Below, piece after piece: positions 1 through 64,000 of a stretch of DNA of 64,000 bases. Each line of letters opens with the position of its first letter. The first letter of the stretch is position 1. Below the pieces are notes generated by a model that saw only the letters and a program-made list of their open reading frames with translations, was not told the DNA's origin and did no database searches. Made by a program: the position numbers and the translations under genes. Source of the stretch: Granulicella sp. 5B5 (GTDB taxonomy: Bacteria; Acidobacteriota; Terriglobia; Terriglobales; Acidobacteriaceae); the NCBI RefSeq assembly GCF_014083945.1, contig NZ_CP046444.1, positions 868,001 through 932,000 on the forward strand, given 5' to 3'.

Positions 1-452
1 ACCATGAACCGCCCCGGTCCCAACGCCCACAGGTATCGCGCATGGTCGTGCATATGCCACTGCGTCTTCGCCAGCACCTTGCCGCCGGGCAGCGCTACGA
101 TCTCCGCAGCCACCATCCGGTCATCGTCGTCCTTTGGATCGTCCGGCAGCCGCGGCACCAGCCCGCGCTCGCCATAGGTCACCAGCAGGTGCTGGTCATC
201 CAGAAAATTCACCGTCAGCATCGACGCCCCGGCATCCAGAAACGTCGCCGAAAGCGCCGGCACCCCCAGCGAATCCAGCGGCAGCACCACCGCCGGCGCG
301 TTCTTATCCGCGGCCCGCGCCACACCTGGCCACACGCACCCCACCACCACAAAACCCGCCAGCAACGCCCCCCACCGCGTTCTAAAAGGACCCGGCCCGC
401 GCTTGAACGAGAGGGGCACGGCTTTGAAGGGGACGGGCTTCAGCCCGTCCAT
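1..452 (-). CDS. Exported protein of unknown function (partial, C-terminus outside window)
   Basis: The reading frame runs leftward and is open at the window edge, so the C-terminus is missing. After about 20 residues there is a signal-peptide-like stretch: a basic RTRW, a hydrophobic core ending in CVWPGVA, then ARA before ADKNAP. The exported part contains FLDDQHLLVTYGERGLVPR, RLPDDPKDDDD and WHMHDHARYLW, which I recognise as a recurrent acidobacterial secreted protein type without an assigned function. The first ATG (450-452) lies inside a palindromic dispersed repeat (431-450), so the true start may be the in-frame GTG at 417-419. It is divergent from the M13 peptidase gene. Third codon positions are G-rich, as in most leftward genes here. 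Confidence 0.65.
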   Translation of the reverse strand, partial: MDGLKPVPFKAVPLSFKRGPGPFRTRWGALLAGFVVVGCVWPGVARAADKNAPAVVLPLDSLGVPALSATFLDAGASMLTVNFLDDQHLLVTYGERGLVPRLPDDPKDDDDRMVAAEIVALPGGKVLAKTQWHMHDHARYLWALGPGRFM

Positions 453-493
453 CATCACTGTCCCTTCCTTCAGGGGCTTCAGCCCCGGAGGGA
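431..493. repeat. Two dispersed palindromes of the GGGCTTCAGCCC type
   Basis: The gap between two divergent genes holds two hairpin-forming units with the same TTCA loop. One is GGACGGGCTTCAGCCCGTCC at 431-450 and the other is GGGGCTTCAGCCCC at 473-486, the latter followed by GGAGGGA. Related units recur at about ten other places in the window (family A in the findings). Confidence 0.85.
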
Positions 494-637
494 CCGCCAA
501 CCCGCGCCTATGAATCTCTGGAACCAGCATCCTTCCCCTCGCGTACATTACTCTTTCACATACGACCTTCCATGAGCCAGCCCGTACCCGAACGCCGCGA
601 CTGCCTCCTCAAAACCCAAACTCGTTCTGGAGCCTTC

Positions 638-2740
638 ATGAAGAAACTGCCGTCCCTCCGTCCGCTCTGCGCCGCCGCCACCTGCGCTGCGCTTGCTCTT
701 CCTGTGTCTATCTATGCTCAAACGAGTGCCCCGCCCCAGACGCACTACGTCCCCTCCCCGGCCTTTGACACTGCCGCCATCGACACCCACGCCGACCCCT
801 GCAACGACTTCTACAAGTTCGCCTGCGGCAACTTCGCCGCCCAGCACCCCATCCCCGCCGACCAGACCGGCGTCGACCAGTTTTATCTCCTCTACAACGT
901 AAACACCCAGGAGCTCAACGGCATCCTCGAAAAGTACGCCGCCGACGCCTCCACCCGCACCCCCAACGAGCAGAAGATCGGCGACTACTACGCCTCCTGC
1001 ATGGACACCGCCCTCATCGACAAGAAGGGCCTCACCACCATCCAGCCCCTGCTGGACGAGATCGACAAGGTCGCCCGGCCCGGCCTGCCCGCCCTTACCG
1101 GTGAGCTCCAGCGCCTCGGCGTCAACGCCTTCTTCAGCTTCGGCGAGCAGCAGGACTTCAAGGACGCCACCAAGCAGGTCGCCACCTTCGACCAGGGCGG
1201 GCTCGGCCTCCCCGAGCGCGACTACTACACCCGCACCGGCCCCAAGGACATCGAGATCCGCCAAAAGTACGTCGAGTACCTGACCAACATGCTCACCCTC
1301 TCCGGCGAGTCCCCGCAAAAGGCCCTCGTCGACGCCAAAAACATCCTCGCCTTTGAGACCAAACTCGCCGTCGCCTCCATGACCAACACCGAGCGCCGCG
1401 ACCCAGACGCCGTCTACCACCCCCAGACCCTCGCCACCTTCGAGGCCTCCATCAAGCCCGTCAACATCCAGCCGTTCCTTCAGGCCATCCACGCGCCCTC
1501 CGCGCTCCCCGGTCCGCTCGGCCCCGACTCTATCATCGACGGCAACCCCAAATTCTTCCCGGCCATGGTCGCCGCCGTCCGCGAGGCCGACATCGACACC
1601 CTGCGGGCCTACCTCCGTGTCCACCTCCTCGACGGCTTCGCCAGCTATCTGCCTCACGCCTTCGACGCCGAGAGCTTCCACTTCTTCGGCACCCAGCTCG
1701 AAGGCCAGCCCCAGCAGCGTCCCCGCTGGAAGCGTTGCTCCTCCGGCGTCGATGGCGCACTCGGCGAAGCCCTCGGCCAGGTCTACGTCAAGCAGTACTT
1801 CCCCGCCTCCAGCAAGGCAAAGACCCTGCAGATGGTCCACGACATCGAGTCCGCCATGGACAAGGACATCGACACCCTCACCTGGATGTCCGACACCACC
1901 AAGGTCAAGGCGAAAGAAAAACTCCACCTCGTCGCCGACAAGATCGGCTACCCCGACCACTGGCGCGACTACTCCAAGCTCGAGGTCGTCCGCGGCGATG
2001 CCCTCGGCAACGCCCAACGGGCTACGGCCTTCGAGAACGACCGCGAGCTCAACAAGATCGGCAAGCCCGTCGACAAGCTCGAATGGGGCATGACGCCTCC
2101 CACCGTCAACGCCTACTACGACCCCAGCATGAACAACATCAACTTCCCCGCCGGCATCCTGCAGCCTGCCTTCTTCGACCCCAACGCCGATCTCGCCGTC
2201 AACTACGGCCACGCCGGCGCCGTCATCGGCCATGAGCTCACCCACGGCTTCGACGACGAGGGCCGCAAGTTCGACGGCGCGGGCAACCTCTCCGACTGGT
2301 GGACACCCGCCGACATCAAGCAGTTCGAAGCCAAGACCAGCTGCCTCGTCAACGAGTACGGCAGCTTCACCGCCGTCGAAGACCCTAAGGAACCCGTCAA
2401 GGTCAACGGCAAGCTCACCCTCGGCGAGAACACCGCCGACAACGGCGGCCTCGTCCTCGCCTACATGGCCTACCTCGCACGCGCCAAGGAGGAAGGCATC
2501 GACATCAACAAGAAGGTGGGCGGCTACACCGGCCCGCAGCAGTTCTACATCGCCTTCGCGCAGAACTGGTGCGAGAACTCCCGCCCCGCCGCCATCCGCG
2601 CGCAGGTCCTCACCGACCCGCACTCCCCCGACCACTTCCGTGCCAACGGAGCCATCGTCAACCAGCCCGGCTTCTCCGCCGCCTTCGGCTGCAAAAAAGG
2701 CAGCCCAATGGTCCCCGCCGAAAACTGCCGCGTCTGGTAA
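638..2740 (+). CDS. M13 family (neprilysin/PepO-type) metalloendopeptidase, exported
   Basis: Zinc endopeptidase expected to act on peptides outside the cytoplasm. The HELTH zinc motif lies near residues 532-536 and the second ligand motif ENTAD near 597-601, the arrangement typical of M13. The protein ends CRVW, like other members of the family. The N-terminal FYKFACGNF segment is also family-typical. Length of about 700 residues is normal. I chose the ATG at 638 because GGAG sits 6-8 bases upstream and the following residues (KKLPSLRP plus a hydrophobic stretch ending YAQ) form a clean signal peptide. An in-frame ATG at 572 would put 22 extra residues before it. The gene stands alone, divergent from the exported protein on the left. 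Confidence 0.93.
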   Translation: MKKLPSLRPLCAAATCAALALPVSIYAQTSAPPQTHYVPSPAFDTAAIDTHADPCNDFYKFACGNFAAQHPIPADQTGVDQFYLLYNVNTQELNGILEKYAADASTRTPNEQKIGDYYASCMDTALIDKKGLTTIQPLLDEIDKVARPGLPALTGELQRLGVNAFFSFGEQQDFKDATKQVATFDQGGLGLPERDYYTRTGPKDIEIRQKYVEYLTNMLTLSGESPQKALVDAKNILAFETKLAVASMTNTERRDPDAVYHPQTLATFEASIKPVNIQPFLQAIHAPSALPGPLGPDSIIDGNPKFFPAMVAAVREADIDTLRAYLRVHLLDGFASYLPHAFDAESFHFFGTQLEGQPQQRPRWKRCSSGVDGALGEALGQVYVKQYFPASSKAKTLQMVHDIESAMDKDIDTLTWMSDTTKVKAKEKLHLVADKIGYPDHWRDYSKLEVVRGDALGNAQRATAFENDRELNKIGKPVDKLEWGMTPPTVNAYYDPSMNNINFPAGILQPAFFDPNADLAVNYGHAGAVIGHELTHGFDDEGRKFDGAGNLSDWWTPADIKQFEAKTSCLVNEYGSFTAVEDPKEPVKVNGKLTLGENTADNGGLVLAYMAYLARAKEEGIDINKKVGGYTGPQQFYIAFAQNWCENSRPAAIRAQVLTDPHSPDHFRANGAIVNQPGFSAAFGCKKGSPMVPAENCRVW

Positions 2741-2795
2741 AAGCTCTTCGACAAGGGCCTTTCCTTTCGGCATCTCGCCTTACCGAATGACCTAA

Positions 2796-2902
2796 GAAGT
2801 GTCATCTCGACCGAAGCGCAGCGTAGCGGAGAGACCTGCGTTTCGGACCACCCCAACTCTCCGGGTGCCCCATCCATGACAGCTTCATCGTCATGGATGG
2901 GG
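2796..2902. repeat. Intergenic repeat mosaic: TGTCATCTCGAC unit plus long hairpin
   Basis: The 230-base gap between the M13 and MFS genes contains a family D unit (2796-2843, from GTGTCATCTCGACC to GAGAGACCTGCG). A family E hairpin follows, with a perfect 13-bp stem CCCCATCCATGAC (2868-2880) pairing with 2890-2902, preceded by CGGGTG. The hairpin could also act as a terminator for the two converging genes, although no T-run follows it. Confidence 0.75.
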
Positions 2903-2970
2903 TTGTGTGCGTTACGAAACGGGTTACCAGCACTTCGCTCCACACGGATCGCCGGCAGCAGGGCAAATTA

Positions 2971-4197
2971 CTAGACGAGCACAGGCTCTCTTCGGCGGAC
3001 GAGAACGAAGATCGCAACCAGGGCAGCAATAAAAGCACCCCCAGCGCCGATACCGAGCGACCAGCGAGGGCCGAAGCGGTTGGCAACCCAACCGACAATC
3101 GGAGCGCCCATCGTCATTCCTCCTAACGCTACGCCCACCCGCAGCGCCATCACCCTGCCGCGCATCGTTGGTTCGGTGGAGAGCTGCATGATGCTGTTCG
3201 TGCCGTTGGTAAACGTCAGGGCCGCAGCCCCGATCACGACCAGCGCGCCCGCGAACCACCAGTACCCGGGCGCAAGTGCCGCCAGAGTGCATCCCAATCC
3301 GAAGACAGCGGCTCCCAGCAAAAGAGACGTCATCCCCGGCCTGCTTCGGCGTGCTGAAAGCAACGCCCCTGACAGCGTGCCGATCGCCATAATCGACGAA
3401 AGCAGACCAAACCCGCTTGCATCCGAATGGAAGACATTCACGGCCATCGTCGAGATAAAGATTGGAAAGTTGAAACCGAAGGTCCCGATCAGAAACAGCA
3501 TGATGAGGATCGCGCGAAGGTCCGGGCTTCTCCACACATAACGGAAACCTTCGAGGAACCCCGCCGTCGTGCGATGCGCCCTGGCACTGACACGCAGTTC
3601 GGAGAGGCGGAAGAAAGACATCGAGAGGAGAACTGCCGCGAACGAAATCCCGTTCAGAATAAACGCCCAGCCGATGCCGATGTGTGCGATGAGCACACCC
3701 GCAACCGCGGGACCAATCATCTGCGCTGCATTGAACGAGGTTGAGTTCACGGCCACGGCGTTATGCAGATCTCCATCGCCAACCATCTCTGCGACGAACG
3801 TCTGTCTCACGGGAGCGTCGAGCGCTGCGGCAGAGCCGGACAGGAAGGCAAACACATACACGTGCCACAGCTGGACGACTCCTGTAACCGTGAGAACTCC
3901 CAGGGCGAGCGCAAACGCTCCCATGGTTGCCTGCGTGAACATCAGCAGCTTGCGCTGATTCAGACGGTCTGCAGCGGAGCCCGTCCAGGGCAGAAGCAGA
4001 AGTTGCGGGGCAAACTGCAGCCCCGTAACAATACCCAGCGCTGACGCATCGTGATGGGTCAGTTGCGTCAGCACGAGCCAGTCCTGAGCAATGCGCTGCA
4101 TCCAGGTCCCGGTGTTGGAGACCAGCCCGCCCACCGTCCACAGGCGGAAGTTGAAGCTCTTGAGGGAACGAAAGGTATCGGAGACTGCGTTCTTCAT
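2971..4197 (-). CDS. MFS transporter, EntS/MFS_3-like exporter
   Basis: Twelve-helix major facilitator protein of 408 residues. Features visible in the sequence are SNTGTWMQRIAQDWLVLTQ in the first helix region, SAADRLNQRKLL as the loop 2-3 signature, and ALDAPVRQTFVAEMV, all typical of the enterobactin-exporter-like (MFS_3) branch. The substrate cannot be read from sequence. The start overlaps the stop of the upstream small membrane gene by four bases (ATGA), so the two are probably translationally coupled and co-transcribed with the MarR gene. An exporter behind its own MarR regulator usually gives inducible efflux. Codon third positions are more balanced than in neighbouring leftward genes, which may mean acquisition by transfer. 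Confidence 0.9.
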   Translation of the reverse strand: MKNAVSDTFRSLKSFNFRLWTVGGLVSNTGTWMQRIAQDWLVLTQLTHHDASALGIVTGLQFAPQLLLLPWTGSAADRLNQRKLLMFTQATMGAFALALGVLTVTGVVQLWHVYVFAFLSGSAAALDAPVRQTFVAEMVGDGDLHNAVAVNSTSFNAAQMIGPAVAGVLIAHIGIGWAFILNGISFAAVLLSMSFFRLSELRVSARAHRTTAGFLEGFRYVWRSPDLRAILIMLFLIGTFGFNFPIFISTMAVNVFHSDASGFGLLSSIMAIGTLSGALLSARRSRPGMTSLLLGAAVFGLGCTLAALAPGYWWFAGALVVIGAAALTFTNGTNSIMQLSTEPTMRGRVMALRVGVALGGMTMGAPIVGWVANRFGPRWSLGIGAGGAFIAALVAIFVLVRRREPVLV

Positions 4198-4526
4198 GGG
4201 CGCGACGGTGCGTTGCCCCCATGAAACTGGCCGAAGTGACGGGCTGAGAAGAGGCCGATGAGCAGCACGCCGAGGCCGAACACAAGGACGTGGCTCGTCG
4301 CCCGCAGATCGAAAACGCCAACGCGCACCAGGAGCAGATAGGCAACCACGGCGTTGAAGACTCCCCAGACAACATTGACCGTGGACGAGGAAAGCCCCTC
4401 ACCGGGCGGTTTCGCGAAGGGACTTTGGAAGGGACGCCCCATCGTGCCAGCGACAAAATGAGGAACCGCGTTTGCCGCGAAAGCGCCCCCAAAGAAGTAC
4501 GACACAAGCCAAAGCCAATTCATCAT
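4194..4526 (-). CDS. Small integral membrane protein of the marR-MFS operon
   Basis: A 110-residue protein with about three hydrophobic segments: WLWLVSYFFGGAFAANAVPHF at the N-terminus, VNVVWGVFNAVVAYLLLV in the middle, and VLVFGLGVLLIGLF near the end. I do not recognise a named family with confidence. It lies 46 bases after the MarR gene and overlaps the MFS start by ATGA, so it is most likely part of the same transcript and may assist or modify the exporter. That role is inferred from position alone. Confidence 0.75.
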   Translation of the reverse strand: MMNWLWLVSYFFGGAFAANAVPHFVAGTMGRPFQSPFAKPPGEGLSSSTVNVVWGVFNAVVAYLLLVRVGVFDLRATSHVLVFGLGVLLIGLFSARHFGQFHGGNAPSRP

Positions 4527-4572
4527 GTACCTTTCTTTCTTCCAACAATCTTTCGAAGAGCGAGGTGGTTTC

Positions 4573-5025
4573 TTAATCCTCGATCAGCCGCGTAAGCAGC
4601 TCAAGCGCCGCTTGAAGCTTCTCCTGCTCGTGAACGGAAAGCCTCTGGGAGATGGTCGCGGTAAGCCAGTCCTGTCTCGCAGCCCGGCCCTCCTGAAGCC
4701 ACTTCAGGCACTTGGGCGTGAGAGACATCAGAGTCTGCCGCCCGTCGCTCGGGTCAGGTGCACCGCTAACCAGTCCGGACTCCTGCAACGGCGCAACGAT
4801 AGCGCTCATGGACTGCGGGCGCATGCCTTCCGCTCGCGCCAGGCTTGAAACCGTGGCCGCACCATCCTTTTCGAGTCGAAGAAGAACAGAAGCCTGTGAC
4901 GGTGTCAGATCGTTGCCGCCTCCATACTCGCGTGCCCGCAGCTTGAGCTTGCGATATGCCGCACGGATCTCGGTAGCAAGTGTCCGGGCAAGTTCGGTTT
5001 GCGGAGGAGACGTTCGATGGCTCAC
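4573..5025 (-). CDS. MarR family transcriptional regulator
   Basis: Winged-helix regulator of about 150 residues. The DNA-binding part is visible as LTPSQASVLLRL, ATVSSLARAEGMRPQSMSAI (recognition helix) and the wing DPSDGRQTLMSLT. It heads a leftward operon with a small membrane protein and an MFS exporter and probably represses it. I chose the GTG at 5025 rather than an in-frame upstream start at 5088 because the palindromic operator candidate (5041-5076) would otherwise lie inside the coding region, and because 150 residues is the usual MarR length. No good Shine-Dalgarno is seen before the GTG. Confidence 0.9.
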   Translation of the reverse strand: MSHRTSPPQTELARTLATEIRAAYRKLKLRAREYGGGNDLTPSQASVLLRLEKDGAATVSSLARAEGMRPQSMSAIVAPLQESGLVSGAPDPSDGRQTLMSLTPKCLKWLQEGRAARQDWLTATISQRLSVHEQEKLQAALELLTRLIED

Positions 5026-5040
5026 AAGATCAATATCGCA

Positions 5041-5076
5041 TATATACAGAAAAACTGTAAAGCCTAACTGTATATA
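5041..5076. promoter_or_regulatory. Candidate MarR operator
   Basis: Inverted repeat with arms TATATACAG (5041-5049) and CTGTATATA (5068-5076). A third half-site CTGTA (5055-5059) makes an inner palindrome ACAG-5-CTGT. It is an A+T-rich island in G+C-rich DNA just upstream of the GTG start of the MarR gene, where an autoregulatory operator is expected. Confidence 0.65.
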
Positions 5077-5376
5077 TTCCAATCGCAACGCATTGCGGAG
5101 CCCTCATACACGTGGTCGGCCTGAGGCTGTCAAGCCCCGCTCGCCCTAACCCGCACAAATCAAAGCTGATCTCTCGAACGAATGACCCCACTGCGCCCGT
5201 TACAATAGAACTAGAGAATCAAGATTGAACATTTGAACCCGGCCTGCCTGGCTGAATGGATTTGTTCTCAACCACCGCCCATCTTCGATCAGACCTTCAC
5301 AAGTCCCCGCTCAACCCATTTCTTTCAAAACTTTAGATCAAAAAGTATGGGAGGGGAGGTCCCCACCCCAAAGCCA
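5077..5376 (+). other. Intergenic region with a shared leader element upstream of the EamA gene
   Basis: This stretch separates the marR operon from the EamA transporter. It holds a TACAAT hexamer at 5201-5206 that may be a -10 box; no convincing -35 is seen. Further on is a leader motif: CACAAGTCC at 5298-5306, then 32 bases later ACTTTAGATCAAAAAGTA (5330-5347), then a G-rich run. The same motif order and spacing is found before the small Cys/His gene at 60408. An in-frame upstream start at 5233 exists but would put this leader inside the protein, so I treat it as non-coding. Confidence 0.5.
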
Positions 5377-6306
5377 ATGAACCAGTCAAAACCCCAAAAC
5401 CGTCTCCTCGGCTTCGCCGCCGCCGCCCTCGCCTCCAGCTTCTGGGGCTGCGGCTTCTTCTTCGGCAAGATCGCCCTCGCCGAGATGAGCGTCGGCTCCA
5501 TGGTCTTCTACCGGTTCGTCTTCGCCACGCTCGCCCTGCTCCCGCTGCTCATCACGCACCGCCCCAACCTCAAGCTATCCGAGTGGCGCACCCTCGCCCT
5601 CGCCTCGCTGCTTGGCGTACCTCTACAGTTCCTGCTCCAGTTCCGAGGCCTCTCGCTCACCACCGTCTCCCACGCCGCGCTCATGGTCGGCACCATGCCC
5701 GTCATCCTGGCCCTCGGCGCCGTCATCCTCATGCACGAGCGCCTCGACGCCATCGGCTGGGTCGCTCTCGCCGCCTCCACCACCGGCGCTGCCCTCATCG
5801 CCCTGGGCGCACACCACAAGCCTGGCACCAACGGCCCAACACTGCAGGGAGACCTCCTCGTCGTGGCCTCCCTCTCCATCGCCCTCTTCTGGATACTCCT
5901 CAACAAGCGCCTCATGGAGACCCACAACCACGTCGTCATCACCGCCTACGGAATCCTACTCGGCACCCTCATGCTAGGCATCTGGGTCCCACTCACCTGG
6001 GGACCGCCCGCCTTCCACGGCATCAGCCTCAAGGCATGGCTCGCACTCATCGGCAGCGGAGTCCTCTGCACTGCCACCACTACGCTCCTCTGGAACTGGG
6101 GAATGACCCAGGTGCCCGCCTCCCAGGCCGGCATCCTCCTCAACATGGAGCCCCTCATCGGCTCCCTGCTCGGCGTCTTCGTCCTGCACGAGCACCTCGG
6201 CGGCCTCGCCTGGCTCGGCGGTGCCCTCATCCTCACCGCCGCCGTCGTCCTCACCACCCGCCCCACCCGCACCGAACTTGCCGAGACCATCCTCGCCGAA
6301 ACCTAG
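5377..6306 (+). CDS. EamA/DMT family transporter
   Basis: Ten-helix drug/metabolite transporter with two EamA repeats. The first repeat starts at AAALASSFWGCGFFFGKIAL and the second near LLVVASLSIALFWILLNKRL. The C-terminal repeat carries PASQAGILLNMEPLIGSLLG and LGGLAWLGGALILTA, typical of the family. Substrate unknown. Start taken at ATG 5377 (MNQSKPQNRLLGF), which leaves the leader element untranslated and gives a normal length of 309 residues. Monocistronic, with strong C-ending codon preference. Confidence 0.9.
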   Translation: MNQSKPQNRLLGFAAAALASSFWGCGFFFGKIALAEMSVGSMVFYRFVFATLALLPLLITHRPNLKLSEWRTLALASLLGVPLQFLLQFRGLSLTTVSHAALMVGTMPVILALGAVILMHERLDAIGWVALAASTTGAALIALGAHHKPGTNGPTLQGDLLVVASLSIALFWILLNKRLMETHNHVVITAYGILLGTLMLGIWVPLTWGPPAFHGISLKAWLALIGSGVLCTATTTLLWNWGMTQVPASQAGILLNMEPLIGSLLGVFVLHEHLGGLAWLGGALILTAAVVLTTRPTRTELAETILAET

Positions 6307-6419
6307 ACAGCTTTTCCGCCGCAACCGACAATTCGCGTTGAATCCTCACGGAAAGCTGCTAGTATCCTCTCCGTGTTCCAGCCTCAGTAACACGCCCATC
6401 TAACCTGGAGACCACACAC

Positions 6420-6896
6420 ATGTTCAAAGCACGTTTTGTACTTCCCACCTTGGCAGCAGCCCTTCTCTGCTCTGCTGCCGCTCTTGCTCAGGCCCCCGCC
6501 GGCGCTCCCGCAGGCTCCACCGCCACCTGTAAAGATGGCACGTACTTCTCCGGCGCCACCAAGTCCGGTGCCTGCCGCGGCCACAAGGGTGTAGCTTCCT
6601 GGTACGGTCCTGCAGCAGCTCCCAAGGCAGCCAAGACCGTAGCTACTGCTCCCACCCCTGCGCCAGCGGCAGCCCCGGCTCCGGCAGTCAAGCCCGCCGC
6701 CAGGACGATGCCCTCGCCCTCAGCCACCGCAGCTGCCGGCGGCGGCCCTGGCATGGTCTGGGTCAACACCTCCAGCAAGGTCTACCACTGCCCCACCGAC
6801 CGCTACTACGGCAAGACCAAGGCAGGCAAGTACCTCTCCGAGTCCGCTGCCCAGTCCGAAGGCGACAAGCCCGCCGCCGGCAAGAAGTGCTTCTAA
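6420..6896 (+). CDS. Exported DUF3761-like small protein
   Basis: A 158-residue secreted protein. Residues 1-24 form a signal peptide (hydrophobic core, cleavage after ALAQ). A DUF3761-type motif follows with CKDGTY, SGACRGHKGVASWYG. The middle is a low-complexity Ala/Pro linker of about 50 residues. The C-terminal part has VWVNTSSKVYHCPTDRYYGK, TKAGKYLSE and a final CF, a module often seen in small exported proteins of Acidobacteria and Proteobacteria. Function is unknown; the paired cysteines suggest a disulfide-stabilised periplasmic or surface domain. GGAG precedes the ATG by about nine bases. A strong terminator follows. Confidence 0.85.
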   Translation: MFKARFVLPTLAAALLCSAAALAQAPAGAPAGSTATCKDGTYFSGATKSGACRGHKGVASWYGPAAAPKAAKTVATAPTPAPAAAPAPAVKPAARTMPSPSATAAAGGGPGMVWVNTSSKVYHCPTDRYYGKTKAGKYLSESAAQSEGDKPAAGKKCF

Positions 6897-6923
6897 CCAA
6901 AACCTTCATCTCAAACAACAAAA

Positions 6924-6957
6924 CAGGCAACCTCCACCCGAGGTTGCCTGTTCTCTT
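6924..6957. terminator. Rho-independent, probably bidirectional terminator
   Basis: Perfect 10-bp stem CAGGCAACCT (6924-6933) with AGGTTGCCTG (6941-6950), a 7-base loop, then TTCTCTT. On the other strand the stem is followed by a T-rich run, so it can serve both the DUF3761-like gene and the converging threonine synthase gene. Confidence 0.85.
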
Positions 6958-6970
6958 AACTCCCTACTCC

Positions 6971-8239
6971 CTAAACCGGAGTAATAATCCCCCCAACCGG
7001 CAACGAAGTCGGCAGCGTTCCCGGCCGCTTCAGCTTCATCGCCTCCGCAGTCATGTCTGTATACTTCAGCCCCGCACCGGTATTGAACAGCACCACGCGC
7101 TCACCACTCTTGATCTCGCCACTCTTCAGCAGGGAGTCATAAGCGGCCGTCGCAGCCGCGCCTTCAGGCGATAGGAAGATCCCCTCCTCCTTCGCCCAGT
7201 CCAGAATCGACTCCAGGATCGCCGCATCATCCGAGCTCACCGCGCGCCCACCCGACTGCTTCAGGATGTCCAGGATAATGTAGTCCCCATAAGGCTTCGG
7301 CACGCGTAGCCCGGCAGCAAACGTCGCCGCATTCTGGAAGAACTCGCTCGTCTCTTTCCCAGCCTCGAACGCCGCCGTCACCGGCGCGCAACCCGCAGCC
7401 TGCAGCGCATACATCCGCGGACGCTTCCCTTTCACCCAGCCCAGCTGCTCCATCTCCTCAAACGCCTTCCACATCCCGATCAGCCCCACGCCTCCGCCCG
7501 TCGGATAGAACACCGCATCCGGATACTCCCACCCCAGCTGCTCCACCAGCTCATACCCCATCGTCTTCTTGCCCTCTACGCGGAACGGCTCCTTCAGCGT
7601 CGAGATATCGAACCAAACGTCCTCAGCGGCCAAACCACTCTCGCGCTGCGCCATGATCCTCTCGCTCACCATCCGCGCGCAGTCGGAGATCAATCCATCC
7701 ACCATCGTCACCTCAGCGCCATACACCACGCCCTCCAGATAGTTGGCGAACGGCACATCCTGGGGCATAAAGATATGCGCCGCGATCTGCCCGGCCGCCG
7801 CATACGCCGCCAGCGCTCCAGCCGCATTGCCCGCCGAAGGCACCGCCAGATGCCGCAGCCCATAGTGCTTCGCCATCGTCACCGCGAGCCCCAGCCCGCG
7901 CGCCTTGAACGTCCCCGTCGGGTTCGCACCCTCTTCCTTCACAAACAGCCCGTCATACCGCCGGCTCCGCAGCATCGGAGTCCAGCCCTCACCCAGCGTC
8001 ACCGGCTTCACATCCGGCAGCACATCGGCATAGCGCCACATCCCAGCACTCGTCTGTCCATTCGCAGTCGACTCCGCCGCAATCTGCGCGGGCCTCTCGC
8101 GTTTGGCTGTCTCGCGCAACGCATCCATGTCATAGCGCACATACAACGAACCCGCATCCACCGGGCAAAGCGTCTGTGGAGTCTCAGCAGAGACCCTGTG
8201 GTGGCAACGGGAGCACTCAAGATAAGCAATAGCCGGCAT
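6971..8239 (-). CDS. thrC: Threonine synthase
   Basis: PLP-dependent enzyme converting O-phosphohomoserine to threonine, the last step of the threonine branch of the aspartate family. The PLP lysine lies in NPTGTFKARG (about residue 112) and the phosphate-binding glycines in FYPTGGGVGLIG. An N-terminal zinc-ribbon-like module (CSRCHH near 9-14, then LCPVDAG) precedes the catalytic fold, with one expected cysteine replaced. The ATG at 8239 (MPAIAYLECS) fits family starts; an upstream in-frame start at 8278 adds 13 residues without a clear role. It converges with the DUF3761-like gene and is divergent from the HAD gene. Confidence 0.93.
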   Translation of the reverse strand: MPAIAYLECSRCHHRVSAETPQTLCPVDAGSLYVRYDMDALRETAKRERPAQIAAESTANGQTSAGMWRYADVLPDVKPVTLGEGWTPMLRSRRYDGLFVKEEGANPTGTFKARGLGLAVTMAKHYGLRHLAVPSAGNAAGALAAYAAAGQIAAHIFMPQDVPFANYLEGVVYGAEVTMVDGLISDCARMVSERIMAQRESGLAAEDVWFDISTLKEPFRVEGKKTMGYELVEQLGWEYPDAVFYPTGGGVGLIGMWKAFEEMEQLGWVKGKRPRMYALQAAGCAPVTAAFEAGKETSEFFQNAATFAAGLRVPKPYGDYIILDILKQSGGRAVSSDDAAILESILDWAKEEGIFLSPEGAAATAAYDSLLKSGEIKSGERVVLFNTGAGLKYTDMTAEAMKLKRPGTLPTSLPVGGIITPV

Positions 8240-8384
8240 CCGTCCATGGTACTGCGACACAACGCCTCCTACTCGCACAACTCACTTCAATGACGGCACA
8301 AGAAACCCCACACTCTGCCATTACAATCAACGCTTCCAGCCTCCACCTCGAATCCCACAGCCAAACATCGCCTACCCTATAGGA

Positions 8385-9308
8385 ATGGCAATCAGCCTCA
8401 TCGCCGTCGACATGGACGGCACGCTCCTCAACTCCGATGGCCGCGTCAGCGCGCGCAACCGTGCCGCCCTCAAAGCCGCCGCAGACGCCGGCATTGAGAC
8501 CGTCATCGCCACCGGTCGCCGCCACACCTATGCCATGCGCGTCCTCCGCGACCTTGAGCTCAATCCGTCTCACGCCGTCGTCAGCTCCAACGGCACCGTC
8601 ATCCGCACCATCGGCGCGCAGCTCCTGCACCGCACCCACATGACCACCGCCAGCGCCCTCTGGCTCTGCGACCACGTCGCCGACTTCCGCAACACCCTCG
8701 TCCTCACCTTCGACACCGCCGACCACACCGGCGAAGACTCTCGCGGCGCCCTTGTCGTCGAGCACTTAGACGACCTACACACAAGCATCGGCCGCTGGAT
8801 GCGCTCCAACGAGCCCTACATCCTCCATGTCGACCGCCTCGAAGACGCCCTCACAGGCGACGCCCCCATCCAGGCCATGCTTTGCGGCACCGTCGACCGT
8901 ATGGCCCTCGCCGAAGCCCGCCTACTCGAGCACCCGCTCGTCACCGCCGTCGGCTCCGAGCCAAAACCCCACGCCGAAATCACCCTCCACCGCACCATCT
9001 ACCCCGAACGCAATCTCTCCATCGTCGACATCCTCCCCGCTGGCTGCTCCAAGGCCTCAGCGCTGCAGCAACTCGCAGCCCTCCGCGACATCTCCACCAA
9101 CGACATCCTCGCCATCGGCGACAACTGGAACGACCTCCCCATGCTCCGCCTCGCCGGCTCAGCTGTCCTCATGGACAACGCCCCCGACGACCTCAAACAG
9201 TTAGCTCACAAGCACGGCTGGCCCATCGCCCCCGATAACAACCACGACGGCGTCGCCATCACCATCGAAAACGCCCTCGCCAACGCCCTCACCACCCTCG
9301 GCTCCTAG
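8385..9308 (+). CDS. Cof-type HAD-IIB phosphatase
   Basis: Haloacid dehalogenase superfamily hydrolase of 307 residues. Motif I is DMDGTLLNS (residues 9-17) with both catalytic aspartates, motif II is VIATGRR, and motif IV is GDNWNDLPML (near 245), all in the Cof/YbiV order with a C2B cap between. Such enzymes dephosphorylate sugar phosphates, flavin mononucleotide or similar small molecules; the substrate cannot be fixed from sequence. Start at ATG 8385, immediately after TAGGA, so the leader may be very short. Confidence 0.92.
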   Translation: MAISLIAVDMDGTLLNSDGRVSARNRAALKAAADAGIETVIATGRRHTYAMRVLRDLELNPSHAVVSSNGTVIRTIGAQLLHRTHMTTASALWLCDHVADFRNTLVLTFDTADHTGEDSRGALVVEHLDDLHTSIGRWMRSNEPYILHVDRLEDALTGDAPIQAMLCGTVDRMALAEARLLEHPLVTAVGSEPKPHAEITLHRTIYPERNLSIVDILPAGCSKASALQQLAALRDISTNDILAIGDNWNDLPMLRLAGSAVLMDNAPDDLKQLAHKHGWPIAPDNNHDGVAITIENALANALTTLGS

Positions 9309-9354
9309 CCTCTGATCGCAGCTCGCTGAAACTGCGCTTTGGATGAACCCGCCT

Positions 9355-9476
9355 TCAGGCATGAAATTGTGCGTGGGATAAACTCACCCTCTGGCATGAA
9401 ATTCTGCTTTGAAGGGTACGAGCTTTAGCTCGTACGTTGGAACTCTCAAGGTACGAAGGGGCTTCAGCCCCGGAGG
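9355..9476. repeat. Intergenic repeat block with direct repeats and two palindromes
   Basis: Two direct copies of GGCATGAAATT stand about 36 bases apart (near 9357 and 9393). They are followed by the palindrome GTACGAGCTTTAGCTCGTAC (9416-9435) and a family A unit GGGGCTTCAGCCCC (9458-9471) ending in GGAGGGA. No gene is seen in the block. Confidence 0.75.
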
Positions 9477-9506
9477 GAATCCCCCCCTGCTTCCCAACGC
9501 CCCAAA

Positions 9507-10256
9507 ATGCTAGTCTCATACCTAGTGCCGCGCCCACGCCCATCTCGGACAACCGTCATCGCCGTCTTGTGCGCCATCGGCCTCGCCAGCTCCGCACACG
9601 CCCTCGAGCGCGTCAACCTCACCACCGGCTTCTCTTACGACTGCGTCCGCAGCGAGCCGCTCGACGCAAGCCACGTCCGCCTCTATCTCTACACCCCCGG
9701 CAGCACCGCCTCCGCCAACGACTTCGTCGTCATCGCCGCCCGCGAGATCGCAAGCATTGAGAAGCTCCCCGATCCGCCCGCACCCAAGCCCATCGTCGCG
9801 CCCACACATCCTCCAGCAGACGTCCACGATCTCCTCGCCCGCGCCGGCCAGCAGCACAACATCGACGTCGAACTCCTCGCCAGCGTCGTCAAAGCCGAGA
9901 GCGGCGGCCATGCCCACGCAGTCTCCCGCGCCGGCGCTCAGGGCCTCATGCAGCTCATGCCCTCCACCGCCCGCGACCTCGGCGTCAAAGATCCCTTCCA
10001 ACCTGACCAGAACATCGCCGGTGGCGCCGCTTACCTCGACTCGCTCCTCACCCTCTACAACAACAATCTCGACCTCGCGCTCGCCGCCTACAATGCTGGT
10101 CCCGCCGCCGTCGCACACTATCACAACCGCGTCCCTCCCTACGCCGAGACGCGCGCCTATGTAGTGCGCGTCGAAAACGAGTTCATTCGCCGCAAGAAGG
10201 CCGCACAACGCGCCGCCCAGCACGCGGCCACTCTCACCGCAACGGTCGTCCCTTGA
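9507..10256 (+). CDS. Lytic transglycosylase, SLT domain, exported
   Basis: Peptidoglycan-cleaving enzyme acting in the periplasm. A signal peptide covers roughly residues 1-33 (cleavage after AHA). A small N-terminal domain follows, then the goose-lysozyme-like SLT domain from about residue 105. Catalytic Glu is about residue 131 in VVKAESGG. Other family motifs are GAQGLMQLMPSTA, ALAAYNAGPAAV and PPYAETRAYV. The TGA stop overlaps a TTG start of the next gene, so the two are probably coupled. Confidence 0.93.
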   Translation: MLVSYLVPRPRPSRTTVIAVLCAIGLASSAHALERVNLTTGFSYDCVRSEPLDASHVRLYLYTPGSTASANDFVVIAAREIASIEKLPDPPAPKPIVAPTHPPADVHDLLARAGQQHNIDVELLASVVKAESGGHAHAVSRAGAQGLMQLMPSTARDLGVKDPFQPDQNIAGGAAYLDSLLTLYNNNLDLALAAYNAGPAAVAHYHNRVPPYAETRAYVVRVENEFIRRKKAAQRAAQHAATLTATVVP

Positions 10257-11314
10257 GCACGGTCCCCGCTCCACCTGCGAAGCCTCGCACTGGCGGCCTT
10301 CGCAACCTCACCCTCGCACTCATCGCCCTCCTCGCGATCGCCGCCCTCGCCTACGCTCTCCGCAGCCGCCTTCACATCGACTGGACCTCTCTGCTGCAGC
10401 AGTTCCACGCGGTCTCCTGGCTGCGCGTCGGCATCGGGATCGTACTCATCTACCTCTGCTTCGTGCTCCGCGCCGCGCGCTGGTCCGTCCTGCTCGCGCC
10501 CATGCGTAAGGCCTCTCTGCGAGACCTCCTGCCCGCACAGATCCTCGGCTTCACCGGCGTCGCCATCTTCGGCCGCGTCGCCGACCTCGCGCGTCCTTAC
10601 ATGATCGCGCGCCGCACCTCCACGCCCGTCACCACGCAGATCGCCATCTACTCCATCGAGCGCGCCTTCGATCTCGCCGCCGCCGCCACGCTCTTCTCAC
10701 TCGCTCTCGCCTTCGCACCACGCTCCACCCCGCACCACGACGCCTTCGCCCGCGCCGGCATCCTCTCCCTCGCGCTCACCCTCGCTCTTGCACTCATCGC
10801 GCTCTCGATCCGCCTCGCCGGCCATCGCCTCGCACAGCTCATCGAGCGGCTTCTGCAACCCGTCTCCGCATCGCTCGCCTCCAAACTCGCCGCGCGCATC
10901 CTCGACCTCCAGAAAGGCTTCGGCGCCATCTCCAGCTTCTCCGAGTTCGCCCTCGCCATGTCGCTCTCCCTCATCATGTGGGCCGGCATCGCCGGCTGTT
11001 ATCTCATGGGCGCCACGGCCTTCCGCGCCACGCCGCAGCTCGCTAATTTCAGCATCTCCGCCACCATGCTCGTCATGGCCACCGGCATGGGAGGCTCCAT
11101 CGTCCAGCTCCCCATCCTCGGCTGGTTCACCCAGGTCGCGCTCTTCGCAGCCACCATGCACGCTCTCTTCGGCGTCCCGCTTGAGACAGCCACCGCCTGC
11201 GCCGCCATGATCTTCACTATGACCAACCTCTCCGTCATCCCCGGTGGCCTGCTCACCGCACAGATTGAAGGCATCGGCCTGCGCGAGACCGTCGTCCTTC
11301 GCAATACTCCTTAG
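10253..11314 (+). CDS. Lysylphosphatidylglycerol synthase-type transmembrane (UPF0104/AglD-like) protein
   Basis: Polytopic membrane protein of 353 residues with about eight helices, matching the transmembrane domain of the LPG synthase/flippase family. Recognisable parts are LCFVLRAARWSVLL, GFTGVAIFGRVADLARPYMI, and MGGSIVQLPILGWFTQ. It lacks the soluble lysyltransferase domain, so it probably moves a lipid or lipid-linked substrate rather than modifying it. Start is TTG at 10253, overlapping the lytic transglycosylase stop by four bases. Coupling with a murein hydrolase suggests an envelope role. Confidence 0.85.
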   Translation: MSTVPAPPAKPRTGGLRNLTLALIALLAIAALAYALRSRLHIDWTSLLQQFHAVSWLRVGIGIVLIYLCFVLRAARWSVLLAPMRKASLRDLLPAQILGFTGVAIFGRVADLARPYMIARRTSTPVTTQIAIYSIERAFDLAAAATLFSLALAFAPRSTPHHDAFARAGILSLALTLALALIALSIRLAGHRLAQLIERLLQPVSASLASKLAARILDLQKGFGAISSFSEFALAMSLSLIMWAGIAGCYLMGATAFRATPQLANFSISATMLVMATGMGGSIVQLPILGWFTQVALFAATMHALFGVPLETATACAAMIFTMTNLSVIPGGLLTAQIEGIGLRETVVLRNTP

Positions 11315-11353
11315 CTTCCCATTTGCCCCATCCGGTACGCTGATAAGAGCGCC

Positions 11354-12589
11354 ATGTCGACCCTCGCCCTCGTCAGCATCATCGTCACCTCAGCCGCCCT
11401 CTTCGGTTGGCTCAGCATCCGTGTCATCCGGCTGCCTATCACCATCGGCACCATGCTGCTCACTGTCATCGCCTCCGTACTCATGATGTTCCTCGGCCGC
11501 GCCGTCCCTGCTCTGCCTGCCTGGGCCATCAGCCTTGCCGGACGCGTCCGCTTTGAAGACCTCATCCTCCACGGCATGTTGGGACTTCTGCTCTTCGCCG
11601 GCGCCTTCCTGCTCGACCTCGACTACCTCTTCCGCGAAAAGCTCTCCGTAACGCTGCTTGCGGTCATCGGCACGCTACTCTCCACCGCCGGCATCGCCGT
11701 CCTGATGCACTTCACGCTGCCCCTGCTCGGCATCCCCGCACCCTGGCTGGAGTGCCTCTTCTTCGGTACCCTCATCTCCCCCACCGACCCCGTCGCCGTC
11801 CTCGAAATGCTCCACCGCGTCGGCGTCCCCAAGAACATCCAGGCCCAGCTCGCCGGCGAGTCCCTCTTCAACGACGGCATCGGCGCCGTCCTCTTCCTCG
11901 CCGTCCTCGCCGCCTCACGCGGCCAGGCGCCCTCACTCAGCCACCTCGGCGCGCTCCTCGTCATCGAATCCGGCGGCGGCCTCATCCTCGGCATCGCCCT
12001 CGCCAAAATCGCCTCCGAGCTCATGCGTCGCGTCGAGGCCTACCAGGTCGAGGTCCTCCTCACCCTCGCTCTCGCCCTCGGCGGCTACGCCCTCGCCGAA
12101 ACCCTGCGACTCTCCGCCCCGCTCGAAGCTGTCGCCGCCGGCCTCGCCCTCCGCCACTTCAACATGGGCCACACCCACGCCGAGATCTCCCACGACTCCC
12201 TCGACCGCTTCTGGCGTGTCATCGACGAGGTCCAGAACGCCATCCTCTTCGCCCTGCTCGGCTTCGAGGTGCTCCTCATCCCCTTCACCTCGCACTCCTT
12301 TGAGTCCGGCGGCCTCGCCATCCTCGCTGTCACGCTCGTGCGCATCGCCGTCGTCACGCTGGTCCTCAGCCTCGTTCGCCTGCTCCAGCCCGGCCACGCC
12401 TCCTCGCTCATCACCCTCAGTTGGGGAGGTCTCCGCGGCGGCCTCTCTATCGCTCTCGCGCTCTCTGTCCCCTATCTCTACAGCCACACCTGGATACTCG
12501 CCACCACCTACCTCGTCGTGGTCTTCTCGGTAGTCCTGCAAGGCGGCACGCTCGACCTCTTCCTCAAGCGCGCCGGCAGATTCCAATAA
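11354..12589 (+). CDS. Sodium/proton antiporter, CPA1 (NhaP) type
   Basis: Cation:proton antiporter of 411 residues with about 12 helices. The family signature FFGTLISPTDPVAVLEML carries the ion-binding TDP motif. AGESLFNDGIGAVLFL follows with the conserved Asn-Asp pair. The late helix LSWGGLRGGLSIALALSVP holds the conserved arginine region of CPA1 proteins. Role: Na+ or K+ extrusion coupled to proton uptake, for pH and salt homeostasis. It is 39 bases downstream of the UPF0104 gene and may share its transcript. Confidence 0.92.
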   Translation: MSTLALVSIIVTSAALFGWLSIRVIRLPITIGTMLLTVIASVLMMFLGRAVPALPAWAISLAGRVRFEDLILHGMLGLLLFAGAFLLDLDYLFREKLSVTLLAVIGTLLSTAGIAVLMHFTLPLLGIPAPWLECLFFGTLISPTDPVAVLEMLHRVGVPKNIQAQLAGESLFNDGIGAVLFLAVLAASRGQAPSLSHLGALLVIESGGGLILGIALAKIASELMRRVEAYQVEVLLTLALALGGYALAETLRLSAPLEAVAAGLALRHFNMGHTHAEISHDSLDRFWRVIDEVQNAILFALLGFEVLLIPFTSHSFESGGLAILAVTLVRIAVVTLVLSLVRLLQPGHASSLITLSWGGLRGGLSIALALSVPYLYSHTWILATTYLVVVFSVVLQGGTLDLFLKRAGRFQ

Positions 12590-12706
12590 CGCTGGCCCCA
12601 CAGACTTCTGAAACACAGACTTCTGAGATTGGAGACGACACCGTGTCCCGCCCGTATCTCCAACCTCGCTTTTATCCTCTACCCTCTAACCTCTACACTC
12701 TGTTCT

Positions 12707-13198
12707 ATGAAATGTCCGTACTGCGGGTTCACTCAGGACAAGGTCATCGACAGCCGTGAAAGCAAGGAAGCGGACTCCATCCGCCGCCGCCGCGAGTGCG
12801 AACGCTGCAACAAGCGCTTCACCACCTACGAGCGCCTCGACGAGATCCCCTACATGGTCGTCAAGAAAGACGGCCGCCGCGAGCCCTTCGATCGCCAGAA
12901 GGTTCTCACCGGCCTGCTCCACTCCTGTCAGAAGCGCAAAGTCTCCGTCACCCAGATGCAGGAGATCGTCGATGCCGTCGAAGCCTTCGTCGTCGACTCC
13001 GCCGAGCGCGAGCGCTCCACCGCCTCCGTCGGCGAGCTCATCATGACCCGCCTCCGCGAGATCGACACCGTCGCCTACATCCGATTCGCTTCGGTCTACC
13101 GCGACTTCAAGGACGTCAACGAGTTCAAGGAAGAGCTCGAAGGCCTCCTCAGCAACCGCACCACCCGAGGCCGCCGCGACCGCGACACCCCGCGCTAG
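12707..13198 (+). CDS. nrdR: Transcriptional repressor NrdR
   Basis: Represses ribonucleotide reductase genes by binding NrdR boxes according to the ATP/dATP level. The zinc ribbon is MKCPYCGF...RRRECERCNKRFTTYE, and an ATP-cone domain begins at VVKKDGRREPFDRQKVL. The length of 163 residues is typical. An in-frame start at 12629 would add 26 residues with no family counterpart, so the ATG at 12707 directly before KCPYCG is preferred. No ribonucleotide reductase gene lies in the window. Confidence 0.96.
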   Translation: MKCPYCGFTQDKVIDSRESKEADSIRRRRECERCNKRFTTYERLDEIPYMVVKKDGRREPFDRQKVLTGLLHSCQKRKVSVTQMQEIVDAVEAFVVDSAERERSTASVGELIMTRLREIDTVAYIRFASVYRDFKDVNEFKEELEGLLSNRTTRGRRDRDTPR

Positions 13199-13220
13199 GT
13201 TCCGCCCACCTTGTCTCCCC

Positions 13221-13358
13221 CATAAGGTGTCATCCGGAGCCCATAGGCTGTCATCTCGACCGCAGCCCATGATGTGTCATCTCGCCACCCATGATGTGTC
13301 ATCTCGACCGGAGCAGGACAGTCTCATCGTCCTGCGCAGTGGAGAGACCTGCATGTGA
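13221..13358. repeat. Short tandem array of TGTCATC(TCGACC) units
   Basis: Four TGTCAT cores occur at 13229, 13249, 13275 and 13297, each followed by a variant of CTCGACC/CCGGAGC and most preceded by CCCAT(R)A/G. The last copy extends into the full family D element ending GGAGAGACCTGCATG. Spacing is 20-26 bases. Single copies of the element occur at 2796 and 49909. Confidence 0.8.
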
Positions 13359-13385
13359 GTGCCACCCGTGCTTCAAAGGATAGCC

Positions 13386-14375
13386 TCACCGCGCCCAGGC
13401 CAACCCATCCGCCTCCGGCCCCGCCGTAATAATCGCCTTCACCGTCCACGTCTTCAAGTCGATCGCCGCCACCTTCCCGCTCGTATTGCAAGACACATAC
13501 GCGACCTTCTCATCCGGCCGGATCAGCACCTCCTGCGGCGCCATCGGCACATCAATCGTCTTCGCCACGGTCAGCGTCTTCAGGTCGATCACCGCCACCT
13601 TCCCCGCTGCCGGAATCGCCAGCACCAGCCACCTCCCATCAGCCGTCGGCGCACCGCCATAGCCCAGCCCCGGCAGAGGTACCCGCTTCACGACCTTCCG
13701 CGTCGCCGTATCGATCACCGCCAGCTCCGGCTTCACATAGTTCGACGTGAATACCAGCTTGTCGTCGTTCGAGATCGCAATCCGCTGCACCTTCTCCGCC
13801 ACCGGAATCACTGCAAGGGTCTTGCGCGCCCTCATATCCAGCACGCTCACCGTCCCCGGCCCCACATTCGCCGTATACCCCAGCCGCCCATCATGCGACA
13901 GCACCAGCATGTGCGACTGCTCCTGCCCCGTCGGCACCGAGCCTACAATCTTCAGCGTCTTCGGGTCGATGATCGTGATCGACTTATCCAGCTCCGTCGT
14001 CACATAGAGCATCCCGCTCACCGGATCCAGCAGCGGACGATGCGGCCGCACCCCATGCCCAAACTCCACATGCGCCACAATCTTTCGCGATGGCACATCG
14101 ATCACCAGCATCTCGTGCCCATCGATCCCCGGCTTGCCCACGCCCACGCTGCCATAGATCGGCAGGTACGCCGTCTTCCCATCGGGCGACACGGCCAGCT
14201 CATGCCCATGCACTCCCGGCGTGTTCTCCGCGATCGTCGCAACCTGACGGTTGCTCACGGGGTCGATGATCCCCACCGTCGCATCGCCCTGGTTCGCCAC
14301 CAGCAGCGACTGCGCCTGCACACCCATCGCCAGCCCGCACACACCCACAACCGAAACAGCCCATAGTCTTCGCAT
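13386..14375 (-). CDS. YVTN-type beta-propeller repeat protein, exported
   Basis: Secreted protein of 329 residues built from repeats of about 42 residues with signatures such as LLVANQGDATVGIIDP, MLYVTTELDKSITIIDP and VAYVSCNTSGKVAAIDL, the pattern of YVTN/NHL-like seven-bladed propellers. The signal peptide is MRRLWAVSVVGVCGLAMGVQ with cleavage near QAQ. I chose the ATG at 14375 for that reason; an upstream in-frame start at 14663 adds 96 residues crossing the intergenic region. Such propellers are surface or periplasmic binding scaffolds; no catalytic residues are evident. Divergent from the isocitrate dehydrogenase gene. Confidence 0.88.
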   Translation of the reverse strand: MRRLWAVSVVGVCGLAMGVQAQSLLVANQGDATVGIIDPVSNRQVATIAENTPGVHGHELAVSPDGKTAYLPIYGSVGVGKPGIDGHEMLVIDVPSRKIVAHVEFGHGVRPHRPLLDPVSGMLYVTTELDKSITIIDPKTLKIVGSVPTGQEQSHMLVLSHDGRLGYTANVGPGTVSVLDMRARKTLAVIPVAEKVQRIAISNDDKLVFTSNYVKPELAVIDTATRKVVKRVPLPGLGYGGAPTADGRWLVLAIPAAGKVAVIDLKTLTVAKTIDVPMAPQEVLIRPDEKVAYVSCNTSGKVAAIDLKTWTVKAIITAGPEADGLAWAR

Positions 14376-14550
14376 GGCAGAGAAGCATACTGCACGGTTA
14401 CCGCTCCCCGCCACAGCAGCCGCACCAAACCAGCCTTTACAATGAAAATGACGGCCTGAAGCAGCCATAGACCTCCATCCGGGCAGACCGCAGCTCGGAA
14501 CAATTCTTGGCGCCTCAGCCTCCACACGCCCTCTAAAGGAACCCGACCGG

Positions 14551-15570
14551 ATGTCCACTCGCACGCACCAAATCACGCTGATCGCCGGCGACGGCATCGG
14601 CCCCGAGGTCTCCGCCGCCACCGTCAGCATCCTCGAAGCTGCCGGCAAGCAGACCGGCTGCACCTTCGACTGGCACCGCTACAACGCCGGTGCCGACGCC
14701 TTCGAAAAGACCGGCGAGTACATCCCCAAGGCCCTCTACGACTCCATCGAGCACACCCGTGTCGCCCTCAAAGGCCCCGTCACCACCCCCATCGGCGGCG
14801 GCTTCTCTTCGATCAACGTCACTCTGCGCAAAAAGTTCGATCTCTACTCCAACTTCCGCCCCGTCAAATCCCTCCCCGGCCTCAAGACCAAGTTCCCCGA
14901 CATCGACATGGTCATCTTCCGCGAGAACACCGAGGACCTTTACTCCGGCGTCGAAGTCATGATCAACCCCGACCTCGCGCAGTCCTTCAAGATCATCACC
15001 ACCAAGGGCTCCACGCGCATCGCCAAGTCGGCCTTCGACTACGCGAAGAAACACAACCGCAAGAAGGTCCACGCCATCCACAAGGCCAACATCATGAAGC
15101 TCTCCGATGGCCTCTTTCTGCGTTGTTGCAAAGCCGTCGCCGAGCAGTTCCCCGGCATCACCTACGCCGAGCACATCGTCGACAACACCTGCATGCAGCT
15201 CGTCATGAACCCCTGGCAGTACGACATCATCCTCACCGAAAACCTCTACGGCGACATCCTCTCCGACCTCTGCAGCGGCCTCATCGGCGGCCTCGGCCTC
15301 GTCCCCGGCGCCAACCTCGGCACCGAGTGCGCCATCTTCGAAGCCGTCCATGGCTCGGCCCCCGACATCGCCGGACAGGACAAAGCCAACCCCACCGCGC
15401 TCCTTCAGTCCGCCGTCCTCATGCTCCACCACATCGACGAGACCGACACCGCCAACAACGTCCAGACCGCCCTCGAAAAGGTCTACGCCACAGGCACAAC
15501 CCTCACCCGCGACGTAGGGGGCACCGCCGGCACCAAAGCCTTCGCCGAAGCTGTTATAGCAGCTCTCTAA
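14551..15570 (+). CDS. Isocitrate/isopropylmalate dehydrogenase family protein, probably NAD-dependent isocitrate dehydrogenase
   Basis: 339 residues of the beta-decarboxylating dehydrogenase fold. Visible motifs are [13 protein letters not shown] at the N-terminus, [14 protein letters not shown] with the substrate-binding arginine and tyrosine region, [13 protein letters not shown], and the metal/NAD region [19 protein letters not shown] with [15 protein letters not shown] near the cofactor pocket. [11 protein letters not shown] rather than a leuB-type ELTGG favours isocitrate over isopropylmalate. It would make 2-oxoglutarate in the TCA cycle. A strong terminator follows the stop. Divergent from the propeller gene. 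Confidence 0.88.
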
Positions 15571-15589
15571 ATCCGATCAATCCCCAAAC

Positions 15590-15630
15590 AGCGAGAGCCA
15601 CGGCCTCAACCGTGGCTCTCGCTGTTGCGT
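15590..15630 (+). terminator. Rho-independent terminator after the isocitrate dehydrogenase gene
   Basis: Perfect 14-bp stem: AGCGAGAGCCACGG (15590-15603) pairs with 15610-15623 across a 6-base loop, followed by TGTTGCGTG. Two copies of GCGCCCTCTGCG follow at about 15640-15675, another short repeat. Confidence 0.85.
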
Positions 15631-15743
15631 GTCTTCCATTGCGCCCTCTGCGGGCTTTTACTCTGCGCCCTCTGCGTGAACGCTTTTGCCGCGCGAGAGC
15701 CGCAGGCGCGAGCGCACCCACCGCGGCATAGAATAACTACGTG

Positions 15744-15962
15744 ATGACCTCCCGCACACTCGCCGCCATCTTCCTCGCCTCCGCTCTCACCCTCACCGGC
15801 TGCAAGCACGCAGCGGCCCCCGAAACCACCACAGCCACACCCACCACCACCGCCAGCAACCTCCCACCCGCAACCCCCGCCGTCGACCCCGCCACCGCCG
15901 GCACCATCACCGGAGCCGTCAAGTTCGACGGCAAGGCCCCGCGCGCGTCCCCATCGACATGA
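15744..15962 (+). CDS. Lipoprotein leader and first part of a cupredoxin-like protein (frameshifted, 5' fragment)
   Basis: Encodes a lipoprotein signal with lipobox LTLTGC (Cys at about residue 20), a Thr/Pro/Ala linker, and the beginning of a carboxypeptidase-regulatory-like domain (GTITGAVKFDGKAPR), then stops at 15962. The rest of that domain continues without a break in the next frame (VPIDMSMDPAC). A one-base loss, or two-base gain, at about 15938-15947 in a CCCCGCGCGCGTCCCC run explains the split. The start is ATG 15744; a GTG directly before it is in frame. Either a recent mutation, a sequence error or a real split gene. Confidence 0.6.
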   Translation: MTSRTLAAIFLASALTLTGCKHAAAPETTTATPTTTASNLPPATPAVDPATAGTITGAVKFDGKAPRASPST

Positions 15963-16531
15963 GCATGGACCCCGCCTGCGCCATGGCCGCCACGCCCAAC
16001 ACCTCTGAGGCCGTCGTCGTCAACGACCACCTCCTCCAGAACGTCTACGTCTACATCAAGTCCGGCCTGCCCGCATCCTCCGCTCCCGCCGGTGCCGCGC
16101 CCGTCGTACTTGACCAGAAGGGCTGCCGCTACACGCCGCACGTCATCGCGGTCCAGCAGGGCGGCACCGTCGAGTTCAAAAACTCCGACCCCACCATGCA
16201 CAACATCCACACCACGCCCACCGACGGCTCGCCCTCCGTCGACGTCTCCGAAGGCCCCATGGGCGCGCCTCAGACTGAGCACTTCGACAAAGTCGAGACC
16301 ATGCTCCCCGTCCGCTGCAACAACCACCCCTGGATGCAGGCGTACATCAACGTAGCGTCCACTCCCTACTTCGCCGTCACCGGAGCCAACGGCGGCTTCG
16401 TCATCCCCAACCTCCCGCCCGGCACCTACACTCTTGCCGCCGTACAGGAGACCCTCGGCGAAAAGGACATCCAGGTCACCGTCCCCGCCAAAGGCACCGT
16501 CAAGACCGACTTCACCTTCGCCGCCAAATAG
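15959..16531 (+). CDS. Cupredoxin-like/carboxypeptidase-regulatory-like protein (frameshifted, 3' part)
   Basis: Carries the main domain: VVLDQKGCRYTPHVIAVQQG, FKNSDPTMHNIHT, LPVRCNNHPWMQAYINV and GFVIPNLPPGTYTLAAV. The His/Cys pattern (MHNIHT, CNNHPWM) resembles a type I copper site of plastocyanin-like proteins. Its ATG at 15959 overlaps the TGA of the upstream part as ATGA, so reinitiation is possible. A separate product would lack the lipoprotein signal and stay in the cytoplasm, which argues that the intact gene was one reading frame (15744-16531). Confidence 0.7.
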   Translation: MSMDPACAMAATPNTSEAVVVNDHLLQNVYVYIKSGLPASSAPAGAAPVVLDQKGCRYTPHVIAVQQGGTVEFKNSDPTMHNIHTTPTDGSPSVDVSEGPMGAPQTEHFDKVETMLPVRCNNHPWMQAYINVASTPYFAVTGANGGFVIPNLPPGTYTLAAVQETLGEKDIQVTVPAKGTVKTDFTFAAK

Positions 16532-16542
16532 CCTCAAACTGA

Positions 16543-16607
16543 GCCAAGGTCTCGCCACAGCAACCGTGGCGAGACTTGGCTAACTTCGCGCACGTGGCGG
16601 GAGACGC
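16543..16607 (+). repeat. Family C element with strong hairpin head; possible terminator
   Basis: GCCAAGGTCTCGCCAC (16543-16558) pairs with GTGGCGAGACTTGGC (16566-16580), giving a nearly perfect 15-bp stem. It runs on into the family C tail CTAACTTCGCG...GGCGGGAGACGC. The hairpin is placed to end transcription of the preceding gene, but the usual T-run is absent. Confidence 0.7.
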
Positions 16608-16733
16608 AACCGCCCGAACACGAGTAACCACCCGCACCTTTAACCTCGAAAATCCGGCCACCGGACAACTCTGCACCGCCAATCGTTCTCGAACCTAGAG
16701 ACCACGGTTCGCCGTCTCTCGAAAGGCTCGTCC

Positions 16734-17039
16734 ATGAACGTCCTGCTCACCACGCACGCCATTCCGCTCTGGTTCCTCGTTCTCTCGCTCTTCCTTCCCC
16801 GGCTCTGCATCTTCATCGCCTGGCTGCAGCACGGCATGGGCCACTACATCCCCGCCGCCGTCAACCTGCTTGACGTCATCGTCTGGCTCCTCATCCCCCG
16901 CCTGCTCATCCTCTTCTGGATCTATACCGATCAGGGCATCAGCCTCTGGTTCGTCATCCACGCCATCGCTCTCGTCATCGCCTGGGGCGGAGGCGGCTCC
17001 CGCATCTACTCCCGCCGCCGCGTCACCTACGTCGACTAA
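16734..17039 (+). CDS. Small membrane protein of unknown function
   Basis: 101 residues with three hydrophobic segments: IPLWFLVLSLFLPRLCIFIAW, AAVNLLDVIVWLLIPRLLIL and ISLWFVIHAIALVIAWGGGG, ending in a basic SRIYSRRRVTYVD tail that should be cytoplasmic. No recognised family. GAAAGG precedes the ATG by seven to eight bases. It is followed by a terminator hairpin and so appears monocistronic. Confidence 0.7.
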   Translation: MNVLLTTHAIPLWFLVLSLFLPRLCIFIAWLQHGMGHYIPAAVNLLDVIVWLLIPRLLILFWIYTDQGISLWFVIHAIALVIAWGGGGSRIYSRRRVTYVD

Positions 17040-17056
17040 CCTTCACCATCACCACG

Positions 17057-17090
17057 GCCCGCACGCAACCACCAGCGTGCGGGCTTATCG
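17057..17090 (+). terminator. Terminator hairpin between the small membrane gene and asd
   Basis: Perfect 10-bp stem GCCCGCACGC (17057-17066) with GCGTGCGGGC (17075-17084) and an 8-base loop, followed by TTATCG. The region after it (17100-17130) has several ACTCCCTA-like direct repeats, also seen at 6959-6973. Confidence 0.65.
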
Positions 17091-17155
17091 ACGCAGTTCC
17101 TACTCCCTATTCCCCACTCCCTACTCCCTGCCTCTTGCGCTATCCTAGAAAGATT

Positions 17156-18280
17156 ATGGAACGGCGCAACGTAGGTATTCTTGGCGCGACCGGTGCGGTC
17201 GGCCAGCGATTCATCCAACTCCTCGCAGACCACCCCTGGTTCAACATCACTTGGCTCGCCGCCAGCGCCCGCTCGGCCGGCAAAACCTACGCCGAGGCCT
17301 GCCAGTGGCGTCTCGACACGCCTCTCCCCGCCCACATTGCGCAGATGGTCCTCCAGCCCAACGTTCCCGAAGACGCAGGCGCTGACCTTCCGCGCATCAT
17401 CTTCTCCTCGGTCGACTCCCCCATCGCGAAGGACCTCGAGCCCCGCTTCGCCGCCGCCGGCTGCGCCGTCATCTCCAACTCCTCGGCCTTCCGCATGGCC
17501 CCCGACGTCCCGCTAGTCGTCCCCGAAGTCAACGCCGACCACCTCGAAGTCATCGAGTCGCAACCCACGCGCAAGCGAACCGGCGGCTTCCTCGTCACTA
17601 ACCCCAACTGTTGCGCCATCGGCCTCATCCTCCCGCTCAAGGCGCTTGAAGACCACTTCGGCATCGAAAAGCTCTTCGTCACCACCATGCAGGCCGTCTC
17701 CGGCGCAGGCTACCCCGGCGTCCCTTCGCTCGACATCCTCGGCAACGTCATCCCCTACATCAAGTCCGAAGAAGAAAAGCTCCAGGAAGAGATCGCCAAG
17801 CTCTTAGGCACAACCGACGGCAAAGGCTTCCAGCTCCTCGACGCCACCGTCTCCGCCATGTGCAACCGCGTCCCCGTCCTCGAAGGCCACACCGAGTGCG
17901 TCAGCATCAAGCTCCGCAAGCCCGCCACGCATGAGCAGATCCTCGCCGCCTGGCACAGCTTCCAGCCGCTCCACGGCAAGGGTCTCGATGGCCTGCATCT
18001 CCCCTCCGCTCCCGAGTTCCCCGTCGAGTACGTCCACGGCGACGCCCGCCCCCAGCCTCGCCTCGACCTCATGCGCGGCAACGGCATGGCCACCACCGTC
18101 GGCCGCCTCCGCCCCTGCACAATCTTCGACTGGAAGTTCACCCTGCTCTCCCACAACACCATCCGCGGTGCCGCCGGCGCCGCCATCCTCAACGCAGAGA
18201 TCCTCGCCGTCCTCGGCAAGTTCGACTTCCGCAAATTCCCGCCCGTGAACTCCGCTCTCAGCGAGGCGGTGACCGTATGA
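17156..18280 (+). CDS. asd: Aspartate-semialdehyde dehydrogenase
   Basis: Reduces aspartyl phosphate to aspartate semialdehyde, the shared second step of lysine, threonine and methionine synthesis. NADP-binding [17 protein letters not shown] starts at residue 7. The catalytic Cys is C152 in [26 protein letters not shown] and the length of 374 residues place it in the archaeal/fungal-type branch of the family. Start at ATG 17156, eight bases after GAAAG; an in-frame TTG at 17135 is less likely. The stop overlaps the lysC start by ATGA. Confidence 0.95.
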
Positions 18281-19722
18281 GCACCCCCCGCCAGCACATC
18301 GTCGTCATGAAGTTCGGCGGCACCTCCGTCGAGGACGCCACTGCCATCCTCCGCACCGCCGCCATCGTCAACGGCCGTGTCCGCAAGGGCCTCAACCCCA
18401 TCGTCGTCGTCTCCGCGATGTCCAAGGTTACCGACACGCTCCTCGCCGCAGCCGCAGCCGCCGGCAAGAACGACCGCGAAGGCGCGCTCCGCCTCTCCGA
18501 CGGCCTCCGCACCCGTCACCTCAAGACCGCAGGCGACCTCGTCGGCCTCTCGCCAGAGACAGCCGACCGCCTCACCTCGCTTCAGCTCAACATCCATCAC
18601 GACTTCGACGCACTCGACGACCTCCTCCGCGGCATCTCCGCCGTCGGCGAGCTCACCCCGCGCACCGAGGACAACGTCGTCAGCTTCGGCGAGCGCCTCT
18701 CCAGCCAGATGGTCGCCGCCGCTTTCTCTGAGCATGGAATCTCGTCGGCCCATGTCGACGCCCGCACCGTCATCCTCACCGACTCGCACTACGGCAAGGC
18801 CACCCCCAACGAGCGCGCCATCGAAAACGCTCTCGTCTCGCAGGTGCTCCCGCTCATCGACCTCGGCAAGGTCCCCATCATGGGCGGCTTCATCGGCTCC
18901 TGCGACGGCATCACCACCACCCTCGGCCGTGGCGGGTCAGACTACACCGGCGCCCTCGTCGGCGGCGGCCTCCACGCCGGAGCCATCGAAATCTGGACCG
19001 ACGTCAACGGCATCATGACCACCGACCCGCGCATCTGTGCCGACGCCCTCCGCGTCCGCACCATCAGCTTTGAAGAGGCCGCCGAGCTCGCCTACTTCGG
19101 CGCAAAGGTCCTCCATCCCGCCACGATTCTTCCAGCGGTTCAGAAGAACATCCCCGTCTTCGTCCTCAACAGCCGCAACGCGCAAAACGAAGGCACAAAA
19201 ATCGTCGCCGCCCCGCCGCCCTGCGCCAGCCCCTTCAAGTCCATCGCGGCCAAAAAGCGCCTCACCATCATCGACATCGTAGCCAGCCGCATGTTGCTCG
19301 CTCACGGCTTCCTCAAGCTCGTCTTCGACGTCTTCGACAAGCACAAGTGCGCCATCGACATGGTCTCCACCTCGGAGGTCTCCATCTCCGTCACCGTCGA
19401 CTCCCGCGAAGCTCTCCCCGCCATCTGCGCCGAGCTCTCCCAGATCGCCGACGTCAAATACGAATCCGACAAGGCCCTCATCTGCCTCGTCGGCGAGGAC
19501 ATCCGCGGCCAGGCCGGCATCTCCGCGCAGGTCTTCACCGCTATCTCCCACGTCAACGTGCGGATGATCTCCCAGGGCGCCAGCGAGATCAACATGAGCT
19601 TCATGATCAACGAGGAAGATGTAGACGAGGCCATCCGCTCGCTCCACAAAAAGTTCTTCGCCTCCCCCGACCCCACCGTCTTCGACATCGAAGCCCGCAC
19701 AGTCGTAGCCGCCAAGGTCTAA
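18277..19722 (+). CDS. lysC: Aspartate kinase (monofunctional, LysC type)
   Basis: Phosphorylates aspartate, the first step of the aspartate family. KFGGTSVED (residues 12-20) is the kinase N-terminal motif, FGERLSSQ and GGFIG...TTTLGRGGSDYTGAL are the nucleotide and substrate-binding parts. Two C-terminal ACT domains from about residue 320 (IDIVASRMLLAHGFLKLVFD; SISVTVDS) give feedback control, probably by lysine. No homoserine dehydrogenase domain is fused. Coupled to asd by an ATGA overlap, with dapB 117 bases downstream in the same direction. Confidence 0.95.
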   Translation: MSTPRQHIVVMKFGGTSVEDATAILRTAAIVNGRVRKGLNPIVVVSAMSKVTDTLLAAAAAAGKNDREGALRLSDGLRTRHLKTAGDLVGLSPETADRLTSLQLNIHHDFDALDDLLRGISAVGELTPRTEDNVVSFGERLSSQMVAAAFSEHGISSAHVDARTVILTDSHYGKATPNERAIENALVSQVLPLIDLGKVPIMGGFIGSCDGITTTLGRGGSDYTGALVGGGLHAGAIEIWTDVNGIMTTDPRICADALRVRTISFEEAAELAYFGAKVLHPATILPAVQKNIPVFVLNSRNAQNEGTKIVAAPPPCASPFKSIAAKKRLTIIDIVASRMLLAHGFLKLVFDVFDKHKCAIDMVSTSEVSISVTVDSREALPAICAELSQIADVKYESDKALICLVGEDIRGQAGISAQVFTAISHVNVRMISQGASEINMSFMINEEDVDEAIRSLHKKFFASPDPTVFDIEARTVVAAKV

Positions 19723-19764
19723 CGTACATAGATACACTTCGCTTGTCTTGGCAAACGGAGGGAG

Positions 19765-19823
19765 CAGGGGCCTTCAGGCCCCTGAATCAGGCGACCATTT
19801 CTTCGGGGCTTCAGCCCCGGCCT
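19765..19823. repeat. Two family A palindromes between lysC and dapB
   Basis: CAGGGGCCTTCAGGCCCCTG (19765-19784) and GGGGCTTCAGCCCC (19805-19818) share the TTCA loop of family A. They lie inside what would be an asd-lysC-dapB transcript, where they could affect stability or act as weak attenuators. dapB has its own AAGGAG upstream of the ATG. Confidence 0.8.
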
Positions 19824-19839
19824 CTTTAAGGAGTCACCC

Positions 19840-20529
19840 ATGCGTGTCCTCGTCCTCGGAGTCGGCAAGACCGGCAAACTCGTAGCAGAAGTCGCCGCCG
19901 AGCGCGGCCACAGCGTCCACGTCCTCGACGCCACGGAGAACAAGGACGGTGCCGCCCTCACCGCTCCCTTCGTCGCCGGCTTCGACGTCATCATCGACTT
20001 CACCACCCCCGAAGCTGTCGTCTCCAACATGCGCGCCTGCCTCTTCACCGGTGCCAAGATGGTCATCGGCACCACCGGTTGGTACGACAAGCTCAACGAC
20101 ATGAAGTCCCTCGCCGAGCGCCGCGGCGGCTCGCTCCTCTACGGCACCAACTTCTCCATCGGCGTCCAGCTCATGCTGCAGCTCACTCGGCAGATGGCCA
20201 CCGCCCTTAAGGACGCTGGCTACACCTTCTCTATCTCCGAGACCCACCACGTCTCCAAGCTCGACTCCCCCTCCGGCACCGCCATCACCCTCGGCGAAGC
20301 CGTCCGCACCATCATCGACCCCCACAAAGAGATTCCCATCTCCGCCAGCCGCGTCGGCGACGCCGCCGGCATCCACACCGTCGAAGCCATCAGCCCCAAC
20401 GACCGCATCCTCCTCACCCACGAGTCCGCCTCGCGCCGTCCCTTCGCCGAAGGCGCCGTCCGCGCCGCCGAATGGCTCTCTACCCGCACCGGCGTCTACG
20501 ACATCCGCGACGTCTTCGACAAGCTCTAG
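19840..20529 (+). CDS. dapB: 4-hydroxy-tetrahydrodipicolinate reductase
   Basis: Reduces the DapA product in diaminopimelate/lysine synthesis. The N-terminal nucleotide-binding loop is VLGVGKTGKLV. The catalytic region THHVSKLDSPSGTA matches the enterobacterial HHxxKxDxPSGTA pattern, with the active-site His and Lys in place. Length of 229 residues is slightly short but normal for this branch. An AAGGAG lies about seven bases before the ATG. Same direction as asd-lysC. Confidence 0.94.
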   Translation: MRVLVLGVGKTGKLVAEVAAERGHSVHVLDATENKDGAALTAPFVAGFDVIIDFTTPEAVVSNMRACLFTGAKMVIGTTGWYDKLNDMKSLAERRGGSLLYGTNFSIGVQLMLQLTRQMATALKDAGYTFSISETHHVSKLDSPSGTAITLGEAVRTIIDPHKEIPISASRVGDAAGIHTVEAISPNDRILLTHESASRRPFAEGAVRAAEWLSTRTGVYDIRDVFDKL

Positions 20530-20810
20530 CCAACACCAAAGCACGCGGAGCATACACAACGCCGGCAGGCGTCCACGCTGGTCGGCCTTCTTTTGCTTGT
20601 CGTTTTTCTTGTTTGTCATTCCCGATGGGAATCTGCTTCTGTCGTTGCAGTTGCTTCTAGGTACCCCGAGGCTTTAGCCTCGGGTCTCATAGCCTCCCAC
20701 GAAGCGAAGGGCTTTAGCCCCTGGGGTATGCTTCCTCTACTTCCGCCACCGGAGACCCATCCATACGCAGCTTTCTCGCGGATGGGTGGGATGCAACACG
20801 TCCGCAGCCC
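20530..20810. repeat. Repeat-filled intergenic region between converging dapB and TonB receptor genes
   Basis: No gene is seen in these 281 bases. They contain a family B unit GTTTGTCATTCCCG...GGGAATCTGCTTCT (20611-20640). A composite of two family A palindromes follows: CCCGAGGCTTTAGCCTCGGG at 20665-20684 and GGGCTTTAGCCC at 20709-20720. Last is a hairpin ACCCATCC (20755-20762) with GGATGGGT (20780-20787). The composite is repeated at 45737-45812. Confidence 0.8.
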
Positions 20811-22670
20811 TTACTCCTGCCGCCCCACCACAACCTCCACCCCCGCCACCACTGCGCGCGTCTGGTTCTGCACCCCCAGAATCTCCTGGTAATCCGTATT
20901 GCTCAAATTCGTCGCCCGCACATAAGGCTTCACGCGCCCCTTGTCCCAAGCCGCCGACGCATCCCAAACCGGGTACACACTCCGATCGATCCTATTCACC
21001 ACGCGAATCCGCTGCCGCAACAATAACCCATTACGAAACCGCCCGATCCACTCCGCACTCGCATTCTGCACCGGATAGTTGAACACATACTCGTCCTGCA
21101 ACCCGTTCAGTGTGCCCTTGCCACCCACAACGGTCGTCAACCCCACGCGAAACTCCTGCCCAGCCAACGGCCTCCAGTCCACGCTGGATTCCGTACCCGT
21201 CAAATGAAGCCCCGTAAGGTTCTCCGCCTGCCAGGACTGCAAAGCATTCGCGCGCACATAGTCGATCGTATTGGTCTCCGCCGTATGAAACGCCGTGAAC
21301 GACAGCGCCAGCTTCTCACTCGCATACCAGTCTGCGCCGCCATCAAAGTTCCATGCCGACTCCGGCTTCAAATCCGCATTCCCTTTCGTCGTTGGATCGT
21401 TATAGTACTTATCCGTATACGTCGGCTGCCGAAACCCGCGCCCCACCGAAGCCCTCAGCTTCACCTGCCGCGGCAGCCGCACACTCGCTGCAACATCCGG
21501 CGTGAACACATTCGTCCCGCCGTCAAAAATCTCCTCTCGGGCCCCCGCCGAAAGCGTCCCCCACTTCGCCCCCGTCCACTCAAACCCCGCATACCCTGCC
21601 CCACGGTTGCGCCCATGGTCACCCAGGCTGTTGCTATCGATCTCATCCGCATTCTCCTCCAACCCATAAAACACCGCGGCCCCGTGCAGCGGCAGCGTCT
21701 CCTTACGCCGTACCGCACCCTGCCAGCTCGTATCGATGTGGTTGTTCTCATACACGCTCGGGTCATCCCGCAGCAGCACATACTCATCCGTATGCCGCCG
21801 ATACGCCAGCATCGCCTGCGTCTTTGCATTCACCTGCTGGCTCAGCGCCGCGAACCACCCCTTCGTCCGCTCATACGATTCGTAGTCCCCATAAAACTGG
21901 TTCGCCCCAAACGAGCGATCGCTCGCCGCCAGCAGCACATCGCTATCACCCAGCCACGACTTCGCCCGTGTCTCCGAGCTAGCCTCCTCGGACCGATAAT
22001 CCCTGTCCGCAATAAACCCATCCGAAAACTCGCGCCCACCCGCAATCACTTCACTCGCGTTCTTCCCACCCCACGAAGCCACCGCTGCCTGCTCCTGCTC
22101 GCCATAGCTCCCGCCACCCGCCCGCAATTTCAGCGAGTACCCCTCCACCGGCGCAGCCGTCACAAAGTCCACCACCCCGCTCACCGCATCCGACCCATAC
22201 AGCGCCGACCCAGCCCCATGCAGCACATTCACACTCTGCAGCGCATCCGCCACCACCGGCAGATCCAGGTTGAAGTGCGAAGTCTCCGCATCATTGATGC
22301 GAAACCCATTCAGCAGCACCAGCGTCTGCTCAAACGACCCGCCACGGATCGTCACATCCGTCTGCACCCCCGCCCCGCCGCGCTCTTCCAGATCCACCGA
22401 CGCATCGCTGCGCAATAGATCCTGCGCATCGCCATACACCAGCTTCGTCGGCTGCACATCCAGCGTCGCCGTCGACCGTGCCGACTGCCCCTCGGTCAAC
22501 GGATCAGGCGCGCCCACCACCACCACCGTCGTCTGCACCGTCGGTACCGCCTGCGGCTGTTGCGACACCTGCTGCGCACTCCCTGCAACCACCATCAAAC
22601 CCGGCAATACCCACGCCGCGCTCTTCACTCTTCCCACCATCCATCCGTCACAAAAACTCGCAAGATTCAT
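20811..22670 (-). CDS. TonB-dependent outer membrane receptor, BtuB-like
   Basis: About 620-residue outer-membrane active transporter. After a signal region (VLPGLMVVAGSAQQ) comes the plug domain, with VTIRGGSFEQTLVLLNGFRINDAET and GAGSALYGSDAVSGVVDFVT as conserved plug motifs. The barrel follows, with SVGRGFRQPTY and a typical last strand. The size and plug resemble cobalamin or small-siderophore receptors, but the ligand is not certain. Start is uncertain: ATG 22670 has GGAAG nearby, 22709 is the longest and 22640 gives the shortest leader. Divergent from a MarR-like regulator with under 90 bases between, so there is no space for a cobalamin riboswitch. Confidence 0.88.
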   Translation of the reverse strand: MNLASFCDGWMVGRVKSAAWVLPGLMVVAGSAQQVSQQPQAVPTVQTTVVVVGAPDPLTEGQSARSTATLDVQPTKLVYGDAQDLLRSDASVDLEERGGAGVQTDVTIRGGSFEQTLVLLNGFRINDAETSHFNLDLPVVADALQSVNVLHGAGSALYGSDAVSGVVDFVTAAPVEGYSLKLRAGGGSYGEQEQAAVASWGGKNASEVIAGGREFSDGFIADRDYRSEEASSETRAKSWLGDSDVLLAASDRSFGANQFYGDYESYERTKGWFAALSQQVNAKTQAMLAYRRHTDEYVLLRDDPSVYENNHIDTSWQGAVRRKETLPLHGAAVFYGLEENADEIDSNSLGDHGRNRGAGYAGFEWTGAKWGTLSAGAREEIFDGGTNVFTPDVAASVRLPRQVKLRASVGRGFRQPTYTDKYYNDPTTKGNADLKPESAWNFDGGADWYASEKLALSFTAFHTAETNTIDYVRANALQSWQAENLTGLHLTGTESSVDWRPLAGQEFRVGLTTVVGGKGTLNGLQDEYVFNYPVQNASAEWIGRFRNGLLLRQRIRVVNRIDRSVYPVWDASAAWDKGRVKPYVRATNLSNTDYQEILGVQNQTRAVVAGVEVVVGRQE

Positions 22671-22755
22671 GCTTCCAGCCTCAGCCATGCAGCGGCTCTC
22701 TTCAAGCATAGTTTGGTATCGTCAGAGATAATTGAGTAGTTCAACCAAAACACCT

Positions 22756-23190
22756 ATGCGCATCGAAACCTTCCTCAAAGAAAGCCCCATGTTCTGCATC
22801 TCTCTCGCCGCGCGCCGCTTCGACGCCCTGACGACCCAGCTCCTGCAGACCGACGACCTCAACTTCCTCGAAGCCCTCATCCTCGCCACGCTCTTCTTCG
22901 AGTCCCCCGCCCCCGTCAAGCCCTCGCAGCTCGCCGAAACCTTCGGCACCACCCGCGGCAACGTCAGCCATTGCGTCTCCTCGCTCGAAGCCCGCGGCCT
23001 CGTCCAGCGCAAAATCGACCCTAACGACGCCCGCGCCTATCACCTCGCGCTCAAACCTCTGGGACGCAAAACCGCCATCCGCGTCATCGGCGCTCTCGAC
23101 AAAGTGCAACGAAGCTTCGAGCACAAGGTCGGCAAAGACGCCCTGCAGTCCGCCCTCCACATCGTCCGCGCTCTCTCCGGCCTCGTATAA
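22756..23190 (+). CDS. MarR-type winged-helix regulator, divergent from the TonB receptor
   Basis: About 144 residues. The helix-turn-helix is VKPSQLAETFGTTRGNVSHCVSSLEARGLVQRK followed by the wing DPNDARAYHLALKPLG, as in MarR proteins. The N-terminal MFCISLAARRFDALTTQLLQ helix would form the dimer interface. Start at ATG 22756; an in-frame TTG at 22732 is also possible. The short gap to the receptor gene (GTTTGGT near 22711 and AACCAAAAC near 22743 form an imperfect inverted repeat) suggests it controls itself and the receptor. Confidence 0.8.
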   Translation: MRIETFLKESPMFCISLAARRFDALTTQLLQTDDLNFLEALILATLFFESPAPVKPSQLAETFGTTRGNVSHCVSSLEARGLVQRKIDPNDARAYHLALKPLGRKTAIRVIGALDKVQRSFEHKVGKDALQSALHIVRALSGLV

Positions 23191-23246
23191 CCCACACGCC
23201 ACACCGCCCGCTTGCACTCCAGCCCGCAGCGACCTACGCTTAACTC

Positions 23247-24548
23247 ATGGCTACTGCATCCACTCCCGTCTTCGCCGGCAATCACCCTCACGCATTTGCT
23301 TCGCTCTCTTTCGAACAAAAGCTCGACCGCCTCGCCGAAGTCGCCGTCCGCGTCGGCCTCGGCATCCAGCCCGGCCAGACCCCTCCGCAGGAGCTCTTCC
23401 TCACCTCGCCCATCGACGCGCTCCCGCTCGCGCGCCTCATCACCGCCCAGGCCTACAAGGCAGGCGTCAAGCTCGTCACCACCATCTTCTCCGACGATGC
23501 CTCCACCCTCGCCCGCTACGAGCACGCCACCGACGCCAGCTTCGACTACGCGCCCACCTGGTTCTACGACGGCGTCGCCGCGGCCTTCAAATCCGGGGCC
23601 GCGCGCATGGCCATCGCCGGCGCCAACCCCGCGCTCCTCGCCGGCCAGGACCCCGACAAGGTCTCCCGCGCCAACGTCGCCGTCTCCAAGGCCTACAAGC
23701 CCGCGCTCGAGTTCATCACCCGCCACGACATCAACTGGACCATCGTCGCCGCCGCCACACCCGCCTGGGCCGAGCTCGTATTCCCCCACGACGCCCCCAA
23801 CGTCGCCCTCGCCAAGCTTTGGGACGCTATCTTCTTCTGCTCCCGCATCACCGGCGACGACCCCATCGCCGACTGGAAGCACCACAACGCCCACCTCCGC
23901 AACCGCGTCAACTTCCTCAACAACAAGCGCTACCACTCCCTCCGCTTCTTCACGCCCGACGATGCCACCGACCTCACCGTAGGCCTAGCCGACAACCACC
24001 TCTGGGCCGGCGGCGGCACCACCGCAGGCAACGGCATCTACTGCAACGCCAACATCCCCACCGAAGAGTGCTTCACCACCCCGCACAAGTCCCGCGTTAA
24101 CGGCCACGTCAGCGCATCCAAGCCGCTCTCGCACCAGGGCACGCTCATCGAAAACATTCGCTGCGAGTTCAAGGACGGCAAAATTACCAAGGCTACAGCC
24201 ACAGCGGGCGAAGCCGCCCTCAACAAGCTCATCTCCGCCGACGAAGGCGCCCGCCAGCTCGGCGAAGTGGCACTCGTGCCCAACCCGTCGCCCATCGCGC
24301 AGTCCGGCATCCTCTTCTGGAACACCCTCTTCGACGAGAACGCCGCCAGCCACATCGCCCTCGGCCAGGCCTACTCCACCTGCCTCATCGACGGTGACAA
24401 GCTCACCAACGAGCAGCTAGCCGCCCTCGGCGCCAACGAGAGCCTCATCCACGTCGACTGGATGATCGGCGGCCCCACCATGTCCGTCGACGGCCTAAGC
24501 GCCGACGGCACCCCCGAACCCCTCATGCGCAACGGAGACTGGGTCTAG
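23247..24548 (+). CDS. M29 family aminopeptidase (AmpS/aminopeptidase T type)
   Basis: Cytoplasmic metallo-aminopeptidase of 433 residues. The metal ligands are recognisable in NIPTEECFTTPHKSRVNG (Glu and His), LGEVALV (Glu), FWNTLFDENAASHIALGQAY (His) and IHVDWMIGG (His/Asp). No signal peptide. It cleaves N-terminal residues from short peptides. Located just after the MarR-like gene (56 bases), possibly co-transcribed, but with no evident functional tie. Confidence 0.92.
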   Translation: MATASTPVFAGNHPHAFASLSFEQKLDRLAEVAVRVGLGIQPGQTPPQELFLTSPIDALPLARLITAQAYKAGVKLVTTIFSDDASTLARYEHATDASFDYAPTWFYDGVAAAFKSGAARMAIAGANPALLAGQDPDKVSRANVAVSKAYKPALEFITRHDINWTIVAAATPAWAELVFPHDAPNVALAKLWDAIFFCSRITGDDPIADWKHHNAHLRNRVNFLNNKRYHSLRFFTPDDATDLTVGLADNHLWAGGGTTAGNGIYCNANIPTEECFTTPHKSRVNGHVSASKPLSHQGTLIENIRCEFKDGKITKATATAGEAALNKLISADEGARQLGEVALVPNPSPIAQSGILFWNTLFDENAASHIALGQAYSTCLIDGDKLTNEQLAALGANESLIHVDWMIGGPTMSVDGLSADGTPEPLMRNGDWV

Positions 24549-24710
24549 CTCCCTCACACACATCGGGTGCCCCACGTCTCGCTTCTGAGACGTGGGTTCG
24601 CAGGAAGCTCGCTCACCACGGTGGACATATTTGCATTGAAGGGGCGGGACTTCAGTCCCGCCGTAAATTCCAGCAATGAAGATGGGGGGCTTCAGCCCCG
24701 GAGGGAGTGC
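24549..24710. repeat. Intergenic repeat mosaic whose last unit supplies a ribosome binding site
   Basis: Order: family E hairpin CCCACGTCTC (24571-24580) with GAGACGTGGG (24587-24596), then family A palindrome GGCGGGACTTCAGTCCCGCC (24643-24662), then GGGGCTTCAGCCCC (24686-24699) followed directly by GGAGGGAG. That purine run is the Shine-Dalgarno of the GNAT gene starting at 24712. Confidence 0.85.
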
Positions 24711-24711
24711 G

Positions 24712-25182
24712 ATGCCACCCACCATCCGCCGCGCCACCCCCGACGACCTCACTTCCGTCCTCGCGCTCCTAACCCTCTACTACAACGAGTGGCAAATCCA
24801 GCAGCGCGACGACGAGCCCACCGTCGCCGCCAAGCTCCAGCACGCGCCACTCGGCTATTTCCTCGCCTTCATCGACAACGAACCCGCAGGCTGCGTCATG
24901 CTCCGCGATCTCCCCAACATCCCCAGCGCCGCCGAGCCCTCAGCTGAGTGCAAACGCCTCTACGTCGCGCCCGCCTTTCGCGGCCACCGCCTCGCCAACC
25001 TCCTCATGGACGCAGCCGAGTCCACCGCCCGCACTGCCGGCTATCACTGGCTCTACCTCGACAGCGCCGCCGAGTTCACCACCGCCATCGCCCTCTACCG
25101 CCGCCGTGGCTATCTAGAAATCCCCCGCTTCAACGACAACCCTCAGGCCACCATCTTCATGCGCCTCGCCCTCACCGCATAG
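24712..25182 (+). CDS. GNAT family N-acetyltransferase
   Basis: 156-residue acetyl-CoA-dependent acetyltransferase. Motif A is LYVAPAFRGHRLANLLMDAA (acetyl-CoA pyrophosphate loop RGHRLA). The C-terminal motif is IALYRRRGYLEIPRF. The acceptor substrate is unknown. ATG 24712 is chosen because GGAGGGAG ends five bases upstream and the protein then begins PPTIRRATPDDL, a standard GNAT start. An in-frame ATG at 24676 would run through the palindromic repeat. Confidence 0.88.
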   Translation: MPPTIRRATPDDLTSVLALLTLYYNEWQIQQRDDEPTVAAKLQHAPLGYFLAFIDNEPAGCVMLRDLPNIPSAAEPSAECKRLYVAPAFRGHRLANLLMDAAESTARTAGYHWLYLDSAAEFTTAIALYRRRGYLEIPRFNDNPQATIFMRLALTA

Positions 25183-25203
25183 CCGTTGTATCCTTCCCTC
25201 CAT

Positions 25204-25803
25204 ATGGCAGACGACCGTCTCACTACCGCGCGCATGGAAGCTTTCTCCGACGGCGTCATCGCCGTCATCATCACCATCATGGTGCTCGATCTCCACGTCC
25301 CTGCCGAGCACCTCAGCAACCTCGAAGGCCTCCACGCCGTCGCGCCGACGCTCTTCATCTACCTGCTCAGCTTCGTCCAGGTCGGCATCTACTGGGTCAA
25401 CCACCACTACCTCCTCGACGACGCCGAAACCGTCACCCACGGCATGCTCTGGGCCAACCTCACCTTCCTCTTCTGCCTCTCGCTCTTCCCCTTCGCGGCC
25501 CGCTGGGTCGGCGAGCGCGGCATCTCGTCCTTCTCCATCGCTCTCTACGCCGTCGTCTCCGTCCTCCCGGCGCTCGCGTGGAACGTGCTCTCCGCGATCA
25601 TCTGCCGCCGCAGCGGCGCCACCTCCGCCGACAGCCCCGCCAAGCTCTTCATCTCCTCCGCGCTCTACCTCGGAGCCATCCCCATGGCCTACGTCTCACC
25701 CTACGCAGCCCTCGCCATGCTCATCGCCGTCGCCATCCTCTGGCTCATCCCGCCACGCAAGATCGTCGAGATGACGCAAAACACCCACACCCATTCGCTG
25801 TAA
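25204..25803 (+). CDS. TMEM175-like (DUF1211) potassium channel family protein
   Basis: 199 residues with about six hydrophobic segments. The family signature RMEAFSDGVIAVIITIMVLDL (the FSD motif of helix 1) is present, then YLLSFVQVGIYWVNHHYLL. Bacterial relatives of lysosomal TMEM175 form tetrameric K+ channels with six helices; the length fits. ATG 25204 chosen (MADDRLTTARMEAF). Fourteen bases before the dapA start, so possibly co-transcribed. A second, divergent member lies at 32073. Confidence 0.85.
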   Translation: MADDRLTTARMEAFSDGVIAVIITIMVLDLHVPAEHLSNLEGLHAVAPTLFIYLLSFVQVGIYWVNHHYLLDDAETVTHGMLWANLTFLFCLSLFPFAARWVGERGISSFSIALYAVVSVLPALAWNVLSAIICRRSGATSADSPAKLFISSALYLGAIPMAYVSPYAALAMLIAVAILWLIPPRKIVEMTQNTHTHSL

Positions 25804-25816
25804 ACTCACATTCGGC

Positions 25817-26710
25817 ATGAACCTCTCCGGCTGCGGCACCGCTCTCGTCACTCCCTTCGCTCAAGACGGCTCCCTCGACGAGCCCGCTCTCCGCGCCCAC
25901 GTCCAGTGGCAGATCGAGAGTGGCGTCTCGCTCCTCATCCCCTGCGGCACCACCGGCGAAGCCTCCACCCTCACCGAGCAGGAGTGGCTCCGCGTCATCG
26001 AGATCACCATCGAAGCCGCCGCCGGCCGCGTCCCCATCTTCGCCGGATGCACGCACAACGCCACCGCGCAGGCCGTCGCCAACGCCAAGAAGCTCGCCAA
26101 GCTCACCGGCCTCACCGGCATCCTCACGGCAAATCCTTACTACAACCGCCCCGGGCAGGAAGGCCAGTACCAGCACTTCCGCGCCATCGCCGAAGCCGTC
26201 GACCTGCCGATCCTCCTCTACAACATCCCCGGCCGCACCGCTACCAACCTGCTCCCCGAAACCGTCCTCCGCCTCGCCGAGCTCAAAAACATCGTCGGCA
26301 TCAAGGAGTCCTCCGGCGTCATGGGCCAGATCACCGAACTCCTCGCCCAGGCCCCGGCGGACTTCAAAGTCTTCGCAGGCGACGACGCCCTCGCCCTCCC
26401 CGTCATCGCCCTCGGCGGCGTCGGACTCGTCTCCGTCGCCTCCAACGCCATCCCCGGCCCCATGTCGCAGATGATCGCCGCCGCCCTCACCGGAACTCAA
26501 GAAGCCTGGGCCACCGCACGCCAGCTCAACGCGCGCTACTTCGCCCTCATGCAGGCCCACTTCATCGAGCCCAGCCCCTCCCCCATCAAGACCTCGCTCG
26601 CCCTCCTCGGCCGAGGCTCAGAAAACCTCCGCCTCCCCATGGTCCCCGTCACCGACGCCACCCGCACTAAACTCCGGACGCTCCTCACCAGCCTCGGCCT
26701 GCTCCCCTAG
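25817..26710 (+). CDS. dapA: 4-hydroxy-tetrahydrodipicolinate synthase
   Basis: Condenses pyruvate with aspartate semialdehyde, the committed step to diaminopimelate and lysine. The Schiff-base lysine is K163 in VGIKESSG, Y135 is in LLYNIPGRT, and R140 is the substrate-binding arginine. CGTTGEASTL is the N-terminal family signature. Length of 297 residues is normal. It sits 5.3 kb from dapB in the same direction, apart from asd-lysC-dapB. Confidence 0.95.
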   Translation: MNLSGCGTALVTPFAQDGSLDEPALRAHVQWQIESGVSLLIPCGTTGEASTLTEQEWLRVIEITIEAAAGRVPIFAGCTHNATAQAVANAKKLAKLTGLTGILTANPYYNRPGQEGQYQHFRAIAEAVDLPILLYNIPGRTATNLLPETVLRLAELKNIVGIKESSGVMGQITELLAQAPADFKVFAGDDALALPVIALGGVGLVSVASNAIPGPMSQMIAAALTGTQEAWATARQLNARYFALMQAHFIEPSPSPIKTSLALLGRGSENLRLPMVPVTDATRTKLRTLLTSLGLLP

Positions 26711-26748
26711 CCAACCTGGCTCTTGCCGCCACCCGCGCTCTTGCCCTT

Positions 26749-26801
26749 CGCCACAGCGTCCGTGGCGAAACTTCGCTCACTTCGCGCCCTTGGCGGGAGC
26801 T
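26749..26801. repeat. Family C element with hairpin head
   Basis: TTCGCCAC-7-GTGGCGAA forms an 8-bp stem and continues into the family C tail CTTCGCTCACTTCGCGCCC...GGCGGGAG, ending at 26801. It lies between converging dapA and an exported-protein gene and may help end transcription. Confidence 0.75.
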
Positions 26802-26837
26802 CTCTTCCGCATCCCTCCAGGCTGTCGAGGCGCCCCA

Positions 26838-27311
26838 CTACCGCTCGTACATAAACGTCCCACACAGGTCCGTAGCGTTCATCATCCCTTCGCCCGTCAG
26901 CACCGGCATCGCCGTCCCTGAAAAGAACGCAAGCTGCAGGCTACGCCCGTCCGTATAGCTCACCATCCACTGCGTATCTTCGCTGCCGCAAAGCGTGTTC
27001 TTGTGCACAAACTTCTTGGTTCCGGGAATGTTCAGCCGATACAGCCTTCCCCCCTCCACCGGATCGCCATCCATATCGAACGTAGCCTTCACCTCCGCCG
27101 GCTTCAGGTCCCGAATCTCCGCGATCACATAGGACGAGAAGTTGATCGCCATCTTATCCCCTCCAAAGTACACATCACCCGTAACGGACTGCGCTGTTTT
27201 GCTCGCCGCCCGCCACGCGCCCTTCTCCTGGGCCCCGCTCTGCGCCACAACCCGGTCCGCACCCGCCAGCCCCAACACAGCCATCATCGCCAACAACGTC
27301 AAACGCTTCAT
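26838..27311 (-). CDS. Exported protein of unknown function
   Basis: 157-residue secreted protein. Signal peptide KRLTLLAMMAVLGLAGADRVVAQ, then a compact domain with VTGDVYFGGDKMAINFSSYVIA, EVKATFDMDG and two cysteines (TLCGSEDTQW, TDLCGTF) that may form a disulfide. I do not recognise the family. The ATG at 27311 is preferred because the upstream in-frame extension (to 27428) reaches the next gene and has no signal character. Divergent from the enolase-superfamily gene. Confidence 0.75.
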   Translation of the reverse strand: MKRLTLLAMMAVLGLAGADRVVAQSGAQEKGAWRAASKTAQSVTGDVYFGGDKMAINFSSYVIAEIRDLKPAEVKATFDMDGDPVEGGRLYRLNIPGTKKFVHKNTLCGSEDTQWMVSYTDGRSLQLAFFSGTAMPVLTGEGMMNATDLCGTFMYER

Positions 27312-27430
27312 CTCTCCAGCATCGCACCTGCCGCAACCCGAATCAAACCGGTACCACCCATCGGAATCCTCTTGGCACCCCTCTCGACAGCCATGCTGTC
27401 TGACAGCTATCGTCCTCAACGAGGACATCC

Positions 27431-28747
27431 ATGCAAACCACCCGTCGCGACCTCTTCAAGACCGGCCTCGCCACCGCCGCAGCCGCCGCGCTCCCAGCCT
27501 CCGCCGCCATCCCCCGCCACACCCACAGGACGCTCTCCGCCACCGAGCTCGAAGCCAACTACACCAAACTCAACGCCGAGCTCGCCCGCCCCGTCTTCAG
27601 ACGCGAGCTCTTCCCCAACCCCGTCGTACTCGACTCCATCGAGCTCCTCCACTACAAAAACTCCTGGCTCTGCCGCGTCCGCTCCACCAACGGTGCCGAA
27701 GGCATCTCCATCTCCAACGCCCAGCAGATGAAGTCCCTCTATCCCATCTTCGTGGACCGCGTTGCACCCTTCTTCCTCGGCCAGGACGTCCGCGACCTCG
27801 AACGCCTCCTCGACCTCTCCATGGTCTACCAGTCCAACTACAAAGCCACCGGCCTCGCCGTCTTCGTCCCGCTCGCCACGCTGGAGTTCGCCATCCTCGA
27901 CCTCTTCGGCAAGATGTCCAACCGCTCCATCGGCCTGCTCATCTCCGACAAGATCCACAACCCCAAAATCGCCGTCTACCAGGCCAACGGCGAGCGCTAC
28001 ATCTCCCCGGAAGAGACCATCGCGCACCTCAAGCGCGACGTCGCCATCTCTCATGCGAAGGCGATCAAGTTCAAACTCGGCGGCCGCATGTCGCACATCG
28101 AAACCCCGCCCGACCGCAGCGCGCGCCTCATCCCCATGGTCCGCGAAACCTTCGGCGACCAGATGGTCATCTCCGCCGACGCCAACGGCTCCTACACGCC
28201 GGAAGAAGCCATCCCCATCGGCAAACTCATGCAGCAGTACAAGTACGCGTTCTACGAAGAGCCCGTCCCCTTCGACAACTACGACGGCCTCCAGCAGGTC
28301 GCCGACGCCCTCGAGATCCCCATCGCCCTCGGCGAGCAGGAGCCCTCCACCTGGAACTTCCGCCACGTCCTCGCCCACAATGCCGTCGGCATCGTCCAGC
28401 AGGACATGTTCTACTTCGGCGGCATGTGCCGCTGCATGAAGGTCGCCCGCATGGCCGCCGTCCTCAACAAGCAGTGCATCCCGCACATCAGTTCCACCGG
28501 TCTCGGCTACCTCTACATGATGCACTTCGTCTCCGCCATCACCAACTCCGGCCCGTACCACGAGTTCAAGGAGTTCAACAACGATCTCCCCTACAAGTGC
28601 GCCACCTCCACGCTCCGCTCCAACGCCGACGGCGTCATCACCGTCCCCACCGGCCCCGGAGTAGGCGTAGAGATCGACCCCGACTACATCAAAAAACACG
28701 AAGTCATGAAAGTCATCAAACCCGCCAACTTCAAAGACGCCGAATAG
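27431..28747 (+). CDS. Enolase-superfamily (mandelate racemase/muconate lactonizing-type) protein, Tat-exported
   Basis: 438 residues. A Tat leader TTRRDLFKTGLATAAAAALP opens the protein. The capping domain and (beta/alpha) barrel follow. Catalytic KxK is in IKFKLGG, metal ligands are Asp in SADANGSY, Glu in FYEEPVPFDNY and Glu in ALGEQEPS, and the late barrel carries HISSTGLGYLY. This fits acid-sugar dehydratases of the mandelate racemase subgroup; export of such an enzyme is unusual but seen in Acidobacteria. GAGG lies eight bases before the ATG. Confidence 0.88.
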   Translation: MQTTRRDLFKTGLATAAAAALPASAAIPRHTHRTLSATELEANYTKLNAELARPVFRRELFPNPVVLDSIELLHYKNSWLCRVRSTNGAEGISISNAQQMKSLYPIFVDRVAPFFLGQDVRDLERLLDLSMVYQSNYKATGLAVFVPLATLEFAILDLFGKMSNRSIGLLISDKIHNPKIAVYQANGERYISPEETIAHLKRDVAISHAKAIKFKLGGRMSHIETPPDRSARLIPMVRETFGDQMVISADANGSYTPEEAIPIGKLMQQYKYAFYEEPVPFDNYDGLQQVADALEIPIALGEQEPSTWNFRHVLAHNAVGIVQQDMFYFGGMCRCMKVARMAAVLNKQCIPHISSTGLGYLYMMHFVSAITNSGPYHEFKEFNNDLPYKCATSTLRSNADGVITVPTGPGVGVEIDPDYIKKHEVMKVIKPANFKDAE

Positions 28748-28758
28748 CTTTCAAACAT

Positions 28759-28865
28759 CGCCACCGCCGCCGTGGCGAACCTTAGCTAACTTGGCGTACT
28801 TTGCGGGAACGCACTTGCCCTTGCTTTTGCTTTTTTGTTTGTCATTCCCGCAGGAATCTGCTTCT
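28759..28865. repeat. Family C plus family B repeat pair
   Basis: Hairpin head CGCCAC (28759-28764) with GTGGCG (28772-28777), family C tail to GCGGGAACGC (28812), a T/C-rich spacer, then a family B unit TTGTCATTCCCGC...GAATCTGCTTCT ending at 28865. AAGGA directly after the unit (28866-28870) is the Shine-Dalgarno of the cupin gene. The same C-then-B order occurs at 29338-29430 and 49755-49891. Confidence 0.8.
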
Positions 28866-28877
28866 AAGGACCAACCC

Positions 28878-29288
28878 ATGCTCTTCCTCCTTCTCGCCCT
28901 GCTTCAAACGCCGCAGCCACCACCCGTCACCATCTGGCCGCACGGCATCTCACCCCTCGGCATCAAACACAAGGACGACTTCGGCAACCACGGCCTCTCC
29001 ATTACCGTCCACACCACCTCCGGCATCGCCGAAGTCCATGAGACCACCGCCGACGTCATGATCGTCCAGAGCGGCGAAGCCACCCTCATCTACGGCGGCG
29101 AAGTCATCGACCCCAAACGCACCTCCCCGCACGAGGTCCGCGGCACCGGCATCAGAAACGGCACCACCGTCCCCATCACCACCGGAGACGTCATCCACTT
29201 CGCCGCCGGCGTCCCCCACCAATGGATCGTCGCCCCCGGCCACCAGATCACCTACCTCGTCGTCCATATCGAACAACCCACCCCATGA
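28878..29288 (+). CDS. Cupin-domain protein
   Basis: 136 residues: a short hydrophobic leader (MLFLLLALLQTP) and a single cupin barrel. Cupin motif 1 is EVHETTADVMIVQSGEATL and motif 2 is FAAGVPHQWIV. The leader suggests export. Ligand and reaction unknown. AAGGA stands seven bases before ATG 28878. The TGA stop overlaps the next gene's ATG (ATGA), indicating a cupin-esterase operon. Confidence 0.85.
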   Translation: MLFLLLALLQTPQPPPVTIWPHGISPLGIKHKDDFGNHGLSITVHTTSGIAEVHETTADVMIVQSGEATLIYGGEVIDPKRTSPHEVRGTGIRNGTTVPITTGDVIHFAAGVPHQWIVAPGHQITYLVVHIEQPTP

Positions 29289-30667
29289 CCCCTTCCCTTA
29301 AGCCCGAGCCAAACAACACTCGTCTCCAACAGCCCCGCCGTAGCGAAACTTCGCTCACTTTGCGGACTTCGCGGGAGACGCTTCTGCTTTTGCTTTTCTT
29401 GTTTGTCATTCCCGCACGAAATCTGCTTCTCGCCCAATCCACCCCAAAAGCCCAGCTTGAGCACCTCCGCCAGCAAGCCATACACGCCCTCTACATCGAC
29501 GACCCCCTGCCGCCGCTCCACACCCATGCCTATGGCTCTCTCCTCGCCACCCCCAACATCCGCGTCGAGCACATCACCTTCGCCACGCAGTTCGGTCAGC
29601 GAGTCCCCGCCATCGTCTACGTCCCAACGCACACCCACGGCAAGCTCCCCGCCATCGTCGTGGTCAACGGCCACGGCGGCGACAAGAGCTCCTGGTACGC
29701 CGTCTACACCGGCCTGCTCTACGCCACCGCCGGCGCCGTCGTCGTCACCTACGACCCCGTCGGTGAGTTCGAGCGCTCCATCACCAAGGGCTCCGAAACC
29801 GGCGAGCACGACAAGCCCATCCCCGGCCTCAAACATCCAGAACGCGTCGGTGGCTGGATGATCGAAGACGTCATGCAAGCTGTCCGCTACGCCGCCTCGC
29901 GATCCGACGTCGACACCACCCGCATCGCCGTCCTCGGCTACTCCATGGGCTCCTTCCACGCGATCCTCGCCTCGGCACTCGCCGGCCCGCAGCTTCCACG
30001 CATCCGCGCTGCCGTCCTCTCCGGTGGCGGCAACCTCGACGGCCACAACGAATACTGGGACTCCAGCCCCAAGCTCAACTGCCAGTCCGGCCCCTACAAA
30101 GCCCTCGACTTCCTCGGCGCCGCCTCTGGCACTTCGGATAAAAGAGGCGCCGTCCTCTACGCCCTCCGCGCTCAATCCGGCCCCACCTACATCATGAACG
30201 GCGAGCAGGACTCCCTCATCACCAAGTTCAACGAGAAGGAGCCATTCTTCGCCGCCCTCCGTCTGCGCATCGCCGCCATCACCGGCTCGCAGACCAATCT
30301 CCCCGAAACCATCTGGTTCCCCGAAGCCGGCCACCGTCCCAGCTGGGTCACCCGCCCCGCCGCCCTCTGGCTCAACCACCAGCTCCACTTCCCCAACTGG
30401 ACCGACGCCCAGATCGACGCCTTCCCCACCATCCGCGCCGCCGAGTGGGTCGCCAAAACCGGTGTCCGCATCTCGAAGGGCTACCAGGTCGAGCAGAAGG
30501 AAGGCGGAGTTCTCGCCCTCGACCTCAACCTTCCCGGCCTCACCCGCGAGCAACTCGAAGCCGTCCCCGAATCGGACTGGCAAAAGAACCACACCCTCTA
30601 CACCCTCGAAGGCTGGACCCCGAAGGCCCTCGCCGCCGACGCCACCGCCACCGCCCCGAGGCCTTGA
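29285..30667 (+). CDS. Alpha/beta hydrolase with a repeat-encoded N-terminal leader
   Basis: 460-residue esterase-like hydrolase. Nucleophile Ser lies in LGYSMGSFH (about S220), followed by NGEQDSL (acid) and EAGHRPSW (His), the normal triad order; NGHGGDKSSW resembles the oxyanion loop of acetyl-xylan-esterase-like enzymes. Residues about 18-51, including the hydrophobic LLLLLFLFVIPARNLLLAQ that looks like a signal sequence, are encoded by a family C and a family B repeat (29338-29430). The true start may be this ATG, coupled to the cupin stop, or a TTG inside the repeat. Confidence 0.82.
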   Translation: MTPSLKPEPNNTRLQQPRRSETSLTLRTSRETLLLLLFLFVIPARNLLLAQSTPKAQLEHLRQQAIHALYIDDPLPPLHTHAYGSLLATPNIRVEHITFATQFGQRVPAIVYVPTHTHGKLPAIVVVNGHGGDKSSWYAVYTGLLYATAGAVVVTYDPVGEFERSITKGSETGEHDKPIPGLKHPERVGGWMIEDVMQAVRYAASRSDVDTTRIAVLGYSMGSFHAILASALAGPQLPRIRAAVLSGGGNLDGHNEYWDSSPKLNCQSGPYKALDFLGAASGTSDKRGAVLYALRAQSGPTYIMNGEQDSLITKFNEKEPFFAALRLRIAAITGSQTNLPETIWFPEAGHRPSWVTRPAALWLNHQLHFPNWTDAQIDAFPTIRAAEWVAKTGVRISKGYQVEQKEGGVLALDLNLPGLTREQLEAVPESDWQKNHTLYTLEGWTPKALAADATATAPRP

Positions 30668-30910
30668 CACGCCTCGTACAATAGAAACAGAGGCAAGACT
30701 GCGCGGCCGAGCTGGGCTCTTCCTCCAGCAGTCCAGTGTCGCCAGCAACTTTATTTGACAACCGAACGCCTCCACCGGCCCGGTAACCACCAAACTGGTT
30801 ACGAGCCTAACTCCAATTGGCTGCGGATCATACCCGCAAAACCAGGGGAGGGTAGGCATCCCAGTGGACCGGAAAATCCACTGCGGCTCTCCCGTACAAT
30901 CGGGCTAATC
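30668..30910 (+). promoter_or_regulatory. Structured leader region upstream of dapD
   Basis: About 240 bases without a gene. Small perfect stems are GTAACCA (30783-30789) with TGGTTAC (30796-30802), GCGG/CCGC around 30823-30837, AGTGGA (30863-30868) with TCCACT (30877-30882), and CCCG/CGGG at 30891-30904 enclosing TACAAT. CCAGGGGAGGG near 30842 resembles the G-rich part of the leader element before 5377 and 60408. A TTGACA and a TACAAT at 30664-30682 are only 7 bases apart, too close for a normal promoter. It does not match a lysine riboswitch pattern known to me. Confidence 0.4.
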
Positions 30911-31786
30911 ATGACCCACGCTAGCCCCCATGTTCTGGAACCCAAAATCGAGCACTGGTTCGCCCAGGGCGCTGCCGCCATCGGCGAAAACGACGCGATC
31001 TACACCTTCGAGCTTCTCCGCGAGGCCCTCGAGCTCGGTCGCCTTCGCTCCGCCGAACCCGACGCGACCGCACCCACCGGCTGGCGCGTCAACCCCTGGG
31101 TCAAGCGCGGCATCCTGCTCGGCTTCCGCCTCGGCGCCCTCACCCAGATGGACGGCGAGCACCCACTCGGCCAGGCAGCTCTGTCGTTCGTCGACAAGGC
31201 CACCTACCCGGTCCGCCGCTTCATCCCGGACGACGGCATCCGCATCGTCCCCGGCGGCAGCAGCGTCCGCGCCGGCGCACACCTCGCCAAAGGCACCGTC
31301 ATGATGCCCCCGGCCTACGTCAACGTCGGCGCCTTCGTCGATGAAGGCACCATGATCGACTCACACGCCCTCGTCGGCAGCTGTGCCCAGATCGGCAAGC
31401 GCGTCCACCTCTCCGCCGCCGCACAGATCGGCGGAGTCCTCGAGCCGGTCAACGCCTCACCGGTCATCATCGAGGACGACGCCCTCGTCGGCGGCAACAC
31501 CGGCGTCTACGAGGGCACCATCGTCCGCAGCCGCGCCGTCCTCGCCGCCGGAGTCATCCTCACCCGCGGCACCCCGGTCTACGACCTGCCCAACAACACG
31601 GTGCTCAAGGCAACAGCTGACGCGCCTCTGATCATCCCCTCAGGAGCCGTCGTCGTAGCTGGCAGCCGCGCCATCACCCACGGCCCCGGCAAAGACCTCG
31701 GCCTCAGCGTCTACACCCCCATCATCGTCAAATACCGCGATGAAAAAACCGAACTCTCCACCACCCTGGAGGACCTCCTGCGCTAG
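30911..31786 (+). CDS. dapD: 2,3,4,5-tetrahydropyridine-2,6-dicarboxylate N-succinyltransferase
   Basis: Succinyl-CoA-dependent step of the succinylase route to diaminopimelate. An N-terminal helical domain ([32 protein letters not shown]) precedes a left-handed beta helix of hexapeptide repeats: [40 protein letters not shown] and [18 protein letters not shown]. Length of 291 residues is typical. ATG 30911 chosen; an in-frame start at 30755 would translate the hairpin-rich leader. It indicates that this organism uses succinylated intermediates, although dapC, dapE and lysA are not in the window. Confidence 0.94.
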
Positions 31787-31839
31787 CCGCGGGAACCTCC
31801 AGCACAACACCCACGTACTGAAGAAGGAAGGAGTTTCCC

Positions 31840-32028
31840 ATGAAGGTCCTGCTCTTCGTCATCCTGCTCATCTTCTGCTGGCCGCTGGCCCTGCTCGCGA
31901 TCGTGCTCTACCCCATCGTCTGGCTGCTTCTGCTGCCCTTCCGCATCGTGGGCATCGCCGTCGATGGCGTCCTGGAGCTGCTCCGAGCCATCTTCACCCT
32001 GCCCGGCCGTCTGCTCCGCGCCATCTAA
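31840..32028 (+). CDS. Small hydrophobic membrane protein
   Basis: 62 residues, almost wholly hydrophobic, with two segments (LLFVILLIFCWPLALLAIVL and PIVWLLLLPFRIVGIAVDGV) and a short basic end. No family recognised. A strong AAGGAAGGAG ends six bases before the ATG, supporting real translation. It follows dapD by 53 bases and precedes a TMEM175-like gene by 44. Confidence 0.7.
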   Translation: MKVLLFVILLIFCWPLALLAIVLYPIVWLLLLPFRIVGIAVDGVLELLRAIFTLPGRLLRAI

Positions 32029-32072
32029 CGTTTACCTCATACACCCGGCGCGAACCTGATACGCTGTTGCCC

Positions 32073-32810
32073 ATGCAAGCCCTCAACCAGCACATCGCCA
32101 AAGACGGCTTCCGCCTGCGCGGGACGTCCATGTCCCGCATCGACGGCTTCTCCGACGTCGTCTTTGGCTTCGCGCTCACCCTTCTCGTCGTCTCGCTGGA
32201 AGTCCCCCGCACCTACGACGAGTTCCATGCAGCCCTGCTGGGCTTCTTCCCCTTCGCTGTCTGTTTCTTCTTCCTCATTCTCGTCTGGCTCGCGCACTTC
32301 CGCTTCTTCCGCCGCTACGGTCTGCACGACCTCAGCACCATCTGGATCAACTGCGCCCTGCTCTTTTCGGTGCTCTTCTACGTCTATCCACTCAAGTTCC
32401 TCTTCTCCGTCACCACCGGCTCTCACATCGGCCCTGGCGCCTTCACCAACCCCTACCAGCCACGCGAAGTGATGACTGTCTACGGCGTGGGCTTTGCCGC
32501 TATCTACTTCTGCCTAGCCGCCCTCTATCTCAACGCCTGGCGTCAGCGCCACGTGCTCAAGCTCAACCCGGTAGAGACGGCCATGACCATGAGCGACTTC
32601 GTCGACAAACTCGGCGATGCCATCATCGGTCTGTTCTGCGCGCTGATGGCACAACTCCTTCCACCGGATCACGCCGGTGACGCCGGCTGGTTCTTCTTCC
32701 TCATCGCCATCTGGAGCACCATCAACGGATTCATCGGTGGCCGCGCCGTCCGCCGCGCCCGCGTCAACCTCACGCCTGAAGATCTCGAACCCCTATCTCA
32801 TGGAAACTGA
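32073..32810 (+). CDS. TMEM175-like (DUF1211) membrane protein
   Basis: 245 residues with about six helices. The signature RIDGFSDVVFGFALTLLVVSL contains the FSD motif. LILVWLAHFRFFRRYGL and TIWINCALLFSVLFYVYPLK follow as helices 3 and 4. Compared with the member at 25204 it is about 45 residues longer, with an extended loop around GSHIGPGAFTNPYQPREV. Likely a cation (K+) channel family member. ATG 32073 chosen because a much longer upstream frame (from 31740) overlaps dapD and the small membrane gene. Confidence 0.82.
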   Translation: MQALNQHIAKDGFRLRGTSMSRIDGFSDVVFGFALTLLVVSLEVPRTYDEFHAALLGFFPFAVCFFFLILVWLAHFRFFRRYGLHDLSTIWINCALLFSVLFYVYPLKFLFSVTTGSHIGPGAFTNPYQPREVMTVYGVGFAAIYFCLAALYLNAWRQRHVLKLNPVETAMTMSDFVDKLGDAIIGLFCALMAQLLPPDHAGDAGWFFFLIAIWSTINGFIGGRAVRRARVNLTPEDLEPLSHGN

Positions 32811-32868
32811 TTCACCGCTTGGACTTCCCCGTTCGCCGCCGCTGCATAGTGCGGTAGACTGAAAGTCC

Positions 32869-34530
32869 ATGGCAAATGAAAAACTGCAAATAATCCCGCT
32901 CGGCGGGCTCGGTGAGTTCGGCATGAACTGCATGGCTCTCCGCTTCGGCGACGACATCCTCGTCATCGACGCCGGCCTCATGTTCCCCGAAGAAGAGCTC
33001 CTCGGCGTCGATATCGTCGTCCCGGACATCTCCTATCTCATCGAGAACCGCGACAAGGTCCGCGGCATCGTCCTCACCCACGGCCACGAAGACCACATCG
33101 GCGGCCTCCCCTGGATACTCTCTGAGCTCAACGTACCCGTCTACGGCACCGAGTTCACCCTCGCCTACGTCGAAGGCAAGCTCGAAGAGCACCGCCTCCT
33201 CGACGATGCCGAGCTCATCGAGATGCTTCCCGGCGACCGCATCACCCTCGGCGCCTTCAGCATCAACCCCATCCGCGTCACGCACTCGCTGGTCGACTGC
33301 GTAGCACTCGCCATCCACACCCCCGTCGGCATCGTCCTCCACACCGGCGACTTCAAAATCGATCTCTCTTCACCCGACGGTCATCCCTTCGACCTTCAGG
33401 CCTTCGCCGACCTTGGCAAGCAGGGCGTGCTCGTCCTCCTGCAGGACTCCACCAACGTCGATCGCCCCGGCTTCACCCCGGGCGAAAAGGCTGTCATCCC
33501 GCGCCTCGACGACATCTTCGGCGCCACGAAGAAGAAGCTCTTCTTCTCCTGCTTCTCCTCCTCGATCCACCGCATGAAGATCGCGATGGACCTCGCTCAG
33601 AAGCATGGCCGCAAGGTCGCGCTCATCGGCCGCTCCATCGACAACTCCGCGGAGATCGCGCAGGACCTCGGCTATCTCGACCCCGCCCCCGGCCTCATCA
33701 TCAACCCCGGCCAGATCCGCGACACTCCAGCGAACAAGCTGTTGATCCTTATCTCCGGCACGCAGGGCGAACCCATGTCCGCCCTCTCCCGCGCCGCCGT
33801 CGACAACCACAAGTTTGCCAAGATCGACGCCGGCGACACAGTGCTCCTCAGCTCGCGCGTCATCCCCGGCAACGAAAAGGCCATCTACCGCGTCATCGAC
33901 CACCTCGAACGCCGCGACGCCCGCGTCATCCACGACGACGGCACCAACGGCCTCATCCACGTCTCCGGCCACGGCTCGCAGGAAGAGCTGCGCATGATGA
34001 TCAACCTCGTGCGTCCAAAGTTCTTCATCCCCGTCCACGGCGACTACCGCCACCTCAAGCGCCACGTCGAGCTCGCCTCCGCCACCGGAATCCCCGAGAA
34101 GGTCATCCTCATGGAGGACGGCGACGTCCTCACCGTCGATCCCAAGTCAGCCGAGAAGACCGGCAAGGTCACCGTCGGCCGCGTCTGCATCGACAACAAC
34201 TCCACCGCTGACGTCGTCGAAGACACCGTCATCCGCGACCGCAAGCACCTCGGCGAAGACGGCGTCTTCCTCCCCATCATCGCCATCAACCGCCGCACCG
34301 GCCAGGTCGAAGGCACACCCGAAATCACCACCCGCGGCTTCGCGGCAGACGATCCCGAACTCCTCCGCAACGCCCGCGACATCGTCGTGCGCACCCTCGA
34401 AACCTCCAGCGAAGAAGAGCGCCGCGACTACGGCGTCATGAAGGACAAGATCCGCGGCGACCTCAAGCGCTTCATCCAGAAGAACGCCAACCGTCGCCCG
34501 CTCATCATGCCCATCATCCTTGAGCTGTAA
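32869..34530 (+). CDS. rnj: Ribonuclease J
   Basis: Metallo-beta-lactamase/beta-CASP nuclease with 5'-3' exo- and endoribonuclease activity in RNA maturation and decay. The zinc motif HGHEDH is at residues 71-76, VLHTGDFKID supplies the next ligand, and the beta-CASP block carries STNVDRPGFTPGEK and FFSCFSSSIHRM. PVHGDYRHLKRH holds the late His. A C-terminal domain (from about 460) completes the normal length of 553 residues. Start at ATG 32869. It stands alone; the downstream gene converges. Confidence 0.96.
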   Translation: MANEKLQIIPLGGLGEFGMNCMALRFGDDILVIDAGLMFPEEELLGVDIVVPDISYLIENRDKVRGIVLTHGHEDHIGGLPWILSELNVPVYGTEFTLAYVEGKLEEHRLLDDAELIEMLPGDRITLGAFSINPIRVTHSLVDCVALAIHTPVGIVLHTGDFKIDLSSPDGHPFDLQAFADLGKQGVLVLLQDSTNVDRPGFTPGEKAVIPRLDDIFGATKKKLFFSCFSSSIHRMKIAMDLAQKHGRKVALIGRSIDNSAEIAQDLGYLDPAPGLIINPGQIRDTPANKLLILISGTQGEPMSALSRAAVDNHKFAKIDAGDTVLLSSRVIPGNEKAIYRVIDHLERRDARVIHDDGTNGLIHVSGHGSQEELRMMINLVRPKFFIPVHGDYRHLKRHVELASATGIPEKVILMEDGDVLTVDPKSAEKTGKVTVGRVCIDNNSTADVVEDTVIRDRKHLGEDGVFLPIIAINRRTGQVEGTPEITTRGFAADDPELLRNARDIVVRTLETSSEEERRDYGVMKDKIRGDLKRFIQKNANRRPLIMPIILEL

Positions 34531-34565
34531 GCATCCAGGGCTCTAACTCAAAGGTGTTGGCTGCG

Positions 34566-35390
34566 TCACTTGAACTTCTTCAGCCACACGTTCCGCACCG
34601 ACACCTTTGAGGGCTGCCCTTCAAGCTCAATGCCGATCAACCCCGTCGCGTTGTTCGATGACGCCGGATCATCATCGATCAGCACAGTCATCAGCTGCCC
34701 ATTCAGAATGTGCAGAAACACGCCGCCGCGCGCGATGATCTCGTACTGGTTCCAATCGTTGATCTTCACGTAGCCGCTCAGCGCAGGGCGATCGCCGATA
34801 TTGGCAACCAGCCTCTTCGTCACACCCGGCTCGGCCTCAACCACCTGCCCCAGATACGCCTCAATCCCCAGCGGCGTGTTCTCGGAGTAGATCTGGCCGT
34901 TGTATGAAAAATGCTGCGGGTTCACCGGATACCAGAAGTCCGCCTGCGGCCCGGTCATCATCCAGTTCAGGTTCGGCGTCGGCGTGCCCGCAGGAAACCC
35001 ACGCAGCCACGGCTTGCCCACGCTGCTGCGGTATTGAATACCGCTGCCGCCACCCTCTTCCACCTTGATCTCCAGCTTCAGATCAAAATTCTTCGCCTCG
35101 CTCCCGTGATACGAAATGTAGCTGTTCGGTCGCGGCTTGTCCTTAAACGACTCACCCACAATCGCGCCATTCTCGACCCGCCACACCGTCGGATCACCAT
35201 CCCAATCTTTCAGCGTCTTGCCGTCGAAGATCTGGGTGAAGCCTGCATGGTCATCGAAGGCCAGCGGATCAGGTTCATGGAACGGAACTACAACTCGCTT
35301 CTGTGCCTGCTGCGCCACCAGGCAATACGATCCGCAAGCCACCATCAACACCGCGGCACATCGGCTCAAAGCACTTCCGGAACGTGTCAT
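34566..35390 (-). CDS. DUF1080 (3-keto-disaccharide hydrolase-like) exported protein
   Basis: 274 residues: a signal peptide ending CLVAQ, then a concanavalin-like beta-sandwich of the DUF1080/3-keto-disaccharide hydrolase type. Motifs are FTQIFDGKTLKDWDGDPTVW, ENGAIVGES, GGGSGIQYRS, and DWNQYEIIARGGVFLHILNG. Members hydrolyse or bind glycosides, some after C3 oxidation. Nothing here names the substrate. Leftward, 87 bases downstream of the OPT transporter gene. Confidence 0.88.
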   Translation of the reverse strand: MTRSGSALSRCAAVLMVACGSYCLVAQQAQKRVVVPFHEPDPLAFDDHAGFTQIFDGKTLKDWDGDPTVWRVENGAIVGESFKDKPRPNSYISYHGSEAKNFDLKLEIKVEEGGGSGIQYRSSVGKPWLRGFPAGTPTPNLNWMMTGPQADFWYPVNPQHFSYNGQIYSENTPLGIEAYLGQVVEAEPGVTKRLVANIGDRPALSGYVKINDWNQYEIIARGGVFLHILNGQLMTVLIDDDPASSNNATGLIGIELEGQPSKVSVRNVWLKKFK

Positions 35391-35477
35391 AGAGAACCTC
35401 TACGACACATTCTCTCCCACGCACTCCGCACAGTTTCTCTACAACCTCCGCTATACGGAACATCGCCCTACAAGCCG

Positions 35478-37733
35478 TTAAGCCTCGTCTCTCTCCACCG
35501 TCTCCAAAATCGTCTCCGACGGCATCGGCTTCTTCGCAAAGTAGTACAGCCCATACGCCAGCAACGCAAACGCCACCACGCTCACCCAGTCCTTGTACAG
35601 CGGATTCGTCGAGCTGAAATGCGGCGTCGGTTTATGTGTCACACTCTCCAACAGCTTCAACCCGACACCGGTCAAGCCCACAATGCCGCCCGCGGCAATC
35701 AGCCCTGAAGCCAGCAGGCTTCCCGACGAGACCTCTTTCTCAGCCTCAGTCTTCGCAACCTGTCCCGACCTCTCCGCCGCACGATCTACCAGCCATCGCA
35801 CCGCGCCACCGCAGAAGATCGCCAGCGTCGTCCCAATCGAGAGGTACGCACCCACCGCAAACGTCAGCGACCGAACCCCCAGCAACTCGATGCCCACCAC
35901 CAGCGCCACGCCCAGCAGCACCAGGCTCCACGGCAACCTGCGGCTCAGGATGCCATTGATCACCGTCGCCATCAACCTCCCCTGTGGCGCCGCCACATCC
36001 TCGCTGCCAATGCCCTGCACCCACTGAACCTCGATCTTCTGTGTCGCCGGGTCGTAAAGATACTTCCCATCCTCCAGCGTGTTCGCGCCAATCGAGTTCA
36101 GCAGCACGTACTTGTGTGCACCATTCACCGTCGCCCCTGTGCCTGTCACCTTCGCGCCCGACACCGTCAGCGTGAACGAGTCCCGCGGAAACACGCCCTC
36201 ATTCTGCACGCCTGCCGGCAGCGCGGCCAACGACAACGCCTTTGGCTGCGGCATCATCCTGAAGCTCTCATACCCGCGGTTCATCGCCGTCAGCGTGGGC
36301 CCAATCGCAAACACGCTCACGATCACCCCCACCATCACCGCCACCTGCTGCTTCCACGGCGTCGCGCCAATCAGAAATCCCGTCTTCAAATCCTGGCTCG
36401 TGTCCCCCGCATTCGACGCAGCAATGCACACCATGCCACCAATCGTGATCGCCAGCGCGCCAAACGCAGGAGCCGTCCATCCCTTCACCAGAAAGATCGC
36501 CGACGTCGCCATCAGCGTCGCAATCGTCATCCCGCTCACCGGGCTTGCACTCGACCCCACAATGCCCACGATGCGCGCGCTCACAGTCACAAACAGAAAT
36601 CCGAACACCACCACCAGCAGCGCCGCCGCAATGTTTGCGAACAGTCCCACCTGCGCCCCCGGTACTGGCTTGAACTGCAGAAACAACACCATCATCACCA
36701 CCAGCAGCAGGCTCCCACCCGCCACCACCACCATCGAAAGGTCATCCTCCGTGCGCTTGGGTTGGTCCGCCACCGCGGCCTTCTTGATCCCCATCTTTGC
36801 GAACCCCGCGGTCAGCGCGCTCACAATCGTCGGCATCGTGCGCAGCAGCGTAATCAAGCCACTCGCCGCCACCGCACCCGCACCCATCGGCCGCACGTAC
36901 GTCCGCCACAGATCACTGGGGTCCATCTGCGAGATAGGCACCGTCCCCGGATACAGCAGCGCATTGAAATGCTTCCCAAAAAACACAATCGCCGGCATCA
37001 GCACCAGCCAACTGAACACACCGCCCGCCAGCATGATCGCCGCCACGCGCGGCCCAATGATGTACCCGACACCGAGATACTCCGGCGTCACATCCGCGCG
37101 GATCGCCGCGCCCTTCAGAATCTGCTGTCCATTCGGATCGAAGTCCGGCGACCAGTTCGGAGTTCCCGGAAACAACGCCAGCAGGTTCTCATTCTGAAAC
37201 AGCGCATACACCGCGCCCAGCCCCAACCCCAGGAACACGCGGCTCGCGAACGACCCGCCCTGCTCCCCGGCCTTCAGCACATCCGCGCACGCCGTTCCCT
37301 CCGGATACACCAGCGTCCCATGCTCTTCCACAATCAACTGTCGTCGCAGCGGAATCATGAACAACACGCCCAGCCATCCGCCAAACAACGCCAACGCAAA
37401 AATCCGCGAAGTCTCCAGATCGAACCCCAGGAAGATCAGCGCCGGCAGCGTAAAGATCACACCCGAAGCAATCGACTGCCCCGCATTGCCTGTCGTCTGA
37501 ACAATGTTGTTCTCCAGGATCGACGCACGCCCAAACACCCGCAGAATCGAGATCGACAGCACCGAGATCGGGATCGACGCCGCCACCGTCAACCCCGCCT
37601 TCAGCCCCACATACACCGTCACCGCGCCAAAGATCACGCCAAACACAGCGCCAATTGCCAGCGCCCGAAACGTCAACTCCTTTGGGCTCTCATCCGCGGA
37701 AACAAACGGGCTAAACGTCGTACGATCGGCCAT
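35478..37733 (-). CDS. OPT family oligopeptide transporter
   Basis: Polytopic carrier of 751 residues, about 14-16 helices. The N-terminal ELTFRALAIGAVFGVIFGAV and VYVGLKAGLTVAASIPISVL match the OPT family start, and NIVQTTGNAGQSIASGVIFT is the conserved segment. A soluble insert of about 90 residues (FPRDSFTLTVSG... to IEVQWVQGIGSEDV) interrupts the membrane part near residue 510, as in several OPT members of Acidobacteria and Bacteroidetes. Start ATG 37733; an in-frame start at 37766 is less likely. Imports peptides or metal chelates. Confidence 0.92.
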   Translation of the reverse strand: MADRTTFSPFVSADESPKELTFRALAIGAVFGVIFGAVTVYVGLKAGLTVAASIPISVLSISILRVFGRASILENNIVQTTGNAGQSIASGVIFTLPALIFLGFDLETSRIFALALFGGWLGVLFMIPLRRQLIVEEHGTLVYPEGTACADVLKAGEQGGSFASRVFLGLGLGAVYALFQNENLLALFPGTPNWSPDFDPNGQQILKGAAIRADVTPEYLGVGYIIGPRVAAIMLAGGVFSWLVLMPAIVFFGKHFNALLYPGTVPISQMDPSDLWRTYVRPMGAGAVAASGLITLLRTMPTIVSALTAGFAKMGIKKAAVADQPKRTEDDLSMVVVAGGSLLLVVMMVLFLQFKPVPGAQVGLFANIAAALLVVVFGFLFVTVSARIVGIVGSSASPVSGMTIATLMATSAIFLVKGWTAPAFGALAITIGGMVCIAASNAGDTSQDLKTGFLIGATPWKQQVAVMVGVIVSVFAIGPTLTAMNRGYESFRMMPQPKALSLAALPAGVQNEGVFPRDSFTLTVSGAKVTGTGATVNGAHKYVLLNSIGANTLEDGKYLYDPATQKIEVQWVQGIGSEDVAAPQGRLMATVINGILSRRLPWSLVLLGVALVVGIELLGVRSLTFAVGAYLSIGTTLAIFCGGAVRWLVDRAAERSGQVAKTEAEKEVSSGSLLASGLIAAGGIVGLTGVGLKLLESVTHKPTPHFSSTNPLYKDWVSVVAFALLAYGLYYFAKKPMPSETILETVERDEA

Positions 37734-37801
37734 CAGGCAGTGTTCTCCCTTGCAACCAAGTTGCACGTATATCTGGATGGGAGTGTATCAGCGCAAGCTG
37801 C

Positions 37802-38995
37802 TCAATTGCCCGTAGCAGGAGCAGCCTTCGCGTCCGTCAACGGCTCGAACACCATCATGTGGATGTCCACCGGCACCGGCTGTTGCTCAACATGCTCCAG
37901 CCACAGTTTGGTCTCAGGCAAATCCACGCCGAGCCGATCGTGATACTCCGCATAGCCCACCGCGAACGTGTATCCATTGCCCGGCTTCACCTTGCCGCCG
38001 CAAACTAGCGCCGGCACAGGGTCCTGCCTCAGGTACAGACGCGCATGAAACTCCAGCGCCGGCACCAGCCGCTTCTCTTCCGCCTCAAACAATTTGTCGC
38101 CCTGTATTCGGGCCGTCTCCGCCGCATACGTCGTAGCGGCAATGCCATATCCCGTATGCCCAAGATCGCGGCACGTCTCCTGCGCCATGCCATCGACACT
38201 CGCATTCAAGTCCGTAGTCCCGTACCAATTCACGTCATTGTCTTTGCGCGGCGGAGCGCGGCGCGGAACCGGCCGCGGATGCGGCCCATCCAGCTCGAAG
38301 TTATAAAAATACGCCGGCACACGCTCCCGCCAAAGCCCCTCTGCATGCTGCAGCAACGGCCGATCGTTGGTGAATACCGCGATCCCCATCATCGCGTCAA
38401 TCATGCTCAGTTCCCAGTTTCCGTTGCCGCCTGATCCGTTATAGATCTCCGGCAGGTTCACCTTCGTCAGCATCTTCGTGAACGCCGCAATATCCTTCGG
38501 CTTCCAGCCCGAGTGGCTATACCGTAGCAGTTCACCCGCCCGCGGCCACACCTCGTCACTCCACGCAGCCTGCAGTGGTTGATTGCTGTTCGCATACGCC
38601 TTCACTGTCTTCGCATACGCATTCACAATGCGGATTGCGTTCTCCGCATACCGGTGATCGCCGGTCAGGTTCCACAACAGCGCCTGCAGATACGCGGCAC
38701 TCGCATCGCTGTCCTCGGCGTGGCACCCATTGTCCGGGTGCGAGTACGGCCCGCAGTCGATCACCCCATCCGCAGGCGGGCCCTTCCTCTTGTAATCGAG
38801 AGCACCATACTCGCTCGCAACCGCCTTCTGATACTCGCTATAGAACGGTTCCTGCTTCGCCTTGATCTGCGCCCGTACATACGCCAGCTGCGTTCCACTC
38901 ACCAGCACACCCGGATGCTGCATGGCCTGCCCCCACGCAGCTCTCACAAACACAGCCATCCAGATCAGCAAAACAACGCGACGCAGCACAGGCAT
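37802..38995 (-). CDS. Alginate-lyase-family polysaccharide lyase, exported
   Basis: 397 residues. The signal peptide is PVLRRVVLLIWMAVFVRAAW with cleavage near GQA. The rest is an (alpha/alpha) toroid with HPGVLVSGTQLAYVRAQI, the alginate-lyase domain signature, YAENAIRIVNAYAKTVKAY and NLPEIYNGSGGNGNWELSM with the Asn/His region of the active site. It would cut uronic-acid-containing polymers; the exact polymer is not evident. ATG 38995 has GGAGG five bases upstream and is chosen over 39013. Fifth of six leftward genes. Confidence 0.87.
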   Translation of the reverse strand: MPVLRRVVLLIWMAVFVRAAWGQAMQHPGVLVSGTQLAYVRAQIKAKQEPFYSEYQKAVASEYGALDYKRKGPPADGVIDCGPYSHPDNGCHAEDSDASAAYLQALLWNLTGDHRYAENAIRIVNAYAKTVKAYANSNQPLQAAWSDEVWPRAGELLRYSHSGWKPKDIAAFTKMLTKVNLPEIYNGSGGNGNWELSMIDAMMGIAVFTNDRPLLQHAEGLWRERVPAYFYNFELDGPHPRPVPRRAPPRKDNDVNWYGTTDLNASVDGMAQETCRDLGHTGYGIAATTYAAETARIQGDKLFEAEEKRLVPALEFHARLYLRQDPVPALVCGGKVKPGNGYTFAVGYAEYHDRLGVDLPETKLWLEHVEQQPVPVDIHMMVFEPLTDAKAAPATGN

Positions 38996-39052
38996 AAGCC
39001 CTCCGCGAAGCATCTTATATGGATAGAAAAACGCTTGTCTTCAGCGTGGACG

Positions 39053-39976
39053 CTAACCGGCCATCTTCATCATCGTGCGCCCATGCCGGCTTACGATCGC
39101 CAGCCGTTCGCTCGCCAGTATCCGCTTCGCCTGCCCGCGGGCATGGTTCGACCACGGCCCAGTCGGATCAAGCTGCGCATAAGCCGTCCAGTGCCGCAGC
39201 GCCTTGCGCGATTCCTTCGTGCGCTCATAGGCCAACGCCAGGTTGTAATGCGCATCCGCATACTGTGGCACCAGCTTCAGTGCCCGCTCATAGGCGTCAA
39301 TCGCCTCCGGCAGCCGCTGCTGCTCATCCAGCACATTGCCCAGATCGAAGAACGCCAGTGCATACTCCGGATCGGCTTCCGTGGCCCGCCGGTACATCCC
39401 TTCGGCCCCTGCATAGTCACGCTCGTTATACCGGATCGTCCCCAGGTTGATCGCCGCGGCCGCATGGCCCGGGTTCATCTCCAGGATCGTCTCATAGATC
39501 TCTTTGGCCTCATTCAGCCGGCCCGGAATCTCCTCCAGCCGCACCGCCCGCAGAAACATCTCCTGCGTCTCGCCGTTCTGGCCAACTGGGTCCTGCCCGC
39601 GTTTGTGCACAACAGCCATGCCACCCGCCTTCGGCCCAAGGTCAAAATCAAACGCCATCTGCCGCGTCACCGGGTCCACCAGCGCCCCATGCTGGCGCCA
39701 TGCCACGCGCGACCCACAGCCCACCGCAACCGACTCCAGCAGCGGGTTCGCCATTCCCGACACCTTCTGCATCGCGTCCACAGAACGCACAATGCTCTTC
39801 ACCGAAATCCGTGACGCCCCAAGGTCCCGCAGCTTTCTCAGCTTCACCAGCTCATCAAAGGAGTACTCCTCCGACGTCTTGACCAGACCTGCCTTCTCCC
39901 ACTTCGCGAGCTGGCGGACCGGCAGTCGAAGGATGCGCACTACATCTTCTCGGCAGTAACGGCTCATGATGCTCAT
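39053..39976 (-). CDS. MerR-type DNA-binding domain fused to TPR repeats
   Basis: About 307 residues. The N-terminal part YCREDVVRILRLPVRQLAKW, EKAGLV, YSFDELVKLRKLRDLG looks like a MerR helix-turn-helix with wing and dimer helix. It is followed by a linker of about 80 residues (QMAFDFDLGP). From about residue 155 come at least three TPR units (AKEIYETILEMNPGHAAAAI, AEGMYRRATEADPEYALAFF, AIDAYERALKLVPQYADAHY). No signal peptide. A cytoplasmic regulator using TPRs as protein-binding or sensing domain is inferred. Two ATGs (39976, 39967) are possible starts. Confidence 0.8.
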   Translation of the reverse strand: MSIMSRYCREDVVRILRLPVRQLAKWEKAGLVKTSEEYSFDELVKLRKLRDLGASRISVKSIVRSVDAMQKVSGMANPLLESVAVGCGSRVAWRQHGALVDPVTRQMAFDFDLGPKAGGMAVVHKRGQDPVGQNGETQEMFLRAVRLEEIPGRLNEAKEIYETILEMNPGHAAAAINLGTIRYNERDYAGAEGMYRRATEADPEYALAFFDLGNVLDEQQRLPEAIDAYERALKLVPQYADAHYNLALAYERTKESRKALRHWTAYAQLDPTGPWSNHARGQAKRILASERLAIVSRHGRTMMKMAG

Positions 39977-40176
39977 CTCTCGGGCGGTTCCACAGGCATC
40001 TATCCGCTGCTTCACCGGGCGATTCAGAGCGTAACTACCTGCGCAGCAACGCTCTAGCTGCGAGTATGCGTGGCAAACCCACACCATTCAAGGCCTTATC
40101 CTGTGAATATTCAGTTTTCAGTGGATATCCCGAACCAAATTCGGTTCACACCTCTCGACTTTAGCGTCCTGACACG

Positions 40177-41850
40177 CTACGGCGCCGCCAGTCTCACAAT
40201 CGCCGGCACATGCAGCGCCACCAGTACCGTCACCCCCATCAGCGACGCCAGCGCCAGGCTGTGCAGCACCACCCGCCTCAGGATCACTCCCTCGCTTCCA
40301 TAGATCCCCGCCGCCGTGCTCGCCACCACCACACTCTGCGGGGCAATCATCTTCCCCATCACTCCACCACCCGAGTTCGCCGCCGCCATCACCACCGCCG
40401 GGATCCCCAGCTGCAGCGCCGTCAGCTTCTGCAGGCTCCCAAACAGCACATTCGACGACGTATCCGACCCCGTCGCCGCCGTTCCGATCCAGCCAATCAG
40501 CGTTCCAAAGAACGCATACAGAGCCCCCGTCTTCACAAACGCCAGCCCCAGCACCCCATCCAGCCCGCAGAACCGCATCAGGAACCCAAAGCCCATCAAA
40601 GCCCCAATCGTAATGATGGTGTGGCGAGTCTTCCACAGTGTCAGCCGCAACACTCCCAATGTCTCGCGCACTTTCAGCCCCATCACAAACGCCGCAACCC
40701 ACGCTGCGATAAAGATCCCTGTCCCTGTCGCCGCCAGCCAGTCGAACGTAAACACCGCCGCCTCGGCATGCAGCGCGGGTACCACCGGAGGCATCCGCAG
40801 CACCACCTTATCCAGGCCACGAATCGGAAACATCATCGTGCTGAACGACCCCAGCCAGTGCCCCACCAACGGCGTGCCCCACAGCGCCACAAACAGCGTC
40901 AGGATCGCCCACGGCATCATCGCCCGCATCACCAGCGAACGCGAAGGCCGGCACAGCTCACTCCCGCTCTCCGCGACATCCTCCAGTTGCGTCCCTATAA
41001 TCCGCCGCGGCCGCCAAACCCTGAAGAACATCACCTGCGCTGCAATCGTCACCACCGACGCCACAATGTTCACCAGCCACGGTCCATGGAACGACGCCAC
41101 CAGCAGCTGCACGCCGCCAAACAACACGCCCGACAGCAGAATCGCTGGCCAAACCTCCAGCATCCGCTTCCACCCTGCAAACACCGCAATCAACCAGAAC
41201 GGCACCAGCACGCAGAATGGCGTCAGCAGCACCCCAATCATCCGCGACAGCAGATGGATATCCAACCCCGTCACACCATGCAGCGCCACCACCGGCGTAC
41301 CCAGCCCGCCAAACGCCACCGGGGCCGTATTTGCCAGCAGCGCCAGTGCCGCGGCCTCCAGCGGAGCAAACCCAATCCCAATCAGCAGCGTCCCACACAC
41401 GGCAACAGGAGTCCCAAACCCTGCCGCCCCCTCAAAGAACGCCCCCAGCGCAAACGCGATCAGCAGCAGCTGCAGCCGGGCATCCTGCGTCACCCCTTGG
41501 AAGCACTGCTGCAGCAGCTCAAACCGCTTCGCATGCACCGTCAGCTCATACATAAAGATCACGGGAAACACGATCCAGGCAATCGGAAACAGCCCATACG
41601 CAATCCCATACCCCGTCGCCAGCCCCGCCAGCTTCACCGGCATATGGAACAGCCCCACCGCCACCACAAACAGCGCCGCCAGCGCAATCAACGATGCGCG
41701 GTGCGCCTTCATCCGTATCCCCAGCATCAACGCGAGCAGCAGCACCAAAGGCACCGCCGCAATCAGCGTCGTCAACCACCAATGCCCCATCGGGTCATAG
41801 CTCTGCGCCCACGTCCCAGCGCCCCCCACCGGCAAATCCGCAAAGCTCAT
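40177..41850 (-). CDS. lctP: L-lactate/glycolate permease family transporter
   Basis: About 557 residues and 12-14 helices. Family features are TWAQSYDPMGHWWLTTLIAA at the start, LLLIAFALGAFFEGAAGFGT, and TGSDTSSNVLFGSLQ near the C-terminus, the standard lactate permease signatures. A proton symporter for lactate or glycolate. It is followed upstream in the operon by a glycerate kinase gene only 47 bases away, which may point to glycolate/glycerate rather than lactate use. A TTG at 41877 with AAGGA nearby is an alternative start. Confidence 0.9.
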   Translation of the reverse strand: MSFADLPVGGAGTWAQSYDPMGHWWLTTLIAAVPLVLLLALMLGIRMKAHRASLIALAALFVVAVGLFHMPVKLAGLATGYGIAYGLFPIAWIVFPVIFMYELTVHAKRFELLQQCFQGVTQDARLQLLLIAFALGAFFEGAAGFGTPVAVCGTLLIGIGFAPLEAAALALLANTAPVAFGGLGTPVVALHGVTGLDIHLLSRMIGVLLTPFCVLVPFWLIAVFAGWKRMLEVWPAILLSGVLFGGVQLLVASFHGPWLVNIVASVVTIAAQVMFFRVWRPRRIIGTQLEDVAESGSELCRPSRSLVMRAMMPWAILTLFVALWGTPLVGHWLGSFSTMMFPIRGLDKVVLRMPPVVPALHAEAAVFTFDWLAATGTGIFIAAWVAAFVMGLKVRETLGVLRLTLWKTRHTIITIGALMGFGFLMRFCGLDGVLGLAFVKTGALYAFFGTLIGWIGTAATGSDTSSNVLFGSLQKLTALQLGIPAVVMAAANSGGGVMGKMIAPQSVVVASTAAGIYGSEGVILRRVVLHSLALASLMGVTVLVALHVPAIVRLAAP

Positions 41851-41897
41851 CGCTAATCCCAGCAGCGCCAAAGTCAACCATCCTTAGGAAAATCCGA

Positions 41898-43268
41898 TTA
41901 TGCCGTCACCACATGCCTTTGTATAGCGTCATCGACGGTTGTCCCGCCCTTCGGTACACGTCCCACCAGCAGGACACGCAGATCGCGAAGATTATTCCCC
42001 GTCGGCCCCGTCACAATCGCATCCCCCAGAGCCGCCAGCAACTCATAGCTATCGAACCGCGCCAACGCATCCTCCACCGACAATCCCAGCTCCCGCGCCC
42101 GCTTCACAGTCGTCTCATCCGCCACCCCGCCCGCCACCTGACTATTGCCATCAATCCCATCCGACCCCGCACTCAGCACCGTCACCACAAGCCCCCGCTC
42201 CGCGGCCAGCCGCGCGCACTCCAACACAAACTGCTGGTTCCTCCCACCAACTCCAACTTTCCCACTCAAAGGAACACTAACCTCCCCAGCCGACAACACA
42301 CATACCCGCTCGTTCTCCCGCGCCAGCACCTCTGCACGGTCCAGCAGATACGCCGCAGCCTCCCGATATCCCCACTCATCGCAACCGTTATCCACCACCA
42401 CCGCAAACCCACGCCGCTCTGCGCTCTTCCGGGCCGCCGCACACAGCTCATCGCTCGAAAGCAGCACCATCGCATCCGTCTTCGCAAACGCCACATCTCC
42501 CGCCTTCGGAGTCTCCACCAACTCCGCCGCCTCAAAGTACCGCCGCAGCTTCTCTGACAGCCTCAGCGACTCCGCATGCTCCCTCACAATCCTCCAGCAG
42601 TCCTCCACCGTCGTCGGATCAGCCACCGTCGACCCCGACCCCACCACACTCGCATCTCCCGGCGGCACATCGGACACGATTAGCGTACACATCGTCACTC
42701 CACGCGCCGCTACTGCAAGCCGCCCACCCTTCACCGCGGAAAAATGCTTCCGCAGCGTATTCATATCCCCAATCGCCAGCCCCGAGTGCACCAGCTCCCG
42801 ATGCAGCTCCGCCGCATCCTCCATCGTCATCGCCGCACTCAGCGGCCGCTCCACCAAACTCGATGCCCCACCACTCAGCAGCACCAGCACCAAACATCTC
42901 TCATCACAACTCGTCATCAAGTCCAGCACCGCATCCGCAGCAGCACCTGACCGCTCATCCGGCACCGGATGGCTTCCCACCAGATACCGCAGCCGCGCAT
43001 CCGCAACTCGCGGCAAACTCACCCCAACCACCACCCCTTCTACACGCACCACATTCCCCAAAGCAGACATCGCCCCTTCCACCATCGGCAACGCGGCCTT
43101 CCCTATCGCCACCACCACCACGCGCTCAAACTCTGCCAGCCGATACCGCAATCCCCGCACACTCAACCAACCGCCCTCGCAGCGCACCTCCCGCCGCATC
43201 ACCGCGCCAATCTCCACCTCATGCAGCGCATCCGCAAAGATCCCTCGCGCCTCATCCCGCAGCCCCAT
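41898..43268 (-). CDS. Glycerate 2-kinase (DUF4147/MOFRL type)
   Basis: 456 residues of the GckA/TtuD-type glycerate kinase. N-terminal VVVAIGKAALPMVEGA and VGSHPVPDERS, LLSGGASSLVERP as nucleotide/substrate loop, and the MOFRL C-terminal part VGVGGRNQQFVLECA and TVLSAGSDGIDGNSQVAGG. It phosphorylates D-glycerate to 2-phosphoglycerate, feeding glycolysis. Codons are strongly G-ending, in line with the strand skew. Probably first gene of a glycerate kinase-permease operon. Confidence 0.92.
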   Translation of the reverse strand: MGLRDEARGIFADALHEVEIGAVMRREVRCEGGWLSVRGLRYRLAEFERVVVVAIGKAALPMVEGAMSALGNVVRVEGVVVGVSLPRVADARLRYLVGSHPVPDERSGAAADAVLDLMTSCDERCLVLVLLSGGASSLVERPLSAAMTMEDAAELHRELVHSGLAIGDMNTLRKHFSAVKGGRLAVAARGVTMCTLIVSDVPPGDASVVGSGSTVADPTTVEDCWRIVREHAESLRLSEKLRRYFEAAELVETPKAGDVAFAKTDAMVLLSSDELCAAARKSAERRGFAVVVDNGCDEWGYREAAAYLLDRAEVLARENERVCVLSAGEVSVPLSGKVGVGGRNQQFVLECARLAAERGLVVTVLSAGSDGIDGNSQVAGGVADETTVKRARELGLSVEDALARFDSYELLAALGDAIVTGPTGNNLRDLRVLLVGRVPKGGTTVDDAIQRHVVTA

Positions 43269-43351
43269 CGCACCACTCCTTCAAGCCCGCCCAGACTACC
43301 AGCACCCCGCCGCGTTGACGCTCCGCAAACCCGCATGTTCCCCTCAACACA

Positions 43352-45703
43352 GTGACCTCTCGCCCCATACTCCCCGTCGACGCCATCCTCCCCGCCATCG
43401 TCGACTCCCTCCGCCACACCCCCAACCTCGTCATCGAAGCCGCTCCCGGCGCCGGCAAAACCACCCGCGTCCCACCCGCACTCCTCTCGCTCGTCACCGG
43501 CGAGATCATCGTCCTCGAGCCCCGCCGCATCGCCGCCCGTCTTGCCGCGCGCCGTGTCGCAGCCGAGCTCGGCGAAGAGGTCGGCAACACTGTCGGCTAT
43601 CAAGTCCGCTTCGAAGAAAAACTCTCCGCGCGCACCCGTATACGCTTCGTCACCGAAGGCATCCTCGCCCGCCGCCTCCTCACCGACCCCACACTCAGCA
43701 ACGTCGACGCCGTCATCCTCGACGAGTTCCACGAACGCCACATCGACAGCGACCTCGCCCTAGCTCTCCTCAAGCGCCTCCAGCAAACACGCCCCACGCT
43801 CCGCATCATCGTCATGTCGGCCACACTCGACGCCGCCCCCATCGCGCACTACCTGGGCAACTGCCCCGTCCTCCGCTCCGAAGGCCGCCAGTACCCGCTC
43901 ACCATCCGCCATCTCCCCTACTCGCCCGCACCCCTGCACACGCAGGTCGCCAACGCCGTCGAGCTCCTCAACGCCGAAGGCCACACCGGCAACATCCTCA
44001 CCTTCCTCCCCGGAGCAGCCGAGATCCGCCGCGCCATCCGCGAGTGCGAACCCCTCGCCCGTCGCACCGGCCTGCTCGTCCTGCCTCTCCACGGCGACCT
44101 CACCCCCGCCGAACAGGACCGCGCCATCCTCCCCACCCCTGAGCGCAAACTCATCCTCGCCACCAACGTCGCCGAAAGCTCCGTCACCGTCGAAGGCGTC
44201 ACCGCCGTCATCGACAGCGGCCTCGCCCGCACCGCCACCTACTCTCCCTGGACGGGCCTGCCCACCCTGCACATCGCACGCATCAGCAAAGCCTCGGCCA
44301 CCCAGCGTGCAGGCCGCGCCGGACGCACCGCACCCGGTCAGGTCCTCCGCCTCTATCTGCAGGAAGACTTCCGCCTCCGCCCCGACCACGACACCCCCGA
44401 GATCGCCCGCGCCGACCTCTCCCAACTCCTCCTCACCCTGCGCGCCATGAACATCGCGCACCTCGCCGACCTCCACTGGCTCGACACGCCACCGCCCGAA
44501 GCCATCACCCTCACCGAATCCCTTCTCGACCGCCTCGGCGCAGTTGGCTCCATGGCCCAGCGCCTCGCTCGTCTCCCACTCCCGCCTCGCCTCGCCCGCA
44601 TCGTCCTCGAGTCCATCGACCGCGGCGTCGGCGAAGACGGCTGCCGCGCAGCCGCTCTCCTCGGTCTCAATACCCGCACACACAAGAACGACATCCTCGC
44701 CGCCCTCGATCTCCCACCCGACGACCGCCAGCGACAGCACACCGACCAACTCCTCCGCATCGCCCGCCCACCCAAACAACAAACCCACAACGACGACGCC
44801 CTGCTCCTCTCACTCCTCTCCGGCTTCCCTGATCGCGTCGCCCGTCGCCGTGCAGGCAATCAGGTCCAGCTCTCCACCGGCATCACCGCCGAGCTAGCCG
44901 GCACCCCGCCACCCTACGAATTCCTCCTCGCCCTCGACGCCGAAGACCGCAAAGAAAACCCGCTCCCCCTTATCCGCATGGCCGCCCGCATCGAGCCCGA
45001 ATGGCTCCTCGAACTCTTCCCCGACAGCATCACCGAAACCAGCGAACCCATCTGGAACCGTACAGCCGAGCGCGTCGAACGCAGCAGCGCCCTCCTCTAC
45101 GACAAGCTCATCCTCGAAGAATCCCGCGGCCCCGCATCACCCGAAGACGCCGCCACGCTCCTCGCGCACAAAGCCATCGAAGCCGGTATCGAACGTTTCG
45201 TCGACCAGGAAACCCTCGACGCCTTCCTCGCGCGCCTCGCCTTCGCTGGTCTGCCAACACCCGGCCTCAAACAGACTCTCCGCGAGCTCTGCCTCGGCCT
45301 CAACAGCTTCGCCGACCTCAAGGACGCAGCCTGCAACTTTCTCCCTCTTCTCGAATCCTCACTCGACACCAGACGCCTCAACGACCTCGCCCCACTCAGC
45401 CTCCGCCTCGCCAGCGGCCGCCAAGCCAAAATCCACTACGAAGCCCACCGCCCTCCCTGGATCTCCTCCCGCCTGCAGGACTTCTTCGGAATGAAGGAGA
45501 CCCCACGCATCGGCCCCCACAAAGAACCCGTCGTCGTCCATCTCCTAGCCCCCAACCAGCGCGCCGTCCAAACCACCACCGACCTCGCCGGTTTCTGGGA
45601 GCGCCTCTACCCACAGGTACGCCGCGAGCTCATGCGCCGCTACCCCCGCCACGCCTGGCCGGAAAACCCCTATATCATCCCGCAAACACCCACCCGAAAA
45701 TAG
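43352..45703 (+). CDS. hrpB: ATP-dependent helicase HrpB
   Basis: 783-residue DEAH-box-like helicase. Walker A APGAGKTT is at residues 31-38, motif II is DEFH at 124-127, motif III is SATLD, and motif VI is QRAGRAGRTAPG. The long C-terminal HrpB domain (LPPRLARIV... to FFGMKETPRIG, RELMRRYPRHAWPENP) identifies the subfamily. Start is GTG 43352. The role in bacteria is not well defined; it is not the type III secretion regulator of the same name. Divergent from glycerate kinase. Confidence 0.94.
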   Translation: MTSRPILPVDAILPAIVDSLRHTPNLVIEAAPGAGKTTRVPPALLSLVTGEIIVLEPRRIAARLAARRVAAELGEEVGNTVGYQVRFEEKLSARTRIRFVTEGILARRLLTDPTLSNVDAVILDEFHERHIDSDLALALLKRLQQTRPTLRIIVMSATLDAAPIAHYLGNCPVLRSEGRQYPLTIRHLPYSPAPLHTQVANAVELLNAEGHTGNILTFLPGAAEIRRAIRECEPLARRTGLLVLPLHGDLTPAEQDRAILPTPERKLILATNVAESSVTVEGVTAVIDSGLARTATYSPWTGLPTLHIARISKASATQRAGRAGRTAPGQVLRLYLQEDFRLRPDHDTPEIARADLSQLLLTLRAMNIAHLADLHWLDTPPPEAITLTESLLDRLGAVGSMAQRLARLPLPPRLARIVLESIDRGVGEDGCRAAALLGLNTRTHKNDILAALDLPPDDRQRQHTDQLLRIARPPKQQTHNDDALLLSLLSGFPDRVARRRAGNQVQLSTGITAELAGTPPPYEFLLALDAEDRKENPLPLIRMAARIEPEWLLELFPDSITETSEPIWNRTAERVERSSALLYDKLILEESRGPASPEDAATLLAHKAIEAGIERFVDQETLDAFLARLAFAGLPTPGLKQTLRELCLGLNSFADLKDAACNFLPLLESSLDTRRLNDLAPLSLRLASGRQAKIHYEAHRPPWISSRLQDFFGMKETPRIGPHKEPVVVHLLAPNQRAVQTTTDLAGFWERLYPQVRRELMRRYPRHAWPENPYIIPQTPTRK

Positions 45704-45736
45704 CACTCTAAACTTGTCAACAACAGGCGAACGGCT

Positions 45737-45812
45737 TCTAGGTACCCCGGCCCTTTAGGGTCGGGTCTCATAGATCGCCAGAAAGAAGGGGCTTTAGCCC
45801 CCGAGGTTGCTT
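45737..45812. repeat. Composite family A element (second copy)
   Basis: TCTAGGTACCCCGG, then palindrome CCCGGCCCTTTAGGGTCGGG (45746-45765), GTCTCATAG, a short spacer and GGGGCTTTAGCCCC (45788-45801), ending GAGGTTGCTTCT. The unit order, flanks and spacing match 20657-20735. Confidence 0.85.
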
Positions 45813-45888
45813 CTCTGCCCGCACAAGACATTCATAGCAACCGCGAACTATACTCACCCGCGTCGGAACTCGCTCCTCCAGAGGCCCC

Positions 45889-46824
45889 ATGAAAAAACTA
45901 GCCCTAGCCGTTCTCGCCGTCACCAGCCTCCCCGCGCAGCAGCCCGCCCCCCGCCCGCGCATCACCGGCATCTCGCACGTCGGCTACTTCGTCTCGGACC
46001 TACCCAAAGCACTCAACTTCTGGCACGGCCTCCTCGGCTACGACGAGTCCTACACGCTCGACAAACCCGGCACCAACGAAGTCCGCATCGCCTTCATCAA
46101 GATCAACGACCACCAGCACATCGAGCTCTTCAACGAACCGCCCACCGACCCGCCCAGCATGATGAGCCACCTCTGCTTCTCGGTCGACAACATCGCGCAG
46201 ACGCGCGCCTACCTCCGCTCCAAAGGCTACAACGTCAAACCCGGCCACGGCACCACCCACACCGGCGACTACGCCTTCGAGATCAAAGACCCCAACGGCA
46301 TGTTGATCGAGTTCGTCCAGAGCCTCCCCACCGGCAAAGAAATGCAATCCGCCGGGAAGCTCCTCCCAGCCACACGCATCTCGCCGCGCATCTACCACGC
46401 CGGCTACAGCGTCGGAAACGCCGAGAAGACCGTCGCCTTCTACAAGATGCTCGGCTTCACCGAAACCTGGCGCAACGGCCCCAGCGCCAAGGAGATCAGC
46501 TGGATCAACATGAGGGCCCCCGACGGAGACGACTACGTCGAGCTCATGCTCTTCCACCCGCCGCTCAATCCCAGCAGCCTCGGCGGCAAGAACCACATCT
46601 CCCTCGCCGTCCCTGACATACAAAAAGCCGTCGCCGAACTAAAATCCCGCCCCGCCTTCAAGGACTACGGCAAGCCCCTCGAGATCCACACCGGCGTCAA
46701 CGGCAAGCGACAGGTCAACCTCTTCGACCCCGACGGCACCCGCGTCGAACTCATGGAACCGTTCACCGTCACCGGCAAACCCGTCCCATCCTCCACAGCG
46801 CCAACGCCACCACCCGCCTACTAG
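45889..46824 (+). CDS. VOC family (glyoxalase/dioxygenase-fold) protein, exported
   Basis: 311 residues with an N-terminal signal (KKLALAVLAVTSLPAQQ) and two vicinal-oxygen-chelate modules: ITGISHVGYFVSDLPKALNF to LIEFVQSLP, and IYHAGYSVGNAEKTVAFYKM to RVELMEPF. Potential metal ligands are His in GISHVGY, Glu in HIELFNEP and Glu in LIEFVQ. Secreted VOC proteins are frequent in Acidobacteria; the reaction is unknown. A 14-bp hairpin ends the gene. Confidence 0.87.
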   Translation: MKKLALAVLAVTSLPAQQPAPRPRITGISHVGYFVSDLPKALNFWHGLLGYDESYTLDKPGTNEVRIAFIKINDHQHIELFNEPPTDPPSMMSHLCFSVDNIAQTRAYLRSKGYNVKPGHGTTHTGDYAFEIKDPNGMLIEFVQSLPTGKEMQSAGKLLPATRISPRIYHAGYSVGNAEKTVAFYKMLGFTETWRNGPSAKEISWINMRAPDGDDYVELMLFHPPLNPSSLGGKNHISLAVPDIQKAVAELKSRPAFKDYGKPLEIHTGVNGKRQVNLFDPDGTRVELMEPFTVTGKPVPSSTAPTPPPAY

Positions 46825-46838
46825 CAGCACATTCACAC

Positions 46839-46920
46839 CGCCACAACACATCCACCACAGATGTGTTGTGGCGACCGAAGTAGGACAGCTCCATCGTCCT
46901 GCGCAGCGGAGAGACCCGTT
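46839..46920. terminator. Hairpin terminator joined to a family D repeat
   Basis: Perfect 14-bp stem CGCCACAACACATC (46839-46852) with 46860-46873 and a 7-base loop between two converging genes. Instead of a T-run it continues into a family D tail (CGACCGAAGTAGGACAGC... to GCGGAGAGACC), which has its own small inverted repeat around the CATCGTCC segment. Confidence 0.7.
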
Positions 46921-46936
46921 TCCCTACCGCCATCCC

Positions 46937-48001
46937 TCAACGCCTCGCCTTCTTCCCTTCCTTCGGTGCACCCGTCGTCTGCCGCACAATCAGCCGCGTC
47001 GGAATCATCTCCGCCGCGGCCTCAGCAACCCCAGACTTCAGATGGACCAGCAGCGCCCCCACAGACCGCTCCGCCAGATCTTTGCAAGCCATCCGCACCG
47101 TCGTCAGCGGAGGGATCGTGTACTCCGCCAAGTGGATATCATCGAACCCAATCAGCGACAGGTCCTCCGGCACCTTCAGCCCTGCTTCAAACAGTGCATG
47201 CTGCACCCCAATCGCCGTCATATCGTTGGAGCACATCACCGCCGTCGGCCGTTCCTTCATCGCCAGCAGCCTCTCCATCGCATCGCGCCCGCTCTCCAGC
47301 GTATGTTCGCCCTCCACCACCCACACGCTTTCAACATTCACTCCGGCAGATTGCATACACTCCACAAACGCTGCCTTGCGCGCCTGCGCCGACCGCAACC
47401 GCAGTGGCCCGGTAATGAACCCGATCTTGGTATGCCCTAACCCCACTAGGTGCCGCACGCCTTCGTCGATGCCCACCCGATAGTCCACCGCCAGGGCGCT
47501 GCTCATCGGCCGCTCCGGCGCGGCATCCACAAACACCACGGGCACCTTGTCCGCCGCAAACCGCTCGAACAGAAAATCCTCAATGCCGAACGTCATCACC
47601 GCGACGCCGTCCACCTTGCGCTCCAGCATCCGCCGCGCGCACTCCTCCATCTTCTTGCGCTCATAGTTCGTCGAAGCGATCAGGATCTCGTACCCGTGCC
47701 GCACCGCCACGTTCTCAAACTCCTGGATCAGCTCCGGAAAAAACGGGTTCGTAATCTCTGAAACAATCAGCCCCAGCAACCGGCTCTTGCCCGACACCAG
47801 CGCGCGCGCTTGCGTATTCGGCAGGTAGTTCAGCTCCTTCACCGCCGCCCACACGCGCTCCGCCAGCTCCGCATCCACCGTCGGCACACGGTTCATCGCC
47901 CGCGACACCGTCGCAATCGAAACTCCCGCACGTTCAGCCACACTGCGAATATCGATCTTCGCAGGTGTCGCACTCTTCGCAGACTTTCGGGAACGCTTCA
48001 T
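46937..48001 (-). CDS. LacI family transcriptional regulator (probable arabinose regulator)
   Basis: About 354 residues. The LacI helix-turn-helix is IDIRSVAERAGVSIATVSRA with hinge helix LPNTQARALVSGKSRLLG. A periplasmic-binding-protein-like sensor domain follows (IVSEITNPFFPELIQEF; VMCSNDMTAIGVQHALFEAG; IPPLTTVRMACKDLAERSV). It is divergent from araB and two near-palindromes of LacI type lie before araB and araA, so it probably represses the ara genes and responds to arabinose or a derivative. ATG 48001 chosen; an in-frame frame to 48091 has no HTH counterpart. Confidence 0.92.
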   Translation of the reverse strand: MKRSRKSAKSATPAKIDIRSVAERAGVSIATVSRAMNRVPTVDAELAERVWAAVKELNYLPNTQARALVSGKSRLLGLIVSEITNPFFPELIQEFENVAVRHGYEILIASTNYERKKMEECARRMLERKVDGVAVMTFGIEDFLFERFAADKVPVVFVDAAPERPMSSALAVDYRVGIDEGVRHLVGLGHTKIGFITGPLRLRSAQARKAAFVECMQSAGVNVESVWVVEGEHTLESGRDAMERLLAMKERPTAVMCSNDMTAIGVQHALFEAGLKVPEDLSLIGFDDIHLAEYTIPPLTTVRMACKDLAERSVGALLVHLKSGVAEAAAEMIPTRLIVRQTTGAPKEGKKARR

Positions 48002-48116
48002 CCAGGGGGTTGTCCATACAAAGCACGCCAGCAAAATTTCATTCAGGCATCGCTTTCGAATGAGAGTAGCACGGGGTTGACGCGTATCCACGCCGCCAGC
48101 TACTGTCTTTATTGCC

Positions 48117-48131
48117 GGTAAACGTTTTCAA
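48117..48131. promoter_or_regulatory. LacI-type operator upstream of araB
   Basis: GGTAAACGTTTTCAA, a near-palindrome centred on AAACGTTT (48120-48127), in the 170-base region between the regulator and araB and 41 bases before the araB start. It matches the site before araA on the opposite orientation (TTGAAAACGTTTACC compared with TAGAAAACGTTTCCT). An in-frame TTG at 48112 cannot be the araB start without translating the operator. Confidence 0.75.
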
Positions 48132-48171
48132 CAAACGAGATATCATCGCCCGGAGCCTTGGAGACCGCTGC

Positions 48172-49779
48172 ATGGCTGTCGTTGCTGGAGTCGATTTCGG
48201 AACCCTCAGCGTGCGTGTCACGCTCTTTGACAGCGAGCGCGGACGCCTCGGCACTGCTTCCGCTGGCTATCCTCTGCACCGCCGTCGCGAAGACCCTGAC
48301 TTCGCCACGCAGTCCCACGACGATCAGATGCAGGCCCTCGCCAAAGCCACACGCGACGTCCTCCAGCAAACCGGCATCTCTGGCGCCGACGTCGTCGCCC
48401 TCGCGCTCGACACCACCGGCTCCTCCGTCATCCCCGTCGACGCCCACCTCCAGCCGCTCGACGACTACATGCTTTGGTGCGACCACCGCGCCCACGCCGA
48501 AGCCCGCGAGATCACAGCCCTCGCCCACGCCGAGCACCTCGAAGCCATCGACTGGTGCGGCGGCGTCTACTCCCACGAGTGGGGCTTCGCCAAGCTCCTC
48601 TACTGGCTCCGCCACAACCCATCTCTCCGCGAAAAATTCGCAACCGCTTTAGAACACTGCGATATGGTCGCCGCCACCCTCATCGGCATCACCAACCCCG
48701 CCGAAGTCCCACGCAGCATCTGCGCCATGGGACACAAGTGGATGTGGAACCCCCGCTGGGACGGCCTTCCGCCGCAGTCCTTCCTCTCCAAGCTCGATCC
48801 TCTCTTCGACGGCATCCGCGAAAAACTCAACAGCCGCTACAGCACCTCCGACGCCATCGCCGGCCATCTATCCGAGCACTGGGCAAACCAACTCGGCATC
48901 CAACCCGGCATCCCCATACCCGTCGGCGCCTTCGACGCCCACTGGGACGCCATCGGCGCCGGCTGCCGCGAAGGCGACGTCGTCAATGTCGTCGGCACCT
49001 CCACCTGCATCATCGCCATGGCCGCAAAAACCGAGCTCGTCCCCGGCGTCTGCGGCGTCGTTCCCGGCAGCGTGCATCCCCAATTCACCGGTATCGAAGC
49101 CGGACTCTCCGCCACCGGAGACATCTTCGAAGCCATCGCCCGTCGCGCCGCCACCGACGTCAAATCCCTCTCGCAGGGCCTCGAAGCCTACGCCCCCGGC
49201 CAGACCGGCCTGCTCCGCCTCTCCTGGGACAACGGCGACCGCACCGTCCTCGTCAACTCCGAGCTCGGCGGAATCACCCTCGGCTGGAACCTCATCCACA
49301 CCGCGCAGGACGAGCTCTTCGCCGCCATCGAAGGCACCGCCTTCCACACCCGCATCATCCTCGACCGCATGGCCTCGCACGGCGTCCCCGTCATCCGCAT
49401 CATCAACGCCGGCGGCATCCCGCAGCACAACGCCGTCCTCAACCAGGTCTACGCCGACGTCCTCAACAAACCCGTCCTCGTCCCAGATGGCGTCCCCACC
49501 AGCCTCGGCTCCGCCATCTTTGCGATGGTTGCCGCCGGCGTCTTCCCCACCATCGAAGCCGCGCAGCAAAAACTCTGCCTCCCCTTCAAGACCTTCACCC
49601 CCCGCCCTGCCGCCGTGGCCATCTACAACCAGCTCTTCCCGCTCTACCGCGATATCTACTTCTCCCTCGGCCAACCCAACAGCCCCGCAACATCCCTCGG
49701 CAACATCCTTCCCGAACTCCGCCGCATCGCCGAACACTCAAGGACTGCACCCTCCCGTGGCGAACCTTTGCTAACGTAG
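48172..49779 (+). CDS. araB: Ribulokinase
   Basis: FGGY-family kinase phosphorylating L-ribulose to L-ribulose 5-phosphate. AGVDFGTLSVRVTLFD (residues 5-20) is the ATP-binding N-terminus, LDTTGSSVIPVD and MLWCDHRAHAEA are ribulokinase-specific, and AGGIPQHNAVLNQVYADVL is the C-terminal FGGY signature. ATG 48172 has GGAG about ten bases upstream. The last residues (SRGEPLLT) and the stop codon lie in a family C repeat (49755-49797), so the C-terminal end has been set by the repeat. First gene of araBAD. Confidence 0.95.
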   Translation: MAVVAGVDFGTLSVRVTLFDSERGRLGTASAGYPLHRRREDPDFATQSHDDQMQALAKATRDVLQQTGISGADVVALALDTTGSSVIPVDAHLQPLDDYMLWCDHRAHAEAREITALAHAEHLEAIDWCGGVYSHEWGFAKLLYWLRHNPSLREKFATALEHCDMVAATLIGITNPAEVPRSICAMGHKWMWNPRWDGLPPQSFLSKLDPLFDGIREKLNSRYSTSDAIAGHLSEHWANQLGIQPGIPIPVGAFDAHWDAIGAGCREGDVVNVVGTSTCIIAMAAKTELVPGVCGVVPGSVHPQFTGIEAGLSATGDIFEAIARRAATDVKSLSQGLEAYAPGQTGLLRLSWDNGDRTVLVNSELGGITLGWNLIHTAQDELFAAIEGTAFHTRIILDRMASHGVPVIRIINAGGIPQHNAVLNQVYADVLNKPVLVPDGVPTSLGSAIFAMVAAGVFPTIEAAQQKLCLPFKTFTPRPAAVAIYNQLFPLYRDIYFSLGQPNSPATSLGNILPELRRIAEHSRTAPSRGEPLLT

Positions 49780-50043
49780 CGCCCTTCGCGGGAACGCTTT
49801 TGCTGTTGCCTTTCTCGCTTGTCATTTCCCCAAGGAATCGGAATCTGCTTTTGCTCTTCTTGTTTGTCATTCCCGCAGGGAATCTGCGTCTCGCCCGTAC
49901 CACCCATGAAGTGTCATCTCGACTGAAGTCCGCGTTCTTGCGGACGCGGCGGAGAGATCTGCGTTTTTTCGCAGGATGCATAAGCATCCGAACTCCCTTC
50001 CACCCGCATTGACACCCACCTTCCCACCTCTCTACACTTCCCT
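49755..50043. repeat. Repeat-filled gap between araB and araA
   Basis: Order: family C (49755-49797, containing the araB stop), family B (49817-49850), family B again (49861-49891), then family D (49909-49965, with an inverted repeat GTCCGCGTTC...GCGGACGC). The last 35 bases before the operator show nothing clear. No gene is seen. Confidence 0.8.
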
Positions 50044-50057
50044 AGAAAACGTTTCCT
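50044..50057. promoter_or_regulatory. LacI-type operator upstream of araA
   Basis: AGAAAACGTTTCCT, near-palindromic around AAACGTTT (50047-50054), 22 bases before the araA ATG. It overlaps the region where a promoter or ribosome site would be and matches the site before araB. Confidence 0.75.
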
Positions 50058-50078
50058 AAAAGGAATATTCAGACCCTC

Positions 50079-51533
50079 ATGCTCAACTTCGACACCCTCG
50101 AACTCTGGTTCGTCACCGGCAGCCAGCACCTCTACGGCCCCGAGACCCTCATCCAGGTCGCCGAGCACTCGCAAAAAATCGCCGCCTCGCTCACCGCCGG
50201 CACCTCGATCCCCTTCAAAGTCGTCTTCAAGCCCGTACTCACCACGCCCGACGAGATCCGCGCCCTCTGCCGCGAGGCCAACAACTCCCCCCACTGCATC
50301 GGCCTCATCCTCTGGATGCACACCTTCTCCCCCGCGAAGATGTGGATCGCCGGCCTGCAGTCTCTGCAGAAGCCCTTCCTCCATCTGCACACGCAGTTCA
50401 ACAAGCAGCTCCCCTGGTCCACCATCGACATGGACTTCATGAACCTCAACCAGGCCGCGCACGGCGACCGCGAGTTCGGCTTCATCACCGCGCGCCTCAA
50501 GCTTCCGCGCAAGGTCGTCGTCGGCTTCTGGCAGGACTCCGACACCATCGCCGAGATCGCCGCCTGGTCCCGCGCCGCCGTCGGTTGGCATGAGTCGCAA
50601 AACCTCAAGGTCGCCCGCTTCGGCGACAACATGCGCGAGGTCGCCGTCACCGAAGGCAACAAAGTCTCAGCAGAAATCGCCCTCGGCTACAGCGTCAACG
50701 GCTACGGCGTCGGCGACCTCGTCGCCCGCATGAACCAGTTCACCGACGCCGACATCGACAAACTCGTCGCCGAGTACCGCGACACCTACTCCATCGCCAA
50801 AGAGCACGACCGCCCCGCCTCGCTCCGCACCGCCGCAAAGATCGAGCTTGGCCTCCGCGCCTTCCTCGAGGAGGGCGGCTTCGGCGCCTTCACCGATACC
50901 TTCCAGGACCTCCACGGCCTCGACCAGCTCCCCGGCATCGCCACCCAGCGCCTCATGGCCTCCGGCTACGGCTTCGGCGGCGAAGGCGACTGGAAGACCG
51001 CAGCCCTCGTCCGCACCATGAAGGTCATGGCGCAAGGCCTGCCCGGCGGCACCTCCTTCATGGAGGACTACACCTACGACTTCTCCGGCACGCCGAAAGT
51101 CCTCGGCTCGCACATGCTCGAAATCTGCCCCAGCATCGCCACCGAAAAAGCTGCCGTCGAAGTCCACCCCCTCGGCATCGGCGGCAAGGACGATCCCGTC
51201 CGCCTCGTCTTCACCTGTCCCAGCGGTCCCGCCGTCAACGCCTCACTCGTCGACATGGGCGACCGCTTCCGCCTCCTCGTCAACCTCGTCGACGTCATCC
51301 AGCCCGAGCAGCCGCTGCCCAAACTCCCCGTAGCCCGCGCCGTCTGGGTGCCACAACCGAGTCTCAAGATCGCAGCCGCCGCATGGATCTACGCCGGCGG
51401 AGCCCACCACACCTGCCTCAGCCAGGCCCTCACACTCGAACACCTCGAAGACTTCGCTGAGATCGCCAACCTCGAACTCATCGTCATCGACAACGACACC
51501 AAACTCCGCGACCCCCGCCAGCAACTCCGATAA
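50079..51533 (+). CDS. araA: L-arabinose isomerase
   Basis: Converts L-arabinose to L-ribulose. The protein begins [14 protein letters not shown], a family signature. Metal/catalytic residues are in [13 protein letters not shown] (Glu), [11 protein letters not shown] (Glu), [13 protein letters not shown] (His) and [11 protein letters not shown] (His). Length of 484 residues is normal. AAGGA is 14 bases before the ATG. It has its own operator copy, so it may be transcribed separately from araB although both point the same way. Confidence 0.96.
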
Positions 51534-51569
51534 ACTCAACGAACCCAAACGTCGTTGCTGTTGCCTTTT

Positions 51570-51667
51570 GTTTGTCATTCCCGAAGGGAATCTGCTGCGT
51601 GCTCGTACCGGCACCAACGCTCGGGTGCCCCATTCATGACCACGGCAGTATCGTGGTCATGAGTGGG
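51570..51667. repeat. Family B and family E repeats between araA and araD
   Basis: GTTTGTCATTCCCG...GGGAATCTGCTG (51570-51597), then CTCGGGTGCC and a long hairpin, CCATTCATGACCACG-type arm (51628-51644) pairing with 51652-51667 with one mismatch. The araD Shine-Dalgarno follows 30 bases later. Confidence 0.8.
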
Positions 51668-51706
51668 ATGCAGACATTCAACACCGCCACCAACTCAGGA
51701 GTCCCC

Positions 51707-52417
51707 ATGCTTCTCCCCTCTCTCCGCGAACAGGTCCTCGAAGCCAACCTCGAGCTCGTCCGCCGCGGCCTCGTCCTCTACACCTTCGGCAACGCCTCCG
51801 GCATCGACCGCGAGCAGGGCCTCGTCGTCATCAAGCCCTCCGGCGTCGACTACGACGACCTCCGCCCCGAGCACATGGTCGTCACCGATCTCCACGGCAA
51901 AATCGTCGAAGGCGCACTCAACCCGTCCTCCGACCTCGACACCCACACGCTCCTCTACCGCGAGTTCCCCACCATCGGCGCCGTCGTCCACACCCACTCC
52001 GAGTTCGCCACCAGCTTCGCCCAGGCTGGCCTTCCCATCCCATCTCTCGGCACCACCCACGCCGACTACTTCTACGGCCCCGTCCCCTGCTCACCACCAC
52101 TCACCGACGAAGCCATCGCAGGCCGTTACGTCCACGAAACCGGCCTCGCCATCGTCTCCCGCTTCAAAGCGACAGACGGCACCTTCCTCATCGACCCCCT
52201 CGCCGTCCCCGCCTGCTTAGTCGCAGGCCACGCCCCCTTCGCCTGGGGCAAAACCGCGCACGACGCCGCCCACAACGCCGTCGTCCTAGAAGCCATAGCC
52301 CGCATGGCCTACCGCACCCTCACCCTACCCGGCAACTCCTTGCAGGTCGCCCAATCTCTCCTCGACCGCCACTACTTCCGCAAGCACGGCGCCAACGCCA
52401 CCTACGGCCAAAAATAA
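51707..52417 (+). CDS. araD: L-ribulose-5-phosphate 4-epimerase
   Basis: Class II aldolase/epimerase of 236 residues yielding D-xylulose 5-phosphate. LVLYTFGNASGIDRE and VVIKPSGVDYDDL bind the phosphate. Zinc ligands are the two His in VVHTHSEFATSFA and the later His in VAGHAPFAWGKTA. AGGAG stands six bases before ATG 51707; an in-frame start at 51572 would translate the repeats. Completes arabinose catabolism with araA and araB. Confidence 0.94.
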   Translation: MLLPSLREQVLEANLELVRRGLVLYTFGNASGIDREQGLVVIKPSGVDYDDLRPEHMVVTDLHGKIVEGALNPSSDLDTHTLLYREFPTIGAVVHTHSEFATSFAQAGLPIPSLGTTHADYFYGPVPCSPPLTDEAIAGRYVHETGLAIVSRFKATDGTFLIDPLAVPACLVAGHAPFAWGKTAHDAAHNAVVLEAIARMAYRTLTLPGNSLQVAQSLLDRHYFRKHGANATYGQK

Positions 52418-52439
52418 ACACCGCAGCTTGCTTTCTTCA

Positions 52440-52536
52440 TTGTCATTCCCGCAGGTAATCTGCGTTCGTCTTTGCTTTTGTTTTTCTTTCTGTCATTCCG
52501 AGCACAGCGAGGAACCTGCTTCTCGCGCGCGAAGCG
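52440..52536. repeat. Two family B units between converging araD and GH29 genes
   Basis: TTGTCATTCCCGCAGGTAATCTGCG at 52440-52464 and a variant TGTCATTCCGAGCACAGCGAGGAACCTGCTTCTCGC at about 52490-52525 (shown here by its ends TGTCATTCCGAG and GAACCTGCTTCTCGC), followed by the palindrome GCGCGCGAAGCGCGC. Confidence 0.75.
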
Positions 52537-52540
52537 CGCG

Positions 52541-54196
52541 CTACCGCCGCTCCAGCGTCACCGACCCGCTCTCCGCACCCTCGACCTTCCCGCTCACACG
52601 GATCGTCTTATCCAGCCCCGTAATATCCAGCAGCAGTTCATCGCTACGCCCCGGCACGCGCTTCACCAGCGCAGGATTCGAAGCCTCTCCAATCTGCAGC
52701 ATCACATCACGCAAGCCCGTCACAGCACCCGCCACCGGATGAAACCGCAGCAAATACTCCGTCGCGGCATGGACAGCCTTCGTCAGGTCCAGCGAAAAGC
52801 TCCCCGCAGCCCACTTCCCCACCAGGTTCGCCGACCACAACGAAGACACCGCATCCCAATCCGCCGGCGGCGCAACAACCGTATCAAAAACCGCGAGCGT
52901 CCGAATCATCGGCGCAGCAGCAGCCTCCGTCACCACCAGCCGCACAGCATCCACAACCTGCGACTCCACCGGCTGAATCCGCTTATGCCCAATCGCCGAC
53001 CCCGCCCCAATCTCCTTCCAGCTACCACCAGTACGCGCCTCCAGCCGATACCCCCGCACCCGCTCCCCCAGCGCAATCTCCTCCTGCAACACCACCGTAT
53101 CAATCCGCATCGGCTTCGCCAGCTTCAACTCGATCGACTCGCCCTTGCCACTCCTCATCCCCACAGGCGAACCAAACCGCCGCTTCACCTCAGCACCAAA
53201 CGCCGCAGCCACACGGCAATCCGGATCAGACAACAACCCCTCGCGGTTCGCCGGAATGTTCAGCAGCAACTGCGCCCCACGCCCCACACTTCGGTAGTAG
53301 ATCGACATCAACTGATCCAGCGTCAACACCTTGTTCGCGTTCTTCGTACTCCAGAACCAGTTTGGCCGCCGAATCGAAACATCCACCTCGCTCGGCAGCC
53401 ACACGCTTCCATTCGGATCGCTGTCCAGCGCCGTCGCCGTCCCACTCTTCGCCTCCGCCGCATCAATCCCGTTCCAGCACGGATACGGCGCGAACCCATC
53501 CTCATTCCCCACCCACCGAATCGTCGCCTGCGGCCCCTGAAACACCATCGCCCCCGGCTGATACTTCGCCAGCAGATCGCCCACCGGCGTCACCGTCGAC
53601 CCATCGAACCATATCTCCACCAACTCGCCATACCGAGTAAACACCTCCGTCAGCTGCTCGCGATACATCGCGTCATACTTCGCCTGCAGCTCCAGCGTCT
53701 TGCACACCCCACCAGTCCCCGCGCCAAAGTGATCGTCCCGCGGACACACATACACCCCCAGCTTCAACCCATACTTCCTGCACGAAGCCTCCACCTCGCG
53801 CAGCACATCGCCCTTGCCATCTTTCCAGGGCGTATTGCGAATGCTGTACTCCGTCGTCTTCGTCTGCCACATGCAGAACCCGCCCTGGTGCTTCGCCACA
53901 AACACGATGTACCGAGCCCCCAGCGCCACCGCCGTCTGCGCCCACTGGTCCGTGCTCAAGTTCTTCGGATCAATCTCACTCAGCGGCGTCGACAAGTTAT
54001 CCGACTCCACATCCTGCCACGTGTTCGGCGCAAAGTGGACGAACATCCCCACTTCAAGGTCCTGCCACGCGCGCTCCTTAGCCGAAGGCAGCGCCCGCAC
54101 CACGCCCTTGTACTCACCCAGAGCGCCCGTCCATGCCCCCGCACGAGACGCAACCACTCCCGCCGCCACTCCATATAAAAACCCGCGTCGCTTCAT
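52541..54196 (-). CDS. Alpha-L-fucosidase, GH29, Tat-exported
   Basis: 551 residues. A twin-arginine-like leader (KRRGFLYGVAAGVVASRAGA) precedes the GH29 barrel. FVHFAPNTW, AKHQGGFCMW and VYVCPRDDHFG line the active site; the nucleophile is D198 in VEIWFDGS. A C-terminal carbohydrate-binding-like beta sandwich (from about 350; MRIDTVVLQEEIALGERVRG, WKEIGAGSAIGHKRI) follows. It releases L-fucose from glycans. The start overlaps the stop of the GH125 gene by ATGA, so both are in one operon. Confidence 0.92.
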   Translation of the reverse strand: MKRRGFLYGVAAGVVASRAGAWTGALGEYKGVVRALPSAKERAWQDLEVGMFVHFAPNTWQDVESDNLSTPLSEIDPKNLSTDQWAQTAVALGARYIVFVAKHQGGFCMWQTKTTEYSIRNTPWKDGKGDVLREVEASCRKYGLKLGVYVCPRDDHFGAGTGGVCKTLELQAKYDAMYREQLTEVFTRYGELVEIWFDGSTVTPVGDLLAKYQPGAMVFQGPQATIRWVGNEDGFAPYPCWNGIDAAEAKSGTATALDSDPNGSVWLPSEVDVSIRRPNWFWSTKNANKVLTLDQLMSIYYRSVGRGAQLLLNIPANREGLLSDPDCRVAAAFGAEVKRRFGSPVGMRSGKGESIELKLAKPMRIDTVVLQEEIALGERVRGYRLEARTGGSWKEIGAGSAIGHKRIQPVESQVVDAVRLVVTEAAAAPMIRTLAVFDTVVAPPADWDAVSSLWSANLVGKWAAGSFSLDLTKAVHAATEYLLRFHPVAGAVTGLRDVMLQIGEASNPALVKRVPGRSDELLLDITGLDKTIRVSGKVEGAESGSVTLERR

Positions 54197-55707
54197 GCAC
54201 CCACCTTCGCCAGCAGCTCTGGACGCGTCGCCACCGTCTTCACAATCAACTCACCGAACAGCGTATTCGCCCAAGCAAACCAAGGCCGCGTAAACTTCTT
54301 CACATCGTTCCTGTCGTAGCTCTCGTGCATAAACCCGGTCCCTGCGCTCGAAGCCTTCAGCATCGCCAGCGCATGCCCAATCTCCGCGCTCGACTGGCTA
54401 GTCAGCGCATACACCATCTGCGACATCGGCCAGATCATGTCCTTCCCCTCATGCGGTCCACCGACGCCCTCACCCGCCGTCCCCTTGAAGAACCACGGGT
54501 TCCTCGCGCTCCACACAAACGCCCGTGTCCGTGCATACAGCGCCGCATCCAACGAGCTCTCCAGATACGGCAGTCCCAGCAAACTCGGCACATTCGCATC
54601 GTCCATCAGCAACTGGCTCCCAAAGCCATCCACCTCATACGCCCAAATAGTTTCCACGCCCGTTCCCTGCTCGACCTTCACCACCGCGTACTGCTTCAGC
54701 GCGCCCTCAACCTCACCAGCCAGCGACTCCGCCTCACGCGCCAGCTCCGCATCCTTCAGCACCGCATGGGCCATCACCGCCAGCTGCCGCAACGACGTCA
54801 CCGCAAACAAATTCGAAGGCACCAGAAACGGAAACACACAAGCATCATCCGACGGCCGAAACCCCGAAGCGATCAGCCCCACCGGCCTCACCGGGTTCCC
54901 ATAGCCGTTCCCCGGCAGCGTCTCCGTCGCGATCGGCGACGTCCGCTGAAAGTGATACGGCCCCACGCCATCCTTCCTCTGCTGCACGCGCATCGTCTGC
55001 ACCACCAGCGTCATCGCCTTCTGCCAAGCCGCATCGAACGGCTTTACATCGCCGCTCTGCTTCCAGTACCCATGCGCCAGCCGTATCGGATAGCACAGCG
55101 AATCCAGCTCATACTTCCGCTCGCCGACGCCCTGCTTCATCTCCGTCTTGTCGTCCACGCTCCACGGCAGCGGCTTCGCGTTCAGGTCCGCCATAAACGC
55201 ATTCGCATACGTGTCGATCAGCAGACACCGCGTCTGCCTCCGGATCACGCCTTCCACCAGCCCGCGCAGCGCGTCATCCTCCTTCAGCAGTGGCAGGTAA
55301 GGCCACACCTGCGCCGACGAGTCCCGCAGCCACATCGCCGCAATGTCTCCCGTCACCACCGCCGTATCCGGCTTGCCCTCCCACGTCCCCGGCTCCACCG
55401 TCGTGTCCAGCGTATTCGGATAGCAGTTCGCAAACAGCCTCGCCATCTCCTTGTCGCCGGTCTTCGCGCTCACCCGGGCAATCTGAGCCTCCACCGCTGC
55501 GCTCCTGAACTTCCTATCGCCCACCTTCGGCCGTCTCTCGCCCCACGGCACAGCAGCAATCGTCGTCGCCTGGCTCAGCGCCTGCCCCACTGGCTCCGCA
55601 ATCGTCTGCGCATCCGCGCGCCCGCCCACCAGCATCCCAGCCGATGCCGCACCCATCACCTTCAACACCCCTCGCCGGCTCCACTGCATTCTCGATATCA
55701 TCGCCAA
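54193..55707 (-). CDS. Exo-alpha-1,6-mannosidase, GH125, Tat-exported
   Basis: 504 residues. Tat leader with SRRGVLKVMGAASAGMLVGG. The (alpha/alpha)6 barrel carries the GH125 signatures TVVTGDIAAMWLRDSSAQVW, RKYELDSLCYPIRLAHGYWK, ACVFPFLVPSNLFAVTSLRQ and VDGFGSQLLMDDANVPSLLG. Family members cut alpha-1,6-linked mannose from high-mannose N-glycan cores. Translationally coupled to the fucosidase and divergent from the GH92 gene. Confidence 0.92.
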   Translation of the reverse strand: MAMISRMQWSRRGVLKVMGAASAGMLVGGRADAQTIAEPVGQALSQATTIAAVPWGERRPKVGDRKFRSAAVEAQIARVSAKTGDKEMARLFANCYPNTLDTTVEPGTWEGKPDTAVVTGDIAAMWLRDSSAQVWPYLPLLKEDDALRGLVEGVIRRQTRCLLIDTYANAFMADLNAKPLPWSVDDKTEMKQGVGERKYELDSLCYPIRLAHGYWKQSGDVKPFDAAWQKAMTLVVQTMRVQQRKDGVGPYHFQRTSPIATETLPGNGYGNPVRPVGLIASGFRPSDDACVFPFLVPSNLFAVTSLRQLAVMAHAVLKDAELAREAESLAGEVEGALKQYAVVKVEQGTGVETIWAYEVDGFGSQLLMDDANVPSLLGLPYLESSLDAALYARTRAFVWSARNPWFFKGTAGEGVGGPHEGKDMIWPMSQMVYALTSQSSAEIGHALAMLKASSAGTGFMHESYDRNDVKKFTRPWFAWANTLFGELIVKTVATRPELLAKVGA

Positions 55708-55826
55708 CCGTATCCCTCTTTTGTCACAATAGTGCTCATTTACAATTCATTCAGTCAAATCCTTGGGCTGTTATCGTTCTCAAGCCCGTTGTAATCAGTT
55801 CGCCGCTCAAAGGAGTACCCTCGGTC
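55708..55826. promoter_or_regulatory. Divergent promoter region between GH125 and GH92 genes
   Basis: An A+T-richer stretch (TTTTGTCACAATAG and TTTACAATTC near 55717-55750) probably holds back-to-back promoters, but the boxes cannot be assigned. No AAACGTTT operator is seen, so these genes need not belong to the ara regulon. Confidence 0.4.
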
Positions 55827-58136
55827 ATGATCTCTCGCAGAAGCTTCCTGCAACGTTCCGCCGGCGCCGCCGCCGCATCCTGTCTCCCCGCCTCTGCGCT
55901 CGCTCTCAACGCGCCCACAGACTCTGCCGACGACCCCATCCGCTACGTCGACCCCCGCATCGGCACCGGCGGCCACGGCCACTGCTTCCCCGGCGCGGCT
56001 GTCCCCTTCGGCGCCTGCCAGCTCTCGCCCGACACCTTCGACGACGGCTGGGACTGGTGTTCCGGCTATCACATCTCCGACACCTCCATCATGGGCTTCT
56101 CCCACACCCATCTCTCCGGCACCGGCTGCGGAGACCTCCTCGACTTCCTCGTCATGCCCGGCACCGGCCCCGCCAAAATCGTCCCCGGCACCCGCGAAAA
56201 CCCCGACACCGGCTATCGCTCCCGCTTCGACCACGCCGACGAGACCATGGTTCCCGGCTACTACTCCGTCCTCCTCAAAGACACCGGTATCCACGCCGAG
56301 CTCACCGCCACCGAACGCTGCGGACTCCACCGCTACACCTTCCCCGAAAGCAAGCAGGCCTGGATCGTCCTCGACCTCCAGCACTGCTACGGTGGCGTCA
56401 AGAACGTGAACTCCGCCGAGCTCTCTCGCCCCGCACCGGACACCCTCGCCGGCGGCCGCATCACCTCCGCCTGGGGTGGCAACCGCCACGTCTACTTCAC
56501 CCTTCAGGTCTCCAAAACGCCCGACCGCATCGTCTTCTATCAGGACGACCAGGAGTGCGCCGCGCCCATCACGCAAACCACCGGCAACAACCTCAAGTGT
56601 GTCCTGCACTTCACCACGCACGCGCAGGAGCTCATCTCCGTCCGCACCGGCATCTCCTCCGTCAGCGCCGAAAACGCCGCCAAGAACCTCGCCGCCGAGA
56701 TCCCCAACTGGGACTTCGACGCCGTCCGCAACAACGCACACGAGCTCTGGCGCAAACAGATCGGCAAGATCCACGTCACCACCGCCAACCTCGCGCACAA
56801 GAAGATCTTCTACACCGGCCTCTACCATATGTCCCTCGGCCCCTGCCTCTTCGACGACGTCGACGGCCGCTACCGTGGCATGGACGCCGAGATCCATCAG
56901 CTCCCTACCGGCCACCACAACTACACCACCTTCTCCTGCTGGGACACCTACCGCGCTGCGCACCCCGCTTACACCCTCTTCGAACCCGAGCGCGTCCCTG
57001 ACTTCGCCAACACCCTCATCCGCATGGCCCAGCAGAGCACCGCGGGCATGCCCGTCTGGCCGCTCCAGGGCACCGAGACCGGCACCATGACCGGCTACCA
57101 CTCCGCTGCCATCATCTCCGAGGCCATCCACAAAGGCTTCCCCGGCATCGACACCGAATCCGCCTATAAGTGCATGATGGAGCGCGCCATGGTCGACGAC
57201 TACCGCGGCCTCAACTACTACCGCAAGATGCACTACATCCCCGCCGATCTCGAAGACGAGTCCGTCTCCAAGACCTTCGAGTACTGCTACGACGACTGGG
57301 CCATCGCCCACGTCGCCAAACTCCTCGGCCACGCCGACGTCGCGGCCATGCTCCGCGAGCGCTCTACCAACTACCGCAACTACTTCGACCCCTCCACGCA
57401 GTTCATGCGTCCCAAGCTCGCCGATGGCAGCTTCACCTCACCCTTCAACCCCATCGACCTCGGCCACACCACCAAGTACCGCGACTACACCGAGTCCAAC
57501 GCCTGGCAGACCACCTTCGCCACGCAGCACGACCCCGCCGGCCTCATCGCGCTCTTCGGTGGCCGCCAGCCCTTCCTCAAAAAGCTCGACCTCCTCTTCA
57601 CCGTCCCTTCCACACTGCCCGCCAACGCACCGCCGGACATCGCGGGCCTCGTCGGCCAGTACGCCCACGGCAACGAGCCCTCGCACCACATCGCCTACCT
57701 CTACGTCTACGCCGGCGCACCCTACAAAACCCAGGCCCGCGTCCGCTCCCTCATGGAGACCATGTACCGCCCGCTCCCCGACGGCATCGAGGGCAACGAA
57801 GATGTCGGTCAGATGTCCGCCTGGTACATCCTCTCCGCGCTCGGCTTCTACTCCGTCGACCCCGTCAGCGGCAACTACATCCTCGGCTCGCCACTCTTTG
57901 AAAACGCCAAAGTCGATCTCGGCAACGGCCACACGCTCACCATCGAAGTCCAACGCAAAGACCCCGCTCATGCCTTCATCCAGTCCTTTGCTATTGATGG
58001 CAAACCCCAACAGCGCGCATGGTTTAACCACTCCGAGATCGCCAACGGCGCCACACTCAGCTTCGTGATGGGCCCCGACCCTAACCTCCACTTTGCCACA
58101 TCCGAATCCAGCGTCCCCCCTTCCCTCACGCTGTAG
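55827..58136 (+). CDS. Alpha-mannosidase, GH92, Tat-exported
   Basis: 769 residues with Tat leader ISRRSFLQRSAGAAAASCLP. The N-terminal beta-sandwich starts IRYVDPRIGTGGHGHCFPGA with GFSHTHLSGTGCGDLLDF. The barrel has NYTTFSCWDTYRAAHPAYTL, WPLQGTETGTMTGYHSAAII, YAHGNEPSHHIAYLYVYAGA and GNEDVGQMSAWYILSALGFY, the hallmarks of Ca2+-dependent exo-alpha-mannosidases. Linkage cannot be read safely. AAGGAG lies 11 bases before ATG 55827; an in-frame start at 55644 would overlap the GH125 gene. Confidence 0.94.
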   Translation: MISRRSFLQRSAGAAAASCLPASALALNAPTDSADDPIRYVDPRIGTGGHGHCFPGAAVPFGACQLSPDTFDDGWDWCSGYHISDTSIMGFSHTHLSGTGCGDLLDFLVMPGTGPAKIVPGTRENPDTGYRSRFDHADETMVPGYYSVLLKDTGIHAELTATERCGLHRYTFPESKQAWIVLDLQHCYGGVKNVNSAELSRPAPDTLAGGRITSAWGGNRHVYFTLQVSKTPDRIVFYQDDQECAAPITQTTGNNLKCVLHFTTHAQELISVRTGISSVSAENAAKNLAAEIPNWDFDAVRNNAHELWRKQIGKIHVTTANLAHKKIFYTGLYHMSLGPCLFDDVDGRYRGMDAEIHQLPTGHHNYTTFSCWDTYRAAHPAYTLFEPERVPDFANTLIRMAQQSTAGMPVWPLQGTETGTMTGYHSAAIISEAIHKGFPGIDTESAYKCMMERAMVDDYRGLNYYRKMHYIPADLEDESVSKTFEYCYDDWAIAHVAKLLGHADVAAMLRERSTNYRNYFDPSTQFMRPKLADGSFTSPFNPIDLGHTTKYRDYTESNAWQTTFATQHDPAGLIALFGGRQPFLKKLDLLFTVPSTLPANAPPDIAGLVGQYAHGNEPSHHIAYLYVYAGAPYKTQARVRSLMETMYRPLPDGIEGNEDVGQMSAWYILSALGFYSVDPVSGNYILGSPLFENAKVDLGNGHTLTIEVQRKDPAHAFIQSFAIDGKPQQRAWFNHSEIANGATLSFVMGPDPNLHFATSESSVPPSLTL

Positions 58137-58157
58137 CCTCCAACATCGCCTCGAAAC

Positions 58158-58197
58158 AAAACCCCTCCGGCATCATCTCCGGAGGGGTTTTGCTTTT
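58158..58197. terminator. Strong terminator after the GH92 gene
   Basis: Perfect 13-bp stem AAAACCCCTCCGG (58158-58170) with CCGGAGGGGTTTT (58179-58191) and an 8-base loop, followed by GCTTTTAGC. The A-rich 5' arm makes it bidirectional, also serving the converging M61 gene. Confidence 0.93.
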
Positions 58198-58214
58198 AGC
58201 ACTTAGCCTTTGCT

Positions 58215-60107
58215 TTAGTGTTGTAGACCAGCCGCCGCCATCGGTGCCAGAATCTCCTTCAGCAAATCCGGCGTGCCTTCCACGCGCACAAGCCTCGGAT
58301 ACCGCAGACCCTCGCTATAGCTCAGATGGACTGGAGCGATCGTGTCCTCATCCTGCACCATCAGTTCAATTGGCATACTCGTGCCTTTCGCGGCCTTCAC
58401 CGCCTCATTCAGCCGCTCAATCGTAAACACCTGGCCGTCCACCGACACCATCTTCTGACCGGGTGCGAAACCCGCCTTGTCCGCGGCGCTCCCCACGCGT
58501 ACATCACTGATCGTTCCATCCGTCTTTTCATCCAGACCAATGGAGAACCACGACACCAGCGATGAGCCCCTTTTCAGCTCTTCCGCCATATCCGGCGTAG
58601 GCTCAGAAGCATATTCAAGCCGGTATCCACCTTGCTCGATGCCCTCGGTATTCACATGTGGCTGCACGTCATAGATGCGCGTCTCGAAGAACCCATGCCA
58701 GTCATTCGCGACGACCTTGTTCAGGTCCGCCTCCAGCTCTTCAAGGCTATACGGCTCCACGCGCGCCACTCCACTGCCGCCCTTCTGCAGAAAAATCTGC
58801 AAAAAGTCGCGCAGGCTCTTCTTGTCATCCGTCAGCCTGCGAATCGTCGTGTCCACGTCCAGCCAAACCAGTGAGCCTTCCGGATAGTAGTCCGTCCCAC
58901 GCTTCCAGCTGCGCCACGTAGTGCCCCTGCTGCCACCATTCCGTGGCATCGCTGAATCGAAGGTCGTGTCCTCAATGCTCCGCCACGCGCGGCCACTGTT
59001 CGCGTCCATCTCCGCTGCAGTCAGTGCCAGGTCCGCCCGATACTGCTCCGCCGTCACCATGCCAATGCGCTCGCCCATCACATCTCCAAGATAGTTCGTA
59101 AGCCCCTCGTATACCCACAGCAGATTGTCCCGCATTGGAGTCGCATAGTCCGGCGTCGCCAGGCCATCCGGTCGACGGTACTTGCCGTTCCACGAATGCG
59201 TAAACTCATGCGGCAGCAACCCTGCCATTCCCACCGACGGTTTATACCCCGTAAAAAAATTGGTTTGAATCGTGTTGTCTGAAGACTCGTGATGCTCCAG
59301 CCCACCACCGCCACCGCTGCCCTGCAGCAGGATCAGGAAGTGATAGCTCGTGTAATGCGGCGGCCCGTACATCGCAAACGCCTCACGCACCAGCTGCGAC
59401 ATCTGGTCGACCGTCTCAGGCTTCGCCACGATCGACGCAGCCGTCGGCCCAATCACATCCATATAGTGTTGCGGCGTCACGCCCGGCGCCAACGCGTACT
59501 CATGGAAGTACAGCCCCGTCATGATCGGTGAATCCTCCAGCATCTCCACGGTCGTGGCAGCGTACTTCGTCGTGCCACCTGCCGGGTGCTGCGGATCATA
59601 CGGCGTCAGCGGCTTCAGCGATGTCCCGATCCCCCAGTGTGCCGGCACCGTCACCGTCGGCTGGATCGCAATGTCCTTCACCGGCGTATGCGCCGGATAC
59701 AGCATCAGGTCTTCCCACTCCAGCGTCGCGGTCGTCCGCGTCGCTCGCGCATACACACAGTCCAGGTGCGCATGCAAGATCGAAGCTCCAGCCGGTATTT
59801 CCACGTGATACTCGTACGTGTCGACCGGGTCGCGGTGCCAGGGAATGGCCTTCCCATCTACCTCAAAACGCACCCCGGTAATATCGCCGATCGGGCCATC
59901 CGGACCATGCGCCCCGGGAATCCACTCCGGCGTAATCAGGTCCAGCGGCCCGCGATGCACCGGGAGATCGATATCGGCGTGGTAGATCTTGCGCGGTGCA
60001 TCCGTCAGGTCAGCGTGAATCTGAATCGGTGCGTGTTGGGCATGGGCCGCGCACAGGCTTGAGGCAAGCAGAAACAAAGGAAGCTGAACTCGCAGTCGAA
60101 TTTCCAT
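58215..60107 (-). CDS. M61 family aminopeptidase with PDZ domain, exported
   Basis: About 630 residues. Signal peptide EIRLRVQLPLFLLASSLCAAHA. An N-terminal beta domain (YHADIDLPVHRGPLDLITPE; WEDLMLYP) precedes the catalytic domain with HEFTHSWNGK (HExxH at about 300-304) and VYEGLTNYLGD supplying the third ligand. A C-terminal PDZ (ISDVRVGSAADKAGFAPGQK, VDGQVFT) follows from about residue 510. Members are glycyl aminopeptidases. ATG 60107 gives the proper signal peptide; an in-frame start at 60170 has none. Confidence 0.92.
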   Translation of the reverse strand: MEIRLRVQLPLFLLASSLCAAHAQHAPIQIHADLTDAPRKIYHADIDLPVHRGPLDLITPEWIPGAHGPDGPIGDITGVRFEVDGKAIPWHRDPVDTYEYHVEIPAGASILHAHLDCVYARATRTTATLEWEDLMLYPAHTPVKDIAIQPTVTVPAHWGIGTSLKPLTPYDPQHPAGGTTKYAATTVEMLEDSPIMTGLYFHEYALAPGVTPQHYMDVIGPTAASIVAKPETVDQMSQLVREAFAMYGPPHYTSYHFLILLQGSGGGGGLEHHESSDNTIQTNFFTGYKPSVGMAGLLPHEFTHSWNGKYRRPDGLATPDYATPMRDNLLWVYEGLTNYLGDVMGERIGMVTAEQYRADLALTAAEMDANSGRAWRSIEDTTFDSAMPRNGGSRGTTWRSWKRGTDYYPEGSLVWLDVDTTIRRLTDDKKSLRDFLQIFLQKGGSGVARVEPYSLEELEADLNKVVANDWHGFFETRIYDVQPHVNTEGIEQGGYRLEYASEPTPDMAEELKRGSSLVSWFSIGLDEKTDGTISDVRVGSAADKAGFAPGQKMVSVDGQVFTIERLNEAVKAAKGTSMPIELMVQDEDTIAPVHLSYSEGLRYPRLVRVEGTPDLLKEILAPMAAAGLQH

Positions 60108-60407
60108 CGAGATGGGGTGGCCTTTCCGAACACTTTGTAAGCACTTAATTGTGCAGGTTTCAGCCATCATTCTATGCGCTCTGCACGTACCTGCCTCTTG
60201 ACACGTACGCTACAATTAACTCAGAAGCAAACACAGCCTGGCACTGCGCCGGGCTTTCGTATTTAAGCCCGGCGGCTGGGGGATATGACCTCCACAAGTC
60301 CGGGCTTATCTGCTTTTCCATCAATACTTTCGATCAAAAAGTACCCAGGGGAGGGGTGGGGGTATGGATACCCCACTCGCCCGCCAGGCTACCGGAGGCT
60401 CCATCCT
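60108..60407 (+). promoter_or_regulatory. Intergenic leader region upstream of the small Cys/His protein gene
   Basis: About 300 bases. Contains TTGACACG and TACAAT (60196-60215, only 7 apart), a perfect hairpin GCCGGGCTT (60248-60256) with AAGCCCGGC (60265-60273), then CACAAGTCC (60293-60301) and, 33 bases on, ACTTTCGATCAAAAAGTA (60326-60343) and a G-rich run. The last three parts match the leader before the EamA gene at 5377. Confidence 0.55.
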
Positions 60408-60746
60408 ATGACCACCGTTCCCACCTGCAATCACATCTTCGCCGACAACCACCGCTGCGGCTCACCCGCTCTCCGTGGCGAGCGCTTCTGCTACTTCCAC
60501 CACCCCGACCGCCGCCCCGTCGCCAACCCCTACGAGCGCCGCTCACGCCGAGGCTTCACCATCACAGTCCCCCACGACGCCGAGTCCCTCCAGCGCGCCC
60601 TCGCCGAGGTCATGCAGCGCCTCGCTGCCAACACCATCGACGTCCACCGCGCCAGCCTGCTCCTCTACAGCCTGCAACTCGCCGCCCGGCGCCTCCCCGC
60701 ACACACCCCATATCCAGAGACCAGGGGCAGGGGTCTCCCTGTCTGA
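60408..60746 (+). CDS. Small Cys/His-rich protein of an acidobacterial family
   Basis: 112 residues. The core is CNHIFADNHRCGSPALRGER followed by FCYFHH, i.e. C7, H9, C17, C28, H31 and H32, a pattern fit to hold one zinc ion. A helical C-terminal half follows (AESLQRALAEVMQRLAANTI, HRASLLLYSLQLAARRL). I know proteins with C-H-(7)-RCGSPALRG-(4)-FCYFH as frequent, multi-copy and uncharacterised in Acidobacteria. GGAGG stands about ten bases before ATG 60408; an in-frame start at 60285 would run through the shared leader. Confidence 0.75.
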   Translation: MTTVPTCNHIFADNHRCGSPALRGERFCYFHHPDRRPVANPYERRSRRGFTITVPHDAESLQRALAEVMQRLAANTIDVHRASLLLYSLQLAARRLPAHTPYPETRGRGLPV

Positions 60747-60747
60747 T

Positions 60748-61143
60748 TCAAAACGTCTCACCAAACATCGGCGCCTTGCTCTTCGACTGCTCCTCCGTCG
60801 CCTCATCCTGGATCACATCCCAGTGCTCGACAAGGATCCCGTCCTCAATCCGCAGGATATCGGCAGCAATCCAGTTGACATCGCCGCCAAAGCCCGAGAA
60901 CCGGCCATGCACAATCACATAGTCACCCTCCGCGACAATCAGCCCCGGCTCATAGCGCAACGTCGACGGCAGCGACTTGATGAGGTTGAACAGGCCCTCA
61001 CGGCCCGGCTCGATGTGCGCACTGTGCTGAATGTACTGCGGCGACCAGAAGGCCTCGGCGGCATCGTAGTCGCGTTGGTTGAAGAGCGTATCGAACCCTC
61101 TCAACACAAGGGATTTGTTCTGTTCTGGCGTAGTCTTCGGCAC
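60748..61143 (-). CDS. SnoaL-like (NTF2-fold) protein
   Basis: 131 residues of the SnoaL/ketosteroid-isomerase-like fold: LVLRGFDTLFNQRDYDAAEA, YIQHSAHIEPGREGLFNLIK, GDYVIVHGRFSG, ADILRIEDGILVEHWDVIQD. Often isomerases, cyclases or without known activity. Start is GTG 61143, five bases after AAAGGAG; a TTG at 61164 would place the Shine-Dalgarno inside the protein. 11 bases downstream of the DUF5700-like gene in the same direction. Confidence 0.85.
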   Translation of the reverse strand: MPKTTPEQNKSLVLRGFDTLFNQRDYDAAEAFWSPQYIQHSAHIEPGREGLFNLIKSLPSTLRYEPGLIVAEGDYVIVHGRFSGFGGDVNWIAADILRIEDGILVEHWDVIQDEATEEQSKSKAPMFGETF

Positions 61144-61154
61144 GGATAGCTCCT

Positions 61155-62246
61155 TTAGTGGCAACCGCCGGCGAGACGTTTCGCCGCAGCAATAGTATTT
61201 GGCCCCAGGCGCGGATAGTCTTTGTCGGCCCCATAGTTGTGCAGCTGGGTATAACGCAGGACAAAGTTATAAGTGGGCTGCTTGAGGAGCGCAGCAAGAC
61301 CTTGCGGGCCGTCTTCCTCGGCAATGGCCTTCGCCATCACATCGCCGATCATGTAGACCACACCATGACCGAGAAAGTCCACACTGTACATGTCATCGTA
61401 GGAAACCGGTTGGTCGGCATTAAGTGCAATGACCGACATCTCCAGCAACGTCGCACTGTCATCGATATGCTTCAAGCCGTCGTCGATGTCCGCCAACATG
61501 CGCGCCGCAACAGGCGAATGCGACTGCTGCAGAAGGGAAAGATCGCCGACGTACATCGCAGAGCCCTCCTCATAGAGGTTGTTGAAGAGGTGGCCGGTCT
61601 CAACGCACGCCTCTTTCTTTAGGCTCTGTGAGTTACTGAGATTCAGTTCACGGTCAGAGGCAAAAGCGCCCTGCACCGCATGATAGAGCTCGTGCGTAGT
61701 GGTCTCTTGCGCGACGGCAAGGTCGTCCACAATTCCAATGTTGAGGAAGAAATCAGTGCTGCCAAAAGCATATCCTCCACCGTCTCCAGCAGCGACAACA
61801 TAGCCTTCAAGATGAATATCGGCGTTGGGTGGAGTGAAGACCGCTATGCGCCGCTCGATCGTCTGTTGAAAACCCTTCGGGTTCGTCTCAATCTGCTGGA
61901 GCAGCGCTAGCAGTTGTGGGATCTTCGGCTTCTCGATCTCGAGCAGTATGTTTTTTTCGTTCGGCTTCGTAACTGGCTGCCCATGCGCCATTGCATAGAG
62001 TGCATTGGCAAAGTCTTCAGTCGTCGAGGTGATTTTGAACTCGTGAAGTTTACGAAGCACTGCCTGGTTGCCATGCATCTCTGCGATGGTGAGCGCTTCA
62101 CCATGACTCAGGTTCGGGTTCTGCATCGCGAGAAGCGTCGCCCGCGCATCCTCGGTATGGATCTTCACTGTGATGGCATGGCAGTACTGAGCAGCAGTTG
62201 CCAGCAGTAGCCAGATCAACTGGAAGCGGAGACATCGGCGCGACAT
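61155..62246 (-). CDS. DUF5700-like putative zinc protease, exported
   Basis: 363 residues with signal peptide LIWLLLATAAQYCHA. The HExxH motif is in TTTHELYHAVQG (H185-H189), and EEGSAMYVGDL about 40 residues later holds a plausible third ligand, the pattern of DUF5700 putative Zn-dependent proteases. YVVAAGDGGGYAFGSTDFFL is another conserved stretch. Substrate unknown. Base use is less skewed than in the rest of the window. Confidence 0.82.
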   Translation of the reverse strand: MSRRCLRFQLIWLLLATAAQYCHAITVKIHTEDARATLLAMQNPNLSHGEALTIAEMHGNQAVLRKLHEFKITSTTEDFANALYAMAHGQPVTKPNEKNILLEIEKPKIPQLLALLQQIETNPKGFQQTIERRIAVFTPPNADIHLEGYVVAAGDGGGYAFGSTDFFLNIGIVDDLAVAQETTTHELYHAVQGAFASDRELNLSNSQSLKKEACVETGHLFNNLYEEGSAMYVGDLSLLQQSHSPVAARMLADIDDGLKHIDDSATLLEMSVIALNADQPVSYDDMYSVDFLGHGVVYMIGDVMAKAIAEEDGPQGLAALLKQPTYNFVLRYTQLHNYGADKDYPRLGPNTIAAAKRLAGGCH

Positions 62247-62289
62247 AAATATCCTCGGAAATGATTAGATGACTACTTTTGAGCGCTAT

Positions 62290-62676
62290 TCACAAGATCA
62301 CTTCAATGTCGTCTACGCGCGTCGGATAGAACGCGAGATGGCCCTTGACCCCCGCAACGGCCTCATAGGGTTGTTCGTAGGACCAGACCGCAAACTCCGA
62401 CTTTCCGCCACCAACGGGGATGCTGTAGTAGGTGCAGTCGCCTTTGTACGGGCAGTACGTGTAGTGCGTCGTTCGAACAAGGAGTGACATGTTTGCGTCG
62501 CTGCGTGGCAGATAGTAAACCGGCGGATATCCCTTCTCTTCCAGTAAAAGAGCCTTTGTCGATTCAGCGACAACCTGCCCCGCAACCGTCACCCGTACCG
62601 TGACTCCGGCGTCCGAGACCGTGATCGGATGATCGGGGCCAGGGATTTTGATCTCCTTACCGACGTTCGACTTCAC
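62290..62676 (-). CDS. DUF427 domain protein
   Basis: About 128 residues forming the small beta barrel of DUF427, with VTVAGQVVAESTKALLLEEK, PPVYYLPRSDANMSLLVRTT, YCPYKGDCTYYSI and AVWSYEQPYEAVAGVKGHLA, and the end AFYPTRVDDIEV. Function unknown; often next to short-chain dehydrogenases. The GTG at 62676 is chosen with GAGGAG nine to ten bases upstream; TTG 62694 is the alternative. Lies just before the SDR gene in the same direction. Confidence 0.88.
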   Translation of the reverse strand: MKSNVGKEIKIPGPDHPITVSDAGVTVRVTVAGQVVAESTKALLLEEKGYPPVYYLPRSDANMSLLVRTTHYTYCPYKGDCTYYSIPVGGGKSEFAVWSYEQPYEAVAGVKGHLAFYPTRVDDIEVIL

Positions 62677-62699
62677 AGGAATAGCTCTCCTCAAATCGC

Positions 62700-63467
62700 C
62701 TACAGTTTCGAACCACCATCAACAGGAATGCTCGCGCCCGTAATCCAGCGCGCGCTGTCAGAGGCTAAAAACGCGACGACATCCGCGACGTCTTCCGGTT
62801 GGCCAATCCGCTTCAGCGCCTGCATCCCAAGCGCAACCTCACGGCCCGCTTCGGTCTTCGTGAAGTTCGACATGTCCGTTTCAATCACTCCAGGAGCAAC
62901 GGCATTCACACGCACCCCACTGGGCCCAAGGATGTAAGCCCAGTTCTTTACCAGCGTCTCCAGTGCACCCTTGGTGGAAGCGTAGGCGAGAATGGATGGG
63001 TTCTCCACGCCAGGCTTGCCTACAACGGCACGCGCACCCAGCGAAGAGACGACGACGATGCTTGACCCCCCACCCAGTAGAGGCAACAGTTGCTGTATGG
63101 CGAAGAACGGGCCGCGAACATTAGTTGCGAAGAGGTTGTCAAAGTCCGCAACCGTGTAGGCCGCTATGGGAGCGGCCTTGCTGACGCCGGCGTTGAGCAC
63201 CAGAATATCTAGGCGTTCACCGATAATGGCGCGCACTTGTTTGGTGAGATGCTCTGCACCATCGGTCGCGCTGAGGTCCGCCGAAAGAGCGTCGGCTTGC
63301 CCACCTTTCGCCCGAATCGCAGCGACCACCGCGTCGGCCTCCTGAGCGGAGCGGCCATAGTGCACCAACACACGCGCGCCTGCCGCGGCGAGCGCAAATG
63401 CTGTTGCACGGCCGATCCCTTTGGATGCCCCGGTTACGAGTGCCGTCTTCCCTTGAAGCATTGTCAT
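62700..63467 (-). CDS. Short-chain dehydrogenase/reductase (SDR)
   Basis: About 255 residues, classical SDR. Cofactor motif TGASKGIGRA near residues 12-21, NAGVS, catalytic SS...YASTK (Ser in VVSSLGAR, Tyr and Lys in YASTKGAL), and GVIETDM after the active site, ending VDGGSKL. Arg after the Gly motif region (HYGRSA) suggests NADP. Substrate unknown. Two ATGs (63467, 63461) fit AGGAG; the second has better spacing. 31 bases downstream of another SDR gene. Confidence 0.9.
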   Translation of the reverse strand: MTMLQGKTALVTGASKGIGRATAFALAAAGARVLVHYGRSAQEADAVVAAIRAKGGQADALSADLSATDGAEHLTKQVRAIIGERLDILVLNAGVSKAAPIAAYTVADFDNLFATNVRGPFFAIQQLLPLLGGGSSIVVVSSLGARAVVGKPGVENPSILAYASTKGALETLVKNWAYILGPSGVRVNAVAPGVIETDMSNFTKTEAGREVALGMQALKRIGQPEDVADVVAFLASDSARWITGASIPVDGGSKL

Positions 63468-63498
63468 AATCTCCTGTACGCCAGATACGTCCTGACGC

Positions 63499-64000
63499 CT
63501 ACGCGTTTGTACCGCCGTCAACGGTAAGGTTTGCGCCAGTAATGTAGGAGGACTCCGGGCTGGCGACAAAAGCGACCAGTGCCGCAACTTCATCGACGTG
63601 CCCATAACGACCCAGCGCGGTGGCAGCTATTTGTGGTGTTGCCCAATCTCCGGCCGCAGGATTCAAGTCGGTATCGATAGGCCCAGGCTGCACATTATTG
63701 ACGGTGATGCCACGGTTGCCGACCTCGCGAGATAGCCCCTGAGTGAACATCTTGACGGCTCCCTTCGTCGCGGAGTACGGAACAAGGCCAGGCGTCATCA
63801 TGCGTTCGCCCACAGAGGAGCCAATGTTGATGATGCGCCCTTTATCGTTCATATGCTTCAATGCCGCCTGCGTGGTGACGAAGACACCGCGGACATTGAT
63901 GTTGATAACGCGATCAAGTTCCTCTAGCGTTGTGTCCTCAAACTTCTTGGGGATAGCGGTACCGGCGTTGTTGACGAGGATGTCCAAAGGACCCAGGGTC
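63499..64000 (-). CDS. SDR oxidoreductase (partial, N-terminus outside window)
   Basis: C-terminal 167 residues of a second classical SDR: LDILVNNAGTA, VININVRGVFVTTQAALKHM, catalytic Ser in NIGSSVGER, Tyr/Lys in YSATKGAVKM, NNVQPGPIDTDLNP and the end YITGANLTVDGGTNA. The Rossmann glycine motif lies beyond the edge. Same direction and close to the next SDR gene, so the pair is probably one transcript. Confidence 0.9.
   Translation of the reverse strand, partial: TLGPLDILVNNAGTAIPKKFEDTTLEELDRVININVRGVFVTTQAALKHMNDKGRIINIGSSVGERMMTPGLVPYSATKGAVKMFTQGLSREVGNRGITVNNVQPGPIDTDLNPAAGDWATPQIAATALGRYGHVDEVAALVAFVASPESSYITGANLTVDGGTNA

Follow-up and report, generated by a model that had tools for sequence, protein, structure and literature searches.

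A dispersed, palindrome-bearing repeat has probably become the signal peptide of an established secreted enzyme in Granulicella sp. 5B5. The enzyme is an alpha/beta hydrolase (AXE1-like esterase) encoded at 29285..30667 on the + strand of the window, by which we mean the whole 64,000-nucleotide stretch that was analysed, and a copy of repeat B, joined to a second repeat, C, appears to have inserted at the 5' end of its gene. That the leader of this esterase is made from a repeat was proposed in a sequence-only reading of the same DNA, and it is supported here by the repeat-free leaders of orthologues, which end at the same Ala-Gln, and by the lack of a usable start codon downstream.

Organization of the hydrolase gene and its leader

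The hydrolase belongs to a conserved gene trio that begins with an enolase-superfamily, sugar-acid dehydratase-like gene (27431..28747, + strand), for which a TAT leader is suggested, and continues with a cupin gene (28878..29288, + strand) that has its own leader, MLFLLLALLQTPQPPPV. The ATG of the hydrolase overlaps the stop codon of the cupin gene (ATGA), and its frame of 460 codons is intact. Pfam places the product in AXE1 and the alpha/beta hydrolase group; the GYSMG nucleophile motif is present (Ser220), with Asp309 and His350 at plausible acid and histidine positions. The mature hydrolase is under purifying selection, its pairwise dN/dS against three orthologues, from computed distances, being about 0.24-0.32. 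A short palindromic stretch at 30123-30147 (CCTCTGGCACTTCGGATAAAAGAGG) forms a 7-residue insertion in the esterase that is missing from four orthologues; it occurs as one copy in the genome.

The full leader is MTPSLKPEPNNTRLQQPRRSETSLTLRTSRETLLLLLFLFVIPARNLLLA, after which the enzyme begins QSTPKAQLEHL. Its N-terminal stretch, MTPSLKPEPNNTRLQQP (29285..29336, + strand), is not present in orthologues. The C unit (approximately 29337..29381, + strand) follows in frame and encodes RRSETSLTLRTSRET, which is hydrophilic and basic. The B unit (approximately 29382..29435, + strand) consists of a T-rich tract and a GTCATTCCCGCACGAAATCTGCTTCTCGCCC core, the latter at 29402-29426 on the + strand, and encodes LLLLLFLFVIPARNLLLA; the stretch encoded at the unit is T-LLLLLFLFVIPARNLLLA-Q, so that B gives the hydrophobic core of the leader plus the Ala preceding the presumed cleavage site. 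This copy is without the palindrome, having ATTCCCGCACGAAAT in place of ATTCCCGCAGGGAAT. The mature enzyme, from Gln51, occupies 29435..30664 on the + strand, and Gln51 aligns with the first residue presumed to follow the signal peptide in four orthologues. The earlier reading was right to place C and B units in frame at the N-terminus of the hydrolase. It took the two together as a hydrophobic leader, which holds for B but not for C, in frame yet hydrophilic; the peptide that it quoted for B is a real hydrophobic stretch, one Leu too short when compared with LLLLLFLFVIPARNLLLA.

Translation of the repeat

Start codons in the hydrolase frame are ATG 29285, TTG 29360, TTG 29390 and TTG 29399, and the next is GTG 29660; no in-frame ATG, GTG or TTG lies between 29399 and 29660. 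Initiation at GTG 29660 would lead to the loss of about 75 residues after Gln51, dozens of which are invariant in the five aligned proteins. Because this start sits deep in conserved sequence, the B unit, at least from 29402, must be translated if the enzyme is made, and a start downstream of 29430, against which the sequence-only reading had set its proposal, is in practice excluded. TTG 29390 and TTG 29399 are within the hydrophobic tract, and a start at either would drop just its first few residues. As the ATGA overlap is kept in three orthologues, we favour ATG 29285 as the probable start. TTG 29360, in frame inside the C unit, is a less favoured alternative (leader MRTSRET-LLLLLFLFVI...) that would give a compact leader, MRTSRETLLLLLFLFVIPARNLLLA. 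RNA folding of the leader is unremarkable (z = -1.7), and given this value we claim no RNA-structure role for it.

Replacement of the ancestral signal peptide

Three genomes of the same genus (G002, G022 and G025) have the gene trio in the same order (enolase-family, cupin, hydrolase), and their hydrolases are 69-71% identical over the alignment and begin at the same ATGA overlap. Their leaders, MKLLSATLLLAATFATHA, MKLITTTLLLAAALATHA and MKLLITLLLSATLTHA respectively, each followed by Q, are ordinary, repeat-free signal peptides of 16-18 residues. The comparison with repeat-free orthologues that the sequence-only reading had called for thus finds short leaders, all with this Ala-Gln at their end. 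Essentially the same sequences were recovered from named genomes, those of Granulicella mallensis (G022), G. sapmiensis (G025) and Bryocella elongata (G027). Since Ala50, the last repeat-encoded residue, and Gln51, the first native one, are both invariant alignment columns, the exchange of the ancestral signal peptide for the repeat leader would be exact to the residue and would end at this Ala-Gln. B copies elsewhere frequently end in CTCGCCC, and the codon of Ala50 therefore belongs to the repeat; native hydrolase sequence resumes within the CAA codon.

Among the relatives compared, no close sister species has the hydrolase insertion. G014, the nearest relative by ProA and amidase, has only a paralogue of 47% identity. 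The orthologue in Bryocella elongata (L013, hydrolase start) has a long putative N-terminal frame with an apparent CATTCCGAG-type repeat. The cupin leader of G025 (L011, MNLPSSSAKLRSLRALCVKVF...) resembles a C-type repeat but is no more than a candidate, the pattern having one match in G025 and none in G000.

The leader, in its stretch RTSRET-LLLLLFLFVIP-ARNLLLA followed by Q, has the features of a Sec signal peptide: a basic n-region, an uncharged hydrophobic core of at least 10 residues and a small residue at -1. It does not have those of a Tat or lipoprotein signal, as RRSETS is unlike S/T-RR-x-F-L-K and no lipobox Cys occurs in the leader. Its mean hydropathy over the best 11 residues is 3.3, compared with 2.0-2.5 in the leaders of the orthologues. 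Unusual traits are the 32 residues before the hydrophobic core (if ATG 29285 is the start), the PARN break in the hydrophobic stretch and the Leu at -3. We infer that the hydrolase is made, exported by Sec and cleaved at or near Ala50-Gln51.

In the mechanism we propose, repeat B, joined to C, would have entered an operon at the 5' end of the gene for a secreted hydrolase. Lying in frame after the ATG, B would supply the hydrophobic core LLLLLFLFVI and, through its terminal bases, the Ala at -1, and the C unit would supply the hydrophilic, basic n-region. The ancestral signal peptide of 16-18 residues would have been lost and the mature enzyme retained.

Alternative explanations

The repeat might be translated and serve as an uncleaved N-terminal membrane anchor, a role that the TLLLLLFLFVI core, at 3.3 well above the orthologue leaders in hydrophobicity, and a cleavage motif, LLA, weaker than AxA would both suit. 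We nevertheless consider this unlikely, as the repeat stops exactly at the conserved Ala-Gln, the apparent cleavage point of the orthologues, and the hydrophobic run up to PARN is on the short side for a transmembrane helix. The exact position of this Ala also bears on the thought that the insertion broke the signal peptide, so that the enzyme is mislocalised or the gene is a recent pseudogene whose leader is open by accident. No selection is needed for an open leader when every one of the three sense frames of the B consensus is open, and no sister species shows the insertion persisting; a non-functional leader, on the other hand, would not be expected to combine a core of such strong hydrophobicity with an Ala placed precisely at the cleavage position, and the intact 460-codon frame, the catalytic motifs and the pairwise dN/dS of about 0.24-0.32 make such damage improbable, more so than an anchor.

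Least credible, and contradicted by the sequence, is that the repeats form a 5' untranslated or post-transcriptional element with translation starting downstream. Di Nocera et al. (2013, PMC3733652) do warn that N-terminal REPs are often untranslated, many having been judged extragenic against shorter homologues; here the stretch 29399-29660 offers no start codon, and initiation at GTG 29660 deletes about 75 residues of the conserved enzyme. We therefore retain a cleaved signal peptide as the probable function of the repeat.

Repeats B and C in the genome

With up to three mismatches allowed, the pattern of the B core matches 54 sites in this genome of 3.93 Mb, and the reversed control matches none; the corresponding 3-mismatch pattern for C has 12 matches (control 0), outside which lies the leader copy of C, diverged beyond that limit. 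The B copies are biased in strand, 37 being forward and 17 reverse. The three C+B copies of the window align along their full length. Apart from that in the leader, one (28770..28865, + strand) separates the enolase-family gene from the cupin gene (over 28750-28878), a pair that overlaps in relatives of the G. mallensis type; from an in-frame TTG at 28791 its B unit would be read as a hydrophobic stretch. The other (49755..49893, + strand) is intergenic and consists of a third copy of C followed by two B units. Both had been cited in the sequence-only reading and both are real, the latter (given there as 49755-49891) holding one more B unit than it had described. Its statement that the units are elsewhere non-coding does not hold throughout the genome, where three more B copies are in frame in genuine genes.

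In the copies examined, the B cores read TTTGTCATTCCC...GGGAATCTGC, and most sit just 3' of the stop codon of a gene and in its orientation; this survey of contexts covers selected stretches of the genome. Of the 28 genomes examined from the genus, 18 have B, each with between 1 and 170 copies; among 151 sampled genomes of the class, B is confined to two genera. Many of the copies in G002 are inverted pairs about 130 bp apart. The mobility that the earlier reading had ascribed to the repeat receives indirect support from its many dispersed copies, the empty sites in relatives and these inverted pairs in a sister genome. Three Y1_Tnp genes (RAYT-type) are present in the genome; the repeats that directly flank them are of another type, and a RAYT origin of B was rejected on that ground.

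Coding properties of the two strands of B

The three sense frames of the B consensus are all open and hydrophobic (LLLLLFLFVIPAGNLLLA, FCFCFSCLSFPQGICFSP and AFAFAFLVCHSRRESASR); the antisense frames are hydrophilic, and one has a stop. Over 51 B copies, 132 of 153 sense frames are open as against 91 of 153 antisense frames, and the mean peak hydropathy is 1.12 for sense and -0.97 for antisense. The sense strand is T-rich, so that any open frame on it is made up of codons for Leu, Phe, Val, Ile and Cys. Because all its sense frames are open and hydrophobic, an in-frame sense insertion of B near a start codon is predisposed to yield a leader without selection on the repeat.

At least four of the 54 B copies appear to be inside genuine genes, two in sense as hydrophobic segments and two in antisense as loops, a classification of small numbers made from reading frames, GC3 and alignments. 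The second sense copy, at genome position 983452 (L087, 982000-985500), is read in another frame (FFCLSFPKGICVSRAQAQ) within a symporter-beta-lactamase-NamZ fusion, where it is the hydrophobic segment between a sodium/solute symporter on one side and a beta-lactamase with a NamZ-like domain on the other (names from a reading of the sequence, with no profile search); it is an independent parallel to the esterase leader. Antisense and in frame, B forms a polar loop in an amidase (L079, genome position 1265548; ATLEKQIPYGNDNQKGKG), where the insertion is also found in G014 and is missing from the six other species shown, and another in ProA (L082, genome position 1785572; SKTQIPYGNDNKKTSG), where G014, which has B at this site too, shows a longer-loop relative and other species have unrelated loops. 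At L076, a further gene may have an antisense B copy at its N-terminus (MRKQIPFGNDRQVERVVGIDWSG), as a candidate.

The large fused symporter-beta-lactamase frame occurs across the genus, and its slot is occupied by B in G000, G021, G025 and G014, by a repeat E (GTCATTCCGAGGCGTAGCNGAGGAACCTGC) in G005, G018, G022 and G002, and by a repeat F (GTCATCCTGAGCG...GCAGTCGAAGRACC) in G015 and G027; 11 or more further species have no repeat there. Both E and F are genuine interspersed repeats, with copies beyond this slot at 52492 in the window and at L048, L053, L088 and L121 for E (control 0), and at loci that include L057, L112 and L147 for F. When the slot is left out of the tree, its labels still require 8 changes along the branches, B and F each being scattered. 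This pattern is consistent with repeated insertion, loss or replacement, among which the tree does not say. Across the genus, a survey for B followed by Ala-Gln gave plausible genes only in the symporter-beta-lactamase cases, apart from the esterase itself, whose copy mismatches the survey pattern; a clean replacement of a signal peptide by B is therefore not frequent.

Relation to known systems and significance

The idea that repeats form signal peptides is not new, because there are precedents in Yersinia YPO1552 and in the Rickettsia RPE. In Yersinia, the YPAL/RU-2 repeat contributes to the signal peptide predicted for YPO1552 (Delihas 2007, PMC2759123; review PMC2229807), and as in the esterase the hydrophobic residues derive from the repeat. 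RU-2 is a 168-bp element and YPO1552 a putative protein of 144 residues proposed as a new gene (PMC2759123), whereas B is about 50 bp and would stand in for the leader of an established enzyme, a leader that in the orthologues contains no repeat. The RPE are palindromic repeats that lie in frame in conserved genes of Rickettsia, N-termini included, and some proteins with an N-terminal RPE-1 are reported to be expressed in vivo (cited in PMC3733652). Like RPE, B is dispersed with many non-coding copies (54 cores, most of those examined near gene 3' ends) and is found in frame in conserved genes that have repeat-free orthologues (esterase, symporter-beta-lactamase, ProA and amidase). It is unrelated to RPE in sequence and phylum, and its coding role, unlike theirs, depends on the strand, with leader or membrane segments of hydrophobic character from one and hydrophilic loops from the other.

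B may also be compared with the GTAG/CGTC-tagged REPs, short high-copy palindromes that lie mostly near gene 3' ends and are sometimes intragenic, as in REPs of many species (Di Nocera 2013, PMC3733652); in recB of two Xanthomonas species, different REPs occupy about one site (PMC3733652). B shares their short palindromic form, high copy number and distribution, but in the copies examined it is tagged GTCAT and has no GTAG or CGTC end, and, unlike in the GTAG class, it is a repeat other than B that flanks the RAYT-type genes here. Three things set the present case apart: an established enzyme whose ancestral signal peptide has apparently been cleanly exchanged, a coding role that follows the strand of the repeat, and a slot at which repeat families have turned over.

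It is possible, though we hold it only tentatively and think it rather doubtful, that GTCAT-type repeats are a recurring, exchangeable source of export and membrane segments in these acidobacteria. They might repeatedly found or replace leaders because their sense strand is hydrophobic in every frame. In different species, one coding slot has held at least three families (B, E and F). A simple rule is suggested, in which the T-rich strand of the repeat gives a hydrophobic leader and the opposite strand a polar loop. The esterase would show the states before and after non-coding repeat DNA took the place of a signal peptide, with the enzyme left intact, and the repeated change of repeat family at a single coding slot would make the origin of export signals directly testable.
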